This document shows, piece after piece, positions 1-48,651 of a DNA stretch of 48,651 nucleotides (the stretch's first letter is position 1; every line of letters begins with the position of its first letter). The position numbers and the translations under genes are program-made. Where the stretch lies: NCBI GenBank assembly GCA_902610905.1, contig CACLXS010000007.1, forward strand, positions 1-48,651. Reading direction: 5' to 3'. The notes below the pieces were generated by a model, which saw only the letters and a list, made by a program, of their open reading frames with translations, was not told where the DNA came from and ran no database searches. This DNA comes from an uncultured SAR86 cluster bacterium (GTDB lineage Bacteria; Pseudomonadota; Gammaproteobacteria; Magnimaribacterales; D2472).

Positions 1-237
1 TTTTTTGTTTCATTGTTTACCATCTTGATTGATTCGATTCAGGGTGTACTTTTCTATCTTTATCCAATTTATTTTTCAATTACTTCGGCATTATGGTTTA
101 TGTTAGTTTCTTTCTTACTTACTTCATCAAATACAATAAATATTCACAAAAATAAATTAATTAATTATTTTTTATCAGCAATTTTATGTTTAATTGGTTT
201 ATTCATTTTTATAAAATCTATTTATGAGTATTTCTAA
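1..237 (+). CDS. C-terminal fragment of an integral membrane protein, possibly LysE/RhtB-type exporter
   Basis: The reading frame is open to the left edge of the window, so the true start lies outside; the TTG at 13 need not be the start. The visible 78 or so residues form two or three hydrophobic segments separated by a short polar stretch rich in Asn and Lys, then end in a final membrane segment. The layout of an aromatic-rich helix (SALWFMLVSFLL), a basic loop and a last helix resembles the C-terminus of LysE/RhtB amino acid exporters. This is a weak family guess made from pattern only. The stop overlaps the start of the next gene by 14 bp, so the two are probably co-transcribed. Confidence 0.4.
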   Translation, partial: FFVSLFTILIDSIQGVLFYLYPIYFSITSALWFMLVSFLLTSSNTINIHKNKLINYFLSAILCLIGLFIFIKSIYEYF

Positions 238-757
238 AATTGCGAATCATATTAAGGCAACTGCCAATACTTTCCCTCCAGTGCACAAATGGAATCCAGA
301 TTTGTGTGAGGGCCAGGAATTTTTTATAGATAGAGAAGGAGAGTGGTTTTATAACAATTCTCCAATTAAAAATTATAGACTAACTAAGCTCTTCTCCACT
401 GTTTTAAGAAAAGACGATGATTTATATTATTTAGTTACTCCTCATGAAAAAGTGCCTGTAAGAACTGCCTTAGCTCCATATGTTATTACAGATTTTAGTT
501 TTAAAGATGAATACCTTGAGTTAATTACGAACTTTGAATATTCATTTGAAGTAAATGAAATTAATTTAATTAAACTTATCGATTTTGAGGACACCATAAT
601 CCCTTTAGTTCATGTAAGAGATAATATTGAAGGATTTTTTAACAGATCAACGTATTATAATTTAATGAATTTTGCATTAGAAAAGAACAATATAGTTGAT
701 GATATTCTTTATATAAGCAGTGGTAATAAAAGTTATCCGGTAGGTAAAATTGCATAA
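224..757 (+). CDS. DUF1285 family protein
   Basis: A 177-residue soluble protein. It carries the hallmarks of DUF1285: [11 protein letters not shown] near residue 18, a short sheet segment around [10 protein letters not shown], then [22 protein letters not shown]. It ends with a [21 protein letters not shown] segment. The length is close to the usual 175-190 residues. The biochemical role is not established; family members are common single genes in proteobacteria. The ATG lies inside the 3' end of the preceding membrane gene and its stop overlaps the next small gene, so it is the middle member of a compact three-gene run. No signal peptide is visible, so it is probably cytoplasmic. Confidence 0.85.
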
Positions 758-908
758 GAAACTTAAATTAGAAACAAAAATTTGCATAGTATGCAATAAA
801 CCATATACATGGCGCAAAAAATGGGAAAGAAACTGGGATAATGTCAAATATTGTAGTGAAAAATGCAGAAACTCTAAGAATTCAAAGTCTCAGATATCCA
901 ATCATTAA
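750..908 (+). CDS. DUF2256 small cysteine-rich protein
   Basis: A 52-residue protein starting at TTG (750). It is the only usable start: a stop codon lies in frame at 741-743 and no ATG follows before the conserved region. The translation contains [15 protein letters not shown] and YCSEKC, the characteristic CxxC, WRKKWER and CxxxC pattern of DUF2256, a small zinc-ribbon-like family of unknown function. It overlaps the end of the DUF1285 gene by 8 bp, which suggests translational coupling. Its 3' end overlaps the convergent DUF885 gene by 35 bp. It is easily missed because of its size and TTG start, but the motif match is strong. Confidence 0.8.
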
Positions 909-2673
909 TATAGCCTTCAAGGATATCCAAGGGAACTGAGCCTCTTTTTAAAATTTCATGATGAAAATCTTTAATATCATACTTATCACCTAATACTCTT
1001 TCTGCTTTTTGTCTTAATTCTAATATTTTTAATTGTCCAATTTTATATGCCAAAGCTTGTCCAGGCCATGCAATATATCTATCAACTTCATTTTCAATAT
1101 CTAATTTAGACTTGGCTGTATTTTCAATAAAGAGATTAATAGCATCATCTCTAGACCATCCCTTATAGTGCATTCCAGTATCAACAACTAACCTAATTGC
1201 CCTCCACATATCATATGTTAGCTGTCCAAATTTATCATATGGATCATCATAGATTCCCATAAATTCACCAAGTTCTTCACTATACAAACCCCAACCTTCA
1301 ACAAAAGCTGTGAAACTTAAGTATTTTCGGAAAGTTGGAACATTTTCTAATTCTTGGGCTAAAGATATTTGAAAATGATGACCGGGTACTGCCTCATGGA
1401 CAGTTAAAACTGGTATTTCATATTTAGGACGAGATTCTGGTTTATAAAGATTTGCATAAAAATATCCAGGTCTACCTTTAGCAGGTCCATTATAGTATGC
1501 AGTTGTTGTAAAGGGTGCAGATTCTTCTGGGATAGGTATCACTCCATACGGTGCTCTGGGAAAAACTTTAAAAATCTTTGGAAGAAGAGGATCAATTTTT
1601 TTAGCCATTATTAAATATGCATTTAATAAATCCTCTCCATTATCATAGTAAAATCTTGGACTAGTTCTTAGATAATTTAAAAAAGATTTAAAATCTCCTT
1701 CCCATTTCAGATCTTTAATTATTTGTTCCATTTCAGATCTAATTCTTTTTACCTCACTTATACCAATAGCATGAATTTCATCTGGTGTGAGGTCTGTAGT
1801 TGTGTGATACCTGGTAACATATTCATACCATTCTTTACCATTTGGAACGCCATCTAAACCAATTGAATCTCTAGATTTTGGTAAATAATCGTTTCTTAAG
1901 AAAGTATTAAGCTCCTGATATGCAGGATTTATTTTATTTATAATTAATTCTTTTGCATCTTCGATAAGTTGATTTTTCTCATCATCCACAAAATATTCAT
2001 CATTTGCTGACAAAAATATCTTTAAATAGGGATGTCTATCTAGATCATTACTTAATAAATTATCTATTTGAGTTATAACTTGTTTGGTTACAAGTTTTGG
2101 CTGTGTATATCCCTTAGCCAATCCTTCTTTAAGATTAATAGTTGTATTTTTGATATTGTCTGAATATTTAGATAGTCGAATCAACCAATCTTCATAATCA
2201 GTCTTAGATGAGTATACAAGTCTATCTCCTGTTTCATAATAACTTTGAACGCCACCTCTTTGATTTAGAGACATATAGTAAGATGGATAGCGTGATGCTT
2301 CTAGAGAATTATCAAGATTAAGGTTTAAAAGTTTGTAATTTAATTTATTGTCAGAATTTAATTTACTTAAATTAAAAGCATTTAAATTTTGTTTTCTCTC
2401 TTGAAGTTTAGAAATTCTTTTTTGATAGTATTCTAAATTATTAGGTGTAATGTCTTGGTTAAATCTTTTATCACCTAAGAGTGAAGCAAATATTGGTCTG
2501 TCTTCAAGATCTTTGTCCCATTGGACATCAAGATATTCTTCAAATTTTTCATCTTCGCTAATACCTATTTTATTTACTTCAATTTCTTTAATTTCATTTT
2601 GATTAGTTTGGCATGAGCTAACAAATAATATTAGAAAAGCTATATATATATTCTTTTTTTTTAATAAATTCAT
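874..2673 (-). CDS. DUF885 family lipoprotein, predicted zinc metallopeptidase
   Basis: About 599 residues from the ATG at 2673. The frame is open further upstream to 2730, but that stretch lies inside the ETF-QO gene. The 2673 start yields a basic N-terminus followed by a hydrophobic segment and a lipobox ending FVSSC, so an outer- or inner-membrane lipoprotein is expected. The body matches DUF885: [11 protein letters not shown] (about residues 422-432) supplies the HExxxGHH-type zinc site, and [13 protein letters not shown] some 35 residues later supplies the acidic ligand. DUF885 proteins are regarded as peptidases, though substrates are mostly unknown. The gene follows ETF-QO after an 8-bp gap and is probably co-transcribed with it; the functional link is unclear. 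Confidence 0.88.
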
Positions 2674-2681
2674 ATTATTTA

Positions 2682-4313
2682 TTACATATTTGGATAGTTT
2701 GGTCCTCCAGGTCCCTCTGGAGTTACCCATTTGATATTCTGTGAAGGATCTTTGATATCACAAGTTTTACAATGAACACAATTCTGTGCATTTATAACAA
2801 ATTTCTTTTCATTATCTTTTTCAACAACTTCATATACCCCAGCAGGACAATATCTTTGAGCTGGCTCATCATACAAAGGTAAATTCACTAATATTGGAAT
2901 TGAAGGATCTTTTAATTGAAGATGGCAAGGTTGGTCTTCTTCATGGTTAGTATTGGAAAGATATACAGATGATAATTTATCAAATGAATAAACTCCATCA
3001 GCTTTTGGATAATCAATTTTTGGCATCTCATCAGCTTTTTTTAAACACTCATGATCAGGAGTAGGGTGATTAAGAGTAATGGGTAAATTTCCTCTAAATA
3101 TAAATTGATCAATTGCATTAAACATAGCTCCAACTAATGCACCGAATTTATGAAAAAAGGGTCCAAAGTTTCTAGATTTATATAGTTCTTTATAGATCCA
3201 AGAATCATTAATTTTCTGATCAAACGTTATATCAGTAGAAATTTCATTGTGTAAAGTTTGATATACATGCTCACCAGCTATAGACCCAGATTTCATAGCA
3301 GTATGCGATCCTTTAATTTTTGAAAAATTTAAAGTTCCAGCATTATCTCCGATTAATAAACCTCCAGGAAACTCCATTTTTGGAAGAGATTGCAGTCCGC
3401 CTTTTATTAGGGCACGAGCACCGTATGATATTCGTTCAGCACCTTCTAAATAATTCTTTATTGATGGATGGGTTTTCCATTTTTGGAACTCATCAAACGG
3501 GCTTAAATGAGGATTCTTATAATCAAGTGGAATAACATATCCTATATACGCTTCTCCATTTTCACCATGATAAAAATATGATCCAGATGGTGTGTCCCAA
3601 GGCGTAGGCCATCCATTAGTATGAACAACTAAACCTTCCTCATGTTTATCTTTATCTAATTTCCAGACTTCTTTAAAACCAATTCCATAATGTTGAGGAT
3701 CTTTACCAGCAGATAAATCATATTTATTAATGATTTCTTTACCTAGGTGTCCTCGACAACCTTCACCTAAAATCGTGTGTTTAGCTCTAATTTCTATTCC
3801 AGGTTCATTCCCAGGTTTCAATTCACCATTAGCATCAATACCCATATCACCGGTCTGAACGCCAACAACTTTATCATCCTCATAAATCAACTTACTTGCA
3901 GGGAATCCTGGAAAGATTTCAACACCAAGGTTTTCAGCTTGTTCAGCCAACCATCTACATAAATTGCCAAGACTGATAATATAATTACCATGATTATTCA
4001 TAGGCGGCAAAACAAATGCGGGTATAGACAAACCAAATTTTTCAAAAAGGAATATTAACTTATCTTTTTTAACTGGAACGTTTAATGGAGCATTGAGATC
4101 TTTCCAATTTGGAATCAGCTCGTCAAGTGCTGTAGTCTGAAAAACATTCCCTGATAGAATGTGAGCACCAATCTCAGAACCTTTTTCAAGTAAACATATT
4201 GAATAATCTGTACCATTTTCTTTGTTCAGTTGAGCAAATTTAATTGATGCAGCTAAACCTGAGGGGCCGCCACCAACGATTACTACATTATATTCCATAG
4301 TTTCTCTTTCCAT
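2682..4313 (-). CDS. Electron transfer flavoprotein-ubiquinone oxidoreductase (ETF-QO)
   Basis: A 543-residue membrane-associated FAD and [4Fe-4S] enzyme that passes electrons from reduced ETF to ubiquinone. Residues near 10-25 hold the FAD-binding VVIVGGGPSGLAAS. The C-terminal quarter has the iron-sulfur cysteines in CPAGVYEV and CVHCKTCDIKDPSQNI, and the usual EGPGGPNYPNM tail. Length is normal for the bacterial family. The first ATG (4313) is preferred over the one five codons later because GAGG lies six bases upstream of it. The gene is divergent from etfB-etfA across a 121-bp promoter region with inverted repeats, so the three components of the pathway are probably co-regulated. The acyl-CoA dehydrogenases at 31529-33792 are candidate electron donors. 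Confidence 0.96.
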   Translation of the reverse strand: MERETMEYNVVIVGGGPSGLAASIKFAQLNKENGTDYSICLLEKGSEIGAHILSGNVFQTTALDELIPNWKDLNAPLNVPVKKDKLIFLFEKFGLSIPAFVLPPMNNHGNYIISLGNLCRWLAEQAENLGVEIFPGFPASKLIYEDDKVVGVQTGDMGIDANGELKPGNEPGIEIRAKHTILGEGCRGHLGKEIINKYDLSAGKDPQHYGIGFKEVWKLDKDKHEEGLVVHTNGWPTPWDTPSGSYFYHGENGEAYIGYVIPLDYKNPHLSPFDEFQKWKTHPSIKNYLEGAERISYGARALIKGGLQSLPKMEFPGGLLIGDNAGTLNFSKIKGSHTAMKSGSIAGEHVYQTLHNEISTDITFDQKINDSWIYKELYKSRNFGPFFHKFGALVGAMFNAIDQFIFRGNLPITLNHPTPDHECLKKADEMPKIDYPKADGVYSFDKLSSVYLSNTNHEEDQPCHLQLKDPSIPILVNLPLYDEPAQRYCPAGVYEVVEKDNEKKFVINAQNCVHCKTCDIKDPSQNIKWVTPEGPGGPNYPNM

Positions 4314-4331
4314 AAGTTACCTCAAATTATG

Positions 4332-4365
4332 TTGTAAATTGCACAAAAGGAATTACAATTGTGCA
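4332..4365. promoter_or_regulatory. Interleaved inverted repeats between ETF-QO and etfB
   Basis: Two perfect inverted repeats interleave here. TTGTAA (4332-4337) pairs with TTACAA (4353-4358), and TGCACAA (4340-4346) pairs with TTGTGCA (4359-4365). The half-site centres are about 21 and 19 bp apart, near two helical turns, as expected for dimeric repressors. The position between divergent ETF-QO and etfBA fits an operator controlling both. The regulator is not identifiable from this window. Confidence 0.45.
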
Positions 4366-4368
4366 GTA

Positions 4369-4395
4369 TTGCAGATTATAACTTTCATTTATAAT
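4369..4395 (+). promoter_or_regulatory. Candidate promoter for etfBA
   Basis: TATAAT at 4390-4395 is a perfect -10 hexamer. A weak TTGCAG at 4369-4374 could act as -35 with a 15-bp spacer, shorter than ideal. In this AT-rich DNA a perfect -10 alone is not strong proof. The start codon at 4435 has no clear Shine-Dalgarno sequence. Confidence 0.35.
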
Positions 4396-4434
4396 CTAAG
4401 ACATATTATAAAACAAAATTATATATAAATTATT

Positions 4435-5187
4435 ATGAAAATATTAGTTCCATTAAAAAGGGTAGTCGATTACAACGTAAAAGTTAGACCTTTGCCCGAT
4501 AATACAAATGTTGATTTAAATAACGTAAAAATGTCGGTAAATCCATTCTGTGAAATAGCACTTGAAGAAGCTGTAAGAATTAAAGAAGCAGGCAATGCTG
4601 AAGAAGTTATAGCTGTTACAGTTGGTAAATCAGAGTCTCAAGAACAATTAAGAACTGCGCTTGCCCTGGGTGCAGATAGAGCAATTTTGGTTGAAACTGA
4701 GTCTTTACTAGAACCTTTAGCTATAGCAAAAGTAATATCCAAGGTGGTTGAGGAAGAAAATCCAGATCTCATTATTTTAGGTAAACAGGCCATTGATGGA
4801 GATAACAATCAAACAGGTCAAATGTTAGGTGCATTACTAGATTATCCTCAAGCTACAAATGCTTCAGAAGTTATGTTAGATGATAGTAACGTAACTGTAA
4901 CAAGAGAAATTGATGGAGGGCTTCAAACATTAAAATTAAATAAACCTGCAATTGTTACTACTGATTTAAGATTAAATGAACCAAGATATGCTTCATTGCC
5001 TAATATTATGAAAGCAAAAAAGAAAGAGCTCACAGTTAAAAATGTTAATGACTTAGGGATTGATGTGAGCCCAAGAACAGAGTTACTCTCAGTTGAATTG
5101 CCGCCATCAAGAGATGCAGGTATTATTGTTGAAAGTGTTGATGAGTTGGTTGATAAACTGAAAAATGAAGCGAAGGTGATAGGATGA
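4435..5187 (+). CDS. etfB: Electron transfer flavoprotein beta subunit
   Basis: A 250-residue soluble subunit that, with EtfA, forms the FAD/AMP heterodimer accepting electrons from acyl-CoA dehydrogenases. It opens [18 protein letters not shown], and [16 protein letters not shown] follows near residue 36. The conserved [12 protein letters not shown] and [20 protein letters not shown] segments, which bind AMP and contact the partner subunit, are present. Length matches the family. Its stop overlaps the etfA start by 4 bp (ATGA), so the subunits are translationally coupled. Confidence 0.97.
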
Positions 5188-6113
5188 ATATATTAGTAAT
5201 AGCAGAACATGATAATGCCAATCTTAAAGGCGCAACTCTAAACACTATTGCTGCAGCCAAAGAAATTGGGAGTGATATTACATTACTGGTTGCTGGTTCA
5301 GATATTGCTTCAGTTATTAGTGAAGCTCAGCAACTAAATGGGATTACAAAAATTTTAAATTGTGACAATGATTTATACAAAAACTCATTAGCAGAAGAAT
5401 TATCAAATCTTGTTGTGTCATTAGCTTCAAGCTTTTCATTTATATTGGCACCAGCTACAACATTTGGTAAAAATCTTCTACCAAGAGTATCTGCTAAATT
5501 AGATGTACAACAAATTTCAGATATTATTGCAATTGAAAGTGAAGATACTTTTAAAAGACCAATTTATGCAGGAAGTTGCATAGCTACTGTTAAATCAAAT
5601 GATGCTGTTAAGTTAATAACTGTTAGATCTACAGCTTTTGATCCAGTTGCAAATGATAATTCTGATGTACCAGTTGAGTCTGTAGAAGCTTCAAATTCAG
5701 CAAATATTAGTGAGTTCGTATCTGAAGAGCTTGCTAAAAGTGATAGACCAGAGTTAACTTCTGCAAATATAGTTATATCTGGTGGAAGAGGTATGCAATC
5801 TGGTGATAACTTTCATCTTTTGGATTCCATTGCTGATAAATTAGGAGCAGCAGTCGGAGCTTCAAGAGCTGCAGTCGATGCTGGATTTGTACCAAATGAT
5901 TATCAAGTTGGGCAAACAGGTAAAATAGTTGCTCCAGACTTATATATAGCTGTTGGAATATCTGGCGCTATTCAGCATTTAGCTGGGATGAAAGACTCAA
6001 AAGTTATTGTTGCAATTAATAAAGATGAAGATGCGCCAATCTTCCAAGTATCTGACTACGGTCTTGTAAGTGATTTATTTAATGCCTTACCTGAATTAGA
6101 TTCAAAGTTATAA
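5184..6113 (+). CDS. etfA: Electron transfer flavoprotein alpha subunit
   Basis: A 309-residue FAD-binding partner of EtfB. The C-terminal FAD domain is clear: [16 protein letters not shown], then [48 protein letters not shown] and [17 protein letters not shown]. Length is normal. The start is preceded by a purine-rich GTGATAGG inside the end of etfB, giving a ribosome site within the coupled junction. The transcription unit ends with a strong hairpin at 6134. Confidence 0.97.
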
Positions 6114-6133
6114 AAGTTATTAATCATTTATAG

Positions 6134-6162
6134 AATAGGGCGCTAAGCCCTATTTTTTTTTT
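6134..6162 (+). terminator. Rho-independent terminator after etfBA
   Basis: An 8-bp perfect stem (AATAGGGC, 6134-6141, with GCCCTATT, 6147-6154) closes a 5-nt loop and is followed by a run of T residues to 6162. It lies 20 bp after the etfA stop and separates it from the amidohydrolase gene. Confidence 0.9.
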
Positions 6163-6185
6163 AATTCATATGTAGAATTAGATAT

Positions 6186-7457
6186 ATGAAATATATATAT
6201 TTTATTCTTTTATTTTTATCTTCAACAGTTTACTCGGCTACGATTATTTATACAGATTCATACATTGACGTAATAAATAACCAAGTTAAGAAAAATTTCT
6301 CTATTACTATAGAAAAAGATATTATCACTTCTATCGATAAAGGATTTATTAATATAGATAATGAAGATACTTTTTTAGACCTTCGAGGTAGAACATTGAT
6401 GCCAGGTTTAATGGATATGCATGTACACTTTGGTCAAGAGTACCAATCAAAAGCAGAAAGACCTGAAAAAACTGAAAGAGAAACAAGTGCAATAATGGCC
6501 GCAAAACATGCACTTATAACTCTAAAAGCAGGTTTTACAACCGTAAGACAGGTCGGTGATAGCGGGTTAATAGCTATTTCTCTAAGAGATTTAGTTAATT
6601 CTAATCAAGTACTTGGTCCAAGAATCTTTACTTCTGGTAAAAGTATTGCAACAACAGGAGGTCATGCTGACCATACTAACGGAATAAGTAAAGATTCCTA
6701 TGAATATCCTGCTCCAGAAGATGGGGTAATAAATGGGCCATATGAGGCTTTTACTGCTGTTAGGCAGAGATATAAAGATGGTGCAGATGGAATTAAACTC
6801 ACAGTTACCGGTGGTGTTCTAAGTGTTGCAAAGTCTGGTGATAATCCGCAGTTTACTGAAGAAGAGGTTAATGCAGTTGTTAAAGCTGCTAAAGATTACG
6901 GTATGTGGGTTGCAGTTCATGCTCATGGTTCTGAGGGAATGAAAAGAGCTGTAATTGCAGGAGTTGATTCAGTTGAACATGGCACATATATGACTAATGA
7001 AGTCATGGATTTAATGATAAATAATGGTACTTACTATGTACCAACAATATCTGCAGGTGAATTTGTAGCTGATAAATCAAAAATTGATAACTATTTTCCA
7101 GAAATAGTTAGGCCAAAAGCAGCATCTGTTGGCCCTCAAATTGGAAATACTTTTAATAAAGCATACCTAAGAGGTGTAAAAATTGCTTTTGGTACAGATG
7201 TAGGTGTTCAACCGCATGGCACTAATTGGAAGGAGTTTTTATATATGGTTAATTACGGCATGCCAGCAATAGAAACCATACAATCAGCAACTATTACAAC
7301 AGCTAAATTGCTTGGCATAGATTCCATATTAGGATCAATAGAAGTAGGGAAAGTTGCTGACATAATTGCTGTTGATGGCAATCCTTTAAAAAATATAAAT
7401 AATATGGAAAATGTGTCTTTTGTTATGAAGGCGGGTAAGGTTATAAAATTTGACTAA
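6186..7457 (+). CDS. Exported amidohydrolase, Xaa-Pro dipeptidase/imidazolonepropionase-like
   Basis: A 423-residue amidohydrolase-superfamily enzyme with an N-terminal signal peptide (hydrophobic residues 4-18 ending VYSA), so periplasmic. The binuclear metal site is visible: H79 and H81 in DMHVHFG, K204 in GADGIKLTVTGG (the lysine carboxylated in related enzymes), H245 and H247 in VHAHG, H265 in VEHGTY, and D338 in FGTDVG. Lysine-bridged members of this group are often prolidase-like dipeptidases, so cleavage of Xaa-Pro or similar N-acyl amino acids is a reasonable inference; the exact substrate is not. The next gene overlaps its 3' end by 8 bp, suggesting a two-gene operon. Confidence 0.88.
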   Translation: MKYIYFILLFLSSTVYSATIIYTDSYIDVINNQVKKNFSITIEKDIITSIDKGFINIDNEDTFLDLRGRTLMPGLMDMHVHFGQEYQSKAERPEKTERETSAIMAAKHALITLKAGFTTVRQVGDSGLIAISLRDLVNSNQVLGPRIFTSGKSIATTGGHADHTNGISKDSYEYPAPEDGVINGPYEAFTAVRQRYKDGADGIKLTVTGGVLSVAKSGDNPQFTEEEVNAVVKAAKDYGMWVAVHAHGSEGMKRAVIAGVDSVEHGTYMTNEVMDLMINNGTYYVPTISAGEFVADKSKIDNYFPEIVRPKAASVGPQIGNTFNKAYLRGVKIAFGTDVGVQPHGTNWKEFLYMVNYGMPAIETIQSATITTAKLLGIDSILGSIEVGKVADIIAVDGNPLKNINNMENVSFVMKAGKVIKFD

Positions 7458-8400
7458 CAATCTTTACCATTTTTATGTTGCATGTTTTATTTCATTAATA
7501 TTTCTAATAATCTTTTTTATCTTAAGCGCCGCAGGTTTAATTCAATCAGCTGAATCTGCAAGCTTGATTGGAGAAGCATCAAGATGGTGTGAAAGAGTTT
7601 CAGATGGCATTTTTAGAGAACCTATTAATACCCTAAGTAATTTGGGCTTTATGTTTGTTGGCTTATATCTTTTTTGGATCTTATGTAATGATGATAAAAA
7701 CTCAAACAATTCATTTATCGGCATTAATCCGGTTTCCATTCTATATGCATCAGTTGTAATTTATTTAGGTCCAGGATCAATGCTTATGCATGGTACTAAT
7801 ACAGAGTGGGGTGCATGGGCTGATAATTTAAGCATGATAATGTATATTATTTTGCCATGGCTATTTAATGTTTACAGCATGTCAAAATGGACCATTAAAC
7901 AATTTTTAATTACATATACAGCCATTGTTATTATTTACTCAATTTGGAGATGGTTTACTGATTTTGAATTAGGTATTAATTTTAACTTATTTGGTGTTTC
8001 TATAGCATTATGGGTTATCTCTGAAATGCTTTATAAATTTTGGTCACCAATTTTTAGATTACTATCAGGTTTTGTTGGTTTCTTAGTTTTAATGTTATTT
8101 GGGACAATGCCAAATGAAGTATTTGAAAATTTTAATGAATATTGGTGGATAATATTGTTTTGGTTGCCAGCTGTATTATCAAATGAACAACCTAAATATT
8201 CTAGAACATATAAATGGTTCATTTTAGGTATGATTTCTTATTTAAGTGCTTTTGTAATATGGTTAACTGGTGTTCCAGATCATGCATCATGTTCACCAGA
8301 CTCAATAATACAAGCACATGGTATTTGGCACTTGCTAACAGCATTAGCTACATATTTTTTCTTTATACACTTCAGATCTTCTAAAAAAAGTATAGATTGA
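7450..8400 (+). CDS. Ceramidase-family (CREST superfamily) membrane hydrolase
   Basis: A 316-residue polytopic membrane protein. It has the zinc-site pattern of alkaline ceramidases and other CREST hydrolases: WCE at 46-48, EPINTLSNLGF at 57-67, S110 with H114 in GPGSMLMHGT, D125 in WADNLSM, and H290 with H294 in HGIWHLL. These match the Ser-x3-His, Asp and HxxxH catalytic set. The likely activity is amide-bond hydrolysis of a lipid within the membrane, possibly a ceramide or an ornithine/aminolipid; the substrate is inferred only. Translation starts at TTG (7450), inside the end of the amidohydrolase gene, so the two may act in one pathway. The stop lies 9 bp from the convergent infA stop. 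Confidence 0.82.
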   Translation: MTNNLYHFYVACFISLIFLIIFFILSAAGLIQSAESASLIGEASRWCERVSDGIFREPINTLSNLGFMFVGLYLFWILCNDDKNSNNSFIGINPVSILYASVVIYLGPGSMLMHGTNTEWGAWADNLSMIMYIILPWLFNVYSMSKWTIKQFLITYTAIVIIYSIWRWFTDFELGINFNLFGVSIALWVISEMLYKFWSPIFRLLSGFVGFLVLMLFGTMPNEVFENFNEYWWIILFWLPAVLSNEQPKYSRTYKWFILGMISYLSAFVIWLTGVPDHASCSPDSIIQAHGIWHLLTALATYFFFIHFRSSKKSID

Positions 8401-8409
8401 ATTTGAGAT

Positions 8410-8628
8410 CTATCTACCTCTAAAGGTAATTCTTCCTACAGTTAGATCATATGGAGTCATTTCAACTTTAACTTTATCACCAGTTAAAATTCTAATGTAA
8501 TGTTTACGCATCTTACCTGAAATATGAGCTGTAATTATGTGGTCGTTCTCTAATTTGACTTTAAATTTGGTATTAGGGAGAGTTTCAATAACTTCTCCTT
8601 CAAATTCTAATGCATCTTCTTTAGCCAT
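8410..8628 (-). CDS. infA: Translation initiation factor IF-1
   Basis: A 72-residue OB-fold protein, the exact usual length. It opens [19 protein letters not shown] and ends [15 protein letters not shown], with the conserved [16 protein letters not shown] in the middle. It binds the ribosomal A site region during initiation. In many gammaproteobacteria infA sits beside clpA; here it is about 6 kb away with other genes between. It appears monocistronic and convergent with the ceramidase-family gene. Confidence 0.97.
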
Positions 8629-8719
8629 AGCGTGGTATTTTACACTAAATGTGTTAATTTTAATCTATATAAACATAATAAAATATTTTAAATTAGATTT
8701 GATATTAAGGAGTTAGACT

Positions 8720-9034
8720 ATGAAAGACATTCCAGTGTATATGATTGTTAATCTTAAGATAATCGATCCTGATGAATATAAATTATATGAAAAAGGTTTT
8801 TTTCCATTTCTTAAAAAACATAATGGTTCATTTATTACATTTGATGACTCACCTGAATGTCTTGAGGGTGATAAACCAATGCAATTTGATAGGGTTATTA
8901 TTTTTTCATTTCCATCTGAGCAAGATGCTGATAATTGGTGGAATGATGATGGTTACCAAGAATTATCTAAACATAGACGGGCTGCAACAGAGATAACGCT
9001 TCAAAAAGTAAAAGGCATGCTTCCAAGAACTTAG
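8720..9034 (+). CDS. DUF1330 family protein
   Basis: A 104-residue small protein of the DUF1330 family, a dimeric alpha-beta barrel fold. It shows the family pattern: PVYMIVNLKIIDPDEYKLYEKG at the start, a middle Gly-rich turn, and FDRVIIFSFPSEQDADNWWND followed by a YQEL helix. No catalytic function is established for the family. A good ribosome binding site, AAGGAG, lies 9 bases before the ATG. The gene stands alone, divergent from infA across a 91-bp gap. Confidence 0.85.
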   Translation: MKDIPVYMIVNLKIIDPDEYKLYEKGFFPFLKKHNGSFITFDDSPECLEGDKPMQFDRVIIFSFPSEQDADNWWNDDGYQELSKHRRAATEITLQKVKGMLPRT

Positions 9035-9054
9035 TATTATTGAACATAATATAT

Positions 9055-9082
9055 ATTATGCGAAGTTATATATAATGAAATA
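9055..9082. repeat. 28-bp dispersed repeat, copy 1
   Basis: ATTATGCGAAGTTATATATA begins a 28-bp stretch that matches 10501-10528 at 24 of 28 positions, in the same orientation. The two copies bracket the HEXXH lipoprotein gene. This copy lies 41 bp beyond that gene's stop codon. Confidence 0.6.
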
Positions 9083-9123
9083 CTTTATCTATTATCCCCC
9101 TACGGCAAAAATGTTAATTTATG

Positions 9124-10440
9124 TTAGCGCTTAAAATAATCAATATTATAAAAATCTACATGTGCATCTATAGATTCATCTGGTATATTCCAACCTTCTG
9201 GAGCATATGTCATTGATATATCCTCCCAGTTTGTTAATCTCATGGTTTCGTTAAATTGTTTATAAAACTCTTCTTCATTAAGTCCTGTATAAAGCTCTAC
9301 AGCACCCCAAAATCCATATTCATAGTATAGTGATGGTATATCTCTTAAAACTACCTCCCACGAACTGATACTTGCCATAAAATGAATTGGTGCAAATGGT
9401 GCTAGTTGATTTTCACAATCATTGTTATTATGTCCATCTTCTGGATAACCATCAGAATGTTCTGGGCCTAATTCCCAACCACTACAATCAATTAATTCAT
9501 AATTTATATGACCTGATTGTTCCACATATGGTCCGCTTGACTGAATTCTTTGTAAAAACCACCAAAAAGAGGTATTGCGTCCATTTATTTGAAAATTAAC
9601 CATATTATTAATATCTTGTGAATCATATTTATCTAAAAAGTTAAGATTTTTCCAATTTGATCTTATCCACCAAAATTCAGCGGACATAGCAGCACCTTCA
9701 ATCCACCACCATGGAGCATTGACGCTTTGATTAGGATCATCTTCAGGAGCACTTTGATAATCTAAACCTCTGTCTAATGCATGCGCTCTTTGATAATGAT
9801 GAAAATATTCATGCTGCATATGCTGGATTATTTCAATTTCAATTTCATAATCTTCTGGTCTATAGTTGGGGTCATTTGCTGCATGACTATAAAGAAGAAA
9901 ACTTTTCCAAACCATGCATGTTGAATGCTGTTCAAAATCTGAATCTTTTTCCCAACCATTAGGATTAGCGCCCGCTAGACAACTGGATACACTCCTAAGT
10001 TCATTTGTTGAGTAGCCATCTTCCCAGCCATTATATTTAAGTTCTACTAATCTATTCATAATTGGTACATTAATTTCATCAGGACCATCTTCATTAAAAA
10101 CCATATAGTTATAATTCATATATCCACCAAATGATGTATTTAAAGCATTTTGTGTAATATCTTCTCTATCAATGTAATATTGTTCAATATCAATACTGAA
10201 TATAGCCCATTGATCTGGATTAGATTTAGGTTGATTAAATCCCTCATTTAAAAGTTTTATTGTTGCATCATTTGGAACAGCTGTAGGCGAAGGACAGTTT
10301 GGATAACAAGGAAAGTTTGTATTAATTAATGTAGGTGGGATAGTAGAATCAACATCAATTATTTCTGATGATTTACCTCCTCCACATGAAGTTACTAGTA
10401 TTAATGATAAAAATGAAATTGTTATAAATGATAGTTTCAT
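9124..10440 (-). CDS. Secreted lipoprotein with HEXXH zinc-peptidase signature, family not recognised
   Basis: A 438-residue protein with a type II signal peptide: a hydrophobic stretch to residue 16 and a lipobox with C19 in VTSCGGG, followed by a Ser/Pro-rich linker with a small Cys pair (CYPNC). The core carries HEYFHHYQ at 210-217, a classic HEXXH zinc motif, then WWWIEGAA at 244-251, where E248 is placed to be the third ligand as in gluzincin peptidases. The rest is rich in Trp, Tyr, Asn and Asp and contains further Cys residues, typical of an extracellular protein. I do not recognise a named family. Peptidase activity is an inference from the motifs. It is transcribed alone and bracketed by a 28-bp repeat. 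Confidence 0.75.
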   Translation of the reverse strand: MKLSFITISFLSLILVTSCGGGKSSEIIDVDSTIPPTLINTNFPCYPNCPSPTAVPNDATIKLLNEGFNQPKSNPDQWAIFSIDIEQYYIDREDITQNALNTSFGGYMNYNYMVFNEDGPDEINVPIMNRLVELKYNGWEDGYSTNELRSVSSCLAGANPNGWEKDSDFEQHSTCMVWKSFLLYSHAANDPNYRPEDYEIEIEIIQHMQHEYFHHYQRAHALDRGLDYQSAPEDDPNQSVNAPWWWIEGAAMSAEFWWIRSNWKNLNFLDKYDSQDINNMVNFQINGRNTSFWWFLQRIQSSGPYVEQSGHINYELIDCSGWELGPEHSDGYPEDGHNNNDCENQLAPFAPIHFMASISSWEVVLRDIPSLYYEYGFWGAVELYTGLNEEEFYKQFNETMRLTNWEDISMTYAPEGWNIPDESIDAHVDFYNIDYFKR

Positions 10441-10500
10441 AGTTATTATTAAAATCTTATTTGATTGAATCGATCATAAGTTAATATAAGATAAGTATTT

Positions 10501-10528
10501 ATTATGTGAAGTTATATATTATTAATTA
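10501..10528. repeat. 28-bp dispersed repeat, copy 2
   Basis: ATTATGTGAAGTTATATATT begins this copy, which matches 9055-9082 with 4 mismatches over 28 bp; the first 19 bp differ at one base. It lies 3 bp beyond the stop of the metallo-beta-lactamase-fold gene and 60 bp upstream of the HEXXH lipoprotein start. Confidence 0.6.
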
Positions 10529-10531
10529 GTA

Positions 10532-11473
10532 CTACTCTACTGAACTTCTAATAATAGTTAGGTCTTTCGTTAATACACTCCCTATTGCTGTATGCGATAA
10601 ATTTTCTCTAGTGATGCCAATAATATCAGCAATAGTTTCTGCTGCATAAATACCAGTACAATGCCCACCCATAAATTTTGTAAGACCATTTTCTTTTAGC
10701 CAACTAGCAGTTTGTGTAATTGTTTTATCAGTAGCTTTGAACAAATGGAATCCTCCAATTGCACCATAAACAGGAACGTTTTTAATTGATTGAAGTTTCT
10801 TTGCAGTATTGATAATTCCTGAATGGCCACAGCCAGACATCATAACCCAGCCATTATCAGTTAACATACCAACTGACTGATCATCCTTAATAATGTCAGG
10901 TATTGTGAGTTCTTCATCAAGAAAGAAACCTTTAGGACCATTATATGATTCTACTGTTCTTTCAACTGTCCCTGTTACATAGATATTATTAGCAATCATT
11001 TTATAATCATCAAGTATTATGAATTTGATACCCTCTTTCTCAGCATCTTTTTTAAATTCTAATGAATCCTGATAGTTTCCAGGACCCTCTTTCCTTCCAT
11101 TTTTAGCATATCTTTGATCAAAAAAACCTCTCGCTACATAGACTTCTGAGAAAGCATATTTATTAATTTTTTTATAGGTTTTTCTTAGTTTTATAAGACC
11201 GCCTGTATGATCGCTATGAAAGTGACTTAAGACAACTTTATTAACTTTTGATAAATCTTTATTTAGAACATTTGCGTTATGTAAAACAGTATCTTCATGA
11301 AATCCTGTATCAAATAAGACTGATTCGTTTTCACTTTCATATAGGGCTGAAAAACTCCATTCACCGAAACCACCATAATTAGAGATATTTGTAGCTAAAA
11401 CAGTTATTTTATATTCAGAATATAAGTTAAATGTTGTAAATAAAATTAAAAGAAATTTAATTAATATATTCAT
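10532..11473 (-). CDS. Exported metallo-beta-lactamase-fold hydrolase, COG1237-like
   Basis: A 313-residue MBL-fold protein with an N-terminal signal sequence (residues 1-19). The metal motif HFHSDH (H84, H86, D88, H89) is intact, preceded by VLFDTGFHEDTVLHNANVL. Further ligand segments appear at SGCGHSGIINT and MGGHCTGIYA. This arrangement, particularly FDTG...NA and the GCGHSG motif, resembles COG1237, whose archaeal member MptA-type proteins and bacterial relatives act on pterin or other phosphoesters. Being exported, it is unlikely to do the cytoplasmic pterin reaction; its substrate is unknown. Transcribed alone or with the downstream lipoprotein gene. Confidence 0.82.
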   Translation of the reverse strand: MNILIKFLLILFTTFNLYSEYKITVLATNISNYGGFGEWSFSALYESENESVLFDTGFHEDTVLHNANVLNKDLSKVNKVVLSHFHSDHTGGLIKLRKTYKKINKYAFSEVYVARGFFDQRYAKNGRKEGPGNYQDSLEFKKDAEKEGIKFIILDDYKMIANNIYVTGTVERTVESYNGPKGFFLDEELTIPDIIKDDQSVGMLTDNGWVMMSGCGHSGIINTAKKLQSIKNVPVYGAIGGFHLFKATDKTITQTASWLKENGLTKFMGGHCTGIYAAETIADIIGITRENLSHTAIGSVLTKDLTIIRSSVE

Positions 11474-11638
11474 AATATTTTTATCAATAGATATGTAATT
11501 ACTATAACAATAAAAAAAATATAAATACTTTTATTAAATATATATCTAAATAATTTACATTTATGTTGAATGTTTGTAACAAAAAAATTTTTAAATGAAT
11601 TAGTATTGAAGTTGTTTAAACTTTAATAGGGAGAAAAA

Positions 11639-12019
11639 ATGACTGAATATCAAGTATTAAACCTTATGCAGGTTAGTTTTATTCAAAATTCTATGTATTT
11701 TGTAGGAATGGTTCTAATGACATGGCTTGCTTTTAGGATGTGTAATAATGTTAGAAATAATCCTAATGTAAACTTAGCAGGAAAACTGTTTACATCAATT
11801 TTCTGTGTATTTGTTGCAGCATTTATGTTTCAAGTTAATCAAATTGGTGGAGCGATATTAAATTCAAATGTTGCTTTGTTGGTTGACATGGGTGCGGCTT
11901 CGGGCGATAGAATGTCTGAATATTTAGATGCTCCGCTTATAGTCGGTGGACCTGTACAAACAATCTTTGTTTTATTTGTCTTAGTATTCCAACTTGCTTT
12001 AGTTTGGGTTAAAGAATAA
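11639..12019 (+). CDS. Small three-helix membrane protein of unrecognised family, paralogue A
   Basis: A 126-residue protein with three predicted membrane helices at about residues 17-36, 50-70 and 102-123. A soluble loop of about 30 residues precedes the last helix. I recognise no named family. It shares layout and residues with the protein at 39771: a helix ending W-[LI]-A-x-R, a polar Asn-rich linker, N-[LI]-x-G-K at the start of helix 2, and a C-terminal helix ending in a Trp/Lys motif. It has a strong ribosome site (AGGGAG, 5-10 bp before ATG), sits alone, and is followed by a strong bidirectional terminator, all suggesting high and independent expression. The near-palindrome AAGTTGTTTAAACTT at 11610-11624 lies just upstream. 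Confidence 0.8.
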   Translation: MTEYQVLNLMQVSFIQNSMYFVGMVLMTWLAFRMCNNVRNNPNVNLAGKLFTSIFCVFVAAFMFQVNQIGGAILNSNVALLVDMGAASGDRMSEYLDAPLIVGGPVQTIFVLFVLVFQLALVWVKE

Positions 12020-12032
12020 TAAACTTAGAAAC

Positions 12033-12064
12033 AAAAAAAGAGGGCCATATGCCCTCTTTTTTTT
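12033..12064. terminator. Bidirectional terminator
   Basis: The stem AGAGGGC (12039-12045) with GCCCTCT (12051-12057) closes a 5-nt loop. It is flanked by A residues on the left and T residues on the right, so it can end transcription in both directions. It separates the membrane protein gene from the convergent secreted-protein pair. Confidence 0.92.
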
Positions 12065-12070
12065 ATAACC

Positions 12071-12760
12071 TTATGATTTTGTATAAATTATTTTACAAAA
12101 TTCAGTAGTCTCTCTTACTACCTCTGAAACATATTTTTTAAAAGCGTTGTCCCATATTTTTCCATATGAAGCACCTGCATAATATTCGTCAACAACCTTA
12201 CCACTTTCAGCAGCAGTATTTGTAACTACTCTTAAATGAACTACCTCAGTGCCTCCACCCATTGGTTCAAAAACACCAAATCTCATATCATGGCCAGCAT
12301 TCTGAACTTCTTTTTCTAATCGAGTCATTTCTTTTGCAAATGCTCTAGAATCAGTAGTTTTTATTCTCCAAAGTCTTTCATATCCTGGGTTAAGCTCAAA
12401 TTCTTTTAAAGGTTTCCAAGTGACCGAATATAAAGGCATTCTGAGTTTATTAAAGCCTTCAGAAGCATTCATAGGATCATATAGCTCAGAGGTTTGAAAT
12501 GCTTTTTCAACACTAGGGAATGCATTCCAAACAAACATTTCACCAGGATATTCGTTTCCAGTCTTGACAATACAAACTCCAGCGACATCAGATCCAATCA
12601 TCTTAAATGCTTCAGTGTTATCTTTCATATAGTTTACATATGCATCTATATTGTTAGCTTTTACATGAAGTGTTGTGAATGCACCTTCTGGAACAATAGC
12701 AAATAAGCTAGTGCTTATAAAAAATATACTTGATAAATACAAGGATTTTATTATTTTCAT
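12071..12760 (-). CDS. Secreted protein of unknown function, possible tandem alpha-beta barrel
   Basis: A 229-residue protein with a cleavable signal peptide (hydrophobic residues 7-20, ending SLFA). I do not recognise a characterised family. The mature part looks like two repeats of a beta-alpha-beta unit. The first half has FTTLHVKANNIDAYVNYMKDN and later MFVWNAFPSVEKAF; the second half has LWRIKTTDSRAFAKEMTRLE and VVHLRVVTNTAAES. That pattern suggests two antibiotic-monooxygenase-like (dimeric alpha-beta barrel) domains in one chain. It lies 24 bp downstream of a gene of similar design, so the two form an operon. Periplasmic location is likely; catalysis is not implied by any visible residue set. 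Confidence 0.72.
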   Translation of the reverse strand: MKIIKSLYLSSIFFISTSLFAIVPEGAFTTLHVKANNIDAYVNYMKDNTEAFKMIGSDVAGVCIVKTGNEYPGEMFVWNAFPSVEKAFQTSELYDPMNASEGFNKLRMPLYSVTWKPLKEFELNPGYERLWRIKTTDSRAFAKEMTRLEKEVQNAGHDMRFGVFEPMGGGTEVVHLRVVTNTAAESGKVVDEYYAGASYGKIWDNAFKKYVSEVVRETTEFCKIIYTKS

Positions 12761-12784
12761 TATTTCTCCTAATTAATAAAGTTT

Positions 12785-13525
12785 TTATTCACCATTAAAG
12801 TTTTTTACGAATTGAACTAATTCTGTATTTACATTTACCCTTATATCTTTAGCAATTTTAGCAAAATCTGCAAAATCTGATGTTGATCTAACTTTTGCAA
12901 GTGATTGAGAGAGATCTTTCATTGAATCAGCTCCGAAATATACCATATGTGATGTGTATCTATTTCCATAAGGAATAACATTAAGTCCAAATGATCCAGG
13001 TATATTATTTATTTGTGATTGCATTAACTGTTTCCATGCACTGACATATTCTGACTCACTACCCTCTTGAACTTTAAAATTAAATTTTGCAAAAACAGTA
13101 TTAGATTGCCAATTCCTTCCTGATAATACATTTTCAGATACCCAGTTCCATGATCTATCTGTATCTGTTGATCTTTGAAAGCTTTTAATCATCATTGCTG
13201 ATTCTTTACATGAGGTAAATATAGCTCTTCCTTTTTGCATTTGATCCCAATTTTCATAAACTACTAAGATAAAATGACTATTTCCTGAACCTCTAAGAGC
13301 CCAAAGGCTAACATCAGCTCCAGATTCATTTCTCCAATTTTTAGCACATTCTGATTTATCAAAATCATTAAGAGCTTTCATAAAACTAGATGGATCTGTA
13401 ACAGTAAAGTAATTAAATTCACCTACTGTTCCATCACTCTCTATTTTTTCAGAATTTGCTGAAATTGATGTGTTGAATAATAAAAAAGATCCAACAACAA
13501 TAATTGATAATATATTTTTATACAT
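12785..13525 (-). CDS. Secreted protein of unknown function, partner of the downstream gene
   Basis: A 246-residue protein with a signal peptide (residues 1-23, ending SISA). The mature sequence again appears to be two beta-alpha-beta units: FNYFTVTDPSSFMKALNDF and FILVVYENWDQMQKG in the first, FAKFNFKVQEGSESEYVSAWKQL and SHMVYFGADSMKDLSQSL in the second. Helix spacing and the motif of a strand, then Asp/Ser, then a helix with aromatic residues match the neighbouring protein, so they are probably ancient paralogues. Two Cys residues in the first half (CAKNW, SCKES) could form a disulfide. It is the promoter-proximal gene of the pair. Function unknown. Confidence 0.72.
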   Translation of the reverse strand: MYKNILSIIVVGSFLLFNTSISANSEKIESDGTVGEFNYFTVTDPSSFMKALNDFDKSECAKNWRNESGADVSLWALRGSGNSHFILVVYENWDQMQKGRAIFTSCKESAMMIKSFQRSTDTDRSWNWVSENVLSGRNWQSNTVFAKFNFKVQEGSESEYVSAWKQLMQSQINNIPGSFGLNVIPYGNRYTSHMVYFGADSMKDLSQSLAKVRSTSDFADFAKIAKDIRVNVNTELVQFVKNFNGE

Positions 13526-13695
13526 AATTTTTCCCTCTAAAGATTTATTTTTTATATTAATATATATATTCCTAAAATATGTGTCATATTCATTACAAAA
13601 ATGTAAATTTTTTATATTTAAAAAATAAAGATATGTTATTAATTTAAATTAAAATTTAATGTGATAGAATCATTTTTTTTATTATTTAGTCAACC

Positions 13696-14739
13696 ATGAT
13701 TTACAACAGCATACTAAATACCGTAGGAAATACTCCTGTGGTAAAAATTAATAATTTAGCTCCTGAAGGTATTGACTTATATGTAAAACCAGAGTTTTTT
13801 AACCCCGCATCATCTGTAAAAGATAGGCTAGCTTTTAGCATAATTGATGAGGCTGAAAAACAAGGGGTTTTAAAACCAGGACAAACAGTTGTTGAAGCAA
13901 CTAGTGGTAATACAGGTATTGGCCTTGCATTTGTTTGTGCGGCAAAAAATTATCCATGTGTTATTACAATGCCTGAAAGTGCGTCTATTGAAAGAAGAAA
14001 AATGATGAGGTTTCTTGGTGCCAAAGTTATTATCACGCCAGCACCTGAGGCTGGTTCAGGTGCTTACAAAAAGGCAAAAGAATTGGCTGATCAAAACGGA
14101 TGGTTTTATGCCAGACAATTTGAAAATGAGGCTAATGCAAATATCCATGAAAGTACTACCGGTGAAGAAATACTTTCAGATTTTAAAGATTTAGGTTTAG
14201 ATTATTGGGTTTCTGGTTACGGTACTGGTGGTACCTTTTCAGGTGTTGCAAGAGTTTTAAAAAAATCAATGCCAAATACAAAATTAGTTATGGCTGAACC
14301 TGATGTTGCACCTCTTGTTGCTAACGGAACTGATCAAAAAAGAACAGATGATGGAGCCCCTGCTGTCTCACATCCTGATTGGAATCCTCATCCTATACAA
14401 GGCTGGACAACTGATTTTATTCCCCTAGTTTTGCAGGAAGCTATAGATAATAAATTTATAGATAAAATAATACCTGTATCTGGAGCTGATGGAATTAAAT
14501 GGTCGCAAAAACTTGCCGCTCACGAAGGCATATTAACTGGTATCTCTGGAGGATCGACATTTGCGGTAGCAATGGATGTTGCGAATAAAGCACCAAAAGG
14601 TACTACAATTCTGTGTATGCTTGCTGACACTGCTGAAAGGTATTTATCAAGCGTTCTATTTGAAGAAATATCTCCAGATATGAATAGTAGTGAAATTGAG
14701 ATTTTGAATTCTACGCCCGCGTACAGAGAGTCAGTATAA
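13696..14739 (+). CDS. cysK: Cysteine synthase A (O-acetylserine sulfhydrylase)
   Basis: A 347-residue PLP enzyme of the beta fold family that makes cysteine from O-acetylserine and sulfide. The PLP lysine is K42 in SSVKDRLAF; the substrate loop TSGNTGIG and phosphate-binding GYGTGGTFSG are intact. Near residue 220 there is an extra segment containing SHPDWNPHPIQGWTTDFIP. This is longer than in E. coli CysK and is seen in a proteobacterial subgroup of the family. The overall length is slightly above the usual 310-325 residues. No Shine-Dalgarno sequence is obvious; TAGAAT with an upstream TG near 13665 may be the -10. The gene is convergent with clpA, with 15 bp between stops. Confidence 0.93.
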   Translation: MIYNSILNTVGNTPVVKINNLAPEGIDLYVKPEFFNPASSVKDRLAFSIIDEAEKQGVLKPGQTVVEATSGNTGIGLAFVCAAKNYPCVITMPESASIERRKMMRFLGAKVIITPAPEAGSGAYKKAKELADQNGWFYARQFENEANANIHESTTGEEILSDFKDLGLDYWVSGYGTGGTFSGVARVLKKSMPNTKLVMAEPDVAPLVANGTDQKRTDDGAPAVSHPDWNPHPIQGWTTDFIPLVLQEAIDNKFIDKIIPVSGADGIKWSQKLAAHEGILTGISGGSTFAVAMDVANKAPKGTTILCMLADTAERYLSSVLFEEISPDMNSSEIEILNSTPAYRESV

Positions 14740-14754
14740 AAAGATTTTAAAGAA

Positions 14755-16998
14755 TTAAACTTTTATCTTATCTTTAATTTCTTTAAATTTTAAAGAACCA
14801 TTTTCTATATAAAGATTAATTTGTCCTCCTGATTTAAGGTTGCCAAATAATAATTTATCAACCAATGGTTTTTTAATATTTTTAGAAATAAATCTTTCCA
14901 TAGGCCTTGCACCCATCTCTTTATCATAGCCGTTATCTGCTATCCAATTAATTACAGCCTTGGAGACAACTATTTCAACATTTCTCTTATCTAGTTGTGC
15001 TTGAAGCTTTGTAAGGAATTTATCAACGATAGATAGGATGATTGATTTTTCTAGATAATTAAATTGAATAGTTTCATCTAATCTATTTCTAAATTCAGGT
15101 GTAAAAAGTTTATTAAGAGAATTCATAGCATCTGATTCATTAGATGAAGTACTAAATCCAATATTTCTTTTTGCTAATAATTCAGCTCCAATATTAGTAG
15201 TCATTATTAATATTACATTTCTAAAGTCTGCTTTTCTTCCATTATTATCAGTTAATATACCAGCATCCATAACTTGTAAAAGAATATTGAAAATATCAGG
15301 GTGTGCTTTTTCAATTTCATCAAGCAGTAAAACACAATGAGGAGATTTTACTATTGCTTCTGTTAATAAACCACCTTGATCAAATCCAACATAACCAGGA
15401 GGAGCTCCTATAAGCCTTGAGACTGTGTGTCTTTCCATATATTCACTCATATCAAATCTAATAAGATCTATCCCCATAATCTCAGATAACTGTTTAGATA
15501 TTTCTGTTTTACCTACCCCAGTAGGGCCAGTAAATAAAAATGAGCCTATGGTTTTATTGTCATCTCTAAGTCCAACTCGTGAGAGCTTGATGGCATTTGC
15601 TAAAGTTTCCACAGCAAGATCTTGACCAAAAATAACCCTTTTTAGATTTTCTTCTAAGTTTTTAAGATCTTTCTTATCTGAAACAGTTATATTTTGTTCT
15701 GGTATTTTAGTAATCTTAGATATAGTTTTTTCTATATCAGACTGATTTACGGTAATATTTTTCTTATTTTTTCTAGCTATATTCAACATAGCCCCAGTTT
15801 CATCTATTACATCAATTGCTTTATCAGGCAGAAATCTTTCATTGATATATTTTGATGATAAATCAACAGAAGCTTTGACTGCCTCATTGGTATAAAAAAC
15901 ATTATGATAGTCTTCATAAATATTTTTAATCCCATTAATTATCTCAATACACTCATCAAAAGATGGTTCGATAACATCAATTTTTTGAAATCTTCTTGAT
16001 AAAGCTTGATTTTGATCAAAAATTCCTCTGTATTCTTGAAATGTTGTCGAACCAATACATCTTAAGGTACCTTTCCCAAGTGCAGGTTTAAGAAGGTTTG
16101 AAACATCAAGAGATCCTCCTGAAGCAGAGCCAGCACCTATTATGGTATGAATTTCATCTATAAATAAAATTGCCTTATCTTTGGTTTCTAAAAATTTTAA
16201 AACTTCTTTAAGTCTTTTTTCAAAATCGCCTCTGTATTTTGTGCCAGCAATCAAAGCAGCTATATCCAATGAATATATAATTGACTCATTTAGGATATTA
16301 GGCACCTTATTATTTACTATAAGATATGCTAGGCCTTCAGCAATTGCAGTCTTCCCCACTCCTGACTCACCAACTAGTAATGGATTATTCTTTGTTCTTC
16401 TTGATAAAATTTGAATTAATCTATCAACTTCTTTAGTTCTTCCAATTAAATTATCAATCTTATCTTCATTTACTAAATTATTTAAATTAATTAAATAAGG
16501 GCTTTCTTCTGATTTAATATTTTCTGCTTGGATATTTTCTTCATTAGCAGTGCTGCTGTCAGTTGTTTTCTTTTCTAAAGGACCGTGAGAAATAAATGTA
16601 ACAACATCAAGTCTATTGATATTATTTTTATTTAAAATATAAACCGATCTTGATTCCTTTTCTGAAAATATCGCAACTAAAATATTTATGGGCTTAACCA
16701 CCCCTTTTCCAGATGATTGAATATGAAAAACAGCTCTTTGTAGCACTCTTTGAAAACCAAGTGTTGGTTGCACGGCTTTTTGATTATCAGTTCTCATAAT
16801 GCTGGATTTTTTTAAATGCTCATTAAGATCATCCTTTAGAGCATCAACACTAACATTTTGACCTTCAATAAAATCTTTTACATCATAATCATTGAGAATT
16901 ATCAAAAAAAGATGTTCAACAGTTAGGTATTGAATATTTATTTCTTGCGCCTTATCAAAAAGATTGGCAATTGAAACTTCTAAATCTTTACTAAACAT
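14755..16998 (-). CDS. clpA: ATP-dependent Clp protease ATP-binding subunit ClpA
   Basis: A 747-residue AAA+ unfoldase that feeds substrates to ClpP. The N-domain (about 1-140) binds ClpS. The first AAA module has Walker A GESGVGKT (210-217) and Walker B ILFIDEIHTIIGAG. The second has GPTGVGKTE near residue 490 and VLLLDEIEKAHPDIF, with GAPPGYVGFDQGG between. Length is close to E. coli ClpA (758). It follows clpS by 2 bp on the same strand. No clpP lies in the window. Confidence 0.97.
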   Translation of the reverse strand: MFSKDLEVSIANLFDKAQEINIQYLTVEHLFLIILNDYDVKDFIEGQNVSVDALKDDLNEHLKKSSIMRTDNQKAVQPTLGFQRVLQRAVFHIQSSGKGVVKPINILVAIFSEKESRSVYILNKNNINRLDVVTFISHGPLEKKTTDSSTANEENIQAENIKSEESPYLINLNNLVNEDKIDNLIGRTKEVDRLIQILSRRTKNNPLLVGESGVGKTAIAEGLAYLIVNNKVPNILNESIIYSLDIAALIAGTKYRGDFEKRLKEVLKFLETKDKAILFIDEIHTIIGAGSASGGSLDVSNLLKPALGKGTLRCIGSTTFQEYRGIFDQNQALSRRFQKIDVIEPSFDECIEIINGIKNIYEDYHNVFYTNEAVKASVDLSSKYINERFLPDKAIDVIDETGAMLNIARKNKKNITVNQSDIEKTISKITKIPEQNITVSDKKDLKNLEENLKRVIFGQDLAVETLANAIKLSRVGLRDDNKTIGSFLFTGPTGVGKTEISKQLSEIMGIDLIRFDMSEYMERHTVSRLIGAPPGYVGFDQGGLLTEAIVKSPHCVLLLDEIEKAHPDIFNILLQVMDAGILTDNNGRKADFRNVILIMTTNIGAELLAKRNIGFSTSSNESDAMNSLNKLFTPEFRNRLDETIQFNYLEKSIILSIVDKFLTKLQAQLDKRNVEIVVSKAVINWIADNGYDKEMGARPMERFISKNIKKPLVDKLLFGNLKSGGQINLYIENGSLKFKEIKDKIKV

Positions 16999-17000
16999 AT

Positions 17001-17339
17001 TTAATCAGTTAATGGTTCTATTTCACTCAATAATGGATGATTGTGATGTTTTGCCATATTATTAACTTCATATGACATCATCTCAGCAATCTCTTTAGAA
17101 AATATACCACAAACACCCTTTCCTTTTGTATGAACGGCCATCATTATTTGTGTAGATTTCTCATGAGTATGGTTAAAAACTGTTTGAAGAACATAAACAA
17201 CAAACTCCATTGGAGTGTAATCATCATTAATTAATATTACTTGATATAAAGGAGGTTCTTTTAGTTCTGGATCTTTTTCTAATACTGCTGATCCTAAATC
17301 ATTTGATGCGTCTATGGTCTCTTTGGATAACCTTATCAT
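17001..17339 (-). CDS. clpS: ATP-dependent Clp protease adaptor ClpS
   Basis: A 112-residue adaptor that delivers N-degron substrates to ClpA. The core YQVILINDDYTPMEFVVYVLQ contains the conserved NDDYTPMEFV that forms the residue pocket, followed by MMAVHTKGKGVCGIFSKEIAE. The N-terminal 25 residues are a variable tail. It starts within the icd stop (TAATG, 1-bp overlap), and clpA follows, so icd, clpS and clpA are one translationally linked run. Confidence 0.97.
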   Translation of the reverse strand: MIRLSKETIDASNDLGSAVLEKDPELKEPPLYQVILINDDYTPMEFVVYVLQTVFNHTHEKSTQIMMAVHTKGKGVCGIFSKEIAEMMSYEVNNMAKHHNHPLLSEIEPLTD

Positions 17340-18592
17340 TACATCCTTTTAACCATCTCTTCAGCAAAACCTGAGCAGGATACTAGGTCTGCGCCATCCA
17401 TCATTCGCTCAAAATCATAGGTTACTTTTTTTGCAAGGATGGTTTTTTCCATTGAGCTTATAATTAAATCAGCCGCTTCAGTCCAACCCATATGTCTTAG
17501 CATCATCTCAGCAGAGAGTATTAAACTACCAGGATTAACTTTATCTTGGCCTGCGTACTTTGGTGCAGTACCATGTGTTGCCTCAAAAACAGCATATTCA
17601 TCTGATAGATTAGCACCAGGCGCAATACCAATACCTCCAACGCATGCAGCTAAAGCATCAGATATATAATCACCATTTAAATTCATGGTAGCAATAACAT
17701 CATAATCTTTAGGTCTTAGTAATATTTGTTGTAAAAAAGCATCACAAATTACATCGTTAATGACAATATTTTTTCCATTTTTAGGGTTCTTTATTACCTG
17801 CCATGGTCCACCATCTAAATCTTCTGCGTTATAAGCAGATTTTGAAAGTTCATAACCCCAATCTCTAAATGCGCCTTCTGTATATTTCATTATGTTGCCT
17901 TTATGTACGAGGGTGATTGAACTTCTATCATTATCAATTGCGTAGTTTATTGCTTTCTTAACAAGTCTCTCTGTGCCCTCCTTAGAGATTGGTTTTACGC
18001 CGATTCCAACGGTCTTTGGAAATCTAATCTGTACAATGCCAAAATCATCCTCGAGAGTTTTTACAATTTTCTTAGATTCTTCTGATTCAGCTTTAAATTC
18101 TATACCAGCATAGATATCTTCCGAGTTTTCTCTAAAAATAATCATATCTGTATCTTGAGGTCTCTTGACTGGTGATGGAACACCTTCAAAATATCTAATC
18201 GGCCTTAAGCAAACATATAAATCTAAAATCTGTCTTAAGGAAACATTAAGAGATCGTATACCACCTCCAACAGGAGTTGTTAAAGGACCTTTAATGCTTA
18301 CTACATATTCTTTTAAGGCATCTATTGTTTCATCTGGTAGCCAAGTGTCTTTTTCATAAACCTTTGTTGATTTCTCGCCGCAATACACTTCCATCCATTC
18401 AATTTTTCTTTTGCCATCATAAGCAATTTTTACGGCACTATTTACTACATTAAGCATAGCTGGGGTAATATCTACACCTATGCCATCACCTTCAATGTAT
18501 GGAATTATTGGATTATCAGGAACGGTAAGTACTCCATTGTTATAAGATATTTTTTCTCCAGTTTTAGGTTCTTTTATTTTATTGAACTTCAT
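17339..18592 (-). CDS. icd: NADP-dependent isocitrate dehydrogenase
   Basis: A 417-residue homodimeric enzyme that converts isocitrate to 2-oxoglutarate. Seen motifs: [12 protein letters not shown] near residue 35, [13 protein letters not shown]-like substrate segment ([22 protein letters not shown]), [33 protein letters not shown] and the metal/coenzyme part [25 protein letters not shown] then [11 protein letters not shown]. The length equals the E. coli-type enzyme. In enterics this type is switched off by phosphorylation of the serine in this SLNVSLR segment; the serine is present here, but no aceK lies in the window. It competes with isocitrate lyase at 21300. Divergent from mnmA. Confidence 0.96.
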
Positions 18593-18688
18593 TTGTTTAC
18601 CGATTCCTGTAATAAGATTAATTAGATAGTAAAACGGCGTTATTATACTATTAAATAATGCAATATAATATGCATAAAAATAAAGAAT

Positions 18689-19768
18689 ATGGGAAAAAAA
18701 ACAGTAGTTGTAGGACTTTCAGGAGGGGTTGACTCTTCTGTTTCTGCTTATTTACTTAAAGAAGCAGGATATGATGTTAAAGGCCTTTTTATGAAAAATT
18801 GGCAATCTGAGCCAGGCGAGGTTTGTGCATCAGAAATTGACTTTAAGGATGCATCTAAAGTCTGCGATAAATTAAACATACCATTACATAAGGCAAATTT
18901 TTCAGATGAATATTGGGATAGAGTATTTACTAATTTTTTAAGTGAACATGAAAAAGGCAGGACGCCTAATCCTGATGTTTTATGTAATAGAGAAATAAAA
19001 TTTAAATCATTTTTAGATTATGCATTTGAAATAGGAGCAGACTTTATAGCCACAGGTCATTATGCAAAGATAATAAATAAAGATGGTAGAAAATTTCTTG
19101 CTAGAGCAAAAGATATTAATAAAGATCAAACATATTTTTTACATGAAGTATCAGAAAAAGAGTTTTCTAAATGCCTCTTCCCTTTAGAGAATTTAACAAA
19201 ATTAGAAGTAAGAAATATCGCTTTTAAAAATAACTTAGTTACAGCTAATAAAAAAGATTCTGTTGGCATATGTTTTGTTGGAGAAAAAAATCTAAAAGAT
19301 TTCTTAAGTCGTTTTATTGAATTTGAAAAAGGAGACATTAAGGATGAAAATGACAACATCATTGGTCAACATCAAGGTTCAATTTTATACACCCAAGGTC
19401 AAAGACAAGGTCTTATGATTGGTGGCGTTAAGGGAAAAGAAGAACTTCCATGGTATGTATATAAAAAAAATATACCAAAAAATGAAATATATGTATGTCA
19501 AGGTGGAGATAACAAATTACTCATGAATAAAGGTCTATATGTTGAAGATATAAACTATATAAATGATATTGAATATAAATATCCAATTAAATGTAGCGTT
19601 CAAGTAAGACATCAACACACTCCTGTTAATTGTACTATCGAGAAATCATCTAATGAATATAAGGTTATATTCGAAGAGTCGATTAGAGCAATTGCACCAG
19701 GTCAATCAGCAGTATTCTATGATAATGAAATATGTCTAGGCGGCGGAGTTATTTGTAAGACTTTTTAA
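18689..19768 (+). CDS. mnmA: tRNA-specific 2-thiouridylase MnmA
   Basis: A 359-residue PP-loop enzyme that installs the 2-thio group at U34 of Lys, Glu and Gln tRNAs. The PP-loop SGGVDSS is at 11-17. Catalytic C99 lies in [12 protein letters not shown], and the second catalytic cysteine is in [10 protein letters not shown] near residue 200. GHYAK and the C-terminal [10 protein letters not shown] are also present. Length is normal. A TATAAT at 18664-18669 could be its -10. It precedes purB by 34 bp; in many gammaproteobacteria hflD sits between them and is missing here. Confidence 0.97.
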
Positions 19769-19802
19769 TATATAATCCTAATTTTCAAGTATAAGATTAA
19801 AA

Positions 19803-21164
19803 ATGAAATTTGATCATAATAATATTTCACCACTAGATAGTAGATATGCAAAAAAGATTTCTAATTTTAGAGAAAATTTTAGTGAGTCTGAATTAATTAA
19901 AATTAGATTTGAAATAGAAATAGAATGGATATTATTTTTATGTTCAAAGCTTCAAAATACTTTTAAACCTCTCTCAAAAAATTCTGTTGAAAAAATAGTT
20001 AAATTTAAAAATTCATTTGATAATAAATCAGTCTTACAAATAAAAAAAATTGAGGCTACAACAAATCATGATGTCAAAGCAGTTGAATACTTTATAAGAA
20101 ATTATTTCAAAAAAAATAAAGTTTTATCTTCATACATCCATTTAATCCATTTTGGATTAACTAGTGAGGATGTAAACTCTCTCAGCTATGCGGTGATTAT
20201 AAAAAAAGGAATATCAATATATGTGAATGAAATTAATAACCTAAACAAGGTTTTAAATTTATATTCAAAAAAATGGTCTAATGTAGCTTTTTTAGCAAGA
20301 ACTCATGGCCAACCTGCATCACCTTCAACATTAGGTAAAGAGTTCAAAGTCTTTGCATCGCGATTAGATAGAGAAATATCAATTTTAAAATCAATCAAAC
20401 CAATGGCAAAATTTAGTGGTGCGACTGGAAATTATCATACTTTTGATATTGTAGATACTAAAATAAAGTGGTCTCAAATTAATAAAAAATTCATTAAACA
20501 GTTTGCTGTAGAACAAAATCCATATACTACTCAGATTGAACCTCATGATTGGATAGCTGAGACATGCCACTCTCTTGTAAGAATTAATAATATTCTCATA
20601 GATCTTTGTCAGGATACATGGATATATATATCAAATGATATTTTTGCTCTGAAACTTTTAAAAAATGAAGTTGGATCTTCAACTATGCCTCATAAAGTTA
20701 ATCCAATAGATTTTGAGAATGCTGAAGGAAATTTTGGAATCTCTTCTGCATTATTAGAGTTTTTTGCGAACAAGCTCACAAAATCACGACATCAAAGAGA
20801 TTTATCTGACTCAACTGTTTTGAGAAATGTGGGTTTAGGGTTTGGTTATTCAGCTTTAGCGATAAAATCTGCAATTAATGGACTAAGTAAAATAACCCCT
20901 AATAAAATTAAAATACAAGATGAGCTTAATGATAATTGGGAAGTGTTAACCGAAGCAGTTCAAACATTAATGAGATACGAAGGAATTCCAGATGCTTATG
21001 AACAACTAAAAAAATTATCTAGGGGTTCTAAATTAGATCAAGAAACTTACATTACTTTTATAAATTCTCTTTCAATTAGTACAAATTCAAAAGAAAAGTT
21101 ACTTAACTTAAATCCTAGCATCTATATAGGTAAGGCAATTGAAATAGCCAAATCCTCATATTAG
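19803..21164 (+). CDS. purB: Adenylosuccinate lyase
   Basis: A 453-residue tetrameric enzyme with two roles in purine synthesis: SAICAR to AICAR and adenylosuccinate to AMP. It begins HNNISPLDSRYAKKI, has TNHDVKAVEYFI, the HFGLTSEDVN segment, ARTHGQPASPSTLGKE and the fumarase-superfamily signature GSSTMPHKVNPIDFEN near residue 290. These match the long E. coli-type PurB. It follows mnmA closely and is probably co-transcribed with it. Confidence 0.97.
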   Translation: MKFDHNNISPLDSRYAKKISNFRENFSESELIKIRFEIEIEWILFLCSKLQNTFKPLSKNSVEKIVKFKNSFDNKSVLQIKKIEATTNHDVKAVEYFIRNYFKKNKVLSSYIHLIHFGLTSEDVNSLSYAVIIKKGISIYVNEINNLNKVLNLYSKKWSNVAFLARTHGQPASPSTLGKEFKVFASRLDREISILKSIKPMAKFSGATGNYHTFDIVDTKIKWSQINKKFIKQFAVEQNPYTTQIEPHDWIAETCHSLVRINNILIDLCQDTWIYISNDIFALKLLKNEVGSSTMPHKVNPIDFENAEGNFGISSALLEFFANKLTKSRHQRDLSDSTVLRNVGLGFGYSALAIKSAINGLSKITPNKIKIQDELNDNWEVLTEAVQTLMRYEGIPDAYEQLKKLSRGSKLDQETYITFINSLSISTNSKEKLLNLNPSIYIGKAIEIAKSSY

Positions 21165-21299
21165 CTATATTTTGTAGTAAAGCTACATAATAATATTCTA
21201 ATAAAGCCTTTATAATCAATGTTGTTCAAATAACGTTGACATAAAAAACCTATTATTATCTACTACACTACATAATTTAAGAGGTAACAGGGGAATACC

Positions 21300-22880
21300 A
21301 TGTCTAAACACGAAAAAATAAAAAATAATGTAGTGGATATAGATGCCATGTCTTCATCTGATTGGAGTTCTATAAATCCTGAATATGTAACAAGAATGCG
21401 AAAACAAAACCGCTTTAAGACAGGTTTAGATATCGCTAAATATACAGCTTCTATTATGCGTAAAGATATGGAAGAGTATGATGAAGATTCATCAAAATAT
21501 ACACAGTCCCTTGGTTGCTGGCATGGTTTTATTGGCCAACAAAAGCTGATTTCAATAAAAAAACATTTTAAAACAACTGATAAAAAATATTTATATCTAT
21601 CGGGCTGGATGATAGCAGCACTAAGATCAGATTTTGGTCCTCTACCTGATCAATCAATGCATGAAAAAACTACAGTTGCGAATCTAATCGAAGAGCTATA
21701 TACATTCCTAAGACAGGCTGATGCAAGAGAATTAGGAGACTTATACAGAAAATTAGATAATGTAAATGATACAGATAAACATGACATACAAGAACAAATT
21801 GATAATTTTGAAACACATATTGTTCCAATAATAGCTGACATCGATGCAGGATTTGGAAACGAAGAAGCTACATACTTGATGGCTAAACAAATGATTGAGG
21901 CAGGTGCATGTGCTATTCAAATAGAAAATCAGGTTTCTGATGAGAAACAATGCGGACATCAAGACGGTAAGGTCACCGTTCCTCATGCAGATTTTTTAGC
22001 AAAAATTAATGCTGTTAGATATGCGTTTTTAGAGTTAGGAGTTGATGAAGGTATTATTGTTGCGAGGACTGATTCTTTAGGTGCAGGTCTTACTAAGCAA
22101 ATTGCTATAACAAACGAAAAAGGTGATCTTGGTGATCAATATAACTCTTTCTTAGACCTGGAAGAAGTATCACAAGAAGATATGAAACATGGTGACGTTA
22201 TGATTAACAAAGATGGTTATTTACTCCGTCCAAAAAGACTTCCCAGTAATTTATATCAGTTTAAGAAAGGTACTGGAGAAGCTAGATGTATTTTAGACTC
22301 AATTACAAGTCTTCAAAATGGAGCAGATCTAATTTGGATCGAAACTGAAAAACCACACATTGGGCAAATTGGTGCAATGATGGATGAAATTAGAAAAGTA
22401 GTTCCAAATGCAAAACTTGTTTACAACAACAGTCCATCTTTTAATTGGACTCTCAATTTTAGACAACAGGTATTTGATGCAATGAAAAATGATGGTAAAG
22501 ATATGTCTGAATACAAAAGAGATGATTTAATGAATGTGTCATACGACGATACAGAATTGGCTATTGAAGCAGATAATAAAATAAGATCATTCCAAGCAGA
22601 TGCTGCTAGAGAAGCAGGAATTTTTCATCATCTAATTACCCTCCCCACCTATCATACTGCTGCGCTGTCTACAGATAACCTAGCTAAAGAATATTTTGGA
22701 GACCAAGGAATGTTGGGATATGTTGCCAATGTTCAGAGAAAAGAAATTAGAGAAGGTATAGCGTGTGTGAAGCACCAAAATATGTCTGGTTCAGATATGG
22801 GTGATGATCACAAGGAATACTTTGCAGGTGAAGCTGCATTAAAAGCAGCCGGTAAAGATAATACTATGAATCAGTTCTAG
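21300..22880 (+). CDS. aceA: Isocitrate lyase
   Basis: A 526-residue enzyme that splits isocitrate into glyoxylate and succinate. The catalytic cysteine is C218 in KQCGHQDGKVTVPH; AGFGNEEATYLMAKQMIEAGA and IVARTDSLGA are also present. At over 520 residues it belongs to the longer subgroup found in Pseudomonas-type bacteria rather than the 434-residue E. coli form. A GAGG/AGGGGA-rich leader lies just before the ATG. It implies growth on acetate, fatty acids or other C2-yielding substrates; malate synthase is not in the window. Its last 17 bp overlap the convergent nqrM. Confidence 0.96.
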   Translation: MSKHEKIKNNVVDIDAMSSSDWSSINPEYVTRMRKQNRFKTGLDIAKYTASIMRKDMEEYDEDSSKYTQSLGCWHGFIGQQKLISIKKHFKTTDKKYLYLSGWMIAALRSDFGPLPDQSMHEKTTVANLIEELYTFLRQADARELGDLYRKLDNVNDTDKHDIQEQIDNFETHIVPIIADIDAGFGNEEATYLMAKQMIEAGACAIQIENQVSDEKQCGHQDGKVTVPHADFLAKINAVRYAFLELGVDEGIIVARTDSLGAGLTKQIAITNEKGDLGDQYNSFLDLEEVSQEDMKHGDVMINKDGYLLRPKRLPSNLYQFKKGTGEARCILDSITSLQNGADLIWIETEKPHIGQIGAMMDEIRKVVPNAKLVYNNSPSFNWTLNFRQQVFDAMKNDGKDMSEYKRDDLMNVSYDDTELAIEADNKIRSFQADAAREAGIFHHLITLPTYHTAALSTDNLAKEYFGDQGMLGYVANVQRKEIREGIACVKHQNMSGSDMGDDHKEYFAGEAALKAAGKDNTMNQF

Positions 22881-23046
22881 TACAAGAGTTCATTTCTGTT
22901 TTACCACATATAGAGCATGTCCCGTCATCTGACGTCATAACTCCACCACATGAACCTTCTATAGGTTTGTTCCTTAGGATTAAACCAATAGCAAGAGCTG
23001 AAAATGCTAAGGCTATAACTATAAATGTTGCTACAAAAGTATTCAT
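22864..23046 (-). CDS. nqrM: NQR assembly factor NqrM
   Basis: A 60-residue protein with one N-terminal membrane helix (about 5-24) and four cysteines, C33, C44, C47 and C55, in the pattern GSCGG, CSIC, SC. This is the NqrM (DUF539) signature; NqrM is needed to deliver iron to the Cys-ligated centre between NqrD and NqrE. It starts within the end of apbE (4-bp overlap) and ends inside the 3' end of aceA on the other strand. It is the last gene of the nqr operon, its usual place. Confidence 0.93.
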   Translation of the reverse strand: MNTFVATFIVIALAFSALAIGLILRNKPIEGSCGGVMTSDDGTCSICGKTEMNSCTRTDS

Positions 23047-24035
23047 AAGCCTAAATTATACCATTCGTTAGAGAATATTAATTCATACTCTCCATCAATT
23101 TCAGTCACTAACATTAATGCTATATTATTATTATTAGCATAATCAATAGATTCAGGGTAACCAATAACATTAAATGCTGTAGCTAGAGCATCTGCATAAG
23201 TAGCTGATCTCTTATGTACAACAGTTACCGATAATGCCTTAGATTTTATTGATGAAAGAGTTTTTGGGTTAATTGTATGAGAAATTTTGTTGTTATTTGA
23301 ATCAAGTTTAAAATTTCTGTATTCACCTGAAGTTGCAATAGATAAAAAATCTTTACTATTGTTTTGTATAACGTAAATTGCATTGTCTGTTAAAGCTGAA
23401 GGATTTTGTATTCCAACCTTCCAAGGTTGATTATTAATAGTTCCATTTATAATTAGCTCACCACCAATATCTATCAGATGATTAGGCATATTATTTAACA
23501 TCAAATACTCATGTATAAGTTGAACAGCATATCCTTTTGCAATAGAAGACAGATCAAACCAATTAAGTGAAGACTTAATAAGTTTTGAATTATTCAATAA
23601 TGAATAGTCTTTAAATGAATCTTGGGTTACATCTTTTTCAAAAGACGGTGCAAAACCCAAGCCACTTGAAACCTTGCCTAATGTAATATCATAAAATCCA
23701 TCAGAAATCTTATGAACATTTTGTGCAATTTCTAAAATATTATATAAATCAGCACTAATTGAAATAGGTTCACTTATAGGTTTCTGATTTACAAGTGCTA
23801 TCTCTGAATCAGGTTTATAGTTTGAGGCAACCATATCAACCTTGTTTATAATTTTTATAATGTTTTTTTCGTGATGATCAGCAATAAAGTTGCTTGACGT
23901 GACAGACCAATATGTACCGTATGCAGATCCACCAATAGAATAAGAATTGTTAGTATTTGAAGTATAGGCTATATAAACACAAATACCGCCAACAAGAAGT
24001 GCTAGTAATTTTGATGAAAGCTTTCTAGGAATCAA
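23043..24035 (-). CDS. apbE: FAD:protein FMN transferase ApbE
   Basis: A 330-residue flavin transferase that attaches FMN to threonines of NqrB and NqrC. It has an N-terminal membrane anchor or signal (residues 8-22), the opening GGSAYGTYWSVT, LIDIGGELIINGTINNQPWKVGI, an ISHTINPKT segment and the Mg-binding ATYADALATAFNVIG. Length is typical. Its place right after nqrF and before nqrM agrees with its role in NQR maturation. Confidence 0.94.
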   Translation of the reverse strand: MIPRKLSSKLLALLVGGICVYIAYTSNTNNSYSIGGSAYGTYWSVTSSNFIADHHEKNIIKIINKVDMVASNYKPDSEIALVNQKPISEPISISADLYNILEIAQNVHKISDGFYDITLGKVSSGLGFAPSFEKDVTQDSFKDYSLLNNSKLIKSSLNWFDLSSIAKGYAVQLIHEYLMLNNMPNHLIDIGGELIINGTINNQPWKVGIQNPSALTDNAIYVIQNNSKDFLSIATSGEYRNFKLDSNNNKISHTINPKTLSSIKSKALSVTVVHKRSATYADALATAFNVIGYPESIDYANNNNIALMLVTEIDGEYELIFSNEWYNLGL

Positions 24036-24041
24036 GCTAAA

Positions 24042-25268
24042 TTAGCCACCAAAGTCATCTAAAGCAATATTTTCTGGCTCTACGCCAATGTTCGTTAAAA
24101 GATCTATAACTGCTTTATTCATCATGGGTGGTCCACACATATAATATTCACAATCTTCAGGTGCTTCATGATGTTTTAAATAATTTTCATAAAGTACATT
24201 GTGAATAAATCCAGTATCTCCATCCCAATCATCTTCTGGTTGAGGGTCTGATAATGCAACATGCCATTCAAAATTATCATATTTTTCAGCCAACGCATTA
24301 AATTCATCTACATAGAACATTTCTTTTAAACTTCTAGCACCATACCAAAAAGTTATTTTTCTATCAGTATTAATTCTAAGCAATTGATCAAAAATATGAG
24401 ATCTCATTGGCGCCATACCTGCCCCACCCCCAACAAACACCATTTCATTTTTAGTTTCTTTAGCAAAGAACTCACCAAAGGGACCGAATACCTTTACTTT
24501 GTCGCCTGGTTTTAAATTAAAAGTCCACGATGACATTACTCCAGGAGGAAAATCAGTACCTGGAGGTGGGGATGCTATTCTGATATTAAATTTGATAACA
24601 CCCTTCTCCTCAGGATAATTAGCCATGGAGTATGCTCTTATAACAGGCTCTGTATTTATAGATTTATTATCCCAAATCTTAAATTTATTCCAATCTGCGT
24701 GGTATTCCTCTTGAATATCAAATGACTTGTAGTCGATCTCGTAAGCTGGTGCTTCAAGCTGAACATATCCTCCTGCTCTAAAATTAACATTTTCTCCTTC
24801 TGGAAGTTTAAGAACCAGTTCTTTGATAAAGGTGGCTACATTTTCATTGGAGATAACTTCGCATTCCCATTCTTTAACTCCAAATATTTCCTCAGGGACT
24901 TCAATTTTCATATCACTTTTTACGGGAACTTGACATGAAAGTCTCCAACCATCATTTTTTTCACGTGAATTAAAGTGAGATTCTTCTGTTGGCAAAATTG
25001 AACCACCGCCATCTAATACGACACACTTACATTGACTACAGGTACCGCCACCACCACATGCAGACGACAAGAAGATTTTATTGTCAGCCAAAGTCTGTAA
25101 TAACTTTGATCCTGCTGGGACCACTAATGGATTAGATGAATCTCCATTGATTTCAATAGAAACATCTCCAGTAGATACTAGTTTTGATCTAGCACCAATA
25201 ATTACTAGCACTAGGGTTAAAACTATTCCAGAAAAAGCTAAAACACCAAGTATTAAATCAATCTGCAT
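24042..25268 (-). CDS. nqrF: Na+-translocating NADH:quinone reductase subunit F
   Basis: A 408-residue subunit that oxidises NADH. The start is taken as the ATG at 25268, giving [12 protein letters not shown] with an N-terminal membrane helix as in the family; the frame is open to 25319 but that would run into nqrE. The [2Fe-2S] ligands are C71, C77, C80 and C112. The flavin domain has [11 protein letters not shown], and the NADH domain has [14 protein letters not shown] and [13 protein letters not shown]. Electrons pass from NADH to FAD, then the 2Fe-2S centre, then the NqrC/B flavins. Confidence 0.97.
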
Positions 25269-25284
25269 AATTATTTTCTCTTTA

Positions 25285-25896
25285 TTATAAAGATATACCT
25301 CCAAATGACATAAAACCAAAACTCATTAAACCAACAATAATAAAAGTGGCACCAAGACCTTTTAATCCCTCAGGTATATCAGAATATTTAAGCTTTTCTC
25401 TAATACCAGCAAGAATTACAATAGCCATTGCCCAGCCAAAACCGGCTCCAAGGCCATATACAACACTTTCACCAAACATAAGATCTTTTTCAACCATAAA
25501 TAAAGACGCGCCTAAAATTGCACAGTTAACGGTAATTAAAGGTAAAAATACGCCTAGTGCATTATATAAAGCCGGCACATATTTATCTAAAAACATTTCT
25601 AATATTTGGACTGCTGCAGCAATCACTCCGATATAACTTATAAGCTCTACAAACTCTAAATTTGTGTTAGGAAGACCTGCCCATGCTAATGCTCCGTCTC
25701 TTAATACATAATTAAATATAAGATTATTAAGCGGAACTGTTATAAGACATACAACAATAACAGCGATGCCAAGACCTATAGCAGCATCAATTTTTTTTGA
25801 TATAGCTAAAAAAGTACACATTCCTAAAAATACAGATAAAGCAATATTTTCAATAAATACTGTTGTAATAAATATGTTTAGATAGTGTTCAAACAT
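25285..25896 (-). CDS. nqrE: Na+-translocating NADH:quinone reductase subunit E
   Basis: A 203-residue polytopic membrane subunit with about six helices. It begins [27 protein letters not shown], where the cysteine in GMC is one of the ligands of the intramembrane iron centre shared with NqrD; the second is in [11 protein letters not shown]. It overlaps nqrD by 8 bp. It is homologous to RnfA, but the operon context (NqrA, NqrB, NqrF) fixes it as NqrE. Confidence 0.96.
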
Positions 25897-26575
25897 TTAA
25901 TTCTCTTTTAGTTAAATCTTCATTGGTTTTATGTTTTGATAATGCGAAATCATCTTCTTCGACTTGTGCTGGCTTATATGATCTAATCGCCCAAATAAAT
26001 AGACCGATAATAATAAATGAGCTTGGAGGTAATAAAAGTAAATTATTCGCCATATACCAACCACCATTTGATACAAGAGGTAATATTTCGTAACCCATTA
26101 AAGTTCCAGCTCCAAAAAGCTCTCTAATAGCAGCAACACCAATTAAAATCACACTATAACCCAAGCCGTTACCAAGACCATCAAAAAAACTTAATAATGG
26201 TTTTTCTTTCATTGCAAAAGCTTCAGCCCTACCCATAACAATACAGTTAGTTATTATAAGTCCAACAAAAACAGATAATTTTTTACTTGTTTCATAGTCA
26301 TAAGCTTTTAATAACTCATCAACCACAATTACCAAAGATGCAATGATGGTCATTTGAACAATAATTCTAATACTACTTGGGATATGATTTCTAATTAGAG
26401 ATATAAATAAATTAGAAAAAGAACACACACTTGTTAAGGCAACGCACATCACCAAAGTTACAGTTAAATTATTAGTTACAGCTAAAGCTGAACAAATACC
26501 TAGTATTTGAAGTGTTATAGGATTTTCATCAATAAGTGGCTTGTATAAAGCTTCTTTATATCTACTAAGACTCAT
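25889..26575 (-). CDS. nqrD: Na+-translocating NADH:quinone reductase subunit D
   Basis: A 228-residue membrane subunit, partner of NqrE. The iron-centre cysteines appear in [12 protein letters not shown] and [17 protein letters not shown]. It opens with a soluble helix ([15 protein letters not shown]), typical of NqrD/RnfE. It overlaps nqrC by 11 bp and nqrE by 8 bp. Confidence 0.96.
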
Positions 26576-27353
26576 AATCTAATTCACTAAATAAATTTGC
26601 ATAACCAGAATCGCTAAACCAAAACTTAATCATATTTGTGACGCCTCTGCTTGTAATAGTAGCACCTGAAAGACCATCCACTTTGTAAGCAAGATTCGTA
26701 TCACCTTCAGGTACTTTACCTTTAATTACTTCTAAAGCTACTTCATTATTTTTATATAATTGTTTTCCTGGCCAAAGCGCCTTCCATTTGGGATTATCAA
26801 CTTCAGCACCTAAACCTGGAGTTTCTTTATGTTCATAAAATTCAAGGCCAGCAACTGTATTAAAATCATTTTCTATAGAAATATATCCAAATAAAGTACC
26901 CCATAATCCATATCCTCTTACAGGAAGAATAACTTTGTTTATTGAATTATCCTCATTACGTAATAGATAAAATTTACCGACATTTTCACGATTTTTTATA
27001 ATCGCTATGTCTTCTGCAGTTGATAGAGATTTTGAATAATCACTATATCTTGTAGCTGCAATTTGGTCGTAGTCACCCTTATGTTGAGCTAAGAATTCAT
27101 CCAATGAGGGCCCTGTTAAAAGTTTACCTGAGTTAAAGTCGATATATTTGGGTTCAAGAGATTCAAATTGTGCTTTTATATCTTTATTAGAATCAAAAAT
27201 ACCAGCAGCTTGAAGAATTTTCATTCTCTTATCATTGGCTTTATTTTCGTTTTGCATATCTCTAAGGCTAACTGCAGTAGAAGATACAACAAATGAGCAT
27301 ATTAAACATATCGTAAAAGCAACACCAAGAGTTTTTATTATTGAATCATTCAT
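26565..27353 (-). CDS. nqrC: Na+-translocating NADH:quinone reductase subunit C
   Basis: A 262-residue subunit with one N-terminal membrane helix (about 8-28) and a periplasmic flavin domain. The covalent FMN site is in [20 protein letters not shown], where the second threonine of SGATIT is the acceptor known in the family. [12 protein letters not shown] and [11 protein letters not shown] are also typical. ApbE, encoded downstream, performs the attachment. Confidence 0.96.
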
Positions 27354-28576
27354 TGTGTCAAAGCCTTTCTTCTATTAATGTTCGATACCATAACCATGTG
27401 ATCTATAACTGGAGCTAGTAAGTTAGCAAATAAGATTGCTAACATCATACCTTCAGGGAAGGCTGGGTTAATAACTCTTATTAAAACAACTGTAACTCCT
27501 ATTATAAACCCATAAATCCATCTTCCGGTATTTGTTCCAGAGCCTGAAACAGGTTCTGTTGCCATAAAAACCAAGCCAAAGGCAAAACTTCCAATAACTA
27601 GATGCCAATACCATGGAATAGCAAACATTGGATTTGAATCAGAACCAACAATATTTAATATTCCCGACATAAATATCATTCCTAGCATAGTTGCTAAAAC
27701 TATTCTCCAGGAAGCTACTTTTGTAGCTAAAAGAATAATTAGACCAATGCTAATAGCAATTATTGATGTTTCACCAATTGATCCAGGTATATATCCTAAA
27801 AATGCATCCATCCATGTAAATTTTTCATTTATTCCAGCCATACCACTTTCTGCTGCTACCCCTAATGCAGTTGCACCACTGTAACCCTCCGGAACAATAT
27901 TGTTATCTGCTAGGCCAGCAATCCAAACCTTATCACCAGATATTTGTGATGGGTATGCAAAATATAAGAAAGCTCTTCCTGTTAGAGCTGGATTAAGAAA
28001 ATTCTTACCAGTTCCTCCAAAAATTTCTTTTCCAATTACAAGACCAAATGTAATACCTAATGCTGCTTGCCATAGTGGTAAATCTGGTGGACAACTCAAT
28101 GAAAATAAAACAGTTGATACGAATGCACCTTCATTAATTTCATGTTTTCTTATAACAGCAAATAGTGTTTCCCAACCTATTCCTACAACAAAAACAGTTA
28201 TGTAAATTGGCATAAAGTAACATGCTCCAAACCAAAGTTTTGAGATAAAACTTGATGAATCATAGCCAACAAAACTAACTAAATAATGATGCCAATCGCC
28301 TGTATTTAATTGATTTATAGATTCAAGATATTCTAGAGAGTGAGCACCAAGGTTATACATTCCAAAAAACATTGCGGGAAAAGTAGACAACCAAACAATT
28401 ACCATAATTTTTTGGATATCTACACCATCTCGAACATGAACTGGATTAGAAGTTTTAGTTTGAGTTGAAAGAATAAAATTTTCAATTGCATCAAATAATG
28501 GAAACCATTTTGAATATTTACCCTCACCAACAAAATTTGGCTTAACTGAATTAATGTAATTTCTTAAACCTTTCAT
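27350..28576 (-). CDS. nqrB: Na+-translocating NADH:quinone reductase subunit B
   Basis: A 408-residue polytopic subunit that forms the main sodium path. The covalent FMN threonine is in GYSGATALGVAAES. Other family segments: HVRDGVDIQKIMVIVWLS, FLNPALTGRAFLYFAYP and WYWHLVIGSFAFGLVFMATEPVSG. It overlaps nqrA and nqrC by 4 bp each. Length matches V. cholerae-type NqrB. Confidence 0.96.
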   Translation of the reverse strand: MKGLRNYINSVKPNFVGEGKYSKWFPLFDAIENFILSTQTKTSNPVHVRDGVDIQKIMVIVWLSTFPAMFFGMYNLGAHSLEYLESINQLNTGDWHHYLVSFVGYDSSSFISKLWFGACYFMPIYITVFVVGIGWETLFAVIRKHEINEGAFVSTVLFSLSCPPDLPLWQAALGITFGLVIGKEIFGGTGKNFLNPALTGRAFLYFAYPSQISGDKVWIAGLADNNIVPEGYSGATALGVAAESGMAGINEKFTWMDAFLGYIPGSIGETSIIAISIGLIILLATKVASWRIVLATMLGMIFMSGILNIVGSDSNPMFAIPWYWHLVIGSFAFGLVFMATEPVSGSGTNTGRWIYGFIIGVTVVLIRVINPAFPEGMMLAILFANLLAPVIDHMVMVSNINRRKALTQ

Positions 28577-29880
28577 TGCTCTAAATATAGTTCGTTAAGA
28601 TTATTAGCCAGTATTGAGCAATAATCGTATTTACTTGGGCAGATGTAAGAACAAACTGCAAGATCTTCAGGTGCAAGTTCAAGCATACCTAAATCTATTG
28701 CCTGCTCTCTATCACCTACAACAAGAGCCTTAAGCAATTGAGGAACTAATATATCCATAGGAAGAACTTCATCATAAGATCCAACAGGAACTATTGCTCT
28801 ATCGCCTCCGTTAACTGAAGTATTAAAAATAAAATTTGATGGTTTTAAGAATGAAGAAATAAATACATTTAATTTTGAATGAAGTTTTGAACCTGGCATC
28901 AACCAATTTAAAAAAATATCATTGGCTTGATCTGGAATTGCCGATATGAGTGAATCATAAAATCCTAAGTAATTCATAACTCCTTCAGAGGCATGACCAT
29001 AAAGAATAGATCCTGAAATAACTCTTGATCCTGATTCAAGTTTACCAGCTGTCAATTCGTCAATGTTACCTGAGATACGAGCTTTAATTAATGATGGATT
29101 AAATACAGAAGGTCCTGCCAATGCAATAAGCTTATGAGTTCTTAAAGAATTATGTTCTAACAAATAGCCAATAGAAATAATATCTTGGTAACTAATCGTC
29201 CATGCGATTCTTTCTAAATTAACAGGATATATTTTATTTATGTGTGTACTAGTTAATCCTGATGGATGAGGTCCAGAAAATTGATGATAATTAATTCCAT
29301 CTACTGATAAGTCAAAGTCAGAATTTTGATAACAACAATGAATTGGACATGAAAAATTTTCATACAGAGCTTTTAGGCCTCTATTGAAATACTTTAAGCC
29401 TTCTTTGATTATGAAATAAGGATCTACAGCCAGAGGATTAGTATCACAGGCATTTATAAATATAGCATTAGGCGTAGAATCTATAGAGGGAGTTCTGTTG
29501 AAAGGTCTAGATCTAAAAGCATTCCATAAACCTGAATTTATTAGAAGATTTCTAATGTTTTCATTAGTATCAAATTCAACGCAGTCTTCATTATCAGCTA
29601 TCTCAATATCAATAGATAAAAACTTTCTTCTATCTCCCCTGCTAATTTCTTTAACAATACCACCTGCAGGTGATGTAAAAAAAACACCAGGATTTTTTTT
29701 GTCTTCAAAAATTTTAGTGCCTCTTTTAACAATATCACCTGATTTAACAAACATTGTTGGTTTCATACCAGTAAAATCATTTCCTATTAAAGAGACGGTA
29801 GTAACTTTTGGCGTATCAGATATTACAGGATCAGGAGTACCTGAAATTGGTAAATCTAAACCTTTTGAAATTTTTATCAC
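28573..29880 (-). CDS. nqrA: Na+-translocating NADH:quinone reductase subunit A
   Basis: A 435-residue peripheral subunit, first gene of the operon. It starts at GTG (29880), giving MIKISKGLDLPISGTP, which matches the family N-terminus exactly, so the rare start is probably right. Later it has the conserved IAWTISYQDIISIGYLLE and LELAPEDLAVCSYICPSKYDY segments. No good Shine-Dalgarno site precedes GTG; a perfect 11-bp palindrome CTTAGCCTAAG (29886-29896) occupies that position and might affect initiation or regulator binding. Confidence 0.95.
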   Translation of the reverse strand: MIKISKGLDLPISGTPDPVISDTPKVTTVSLIGNDFTGMKPTMFVKSGDIVKRGTKIFEDKKNPGVFFTSPAGGIVKEISRGDRRKFLSIDIEIADNEDCVEFDTNENIRNLLINSGLWNAFRSRPFNRTPSIDSTPNAIFINACDTNPLAVDPYFIIKEGLKYFNRGLKALYENFSCPIHCCYQNSDFDLSVDGINYHQFSGPHPSGLTSTHINKIYPVNLERIAWTISYQDIISIGYLLEHNSLRTHKLIALAGPSVFNPSLIKARISGNIDELTAGKLESGSRVISGSILYGHASEGVMNYLGFYDSLISAIPDQANDIFLNWLMPGSKLHSKLNVFISSFLKPSNFIFNTSVNGGDRAIVPVGSYDEVLPMDILVPQLLKALVVGDREQAIDLGMLELAPEDLAVCSYICPSKYDYCSILANNLNELYLEQ

Positions 29881-29958
29881 GTGTGCTTAGCCTAAGTATA
29901 TATAAATAGATCGAAAACGTGATGATTATAAATGTAAAGAGGCCTTGATTCTAGGGTT

Positions 29959-31461
29959 TTATTGAATTGGTTTAGGAAATCTTTTAAGTGAAATACCTGC
30001 TACTTTTTTAGCTAAATTAATCACTTGTTTTGAGTAACCGTACTCATTGTCATACCAACAATATAAAGTCACTCTTTTACCGCTAGTAATAGTAGCCTGA
30101 GAATCAATAATTGTAGCAAATGGGCTTGAATAAAAATCAGAAGATACAATCTCTGGAGAATTAACATAGCCAATTATTTCTCTGTATTTAGAATGAAAAG
30201 CCATTGATTTAAGGTAATTATTTAAATCATCTCTTGAAACATCTTTATCTAATACAAGAGATAATATCGCTAAACTCACATTTGGAGTTGGAACTCTAAT
30301 AGCATTCCCAGTTAATTTTCCCTCAAGCTCCGGTATTGCCTTTGAAACAGCTTTTACAGCGCCTGTTGTTGTTATAACCATATTTAATGGAGCTCCACGA
30401 CCTCTTCTATCTCCCTTGTGGAAATTATCAATTAAGTTTTGATCATTTGTATAAGAATGAACTGTCTCAATATGACCGCCATCAATACCGTAATTATCGT
30501 TTATGACCTTTAATACAGGGACAATTGCATTTGTTGTACACGATGCTGCAGAAATTATACTGTCTTCATCCTCTAAGATAGAATCATTGACACCATATAC
30601 AATATTTTTGATATCACCTTTGCCGGGTGCTGTTAATATTGCTTTTGCTGCACCTGAATTTATGTGTTTACTCAGCCCTTCTTGGTCTCTCCATGCACCT
30701 GTATTATCTATTACTACAGGATTATGGATATCATAGTCATTGTAATTAATATCCGATGGGCCTGATGTATAAATTACTTTTACAGGATTGCCATTTATAA
30801 CTAGTAATGACTTTTCCTCATCAACCCTTAAGGTTCCATCAAAAGATCCATGAACAGAATCTCTTGATAATAAACTTGCTCTTTTATAAATATCATCTTC
30901 ACAAGCTTTTCTAATTACAATAGCTCTTAACTTGTAATAGTTGCCTGGACCAGTATTTTGAATCATAATCCTTGCAACTAGACGACCAATTCTACCAAAA
31001 CCATATAAAACTATATCTTTTGGTTTTTCTGGTCGAGATGTTTCGCTGTCAATAACATCTGATAACTCCTTGTTTATATAATCACTTAAACCAGAAGTAT
31101 TATTTTTTAGTTCACTAAAATTTGGAAATTTAATAGCTAATTCACCAACATCAATTTCACAATCAGCAATATTTAGTGAATTTATGTATTCTAAAATAGG
31201 AAATGTTTCTAATTCACTTAACTCATTGTTGTCTGCTTGGCGAGCAAATCTATGAGCTTTCATAATTTCAACTGGAGATAGATTAACGAGAGATTTTCCA
31301 TAGATAAGAATATTGATACCGTTACGATACAATCCACCAATAATCGGAATCATTGATTCAGCAAGACCCTCTCTCCACTTCCAGTCTCCAAATGAATCCT
31401 CAGGCAGTATACGATCTTGGCGTTTCGTAGATTGAAAACTTAGGTCCCTATTATTTTTCAT
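29959..31461 (-). CDS. Long-form glyceraldehyde-3-phosphate dehydrogenase
   Basis: A 500-residue protein: a normal GAPDH core preceded by about 145 extra residues. The NAD-binding YGFGRIGR is at 153-160, catalytic C308 in SAASCTTNAIVP, the base H335 in VHSYTNDQN, and RVPTPNVS and WYDNEYGYS near the end. The N-terminal part (including WKWREGLAESMIPIIGGLYR) is characteristic of the long GAPDH found next to mfd in Pseudomonas-like bacteria. The direction, glycolytic or gluconeogenic, cannot be read from sequence; with isocitrate lyase nearby a gluconeogenic role is plausible. It lies on the nqr strand 78 bp upstream of nqrA. Confidence 0.93.
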   Translation of the reverse strand: MKNNRDLSFQSTKRQDRILPEDSFGDWKWREGLAESMIPIIGGLYRNGINILIYGKSLVNLSPVEIMKAHRFARQADNNELSELETFPILEYINSLNIADCEIDVGELAIKFPNFSELKNNTSGLSDYINKELSDVIDSETSRPEKPKDIVLYGFGRIGRLVARIMIQNTGPGNYYKLRAIVIRKACEDDIYKRASLLSRDSVHGSFDGTLRVDEEKSLLVINGNPVKVIYTSGPSDINYNDYDIHNPVVIDNTGAWRDQEGLSKHINSGAAKAILTAPGKGDIKNIVYGVNDSILEDEDSIISAASCTTNAIVPVLKVINDNYGIDGGHIETVHSYTNDQNLIDNFHKGDRRGRGAPLNMVITTTGAVKAVSKAIPELEGKLTGNAIRVPTPNVSLAILSLVLDKDVSRDDLNNYLKSMAFHSKYREIIGYVNSPEIVSSDFYSSPFATIIDSQATITSGKRVTLYCWYDNEYGYSKQVINLAKKVAGISLKRFPKPIQ

Positions 31462-31528
31462 AAATAATGTAAAAAATTTACAATAGACTTTTATTTTAAT
31501 TCATGGTGACTGAAATAAAAATGATTTT

Positions 31529-32620
31529 TTAGCCTATGTTTTTAAGATGAAAATCTGCATTACCAAACATAGCATCTACTGCAACCATCTTTTTGAGGTA
31601 ATGTCCGATCATCATTTCTTCACTGACACCCATACCGCCGTGTAATTGAACAGCGTTTTGAGCTGAAAGTTTTCCATATTTACCCACATGAGATTTTAAT
31701 GCAGAAACATGTTTATACTTATTTTCAGAGTTTGAATCTACTTCCAGCATGGCTTTGAAAAGTAACGATTTAGCAAGCTCACTATCAATAAACATATCTA
31801 CCATGCGATGTTGTAAAACCTGAAAGTTAGAGATCGGTTGATCAAATTGTTCTCGTTCTTTAGTATATTGAACTGTTTTTTGATAACAAGACAGCATACA
31901 TCCAACAGCCTCAGCACTGACGCATAAAGTAGCTAAATTTAAAGCCTCAATAAGTATATTGGAGGCCTCTTCACCATAAGCAATAACATCCTCACCATCA
32001 ATATTGACGTTCTCAAAAGTAAACTCAGCACATGTCTGTTCATCTATAGTTTTGAAGGAATTAAATGAAACACCTTCAGCAGATGGATCAACTAGCACTA
32101 GATGAAATTCGTTGTTTTTAATGCAAGAAACAATTAATTTGGATGCGTTTTTACCATTTAAAACAAGTGATTTAGTTCCATTAAGCTTATTTTCAACAGA
32201 TAAGTTTGTAGACGGTGTCAAATATTCATTGGATTTAGCTACTTCAGCATAAGCAAGGGAGACATGCATGGAACCCGATGATATACCTTCTATTAATTCA
32301 ACTTTTCGAGAAAAATTTGATTTATCAAGAACAGATCCAGCTAAAACAACATTTGCTAAATATGGTTCAATAACCAGTGTTTTACCAAATTCTTCAAATA
32401 AAATTGACAGCTCTATAGGACCAAAACCAAAACCACCTGATTCTTCAGAAAATGACATAGATAACCAGCCCTGTTCTGCAAATAGTTTCCACGCATTTTC
32501 ATCAAAGTCGTTATCAGATTTAACTACTTCTTCCCTTTTGTAAAAATCGTATTCTGTTTCACAAAACTTTTGAATTTGCTCTCTGAGCATTATCTGCTCT
32601 TCTGTATAACTTAAATTCAT
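31529..32620 (-). CDS. Acyl-CoA dehydrogenase, small-type subunit
   Basis: A 363-residue acyl-CoA dehydrogenase-fold protein. It begins LSYTEEQIMLREQIQKFCE, has WLSMSFSEESGGFGFGPIE and the late FAD-binding QNAVQLHGGMGVSEEMMIG segment. It resembles the small partner (PimD-like) of paired acyl-CoA dehydrogenases in which two different chains form the active enzyme. The pairing is inferred from the 2-bp gap to the upstream dehydrogenase and complementary subtype. The chain length of its acyl-CoA substrate is not known. Electrons would go to EtfAB. Confidence 0.9.
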   Translation of the reverse strand: MNLSYTEEQIMLREQIQKFCETEYDFYKREEVVKSDNDFDENAWKLFAEQGWLSMSFSEESGGFGFGPIELSILFEEFGKTLVIEPYLANVVLAGSVLDKSNFSRKVELIEGISSGSMHVSLAYAEVAKSNEYLTPSTNLSVENKLNGTKSLVLNGKNASKLIVSCIKNNEFHLVLVDPSAEGVSFNSFKTIDEQTCAEFTFENVNIDGEDVIAYGEEASNILIEALNLATLCVSAEAVGCMLSCYQKTVQYTKEREQFDQPISNFQVLQHRMVDMFIDSELAKSLLFKAMLEVDSNSENKYKHVSALKSHVGKYGKLSAQNAVQLHGGMGVSEEMMIGHYLKKMVAVDAMFGNADFHLKNIG

Positions 32621-32622
32621 TT

Positions 32623-33792
32623 CTATACTCCTAAGACAAACTTAGAAATAATATTTTTTTGAATCTCATTACTTCCACCATAGATAGATGTTTTTCTAAA
32701 GTTCAGGAACCTCTCTAATGAAACAGCTGCATGCTCTGGACCAGATGGTTTGTCATTCGAGCCATATCCTCCTGCTCCAGGATACATGAGGGCATATTCA
32801 CCAGCAGCTTCTACGAATAGTTCAGTAAGGCCTTGCTGTATTTCGGTGCCTTTAATTTTTAGAATTGAAGACTCAGCACCAGGATGTCCTCCATTTTCTA
32901 GATCAGATAAAAGTCTTAACTCAGTCATCTCTAATGCTGAAATTGCAATTTCCATTTCAGCAACTTTTTTATCTAAATCAGGATTATCTAATTCAGAAAC
33001 TATTTCTTTTAGTTGACCAAGTGCTCTCATTGATGCTCCAATAGCTGCTATTCCAAATCTCTCATGAGCAAGCAAAAATTTTGCGTAAGTCCAGCCTTTG
33101 CCCTCTTCACCAACTAAATTTTCAACTGGTACTTTAACATCTGTAAAGAACACTGAGTTAACCTCATGATCGCCATCAATAGTAATAATTGGTTTAACTT
33201 CAATACCAGGTGTTTTCATATCAACTAGAAGAAATGAGATCCCTTCTTGTTTTTTTCCACTAGAGTCAGTTCTAACAAGTAAAAATATCCAATCTGCATT
33301 TTGAGCTAATGTTGTCCATGTTTTAGAACCATTAACAACATAATGATCTCCTTCTCGCACAGCTTTTGTTTTAAGTGATGCTAAGTCTGAACCAGATCCA
33401 GGCTCAGAATAACCCTGACACCACCAGGTATTAAAATCTAGAATATCTGGCAAAAATCTTTTCTTTTGTTCTTCATTACCAAATGTCCAAATAACTGGAG
33501 CAACCATACTTACACCGAAAGCTAAAAGTGGAGGACAGCCTGCCATTCCAAACTCTTTATTGAATAAATATAATTGAGTTGCACTCCAACCAGTTCCACC
33601 ATATTCAACAGGCCAGTTATAGCCCATCCACCCTTTTGCAGACAAAGCCTTGTGATAATCAACCAAATCTTGTCTTGTAAGGTGTTCACCTTTATCCATT
33701 TTATCTTTTACATGTTTTGGATAGTCATTAGCTAACCAATCTCTTAATTCATCTCTAAAAGCGAGATCTTCTTTTGAAAAATTAATGTCCAT
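32623..33792 (-). CDS. Acyl-CoA dehydrogenase, large-type subunit
   Basis: A 389-residue flavoprotein. It starts FSKEDLAFRDELRDWL, then GWMGYNWPVEYGGTGWS, WWCQGYSEPGSGSDLASLKT (the FAD-contacting stretch), NGSKTWTT, and ends with LNFRKTSIYGGSNEIQKNII. It resembles the large (PimC-like) chain of heteromeric acyl-CoA dehydrogenases. Together with the next gene it probably makes an alpha2-beta2 enzyme for long, branched or cyclic acyl-CoA; the family commonly includes pimeloyl- and steroid-side-chain enzymes. Divergent from mfd, 75 bp apart. Confidence 0.91.
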   Translation of the reverse strand: MDINFSKEDLAFRDELRDWLANDYPKHVKDKMDKGEHLTRQDLVDYHKALSAKGWMGYNWPVEYGGTGWSATQLYLFNKEFGMAGCPPLLAFGVSMVAPVIWTFGNEEQKKRFLPDILDFNTWWCQGYSEPGSGSDLASLKTKAVREGDHYVVNGSKTWTTLAQNADWIFLLVRTDSSGKKQEGISFLLVDMKTPGIEVKPIITIDGDHEVNSVFFTDVKVPVENLVGEEGKGWTYAKFLLAHERFGIAAIGASMRALGQLKEIVSELDNPDLDKKVAEMEIAISALEMTELRLLSDLENGGHPGAESSILKIKGTEIQQGLTELFVEAAGEYALMYPGAGGYGSNDKPSGPEHAAVSLERFLNFRKTSIYGGSNEIQKNIISKFVLGV

Positions 33793-33867
33793 AATTACCT
33801 ATATTATTTTTGAATTGATAGAATACGCACAACATTATACAAGTATTTGTAAAAAATTTACCATCAA

Positions 33868-36800
33868 ATGCATAAAAATAACGACCATAGATTCGCACAT
33901 CAATTGATTGATAAATATCATGATTCTAATGATTCCTTATGTATTATTGTTAAGGATAATAAAGAGGCAAAACTTTTAAAAAATGAATTATCTTTATATC
34001 TAAATTCATCGAACATTAGATATTTTCCAGAAAATGAAATATTACCTTACGATCACTTCTCTTCTCCTGATAATATTTTAAGCGAGCGTTTTTCAATTTT
34101 AAATTCGTTAGATACTAACAAGAGAATCGTTATAGCAACAGTTAAAAGTTTGTTTGAGATGTATCCCACTAAAGATTTTTTTCAATCAAAAGAAATTTTT
34201 ACTTTAGAAGATTCATTATCCTTAACTAAACTTGAAAAAATTCTTATTTCTCTTAACTACGAAAAGGTCAATAGAATTGAAAGTATTAATCAATACTCTC
34301 TCAGAGGTGGAATTATAGATATTTTTGCGCCAATATATAGCAATCCTCTGAGAGTTGAAATCTTTGATGATAGTATTGAATCTGTTCGATTTTTTGATAT
34401 TGAAACTCAGTTATCGACTGAAAAATTAAATAATTTTAGACTATCTAAAAGCTCTTTATATACATTTGACGACTTTAATTTAAAAATATTTCGTGATAAT
34501 TGGAGGGAATATTTTCAAGATTATGACGAAAGAAATTGTGAAATATTTCAAAAATTAAATACAGTTAGAAAGGCTGAAGGTTCAGATATTTACATACCTT
34601 TATTTTTTAATAAAACATCTAATTTTTTTGAATTATTTGATAGTCATTCTTTGATCGTAATGGATAATTTTTCTGATGATATTAAATCCTATGAAAGCTA
34701 TATCCATCAAAGGTTTGATGATGAAAATATTGATTCACAAAGACCACTTTTATCGCCAAATGATTTATTTTGTTCAGTAGAAGTCATTAAAAATAAACTT
34801 CCACAAGAAATTTATTGGAATTTCGATAATTATGAAGATGTTATTTATAAAGATATAAGTGAAATAATTGATGATATAAACAATTTAAAAATACAAAATT
34901 ATAAAACCATATTACTAACATCACTTCAAAGTGAATATGAGGTTTTGTTTAATGCATTAAAACTAAAAGTTAGGGAAATAAAAAACATTTCAGATGCTAC
35001 TATTGGAATAAATCTAATGATTTCTGATATTGTTAGGCCTATTCATATAAAAGATAAAATCATAATTTTTAGTAATGAATATAAAAATGATGGAAACTTA
35101 GCATTCTTAGATACTGAAAAAAAGAAATCAATTGTTCATAACAGGGATCAACTATTTAACGAGGGTGATTATGTTGTTCATGAGAATTATGGTATGGGAA
35201 TATATAAAGGTTTAGAGGTTGTAGAAACTAATAATAACTCTAATGAATATATAAAAATCATATATTCATCTAATGAAGCCTTATATGTTCCTCTTAGAAG
35301 CGTTGATTTAATATACAAGTATCACAGAAATGATTTAACTGTAAATATAGTACTTGATTCATTATCATCAAATAAGTGGATAAAAAATAAAGAAAAGGCA
35401 AAAAAAAGAGCATACGATCATGCTGCAGAAATATTAGATATCGAATCCAGGAGACTTAAATCAACTGCATTTGTTCTAAAAGCAAATGAGGAAGATTTAA
35501 ATATATTCAATAAAGACTTTCCATTTACAGAAACCGCAGATCAATTAGAAGCTATTAACGCAATATACAAGGATATAGCATTAGTAAAACCTATGAATAG
35601 AGTTTTATGTGGAGATGTAGGCTTTGGTAAAACTGAGGTTGCTATGAGATCTGCTTTTGTTTGCATTAATTCAAATAAGCAAGCAATCTTATTATGCCCT
35701 AGTACAGTTCTCAGTGAACAGCATTATGAATCATTTCTAGAGAGATTTAAAAATACTGGAGCATCTATAAAAATTATTAATAGACATACTACTAAAAAAA
35801 ATAAAGATGAATACGTAAAAGGTTTTAATAATAAGACTATTGATATAATTATTGGGACTCATGCCCTATTTACATGTGGTATAGATTTTACCAACACTGG
35901 AATTTTAATAGTAGATGAAGAGCATAGATTTGGTATTAGACAAAAAGACTTTATAAAAAACAAACAAGAAAACATTCACATACTATATTTATCAGCAACA
36001 CCTATACCTCGAACAATGAATTTTGTTTTTTCGGGCTTAAAAGAATTTTCTTTTTTGCATACACCACCATCTAATAGATTAAGCATTAAATCTTTTCTTA
36101 AAATTGAAACCAATCAATTGTTCAAAGAAGCAATATCAAGAGAAGTATTAAGAGGCGGTCAGTGCTTTATTGTGCAAAACAACATAGGGAAAATGAATTC
36201 CTTAAAAAATATATTAATTGAGCTCTTACCTGATACCAAAATTGCTATAGCGCACGGTAAATTAAAGAAAGATGAAATATCAAAAGTAATGAGAAACTTT
36301 GATTCTGGATTATTGGATGTTCTTATATGTACAACAATAGTAGAAATGGGTTTAGATATACCAAATGCAAATACAATAATGATAATCGATTCCCAAAACT
36401 TTGGGCTATCTCAACTTCACCAATTAAGAGGTAGAGTTGGCAGATCATCAAAACAGGGTTATTGTTATTTTTTAACTCCAACTAATGATTTATCTAAAAT
36501 TGCAAAAAATAGATTAGATTCAATAATAAAATTATGTAATTTGGGTTCAGGTTTTTTTATTGCTCAAGAAGATCTTGAAATAAGAGGTGGCGGAGAAATA
36601 TTAGGGGAAAAGCAAAGCGGACACATTAACACTATTGGTATGAGTTTATATTTATCAATGTTAAAAAACGCGATAAATACATTTAAAAACAATAATGAAA
36701 AAGAATTTATTAATACTGAAATAAATTTTTATGACTCATCATATATCAATGAATCATATTTACCCTCTCCAATTGAACGACTAAAAGTTTATAAAAACCT

Positions 36801-37146
36801 AACTAATGCATCATCAATAGATGAAATAAATAATATTGCAAAAGATCTTAAAGATAGATGCGGTTCATTAACAACAGAGGTTAAAAGTTTAATAGATGAT
36901 TCAAAATTATTAGTGATGATTAGAAATACAGGAATTATTAATATCAAATCAAATGCAAATAAAACATCAATATTATTATCTTCGAGTATTAGAAAGAAAG
37001 TTTTTGATAAAATATTGACTATGCTGCAAATCAGTCCAAATATTTATTCAATAAATCAAGAAAATAAATTTATTATTGAAATGAATGAGAATGATACTTC
37101 AGTAAGAAGAAATGCAATTATGAATTTAATAAATGAAATTACTTAA
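33868..37146 (+). CDS. mfd: Transcription-repair coupling factor Mfd
   Basis: A 1092-residue ATPase that removes stalled RNA polymerase and recruits UvrA. Order seen: UvrB-like N-terminal domain with LPYDHFSSP and SINQYSLRGGIIDIFAP; RNA polymerase-binding CarD-like domain VVHENYGMGIYKGLE near residue 435; helicase motor with Walker A GDVGFGKTE (about 580) and VDEEHRFGIRQ (about 681); ATPIPRTM; RGRVGRSSKQGY; and the C-terminal domain. It is about 50 residues shorter than the E. coli protein, mostly at the N-terminus. The following gene starts 14 bp before its stop. Confidence 0.97.
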   Translation: MHKNNDHRFAHQLIDKYHDSNDSLCIIVKDNKEAKLLKNELSLYLNSSNIRYFPENEILPYDHFSSPDNILSERFSILNSLDTNKRIVIATVKSLFEMYPTKDFFQSKEIFTLEDSLSLTKLEKILISLNYEKVNRIESINQYSLRGGIIDIFAPIYSNPLRVEIFDDSIESVRFFDIETQLSTEKLNNFRLSKSSLYTFDDFNLKIFRDNWREYFQDYDERNCEIFQKLNTVRKAEGSDIYIPLFFNKTSNFFELFDSHSLIVMDNFSDDIKSYESYIHQRFDDENIDSQRPLLSPNDLFCSVEVIKNKLPQEIYWNFDNYEDVIYKDISEIIDDINNLKIQNYKTILLTSLQSEYEVLFNALKLKVREIKNISDATIGINLMISDIVRPIHIKDKIIIFSNEYKNDGNLAFLDTEKKKSIVHNRDQLFNEGDYVVHENYGMGIYKGLEVVETNNNSNEYIKIIYSSNEALYVPLRSVDLIYKYHRNDLTVNIVLDSLSSNKWIKNKEKAKKRAYDHAAEILDIESRRLKSTAFVLKANEEDLNIFNKDFPFTETADQLEAINAIYKDIALVKPMNRVLCGDVGFGKTEVAMRSAFVCINSNKQAILLCPSTVLSEQHYESFLERFKNTGASIKIINRHTTKKNKDEYVKGFNNKTIDIIIGTHALFTCGIDFTNTGILIVDEEHRFGIRQKDFIKNKQENIHILYLSATPIPRTMNFVFSGLKEFSFLHTPPSNRLSIKSFLKIETNQLFKEAISREVLRGGQCFIVQNNIGKMNSLKNILIELLPDTKIAIAHGKLKKDEISKVMRNFDSGLLDVLICTTIVEMGLDIPNANTIMIIDSQNFGLSQLHQLRGRVGRSSKQGYCYFLTPTNDLSKIAKNRLDSIIKLCNLGSGFFIAQEDLEIRGGGEILGEKQSGHINTIGMSLYLSMLKNAINTFKNNNEKEFINTEINFYDSSYINESYLPSPIERLKVYKNLTNASSIDEINNIAKDLKDRCGSLTTEVKSLIDDSKLLVMIRNTGIINIKSNANKTSILLSSSIRKKVFDKILTMLQISPNIYSINQENKFIIEMNENDTSVRRNAIMNLINEIT

Positions 37147-37984
37147 AATATTTCTTATTACAATCCTTATTCATAATATTAATGCATATGAGGATTTAGA
37201 TTTAAAAGAATATGAAATAGAAATAATAATCTTTAAATATTCTCAATCTACTACCAATGAAACATTTGATGCAGAATTTATAGCTCCAGCAGATAAAGTA
37301 TTAAAATTTTATAATCCAAGTCTTAAAATAAATAGTGATCTATATAAAATTCAATATAATGAAAATTTTTTTAATAAGCTTTTAAAAGGTTTTAAGTTAG
37401 ATCCTAGGAAACAAAATTCATATATTGAAGAAGCTAACGAAAGCATAAAAGTATCAAACCCAAAGAAATGGTACAGAAAATCAAATAATTTAGATGTTCT
37501 AAAGAAATTAAATAGTAAATTAGAAAAAAATAATGAATATAAAGTATTGGATAGTTTTAAGTGGATACAAAATATTGATTCCAAAGATGATTCCAAATTC
37601 TTATTTCATGAAAATGTAGTAAAAGAGTATGGTATTTTTCTAAAGTTATATAGAAGTAGATTTTTACATGTTGATATAAAAAGCTATCTAGGAGTTGCAT
37701 CAAATAAAACAAATGACACTACAGACGAAAATATTCAAAAATACGAAAGCAAAATCCTTAAATCAAATCAAACCAATAAAATTAATATTACTAACAATTT
37801 GAAACTTAATCTAAATGAGCCAAATAGATATATTGATATCAATCAAGATAAAGATGATCTAAAAATTGAGTCATCAGAAATCATAAATATATTTATTGAT
37901 GAAGAAAGAAGAATATTTAATGAGGAGATTCACTACTTTGACCATCCTAAATTTGGAATAATACTTTCAGTAAATGATGTTTAA
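37133..37984 (+). CDS. CsiV-family protein
   Basis: A 283-residue exported protein with a signal peptide (residues 1-18, ending INA). The start of the mature part, LKEYEIEIIIFKYSQ, and the end, INIFIDEERRIFNEEIHYFDHPKFGIILSV, match the CsiV (DUF2803) family, whose Vibrio member binds peptidoglycan and affects cell shape. The central region is Lys/Asn-rich and less conserved. It is coupled to mfd by a 14-bp overlap, the same order as in Pseudomonas-like genomes. It ends one base before the convergent nfuA stop. Confidence 0.8.
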   Translation: MKLLKIFLITILIHNINAYEDLDLKEYEIEIIIFKYSQSTTNETFDAEFIAPADKVLKFYNPSLKINSDLYKIQYNENFFNKLLKGFKLDPRKQNSYIEEANESIKVSNPKKWYRKSNNLDVLKKLNSKLEKNNEYKVLDSFKWIQNIDSKDDSKFLFHENVVKEYGIFLKLYRSRFLHVDIKSYLGVASNKTNDTTDENIQKYESKILKSNQTNKINITNNLKLNLNEPNRYIDINQDKDDLKIESSEIINIFIDEERRIFNEEIHYFDHPKFGIILSVNDV

Positions 37985-38575
37985 TTATTTGTAATATGCA
38001 TTATCATCAATTGAATGATCAGTTGAGTCTTTGACAGACTTTACCTCTGGTATTTGTTCCAATAATGTCTTTTCAATTCCATCTTTTAAAGTAACATCAA
38101 CCATTCCACAACCCTGACAACCCCCACCAAACTGAAGTATAACCTCTCCAGCTTCAGTAAATTTCACCAGACTAACATCACCACCATGCGATTCAAGCAT
38201 TGGGTTAATTTCATTGTAGATAACATAATTGATTCTATCCTCTACAGAACTATCAGGCGAAATATTAGGCAGTCTCGCATTTGGAGCCTTGATTGTTAAT
38301 TGTCCGCCAAAAGTATCATTATTGTAATTAACTTCAGCATCAACTAAAAAAGGAATACTTCTTTTTTCTACATGAACAGTTATTTTTTTTAGTTTTAAGA
38401 TCACATCATCCTTATGAGCTTCTTCTGGCTTACAATATGCTAAACATGTTTCAGCCTTTGGAGTGCCAGGATCTGATATGAAAATCCTTACTGCAAGGTT
38501 TGGTTCATTTTTATCTTTTAAAAGTTTAGCTAGATAATTTTCAGCTGACTCAGTGATATTTACAATATTTTCCAT
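37985..38575 (-). CDS. nfuA: Fe-S biogenesis protein NfuA
   Basis: A 196-residue iron-sulfur carrier. The N-terminal A-type-like domain (1-100) carries C44 and C48 in ETCLAYC but otherwise looks degenerate. The C-terminal Nfu domain holds the cluster-binding C153 and C156 in GGGCQGCGMVDVTLKDG. Length matches E. coli NfuA (191). It delivers [4Fe-4S] clusters to targets; the NQR 2Fe-2S subunit and ETF-QO here need clusters, but a direct link is speculative. Confidence 0.95.
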   Translation of the reverse strand: MENIVNITESAENYLAKLLKDKNEPNLAVRIFISDPGTPKAETCLAYCKPEEAHKDDVILKLKKITVHVEKRSIPFLVDAEVNYNNDTFGGQLTIKAPNARLPNISPDSSVEDRINYVIYNEINPMLESHGGDVSLVKFTEAGEVILQFGGGCQGCGMVDVTLKDGIEKTLLEQIPEVKSVKDSTDHSIDDNAYYK

Positions 38576-38669
38576 AGCATATTCGATTAAAAGAATCTTT
38601 CAGTTTGCACCCATTAATATATCATTTATAGGATTAATATTATTTATAACAAGGATTTTTATTAATTAA

Positions 38670-39698
38670 ATGGATAAATTTCAAAAAGTATTATCTTTAT
38701 TACAAAATCATTACAAAGATAAAATCAGAATTAATTACAGTCCATCTTCAGGATACAGATCAAGATGTGAATTTGGTTATAAAAATAACTTTTATACTAT
38801 GTACTCTTCATTGGGTGAAATCATTTATTTAGAAACTTTTTCTATTGCAAGACCTTGTATTCAAAAATTAATGCCTAATCTGTTAGATAAAATTAATAAT
38901 CAAAATATTCTCAAAGAGAGATTATTCCAAATTAATTTCAGGGCTAATAGAGATGACGAAATATTAGTCTCTATGATTTACCATAGGCCAATTGATGATG
39001 AAATTAAATCTCTGGCAGATGAACTTGCAAATATTTTAAATATAAAAATTAATTTAAGATCTAAAAATAAATTATATTCAACTCATGACGATTTACTTCG
39101 TGATGATATTAAAGAACTAGAATCAATTCTATATCAAACAGACCAATCATTTTATCAACCAAACTATTTTCATATGCCTATGATGGTTCTAAAAACTATG
39201 AGTTTTATTGAAAAACCAAAAGATCTTCTCGAGCTTTACTGTGGTTCTGGGACATTTTCTGTACCAATGAGAAAATTATTTAATAAGATTTTAGCAACTG
39301 AAAATAATCGACAATCAATTAAATGTCTTAATAAAGCAATTGAAGAAAATAATATAAATAATATATTTCATGCTCGATTGTCAGCAGAAGAAGTAACTGA
39401 ATTATTTAATGGTAGAGTTTTTAAAAGAATGAATAATGTTGATATAAATAGTTTTGATTTTTCTCATATTCTAGTTGATCCACCTCGTGCTGGACTTGAT
39501 GAAAATGTAATAAATTTGATTAATAAATTTGATAACGTTTTATATATTTCATGTAATTACGAAACATACATCAGGGATATAGAAAAATTGAAAAATTTTA
39601 AAATTATTAATATAGAAATATTTGATCAATTTCCAAATACAAAACACATAGAAATAGTCTCTTTATTGTCACAAATTAATCACAATATATTCAAATAA
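38670..39698 (+). CDS. trmA: tRNA (uracil-5-)-methyltransferase TrmA
   Basis: A 342-residue SAM-dependent enzyme making m5U54 in tRNA. SAM-binding LLELYCGSGTFSVPM, the acid-containing LVDPPRAGLDENV, the catalytic cysteine near residue 295 in YISCNYETY, and the C-terminal DQFPNTKHIEIVSLL identify it. It lacks the TRAM domain and iron-sulfur cysteines of RlmC/D, and TrmA-type N-terminal YRSRCEFG is present. Confidence 0.94.
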   Translation: MDKFQKVLSLLQNHYKDKIRINYSPSSGYRSRCEFGYKNNFYTMYSSLGEIIYLETFSIARPCIQKLMPNLLDKINNQNILKERLFQINFRANRDDEILVSMIYHRPIDDEIKSLADELANILNIKINLRSKNKLYSTHDDLLRDDIKELESILYQTDQSFYQPNYFHMPMMVLKTMSFIEKPKDLLELYCGSGTFSVPMRKLFNKILATENNRQSIKCLNKAIEENNINNIFHARLSAEEVTELFNGRVFKRMNNVDINSFDFSHILVDPPRAGLDENVINLINKFDNVLYISCNYETYIRDIEKLKNFKIINIEIFDQFPNTKHIEIVSLLSQINHNIFK

Positions 39699-39733
39699 TA
39701 TATGTATTTTTACTTGTATGAATTTACATATAT
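39698..39733. promoter_or_regulatory. 9-bp inverted repeat upstream of membrane protein gene
   Basis: ATATATGTA (39698-39706) and TACATATAT (39725-39733) form a perfect inverted repeat with an 18-nt gap, between trmA and the small membrane protein gene. It overlaps the candidate promoter and could be an operator or the end of the trmA transcript. Confidence 0.4.
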
Positions 39734-39741
39734 TGTATAAA
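39714..39741 (+). promoter_or_regulatory. Candidate promoter for the 39771 gene
   Basis: TTGTAT (39714-39719) and TATAAA (39736-39741) form -35 and -10 elements with a 16-bp spacer. They would give a leader of about 20 nt containing the AGGAGGAG ribosome site. Confidence 0.45.
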
Positions 39742-39770
39742 TAAATATTAACATCATAGGAGGAGAGATT

Positions 39771-40181
39771 ATGGAATTAGAAATGGCTATTTGGAATATT
39801 TGGTCTATGAATAGAATAACTGGAGCAATTACTACACTTGCTATAATTATAGCAATATGGATTGCTGCAAGATTTGCAAGTGTTGCATCTGAGCAAAACG
39901 AAGAAAATAAAAATATTGGCGGAAAAATTATTCTTACTTTATTTGGTGCAAGTGTTATTGGTGGCGGCATAATGAGTAATTTAATGTCACAAAGAAATTG
40001 GACTGTTACTGCTGATGCATTTAATAATATGAAGAATGCTGGAATGGATTTAAGTCCAGCAGCCACAGAGTTTATGACTACCTATAGTGGTGAACCTAGT
40101 TTATTGAACACACCATTAGCTCTTGTTTTCTTTATTACGGCTTTTTTAATTATTTTATTCCCAATATGGTTTAAAAAATAA
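39771..40181 (+). CDS. Small three-helix membrane protein of unrecognised family, paralogue B
   Basis: A 136-residue protein with three predicted membrane helices at about 15-36, 49-70 and 112-133. A soluble loop of about 40 residues lies between helices 2 and 3. It resembles the protein at 11639: IWIAARF versus TWLAFRM at the end of helix 1, NIGGKIILTLFG versus NLAGKLFTSIFC at the start of helix 2, and similar C-terminal helices ending in FKK or VKE. The ribosome site is an unusually strong AGGAGGAG and a strong terminator follows, so high monocistronic expression is likely. No known domain or catalytic motif is apparent; function unknown. Confidence 0.8.
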   Translation: MELEMAIWNIWSMNRITGAITTLAIIIAIWIAARFASVASEQNEENKNIGGKIILTLFGASVIGGGIMSNLMSQRNWTVTADAFNNMKNAGMDLSPAATEFMTTYSGEPSLLNTPLALVFFITAFLIILFPIWFKK

Positions 40182-40196
40182 TTTTTACATAATATT

Positions 40197-40226
40197 AAAA
40201 AGGCACTGAAAACGTGCCTTTTTTTT
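40197..40226 (+). terminator. Rho-independent terminator
   Basis: A 10-bp stem, AAAAAGGCAC (40197-40206) with GTGCCTTTTT (40214-40223), closes a 7-nt loop and is followed by T residues. It ends the membrane protein transcript just before the histidine operon promoter. Confidence 0.93.
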
Positions 40227-40227
40227 C

Positions 40228-40256
40228 TTTACATTGTATTAACATAGTAATACACT
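40228..40256 (+). promoter_or_regulatory. Candidate leaderless promoter and operator of the histidine operon
   Basis: TTTACA (40228-40233), a 17-bp spacer and TACACT (40251-40256) form a plausible promoter. A perfect inverted repeat, TGTATTA (40235-40241) and TAATACA (40248-40254), lies in the spacer and overlaps the -10. The expected transcript start would be at or next to the ATG at 40264, and no Shine-Dalgarno sequence is visible. Upstream space is limited by the terminator ending at 40226. Confidence 0.55.
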
Positions 40257-40263
40257 AGTACGA

Positions 40264-40530
40264 ATGATAAATCTAAATAAAGCATTATTGCTATTAAAAA
40301 ATAAAAATGAGGTTAATGATTTTTTAAAAGACCTCTGTACTCCTGCTGAGCTAAAGGCACTTGAAGAGCGATGGTCAGTAGCTCAACTTTTATATGAAAA
40401 TACTCTTTCTTATAGAGAAATTGCTACTAAATTAGAAACAAGCACTACTACAGTCACAAGAGTTGCAAGATTTTTATCAAATGAACCCTACCAAGGTTAT
40501 AAAAAAATTCTAAAGAGGATTAAGAAATGA
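40264..40530 (+). CDS. TrpR-like regulator, YerC/YecD family
   Basis: An 88-residue DNA-binding protein. The pattern FLKDLCTPAELKALEERWSVAQLL, then LSYREIATKLETSTTTVTRVARFL, is the YerC/YecD branch of the Trp repressor fold, with the helix-turn-helix in residues 52-70. It is the first gene of the histidine operon and overlaps hisG by 4 bp (ATGA), so it probably controls this operon. Members of this family near histidine genes in other bacteria have been proposed as histidine regulators. The inverted repeat just upstream is its likely target. The ligand could be histidine but this is not shown. Confidence 0.85.
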   Translation: MINLNKALLLLKNKNEVNDFLKDLCTPAELKALEERWSVAQLLYENTLSYREIATKLETSTTTVTRVARFLSNEPYQGYKKILKRIKK

Positions 40531-41390
40531 AAAATAGACTAACTATTGCCATCCAAAAAAAAGGCAGACTGTTTAATCAAAGCGCAGACTTAATTAAAAA
40601 ATCAGGTATTAATTTTTCAATTAAAACAGATAATCTCTTGGCAAAAGCTAATAATATGCCTATTGATATATTATTTGTAAGGAGTGATGACATTCCTTCC
40701 TTAGTATCTAATGGAGATGCAGATCTAGCGATAGTTGGAGAAAACATATTACTAGAAAAATCTTTATTTAAAAAAACATCTATTGAAAAAGTTTTAAGCT
40801 TAGGTTTTTCTAAATGCAGGTTGTCATTTGCTTGTCCTGAAAATATTAATATTAGAAGTTTCAAAAATAAAAAAATAGCAACTTCATATCCAAATACTGT
40901 GAAAAAATATTTAAGAGATAGAAAAATAGATGCTTCTATTATCAATATTCATGGATCAGTAGAATTAACTCCTTATATTGGAATGTCTGATTTGATATGT
41001 GATCTTGTATCGTCTGGTGCAACATTAGAAGCAAATAACTTAAAAGAAGTTGAAACAATCATGGAGTCTGAAGCTGTTCTTATTAAAAATAAAAATTTAT
41101 CAGTTTCAAAAAATAAAATTGCTGAAAAAATAATTAGTAGAATGCAAGGTGTTGTTAATGCTACTGAAAGTAAATACGTTATGTTGAATGTGGATGCATC
41201 AAAGGTTAAAGAGATTTGTAAATTACTTCCTGGGTCAGAATCACCAACAGTAATACCTCTAGAGAATGAAAATAAAGTTGCAATTCATGCTTTATGCCAA
41301 GAACCAATATTTTGGGAGACTATGGAAAAACTTAAAACCAAAGGGGCTTCCTCAATATTAGTCATGCCAGTAGAAAAACTCTTAAATTAA
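40527..41390 (+). CDS. hisG: ATP phosphoribosyltransferase, long form
   Basis: A 287-residue enzyme, the first step of histidine synthesis. It begins LTIAIQKKGRLFNQS and has SNGDADLAIVGENI, DLICDLVSSGATLEANNLKEV with the phosphoribosyl-binding SSGATL, and a C-terminal ACT-like regulatory domain (about 210-287). The long form is self-contained and feedback inhibited by histidine, so no HisZ is needed. Coupled by overlap to the regulator upstream and 1 bp from the hisD-hisB gene. Confidence 0.96.
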   Translation: MKNRLTIAIQKKGRLFNQSADLIKKSGINFSIKTDNLLAKANNMPIDILFVRSDDIPSLVSNGDADLAIVGENILLEKSLFKKTSIEKVLSLGFSKCRLSFACPENINIRSFKNKKIATSYPNTVKKYLRDRKIDASIINIHGSVELTPYIGMSDLICDLVSSGATLEANNLKEVETIMESEAVLIKNKNLSVSKNKIAEKIISRMQGVVNATESKYVMLNVDASKVKEICKLLPGSESPTVIPLENENKVAIHALCQEPIFWETMEKLKTKGASSILVMPVEKLLN

Positions 41391-41391
41391 T

Positions 41392-43266
41392 ATGAAAAAT
41401 CTTACATTAAATAAAAAATCGACAATCTTAGACTTTAACGAATCAAAAATTTCATCTAAAGATATTGCAACAATTAATAAATTTAAAAAATTAGTGATTA
41501 ATGAGGGAGATAATGGACTTAGAAAAATTGCTAAGATTTTAAATGAAAAAGAACTTAAATCTTTCAAAGTTACTAAAAGTGAATTTAACCAATCAGATAA
41601 ATTTCTTTCTGATTCACTAAAAAATTCAATTCTTATTGCATACGCAAATATAAAAAAATATCATCAAAAACAACTTGATGGACTTTCAATTAATAATCTT
41701 GAAACTACAAAAGGTATTTCATTATGGTCAGAATTTAGACCGATTGATACGGTGGGATTATATATTCCAGGTGGAACAGCTCCGCTATTTAGCTCATTAT
41801 TAATGCAAGCTATTCCTGCAATAATTGCAGGATGTAAAAATATTATCATATGCACTCCACCTGATGCTAAGGGAAAAATAAACCCAACTATATTATGGGT
41901 TGCTAATTTATTAAAAATAAAAAATATTTATAAAGTTGGCGGTGCTCAAGCAATATTTGCTATGGCATATGGAACAGACACTATTCCAAAATGTCTAAAG
42001 ATTTTTGGACCTGGTAATAAGTATGTTACTGAAGCAAAGGTTATTGTTAATAAAGATGTTCCAATTGATATGCCAGCAGGACCAAGTGAGGTTTATGTTT
42101 ATTCTGATGATGAAAAAAAAGTTGATATTATTGCTTCAGATTTACTATCCCAACTTGAACACAGCGTAGATGCAAAAGCTGTTTTAATTTCAAAAAATGA
42201 ATTGCTTTTAGACTCTATTAAATCTGAAATAAGACAACAAAAAGTTGATTTAAAAAGACAATTAATTCTTGATAAAAGCCTTAAAAATATTTACTTAGTA
42301 AAAGCAAAGAATGATCAAGAGATAATAAATTTCATTAATGATAATGCTCCAGAACATCTCATTCTTCTAGATAATAATTTTTCAAAAATTGTACCTTTAA
42401 TTAATAATGCAGGATCTGTTTTTTGTGGTAAATATTCACCAGAATCATTTGGAGATTATGCATCAGGTTCAAATCACACATTGCCAACTGGTAGAACTGC
42501 TAAAACATACTCAGGTCTATCAGTAAAAGATTTTGGTAAAAGTATTACGTTTCAGACTGCCTCTCCTGATGGCTTTATAAACTTAGCACCCACTGTTAAA
42601 ACCTTGGCAGAGGCTGAAAGTCTTGATGCTCACAAAAAAGCTGTTTTAATAAGGGAAAGTTATGCACTTAATGATTTAGATAACCAATCTAGAACATCAT
42701 TTGTTAAAAGAACTACTAATGAAACAATTATTTTTATAAATTTAAATATAGATGGTTCTGGAAACTATAATATAGATACTGGTCTGAAGTTTTTTGATCA
42801 TATGCTTGAACAATTTGCTAAACATGGTGGGTTTGATATAACAATTAATTGTTTGGGTGATCTTCAAATAGATCAACATCACACCATTGAAGATGTTGCA
42901 ATTGCTTTAGGTGAAGCATTTAAAGCTGCCATTGGAGATAGAAATACTATTGAAAGATATTCATCCATAGAAACATTGGTTATGGATGAGACTATATCAA
43001 CAGTTACTATTGATATGGCTTCAAGAACATTGTTAAAAATGAAAACATCTGATTTAAGAGAATATGTAGGTGATTTTCCAACTGAAATGTTCGAACATTT
43101 TTTTATATCATTTATTAATGCAGTCAATTTTACTTGTCATATTAATACAAAAGGAACTAATACTCATCACATCGTCGAAGCTACATTTAAAAGTTTTACA
43201 AGAGCCTTAAAAAAAGCACTCACTAAAACAAAGTTAGATGTTGCATCAACAAAAGGACTTCTATGA
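41392..43266 (+). CDS. Fused histidinol dehydrogenase - imidazoleglycerol-phosphate dehydratase
   Basis: A single 624-residue frame. Residues 1 to about 425 are HisD with all key residues visible: GLYIPGGTAPLFSS, GPGNKYVTEAK, Q and H in SQLEHS, E and H in APEHL, D in SFGDYASGSNHTLPT, and H in LDAHKKAV. Residues from about 434 to 624 are HisB (dehydratase only) with FFDHMLEQ, HHTIEDVAIALGEAF, SRTLL and HHIVEATFKSFTRAL, the manganese-binding histidines. The join (about RESYALNDLDNQSRTSF) has no stop or in-frame ATG or other start codon, so HisB must be made as part of the fusion. hisC, which usually sits between hisD and hisB, is absent. The two activities are steps 6 and 9-10 of the pathway, so they are not consecutive. 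Confidence 0.93.
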   Translation: MKNLTLNKKSTILDFNESKISSKDIATINKFKKLVINEGDNGLRKIAKILNEKELKSFKVTKSEFNQSDKFLSDSLKNSILIAYANIKKYHQKQLDGLSINNLETTKGISLWSEFRPIDTVGLYIPGGTAPLFSSLLMQAIPAIIAGCKNIIICTPPDAKGKINPTILWVANLLKIKNIYKVGGAQAIFAMAYGTDTIPKCLKIFGPGNKYVTEAKVIVNKDVPIDMPAGPSEVYVYSDDEKKVDIIASDLLSQLEHSVDAKAVLISKNELLLDSIKSEIRQQKVDLKRQLILDKSLKNIYLVKAKNDQEIINFINDNAPEHLILLDNNFSKIVPLINNAGSVFCGKYSPESFGDYASGSNHTLPTGRTAKTYSGLSVKDFGKSITFQTASPDGFINLAPTVKTLAEAESLDAHKKAVLIRESYALNDLDNQSRTSFVKRTTNETIIFINLNIDGSGNYNIDTGLKFFDHMLEQFAKHGGFDITINCLGDLQIDQHHTIEDVAIALGEAFKAAIGDRNTIERYSSIETLVMDETISTVTIDMASRTLLKMKTSDLREYVGDFPTEMFEHFFISFINAVNFTCHINTKGTNTHHIVEATFKSFTRALKKALTKTKLDVASTKGLL

Positions 43267-43838
43267 ATATTGGAATTATAGACTGCGGTGGCGCTAATCT
43301 TAATTCAATTTATTATTCTTTTAAGAGATTGGGTATTAATGCAATTATTTCAAATTCTTTAAATGAGCTATCGGAAATGAATGCATATGTTCTTCCAGGA
43401 GTTGGATCAGCTGATGTAGTTATGAATACTCTAAGAAAAAGAGATTTAATAAATTTTATTAAATGCACAAATAAACCAATTCTAGGCATATGTATAGGTA
43501 TGCAAATATTGTTTGATTATTCAGAAGAAAATCAAACAAGATGCCTAGGAATCATTGATGGAAATATAGAAAAATTTAATGTAAATGATGGGGTTAATGT
43601 TCCACAAATGGGTTGGAACAAAGTTGAGTGTGATGCTGATAAAAATCTTAATGGGTACTATTATTTTGCTAATAGCTACTTTAATAAAGATTCTAAATTT
43701 ACAATTGGTTATAGCTCATATGGCAATAAATTTTCATCTATTATAAAAAAAGATAATATTTTAGGGTGTCAATTTCATCCTGAAAAATCATCCAAAGCAG
43801 GTGAAAGATTTTTAACTTATTTTATTAAATTAATATGA
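43263..43838 (+). CDS. hisH: Imidazole glycerol phosphate synthase, glutaminase subunit
   Basis: A 191-residue class I glutaminase that channels ammonia to HisF. The oxyanion strand LPGVGSAD, nucleophile in LGICIGMQILF, and the catalytic His/Glu in CQFHPEKSS are intact. The segment usually reading YFVHSY is YFANSY here, a small deviation near the interface. Overlaps both neighbours by 4 bp. Confidence 0.95.
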   Translation: MNIGIIDCGGANLNSIYYSFKRLGINAIISNSLNELSEMNAYVLPGVGSADVVMNTLRKRDLINFIKCTNKPILGICIGMQILFDYSEENQTRCLGIIDGNIEKFNVNDGVNVPQMGWNKVECDADKNLNGYYYFANSYFNKDSKFTIGYSSYGNKFSSIIKKDNILGCQFHPEKSSKAGERFLTYFIKLI

Positions 43839-44554
43839 ACATAATACCCGCAATAGATATATTAAACGGAAAATGTGTAAGATTATTAAAAGGCAATTAT
43901 GCAGATGTAACCGTATATAACGAAAATCCAATAGAACAAGTAAAAATTTTTAAGAATGCAGGATTTAAAAATATTCATATTGTTGATCTAAATGCTGCTA
44001 AAACTGGTGGAGATGAAAATCTTGAAATTATTCAAAATATTTCTTGTATCGAAAATATTGAGATTCAAGTTGGCGGTGGTATAAGGACAATAGAAAAAGC
44101 TACTCAGTTATTATCTAATAATATAAGAAAAATTATTGTTGGCACAGCAGCTATTACCAATGATGCATTTAGAAATCAGCTTAAGAACTATATAGATGTT
44201 AATAAAATAATATTTGGATTAGATTTTAATCTGGGTAATGATACCCCTCTTCTTTCAATTCACGGTTGGACAAAAAGTACAGATATCAATTTGTATGATT
44301 ACATAAATAATAATAAATGGATAAAAAATATATTAGCTACAGATATCTCAGTTGATGGAACACTTAAAGGGCCTAATTTAAATATATATAAAAACCTCTT
44401 AGCTAATAAGAATATCAATCTCATAGCATCAGGCGGAATTGGATCTCTAGATGATATAAATAATTTACGATCAATTCATTGTAATGAATGTGTTGTTGGT
44501 AAAGCTATATATGAAAATAAAATTTCTCTTCAGGATTTAAAGAATGTTAACTAA
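43835..44554 (+). CDS. hisA: Phosphoribosylformimino-AICAR-P isomerase
   Basis: A 239-residue TIM-barrel isomerase. The catalytic aspartates are in [14 protein letters not shown] (first strand) and [14 protein letters not shown] (fifth), with phosphate-binding VGGGIRT and ASGGIGS. Normal length. It overlaps hisF by 11 bp and hisH by 4 bp. Confidence 0.96.
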
Positions 44555-45311
44555 AAGAATAATTCCATGTCTCGATGTAAAAAATGGTCAAGTGGTCAAA
44601 GGTATTAAGTTTAAGGATCATGAGGTTGTTGGTTCAATTGTTGAATTAGCAAAAAAATATAATTATGAAGGAGCCGATGAATTAGTTTTTTATGATATTG
44701 CTGCTAGCACATATGATGGAATTGTTTCAAAAGATTGGGTAAAAATTATAGCTGAAATGATAAATATACCTTTTTGTGTAGCTGGGGGTATTAAAAGTAT
44801 AAGTGATGCAAGGCAGATATTAAATAATGGGGCTGATAAAGTTTCTATTAATACACCAGCCCTTGAGAATCCTGATCTAATAAAAGAACTTGCAAATGAA
44901 TTTGGCAGTCAGTGTGTTGTAATTGGAATTGATTCAATGATTGAAAATAATAAATATATCGTTTATTCAAAAACCGGTGATGAAAATACAATCAAAAATA
45001 CTCAAATTGAAACTAAAGAATGGATTGATAAAGTTCAAAGCTTGGGCGCTGGTGAAGTTGTTTTAAATTGTATGAATCAAGATGGCGTTCGAAATGGATA
45101 TGATATTGTTCAATTAAATGAGATGTTAAAAAATTGTGATGTGCCATTAATTGCATCCGGGGGTGCAGGTTGTATGCAAGATTTTCAAGATGTTTTAACT
45201 GACACCAGCTCAAGTGGTGCACTTGCTGCAAGTGTATTTCACAAAAATTTAGTTGATATTAAAGAGCTTAAAGAATTTTTACTTAATCAATCAATAAATA
45301 TAAGGCTATAA
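44544..45311 (+). CDS. hisF: Imidazole glycerol phosphate synthase, cyclase subunit
   Basis: A 255-residue TIM barrel paired with HisH. Catalytic aspartates lie in [17 protein letters not shown] and in [17 protein letters not shown]; the phosphate sites are CVAGGIKS and ASGGAG. The expected length is 250-258 residues. The first aspartate and CLDV N-terminus distinguish it from HisA. Confidence 0.97.
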
Positions 45312-45315
45312 AATA

Positions 45316-45918
45316 ATGGATACTACAAATATAAAATGGGATGATAAATGTCTGATACCTACAATAATCCAAGACTCAATATCATTTAATGTTTTGATGC
45401 TTGGTTATATGAATAAAGAATCTCTTGATCTTACTTTAAGTTCAAAGGAGGTAACTTTTTTCAGTAGATCTAGACAAAAAGTATGGACTAAAGGCGAAAC
45501 TTCTGGCAATAAATTAATCATGCAATCAATTGAAATAGATTGTGATAATGATACTTTGTTGATTAAAGCAAGCCCGTTAGGCCCAACATGTCATTTAGAA
45601 AATTATTCTTGTTTTAAAACAGAGTCTAAAAATATATTCTCAATAATCACTGAACTCGAAAATACCATTGATAAAAGAAAAGTTGAGAATGCAAATAATT
45701 CTTATGTATCATCCTTGTTAAAAAAGGGTATTAAGGAAATAGCAAAAAAATTAACTGAAGAAGCTGGTGAAACCTCTATAGCGGCTGTAACGGATGATGG
45801 AAGAGTTATTGATGAATCGGCTGATTTACTATTTCACCTTTTAGTACTTCTTAAATCTCAAAACTATTCATTAAAAGATGTTATGGCTGAATTAAAAAAA
45901 AGAAGAATTAATCAATAG
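45316..45918 (+). CDS. hisI: Phosphoribosyl-AMP cyclohydrolase / phosphoribosyl-ATP pyrophosphatase
   Basis: A 200-residue bifunctional HisIE for steps 2 and 3. The HisI half has [32 protein letters not shown] and the zinc-cysteine [20 protein letters not shown]; the HisE half has [13 protein letters not shown] and [13 protein letters not shown]. It is the last gene of the operon. Its final 11 bp overlap the convergent GH16 gene, with no terminator visible. Confidence 0.96.
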
Positions 45919-47182
45919 ATTTATATTCAATATAATCAATTAAAAACCTTCCTCTATCGGGCAATGCTAGATTAGAACAATCAGCATTATGACAAAATGA
46001 ATTAGTATCTGTTTGAAAAGAACTATCAAAGTTACCACCTGAGGCAACATTTAAGATTAAATAAAATGGTTCATTGAATGGATAATATGCATTTACTAGA
46101 GGGCCTGCATCTGAATTTTCATCAAAAAAAGGTGTTTCTTCGTTGTCCAAATACATCTTTATAGAATTTTCAGTCCATTCAAAAGTAATTGAATGGAAAG
46201 TATCTTGAAAATTTTCAGCCATAGAAACATTTGCATCAGAGGAAATAAAAGTATGACTGCCCCAATTTGCTTTGAAATGCATCGCAGAACCAACAACCTG
46301 AGACAACCTTCCTCTAGCTTCCATTAGATCTATCTCTCCATCATCAGGCCATACTTTATTATTATTCATAAAGCCTTGTGGAAGCATCCATATAGCAGGC
46401 CAAAAACCTGTTCCGTCAGGAACTTTAAAACATACTGTAATTTTTGCAGGAAGTTGAAAAATCTTTTTATCAGATGTTATCAATTTTCCCGATGTATGCT
46501 GCCACAGAGTAGAGCCATTATATGGGTCTATAAATGGACTATTTTCATTATATATTGGTTGAATTTTTAAATATCCGTCTTCAATAAATAAGTTCTCAGT
46601 AGTATTATTTTCTTCATTATAGTTCTTTGCATATTCACCATAATCTCCTGAACCTGGTCCTGTATAATATTGAGGCTCATTGTTTCCCCAACCACTAATC
46701 CATTGTCCACCAGAAAAAAAACCATTACCTATTTGATAACTAAATACATCTGAATCTAATCTAGGATTATTAAACTCTTCTAGCCAGTATTCATTTGAGT
46801 CATTTAATGGTGTTTTACAAAAAGATTCGTATGCACCATCATCAGAAACATATATAGATATACTAGTTCGTGCAATTATTGTTCCTTCTCCACCAAAACA
46901 ATTAAGGATTAATACATATGTTCCATTAGTGGAGAATGAAAGAGTTTCATTACCAGAAGTTTCTTTTTCTCCTGTCCAATCACCAGATGCAGAACATGAA
47001 TTTGCACTGGCTGACCAGCTAATGTTGAAGGATTGATTTGCAGTAAGATTATATTTATCAGAAGAAAAATTATTAATAACAGGATTTACGAAAGAGCTGC
47101 TATTATTCGTAGTAACTGAGCCTGCACCGCCGCCACAAGAAGATATAAAAAAAACTATAAATACTAAAAAAATTTTTGGCAT
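45908..47182 (-). CDS. GH16 family lipoprotein, laminarinase-like beta-glucanase
   Basis: A 424-residue secreted lipoprotein: signal peptide with lipobox C16 in FISSCGGG, a Ser/Asn linker, an Ig-like beta domain at about 35-112 (with Cys pair C63, C95), then a GH16 domain from about 130. The catalytic motif [11 protein letters not shown] gives nucleophile E283, D285 and acid/base E288; [12 protein letters not shown] is the matching substrate-cleft strand. The NVASGGNFD segment near the C-terminus is typical of laminarinase-type GH16. Likely surface hydrolysis of beta-1,3-glucan such as algal laminarin, inferred from subfamily features. It lies 33 bp downstream of the sodium:alanine symporter gene on the same strand. 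Confidence 0.9.
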
Positions 47183-47215
47183 ATGTTTTTGTTATTACTA
47201 TGATATATAAATAAA

Positions 47216-48651
47216 CTAAAAATTATTTGTTGAGAATTCTTTAGTTAAATTTTTCATTTCTTTTCTTAAAACAAAAAGAGCTATTAAATTAGGAATTGAA
47301 ACCAATGCTACTACAACATATGCAATATTCCAAACAATTGTGGTGTCAATAACAGCTGCAAGAACAAAACACAAAACATATAAATTTCTATACCAAATAA
47401 CACCCCTTTCACCAAAAATATATGCAGTTGATCTATCACCGTAATAACACCATGTAATAGCTGTTGAAAAAGCAAATAAAAGCAATGCTATTGCTACTAA
47501 TTTTCCTCCAAAAGAACCAAATAAACCTTGAGAAAATGCTTTTGCAGTTAATTCGGCGGAGCTGACTAAAGACTTACCCTCAAACTTAGCAGACTCAGAA
47601 ACTTTTCCGTTGAGGACATTAAGTTCTCCATTATATGGATTATTGCTACCATTTACTTTAACCAATATATTTTCAGCTATAGATCTTGAATGAAGTACTG
47701 TAATATTCTCTGTTATTAGCTTACCGTCAACTACATTTACAATACCTGAAAATTCATTAACGTCAGAATCAATTGACTGAACGTAATTAGTTAATTCATC
47801 TATATCATCTGGATAAATAAAAGATCCATCGCTATTTTTTTCATCACTGTATATACCCTCAAGAATAATCATGTCTGTCTTAGAAAAATTGGTATCAAAT
47901 TTTTGTGTCCAAACTCCACTTGATAAGATAACTAATGCAGTAACAGTGCAAACTACAATAGTATCAATAAATGGTTCTAAGATTGATATAACTCCCTGAT
48001 CAATGGATTTATTTTTAGATGAAGCATGTGCGATTGGAGACGAGCCTTGACCTGCTTCATTGGAATACAATCCTCTTGCAACACCATATTTCAAACTCAT
48101 AGCAAAACTAGCGCCTAAAAAACCACCAACTGCTGCAGACCCAGTAAAAACCTGAGCAAATATTGCATTGAATGAAGGAAGGATATTATTATAATTTTCA
48201 GCAAGTACTATTAAAGCGCCTCCAAAATAGATTAAGCCCATTATCGGTATGATTTTGCTTGCTACAGATGCAATTCTTTTAATGCCGCCAATTATTATTA
48301 TCCAAAGCAATGCACCTAAAAATAAACCAGTAAATAATTTTGGAACTGAAAATTCTGTATTCATAACTAATGCTATGTTATTGATTTGAGGCATATTTCC
48401 TGAGCCTATAGCAGTAATCATCATTAAAAATGCAAACAAAATAGCAACCCACTTCATATTAAGTGCATGTTCAATGTAGTACATTGGTCCACCAGATATA
48501 GATCCATCTTCTAATGTAGTTCTATATTTGTGGCCCAAAGTAACTTCGACAAATTTAGTAGTCATTCCAAATATTGCTGTAATCCACATCCAAAAAATAG
48601 CTGCAGGACCTCCGGTCCATATAGCTAAAGCAACTCCACCAATATTGCCGG
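47216..48651 (-). CDS. Sodium:alanine symporter family (AGCS) transporter, 5' end outside window
   Basis: The frame continues through the right edge: bases 48590-48651 encode GNIGGVALAIWTGGPAAIFW, the conserved stretch before MWITAIFGMTTKF, so the gene is truncated at its N-terminal side and the ATG at 48589 is not the start. The remaining part has GGPMYYIEHAL, GLYSNEAGQGSSPIAHAS and the final helices with CYYGDRSTAYIFG. It imports small amino acids such as alanine with Na+. An unusual insertion of about 95-115 residues, mostly hydrophilic, lies between the helix ending SSGVW and the segment LTAKAFSQGLFGSFGG (bases 47564-47908). The Na+ gradient made by NQR could drive it. Confidence 0.93.
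   Translation of the reverse strand, partial: GNIGGVALAIWTGGPAAIFWMWITAIFGMTTKFVEVTLGHKYRTTLEDGSISGGPMYYIEHALNMKWVAILFAFLMMITAIGSGNMPQINNIALVMNTEFSVPKLFTGLFLGALLWIIIIGGIKRIASVASKIIPIMGLIYFGGALIVLAENYNNILPSFNAIFAQVFTGSAAVGGFLGASFAMSLKYGVARGLYSNEAGQGSSPIAHASSKNKSIDQGVISILEPFIDTIVVCTVTALVILSSGVWTQKFDTNFSKTDMIILEGIYSDEKNSDGSFIYPDDIDELTNYVQSIDSDVNEFSGIVNVVDGKLITENITVLHSRSIAENILVKVNGSNNPYNGELNVLNGKVSESAKFEGKSLVSSAELTAKAFSQGLFGSFGGKLVAIALLLFAFSTAITWCYYGDRSTAYIFGERGVIWYRNLYVLCFVLAAVIDTTIVWNIAYVVVALVSIPNLIALFVLRKEMKNLTKEFSTNNF

Follow-up and report, generated by a model that had tools for sequence, protein, structure and literature searches.

Two small proteins encoded in the window, the whole 48,651-nucleotide stretch of DNA analyzed here, are paralogs. 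Their family of small inner-membrane proteins, undescribed until now, is near-core in the SAR86 group, lineage-restricted, and also present in small marine Alphaproteobacteria. Single copies of the family are replaced near gene-exactly at fixed chromosomal sites, and P1-type genes repeatedly adjoin a gene for a secreted protein predicted to form a dimeric alpha+beta barrel. We tentatively propose, with a probability of roughly one in three, that family members serve small-molecule modules as an exchangeable subunit, either for specificity or as an adaptor. As contig 7, the window is part of an incomplete 1.02-Mb draft genome in 27 contigs, which our searches place in the SAR86 group of the Gammaproteobacteria. 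An earlier note, made from the sequence alone, had described the two proteins, here P1 and P2, as related copies of a conserved membrane protein family without assigned function. The present analysis supports that description, finds no library match that explains either protein, and adds what the note did not contain: the lineage restriction and horizontal exchange of the family, the status of P2 as a replaced allele, and the recurrent neighbor gene of P1.

Homology of P1 and P2

P1 and P2 are about 22% identical, and a plain BLASTP comparison between them is not significant. Their homology is secured by phmmer, profile search, and hhalign. With P1 as query, phmmer recovered P2 within the genome at E=2.2e-4; a P1-clade profile built without P2 retrieved P2 at 1.2e-8 among 77 window ORFs, with the next best at 0.5; a profile of intermediates that included neither clade matched P1 and P2 at 3e-28 and 6e-23; and hhalign of the two profiles gave 96.5% (E=9e-10). 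The profile similarity covers the full length and is accompanied by common invariant residues: every one of the 57 distinct members has W29 and R33, and all but one have K49 and W123. The shared motifs to which the earlier note had drawn attention are present in P1 and P2 as WLAFR/WIAAR and NLAGK/NIGGK, together with charged C-termini.

Searches of known families yielded no assignment. No family in Pfam, NCBIfam, or PHROGs matched above its curated cut-off or with a convincing E-value, and no solved structure matched P1 or P2 by sequence. Foldseek with the P1 model, for which E <= 0.001 was required, gave best values of 0.68 (PDB) and 0.48 (BFVD). The best match to the PADLOC anti-phage models (E 0.015, one of 26 members) does not place the family among them. 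CvpA (PF02674, Colicin V production protein) shows a weak local match to the transmembrane (TM) region of P2 (E 0.017), which reflects hydrophobic-helix similarity and reaches 15.6 bits against a gathering score of 29.3 in P2 only, one of 26 members. The profile searches run here placed the two proteins neither in unrelated families nor in a known family of defined function, and the claim of kinship stands unrefuted.

Genes, ribosome sites, and terminators

Both ORFs are present as claimed (126 and 136 residues), and their measured spacing of 27.75 kb agrees with the 28 kb given before. The strong terminators attributed to both copies are real, with zero shuffles as stable as either hairpin (Table 1), and the P1 hairpin can terminate both convergent genes. 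Two further claims hold for one copy each. P1 is certainly monocistronic in the window, because both of its neighbors lie on the opposite strand, whereas for P2, which begins 72 bp behind a gene on its own strand, this is uncertain. Elsewhere in SAR86, P1 orthologs lie 3 bp upstream of a second gene. The ribosome site of P2 is strong, its AGGAGG being a 6-base match that is exceeded in length in only 2 of the 44 window ORFs, whereas the GGGAG of P1, a 4-base match, is ordinary. The suggestion that the proteins are abundant and probably highly expressed did not find support. In codon adaptation, P1 ranks 39th and P2 2nd among the 44 window ORFs; we rejected this measure as evidence of expression because ribosomal-protein genes fall below the window median. 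Literature searches found no expression data for the family and nothing else on it.

Table 1. Coordinates and supporting data for the features discussed (window positions unless a genome or locus is named)
Feature	Position	Strand	Data
P1, 126-residue three-TM protein	11639..12019	+	ORF call; AF2 pLDDT 93
P2, 136-residue family member, probable replaced allele	39771..40181	+	ORF call, G013 comparison, tree
AGGGAG ribosome site of P1	11628..11633	+	sequence; ordinary by match length
AGGAGG ribosome site of P2, common to G013 despite the different gene	39758..39763	+	
P1 terminator hairpin, symmetric, also positioned for the convergent gene	12033..12063	+	-17.2 kcal/mol, z -5.2
P2 terminator hairpin, inside which G013 homology resumes	40197..40223	+	-12.1 kcal/mol, z -4.8
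Block unalignable by blastn to G013 (gene-exact replacement)	39780..40215	+	
c24, secreted protein of ~229 residues, convergent with P1	12071..12760	-	
c10, secreted 246-residue protein, predicted tandem dimeric alpha+beta barrel, recurrent neighbor of P1 orthologs	12785..13525	-	
Variable island, its end 17 bp upstream of the P1 start codon	8650..11621	.	length 3.0 kb, against about 10.8 kb in G013
Secreted 438-residue lipoprotein-like ORF	9124-10440		HEYFHH zinc-protease-like motif; no Pfam match
624-residue ORF resembling a HisD + HisB fusion	41392-43266		by sequence
c24/c10 tandem arrays	G047:C2:60048-62889; G044:C1:363778-365861; G053:C1:81832-83957		
Short family members	L072:9887-10159; L073:6510-6779; L075:7367-7636; L165:848-1126; L169:5624-5893		

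Replacement of single genes at fixed sites

The clearest replacement is that of P2. Genome G013 is syntenic with the window and ~95% identical over about 36 kb of it, and at P2 its alignment halts at the start codon and restarts within the terminator. G013 has at this site a family member that shares 30% identity with P2; the 29 other shared genes compared are all 88-100% identical. In the tree, the G013 allele falls in the clade of its own genus, and P2 pairs with a gene of G035, a genome of another genus (support 100/99), in which that relative occupies a different site. P2 is therefore most simply read as an allele that horizontal transfer brought into the native site. A chimera of assembly or binning could also produce such a difference in an incomplete draft of 27 contigs. 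This is very improbable: the breaks fall at the start codon and the terminator, identity is ~95% on both sides within one contig, P2 has its own intact frame, and the same pattern is seen in several PS1/OCS116 genomes. P1, in turn, is under strong purifying selection, with 21 synonymous and 0 nonsynonymous differences from G013.

The P1 site has a second type in the same genus. Three genomes (G009, G015, and G016) carry a P1 ortholog 60-61% identical and a c10 34-35% identical, with cysM at 91-93%, and their P1 genes nest within the clade of another genus. PS1/OCS116 genomes have two family genes flanked by EthD on one side and a Rieske oxygenase on the other; DNA identity is mostly 85-99% in copy 1 and the flanks and about 50-76% inside copy 2, whose alleles group with different genera. 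One PS1/OCS116 copy is placed with a SAR86 gene (support 99/85), and copy 1 forms the sister of a group from SAR86 family f3 (99/92). These placements suggest exchange between classes, subject to the caution that short proteins call for. The content of tandem family arrays also differs between 93%-identical neighborhoods.

To set these cases against a background rate, the identity drop of one gene between two flanks was compared with that of controls. With flanks at least 90% identical, a drop of more than 25 points was found in 3 of 21 family pairs, 0 of 76 size-matched controls, and about 3% of all controls, an excess that is real but modest; the numbers are small and the loci related. With flanks of 80-90%, the family median drop was 16 points, none exceeding 25 (n=7); where controls dropped by a large amount, non-homologous genes had replaced one another at one site. 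A first list of swap candidates was rejected, because it included comparisons between tandem paralogs as well as overlapping copies of a single locus.

Distribution

Genome collections were scanned with the narrower alignments A2 and A3 in place of the broad alignment A1. The family was found in 145 of 203 genomes of the SAR86 order, and in 35 of the 40 that are at least 90% complete, usually in one to four copies per genome; loci examined in SAR86 family f3 carry tandem arrays of two to three family genes. Among 369 gammaproteobacterial genomes drawn, the four positives all belong to the SAR86 order, and the 398 genomes taken from the phylum yielded a single scoring genome, that of the window itself. 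Outside the order, relatives were found in PS1 and OCS116, two alphaproteobacterial clades, and in a few further alphaproteobacterial genomes. The viral contigs scanned contained no relatives, which argues against a phage gene. SAR86 family f4 also has short members of 89-93 residues, without most of the periplasmic segment, located close to a full-length one (Table 1).

Predicted structure and variable regions

Structurally, the AlphaFold2 model of P1 (48 sequences) contains two long helices (residues 3-40 and 46-83), then a short helix (87-93), and last the third TM helix (105-123). The positive-inside rule would make the protein an N-out, three-helix inner-membrane protein with its N-terminus and residues ~70-104 in the periplasm; the same rule and charge counts would place the loop 35-49 and the C-terminus in the cytoplasm, and the four invariant residues at the cytoplasmic boundary. 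The protein probably oligomerizes. Among members 85-99% identical, divergence is 0.10 in the periplasmic segment, about 3-5 times that of the N-terminus and TM1 (0.02-0.03); TM2 and TM3 also diverge.

Gene neighborhoods

In SAR86 family f1, P1-type genes lie nearly always <1 kb from a gene for a secreted c10- or c24-type protein, in one of three layouts: convergent, as in the window; divergent, with ~150 bp between; or with c10 following the family gene after 3 bp. In these ~1.2-Mb genomes, 9 of the 12 well-matched c10 genes are <1 kb from a family gene. Neither c10 nor c24 has a match in Pfam. The c10 model (pLDDT 85) is a tandem dimeric alpha+beta barrel, with beta-alpha-beta-beta-alpha-beta units and fold matches at E 1e-7 to 1e-10 to 2pgc (the best, a marine metagenome protein), 3mcs and 3f44 (putative monooxygenases), 5f9p (anthrone-oxidase-like), and PenE. 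It is alike in fold to the dimeric alpha+beta barrel group (antibiotic-biosynthesis monooxygenase, EthD, chlorite dismutase), a likeness of fold only, at 8-14% identity. As a sequence homolog of c10 or c24, 2pgc was rejected, since it matches neither in sequence; between c10 and c24, the profiles aligned only in the signal peptide, and no homology is claimed. The two types of secreted protein form tandem arrays of their own, separated by about 30-40 kb from the arrays of membrane-protein genes that the same contigs carry (Table 1).

In Alphaproteobacteria, EthD lies 90-330 bp from the family gene; from its Pfam family, we take EthD to have the same broad fold as c10. Signal peptides are present on the SAR86 barrel proteins and absent from EthD, so the two cannot be one and the same partner acting in one compartment. 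At five alphaproteobacterial loci, a TonB-dependent receptor lies 166-312 bp downstream of the family gene. At loci L199, L200, L201, L204, and L207 of marine Alphaproteobacteria, the family gene is directly upstream of one to three consecutive TonB-dependent receptors. The variable genes around the family in SAR86 include those for S9 and M14 peptidases, an FAD oxidoreductase, a TPP enzyme, and a cyclase. Upstream of P1 in the window, G013 is ~95% identical on both sides of the variable island. A HisD-HisB-like cluster (622-624 residues) follows hisG in the SAR86 loci showing it.

Proposed function and alternatives

The constant cytoplasmic face, the variable periplasmic part, and neighbors that bind or oxidize small molecules suggest an adaptor or specificity subunit. 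The constant cytoplasmic side would dock on something common to the modules, and the variable periplasmic half would work with a module-specific partner, either the barrel protein or the TonB-dependent receptor system. The task of a module would be the uptake or oxidation of small, probably hydrophobic, molecules, and alleles would be swapped because specificity resides in them. Several observations count against this proposal: c10 and the family genes are widely separated in SAR86 families f3 and f4; once cysM is corrected for, the family and c10 show weak co-divergence (partial r 0.20, permutation p 0.016); the P2 site has no adjoining partner gene, P2 having been swapped alone; and no conserved polar residue in the membrane points to transport or catalysis. 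It is doubtful that the family acts as a cell-wide 'identity' or specificity cassette, that is, as exchangeable inner-membrane specificity proteins whose alleles move gene-exactly between genera and classes at fixed sites.

Immunity and escape from phages account for the swaps equally well, but not for the neighbors or the near-core status. A chromosomal (orphan) inner-membrane immunity protein against the pore-forming or membrane toxins of neighboring cells, kept in small arrays with alleles turned over by exchange, would fit a small three-TM protein with a fast-changing periplasmic part, the differing content of the tandem arrays, and the exchange of single genes between lineages and apparently classes. 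We consider this unlikely, as no toxin gene was recognized in the neighborhood tables, no colicin-immunity or PADLOC model matched, the near-core distribution is unusual for immunity genes, and the neighbors include catabolic and receptor genes. Phage pressure could instead replace the alleles of a physiological membrane protein whose periplasmic face phages use for DNA entry. In its favor, purifying selection acts within alleles that are nevertheless replaced wholesale by one another, and the periplasmic segment is variable; a hypervariable outer-membrane-modification region with a suggested role toward predators and phages is known in SAR86 (PMC3569297). The divergence of TM2 and TM3 as well, the lack of a homolog in viral contigs, and the lack of virus-like neighbors leave phage escape, too, an improbable explanation. 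The reading offered by the earlier note, an abundant structural or bioenergetic membrane protein, would make the alleles interchangeable and their replacement near neutral. Near-core status, separate terminators, and the strong ribosome site of P2 agree with it; the lack of expression evidence in our searches, the uninformative codon bias, and the absence of the family elsewhere in the class and phylum as sampled, which argues against a general bioenergetic role, make it less likely still. The adaptor or specificity subunit remains our preferred, tentative reading.

Comparison with known systems

The family is real, undescribed, and lineage-restricted, with an unusual gene-exact exchange. SAR86 bacteria are among the commonest in the surface ocean, and a near-core SAR86 family that is under strong purifying selection yet replaced gene by gene suggests that streamlined ocean bacteria possess a layer, so far undescribed, of either resource specificity or biotic conflict. 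The gene-exact swaps supply natural pairs of alleles whose backgrounds are nearly identical, so that the question can be tested.

The immunity proteins of E1-type pore-forming colicins are small, span the inner membrane with three TM helices, and vary in sequence, features that the P1/P2 family shares; unlike them, the family has no sequence match to such proteins, has no recognized toxin gene adjacent to it, and is near-core and chromosomal. The hypervariable outer-membrane-modification region described from a SAR86 single cell, for which the authors suggest interaction with predators and phages (PMC3569297), resembles the family in consisting of strain-variable SAR86 genes. That region is a block of glycan-modification genes, whereas the P1/P2 family consists of single inner-membrane genes swapped at fixed sites.
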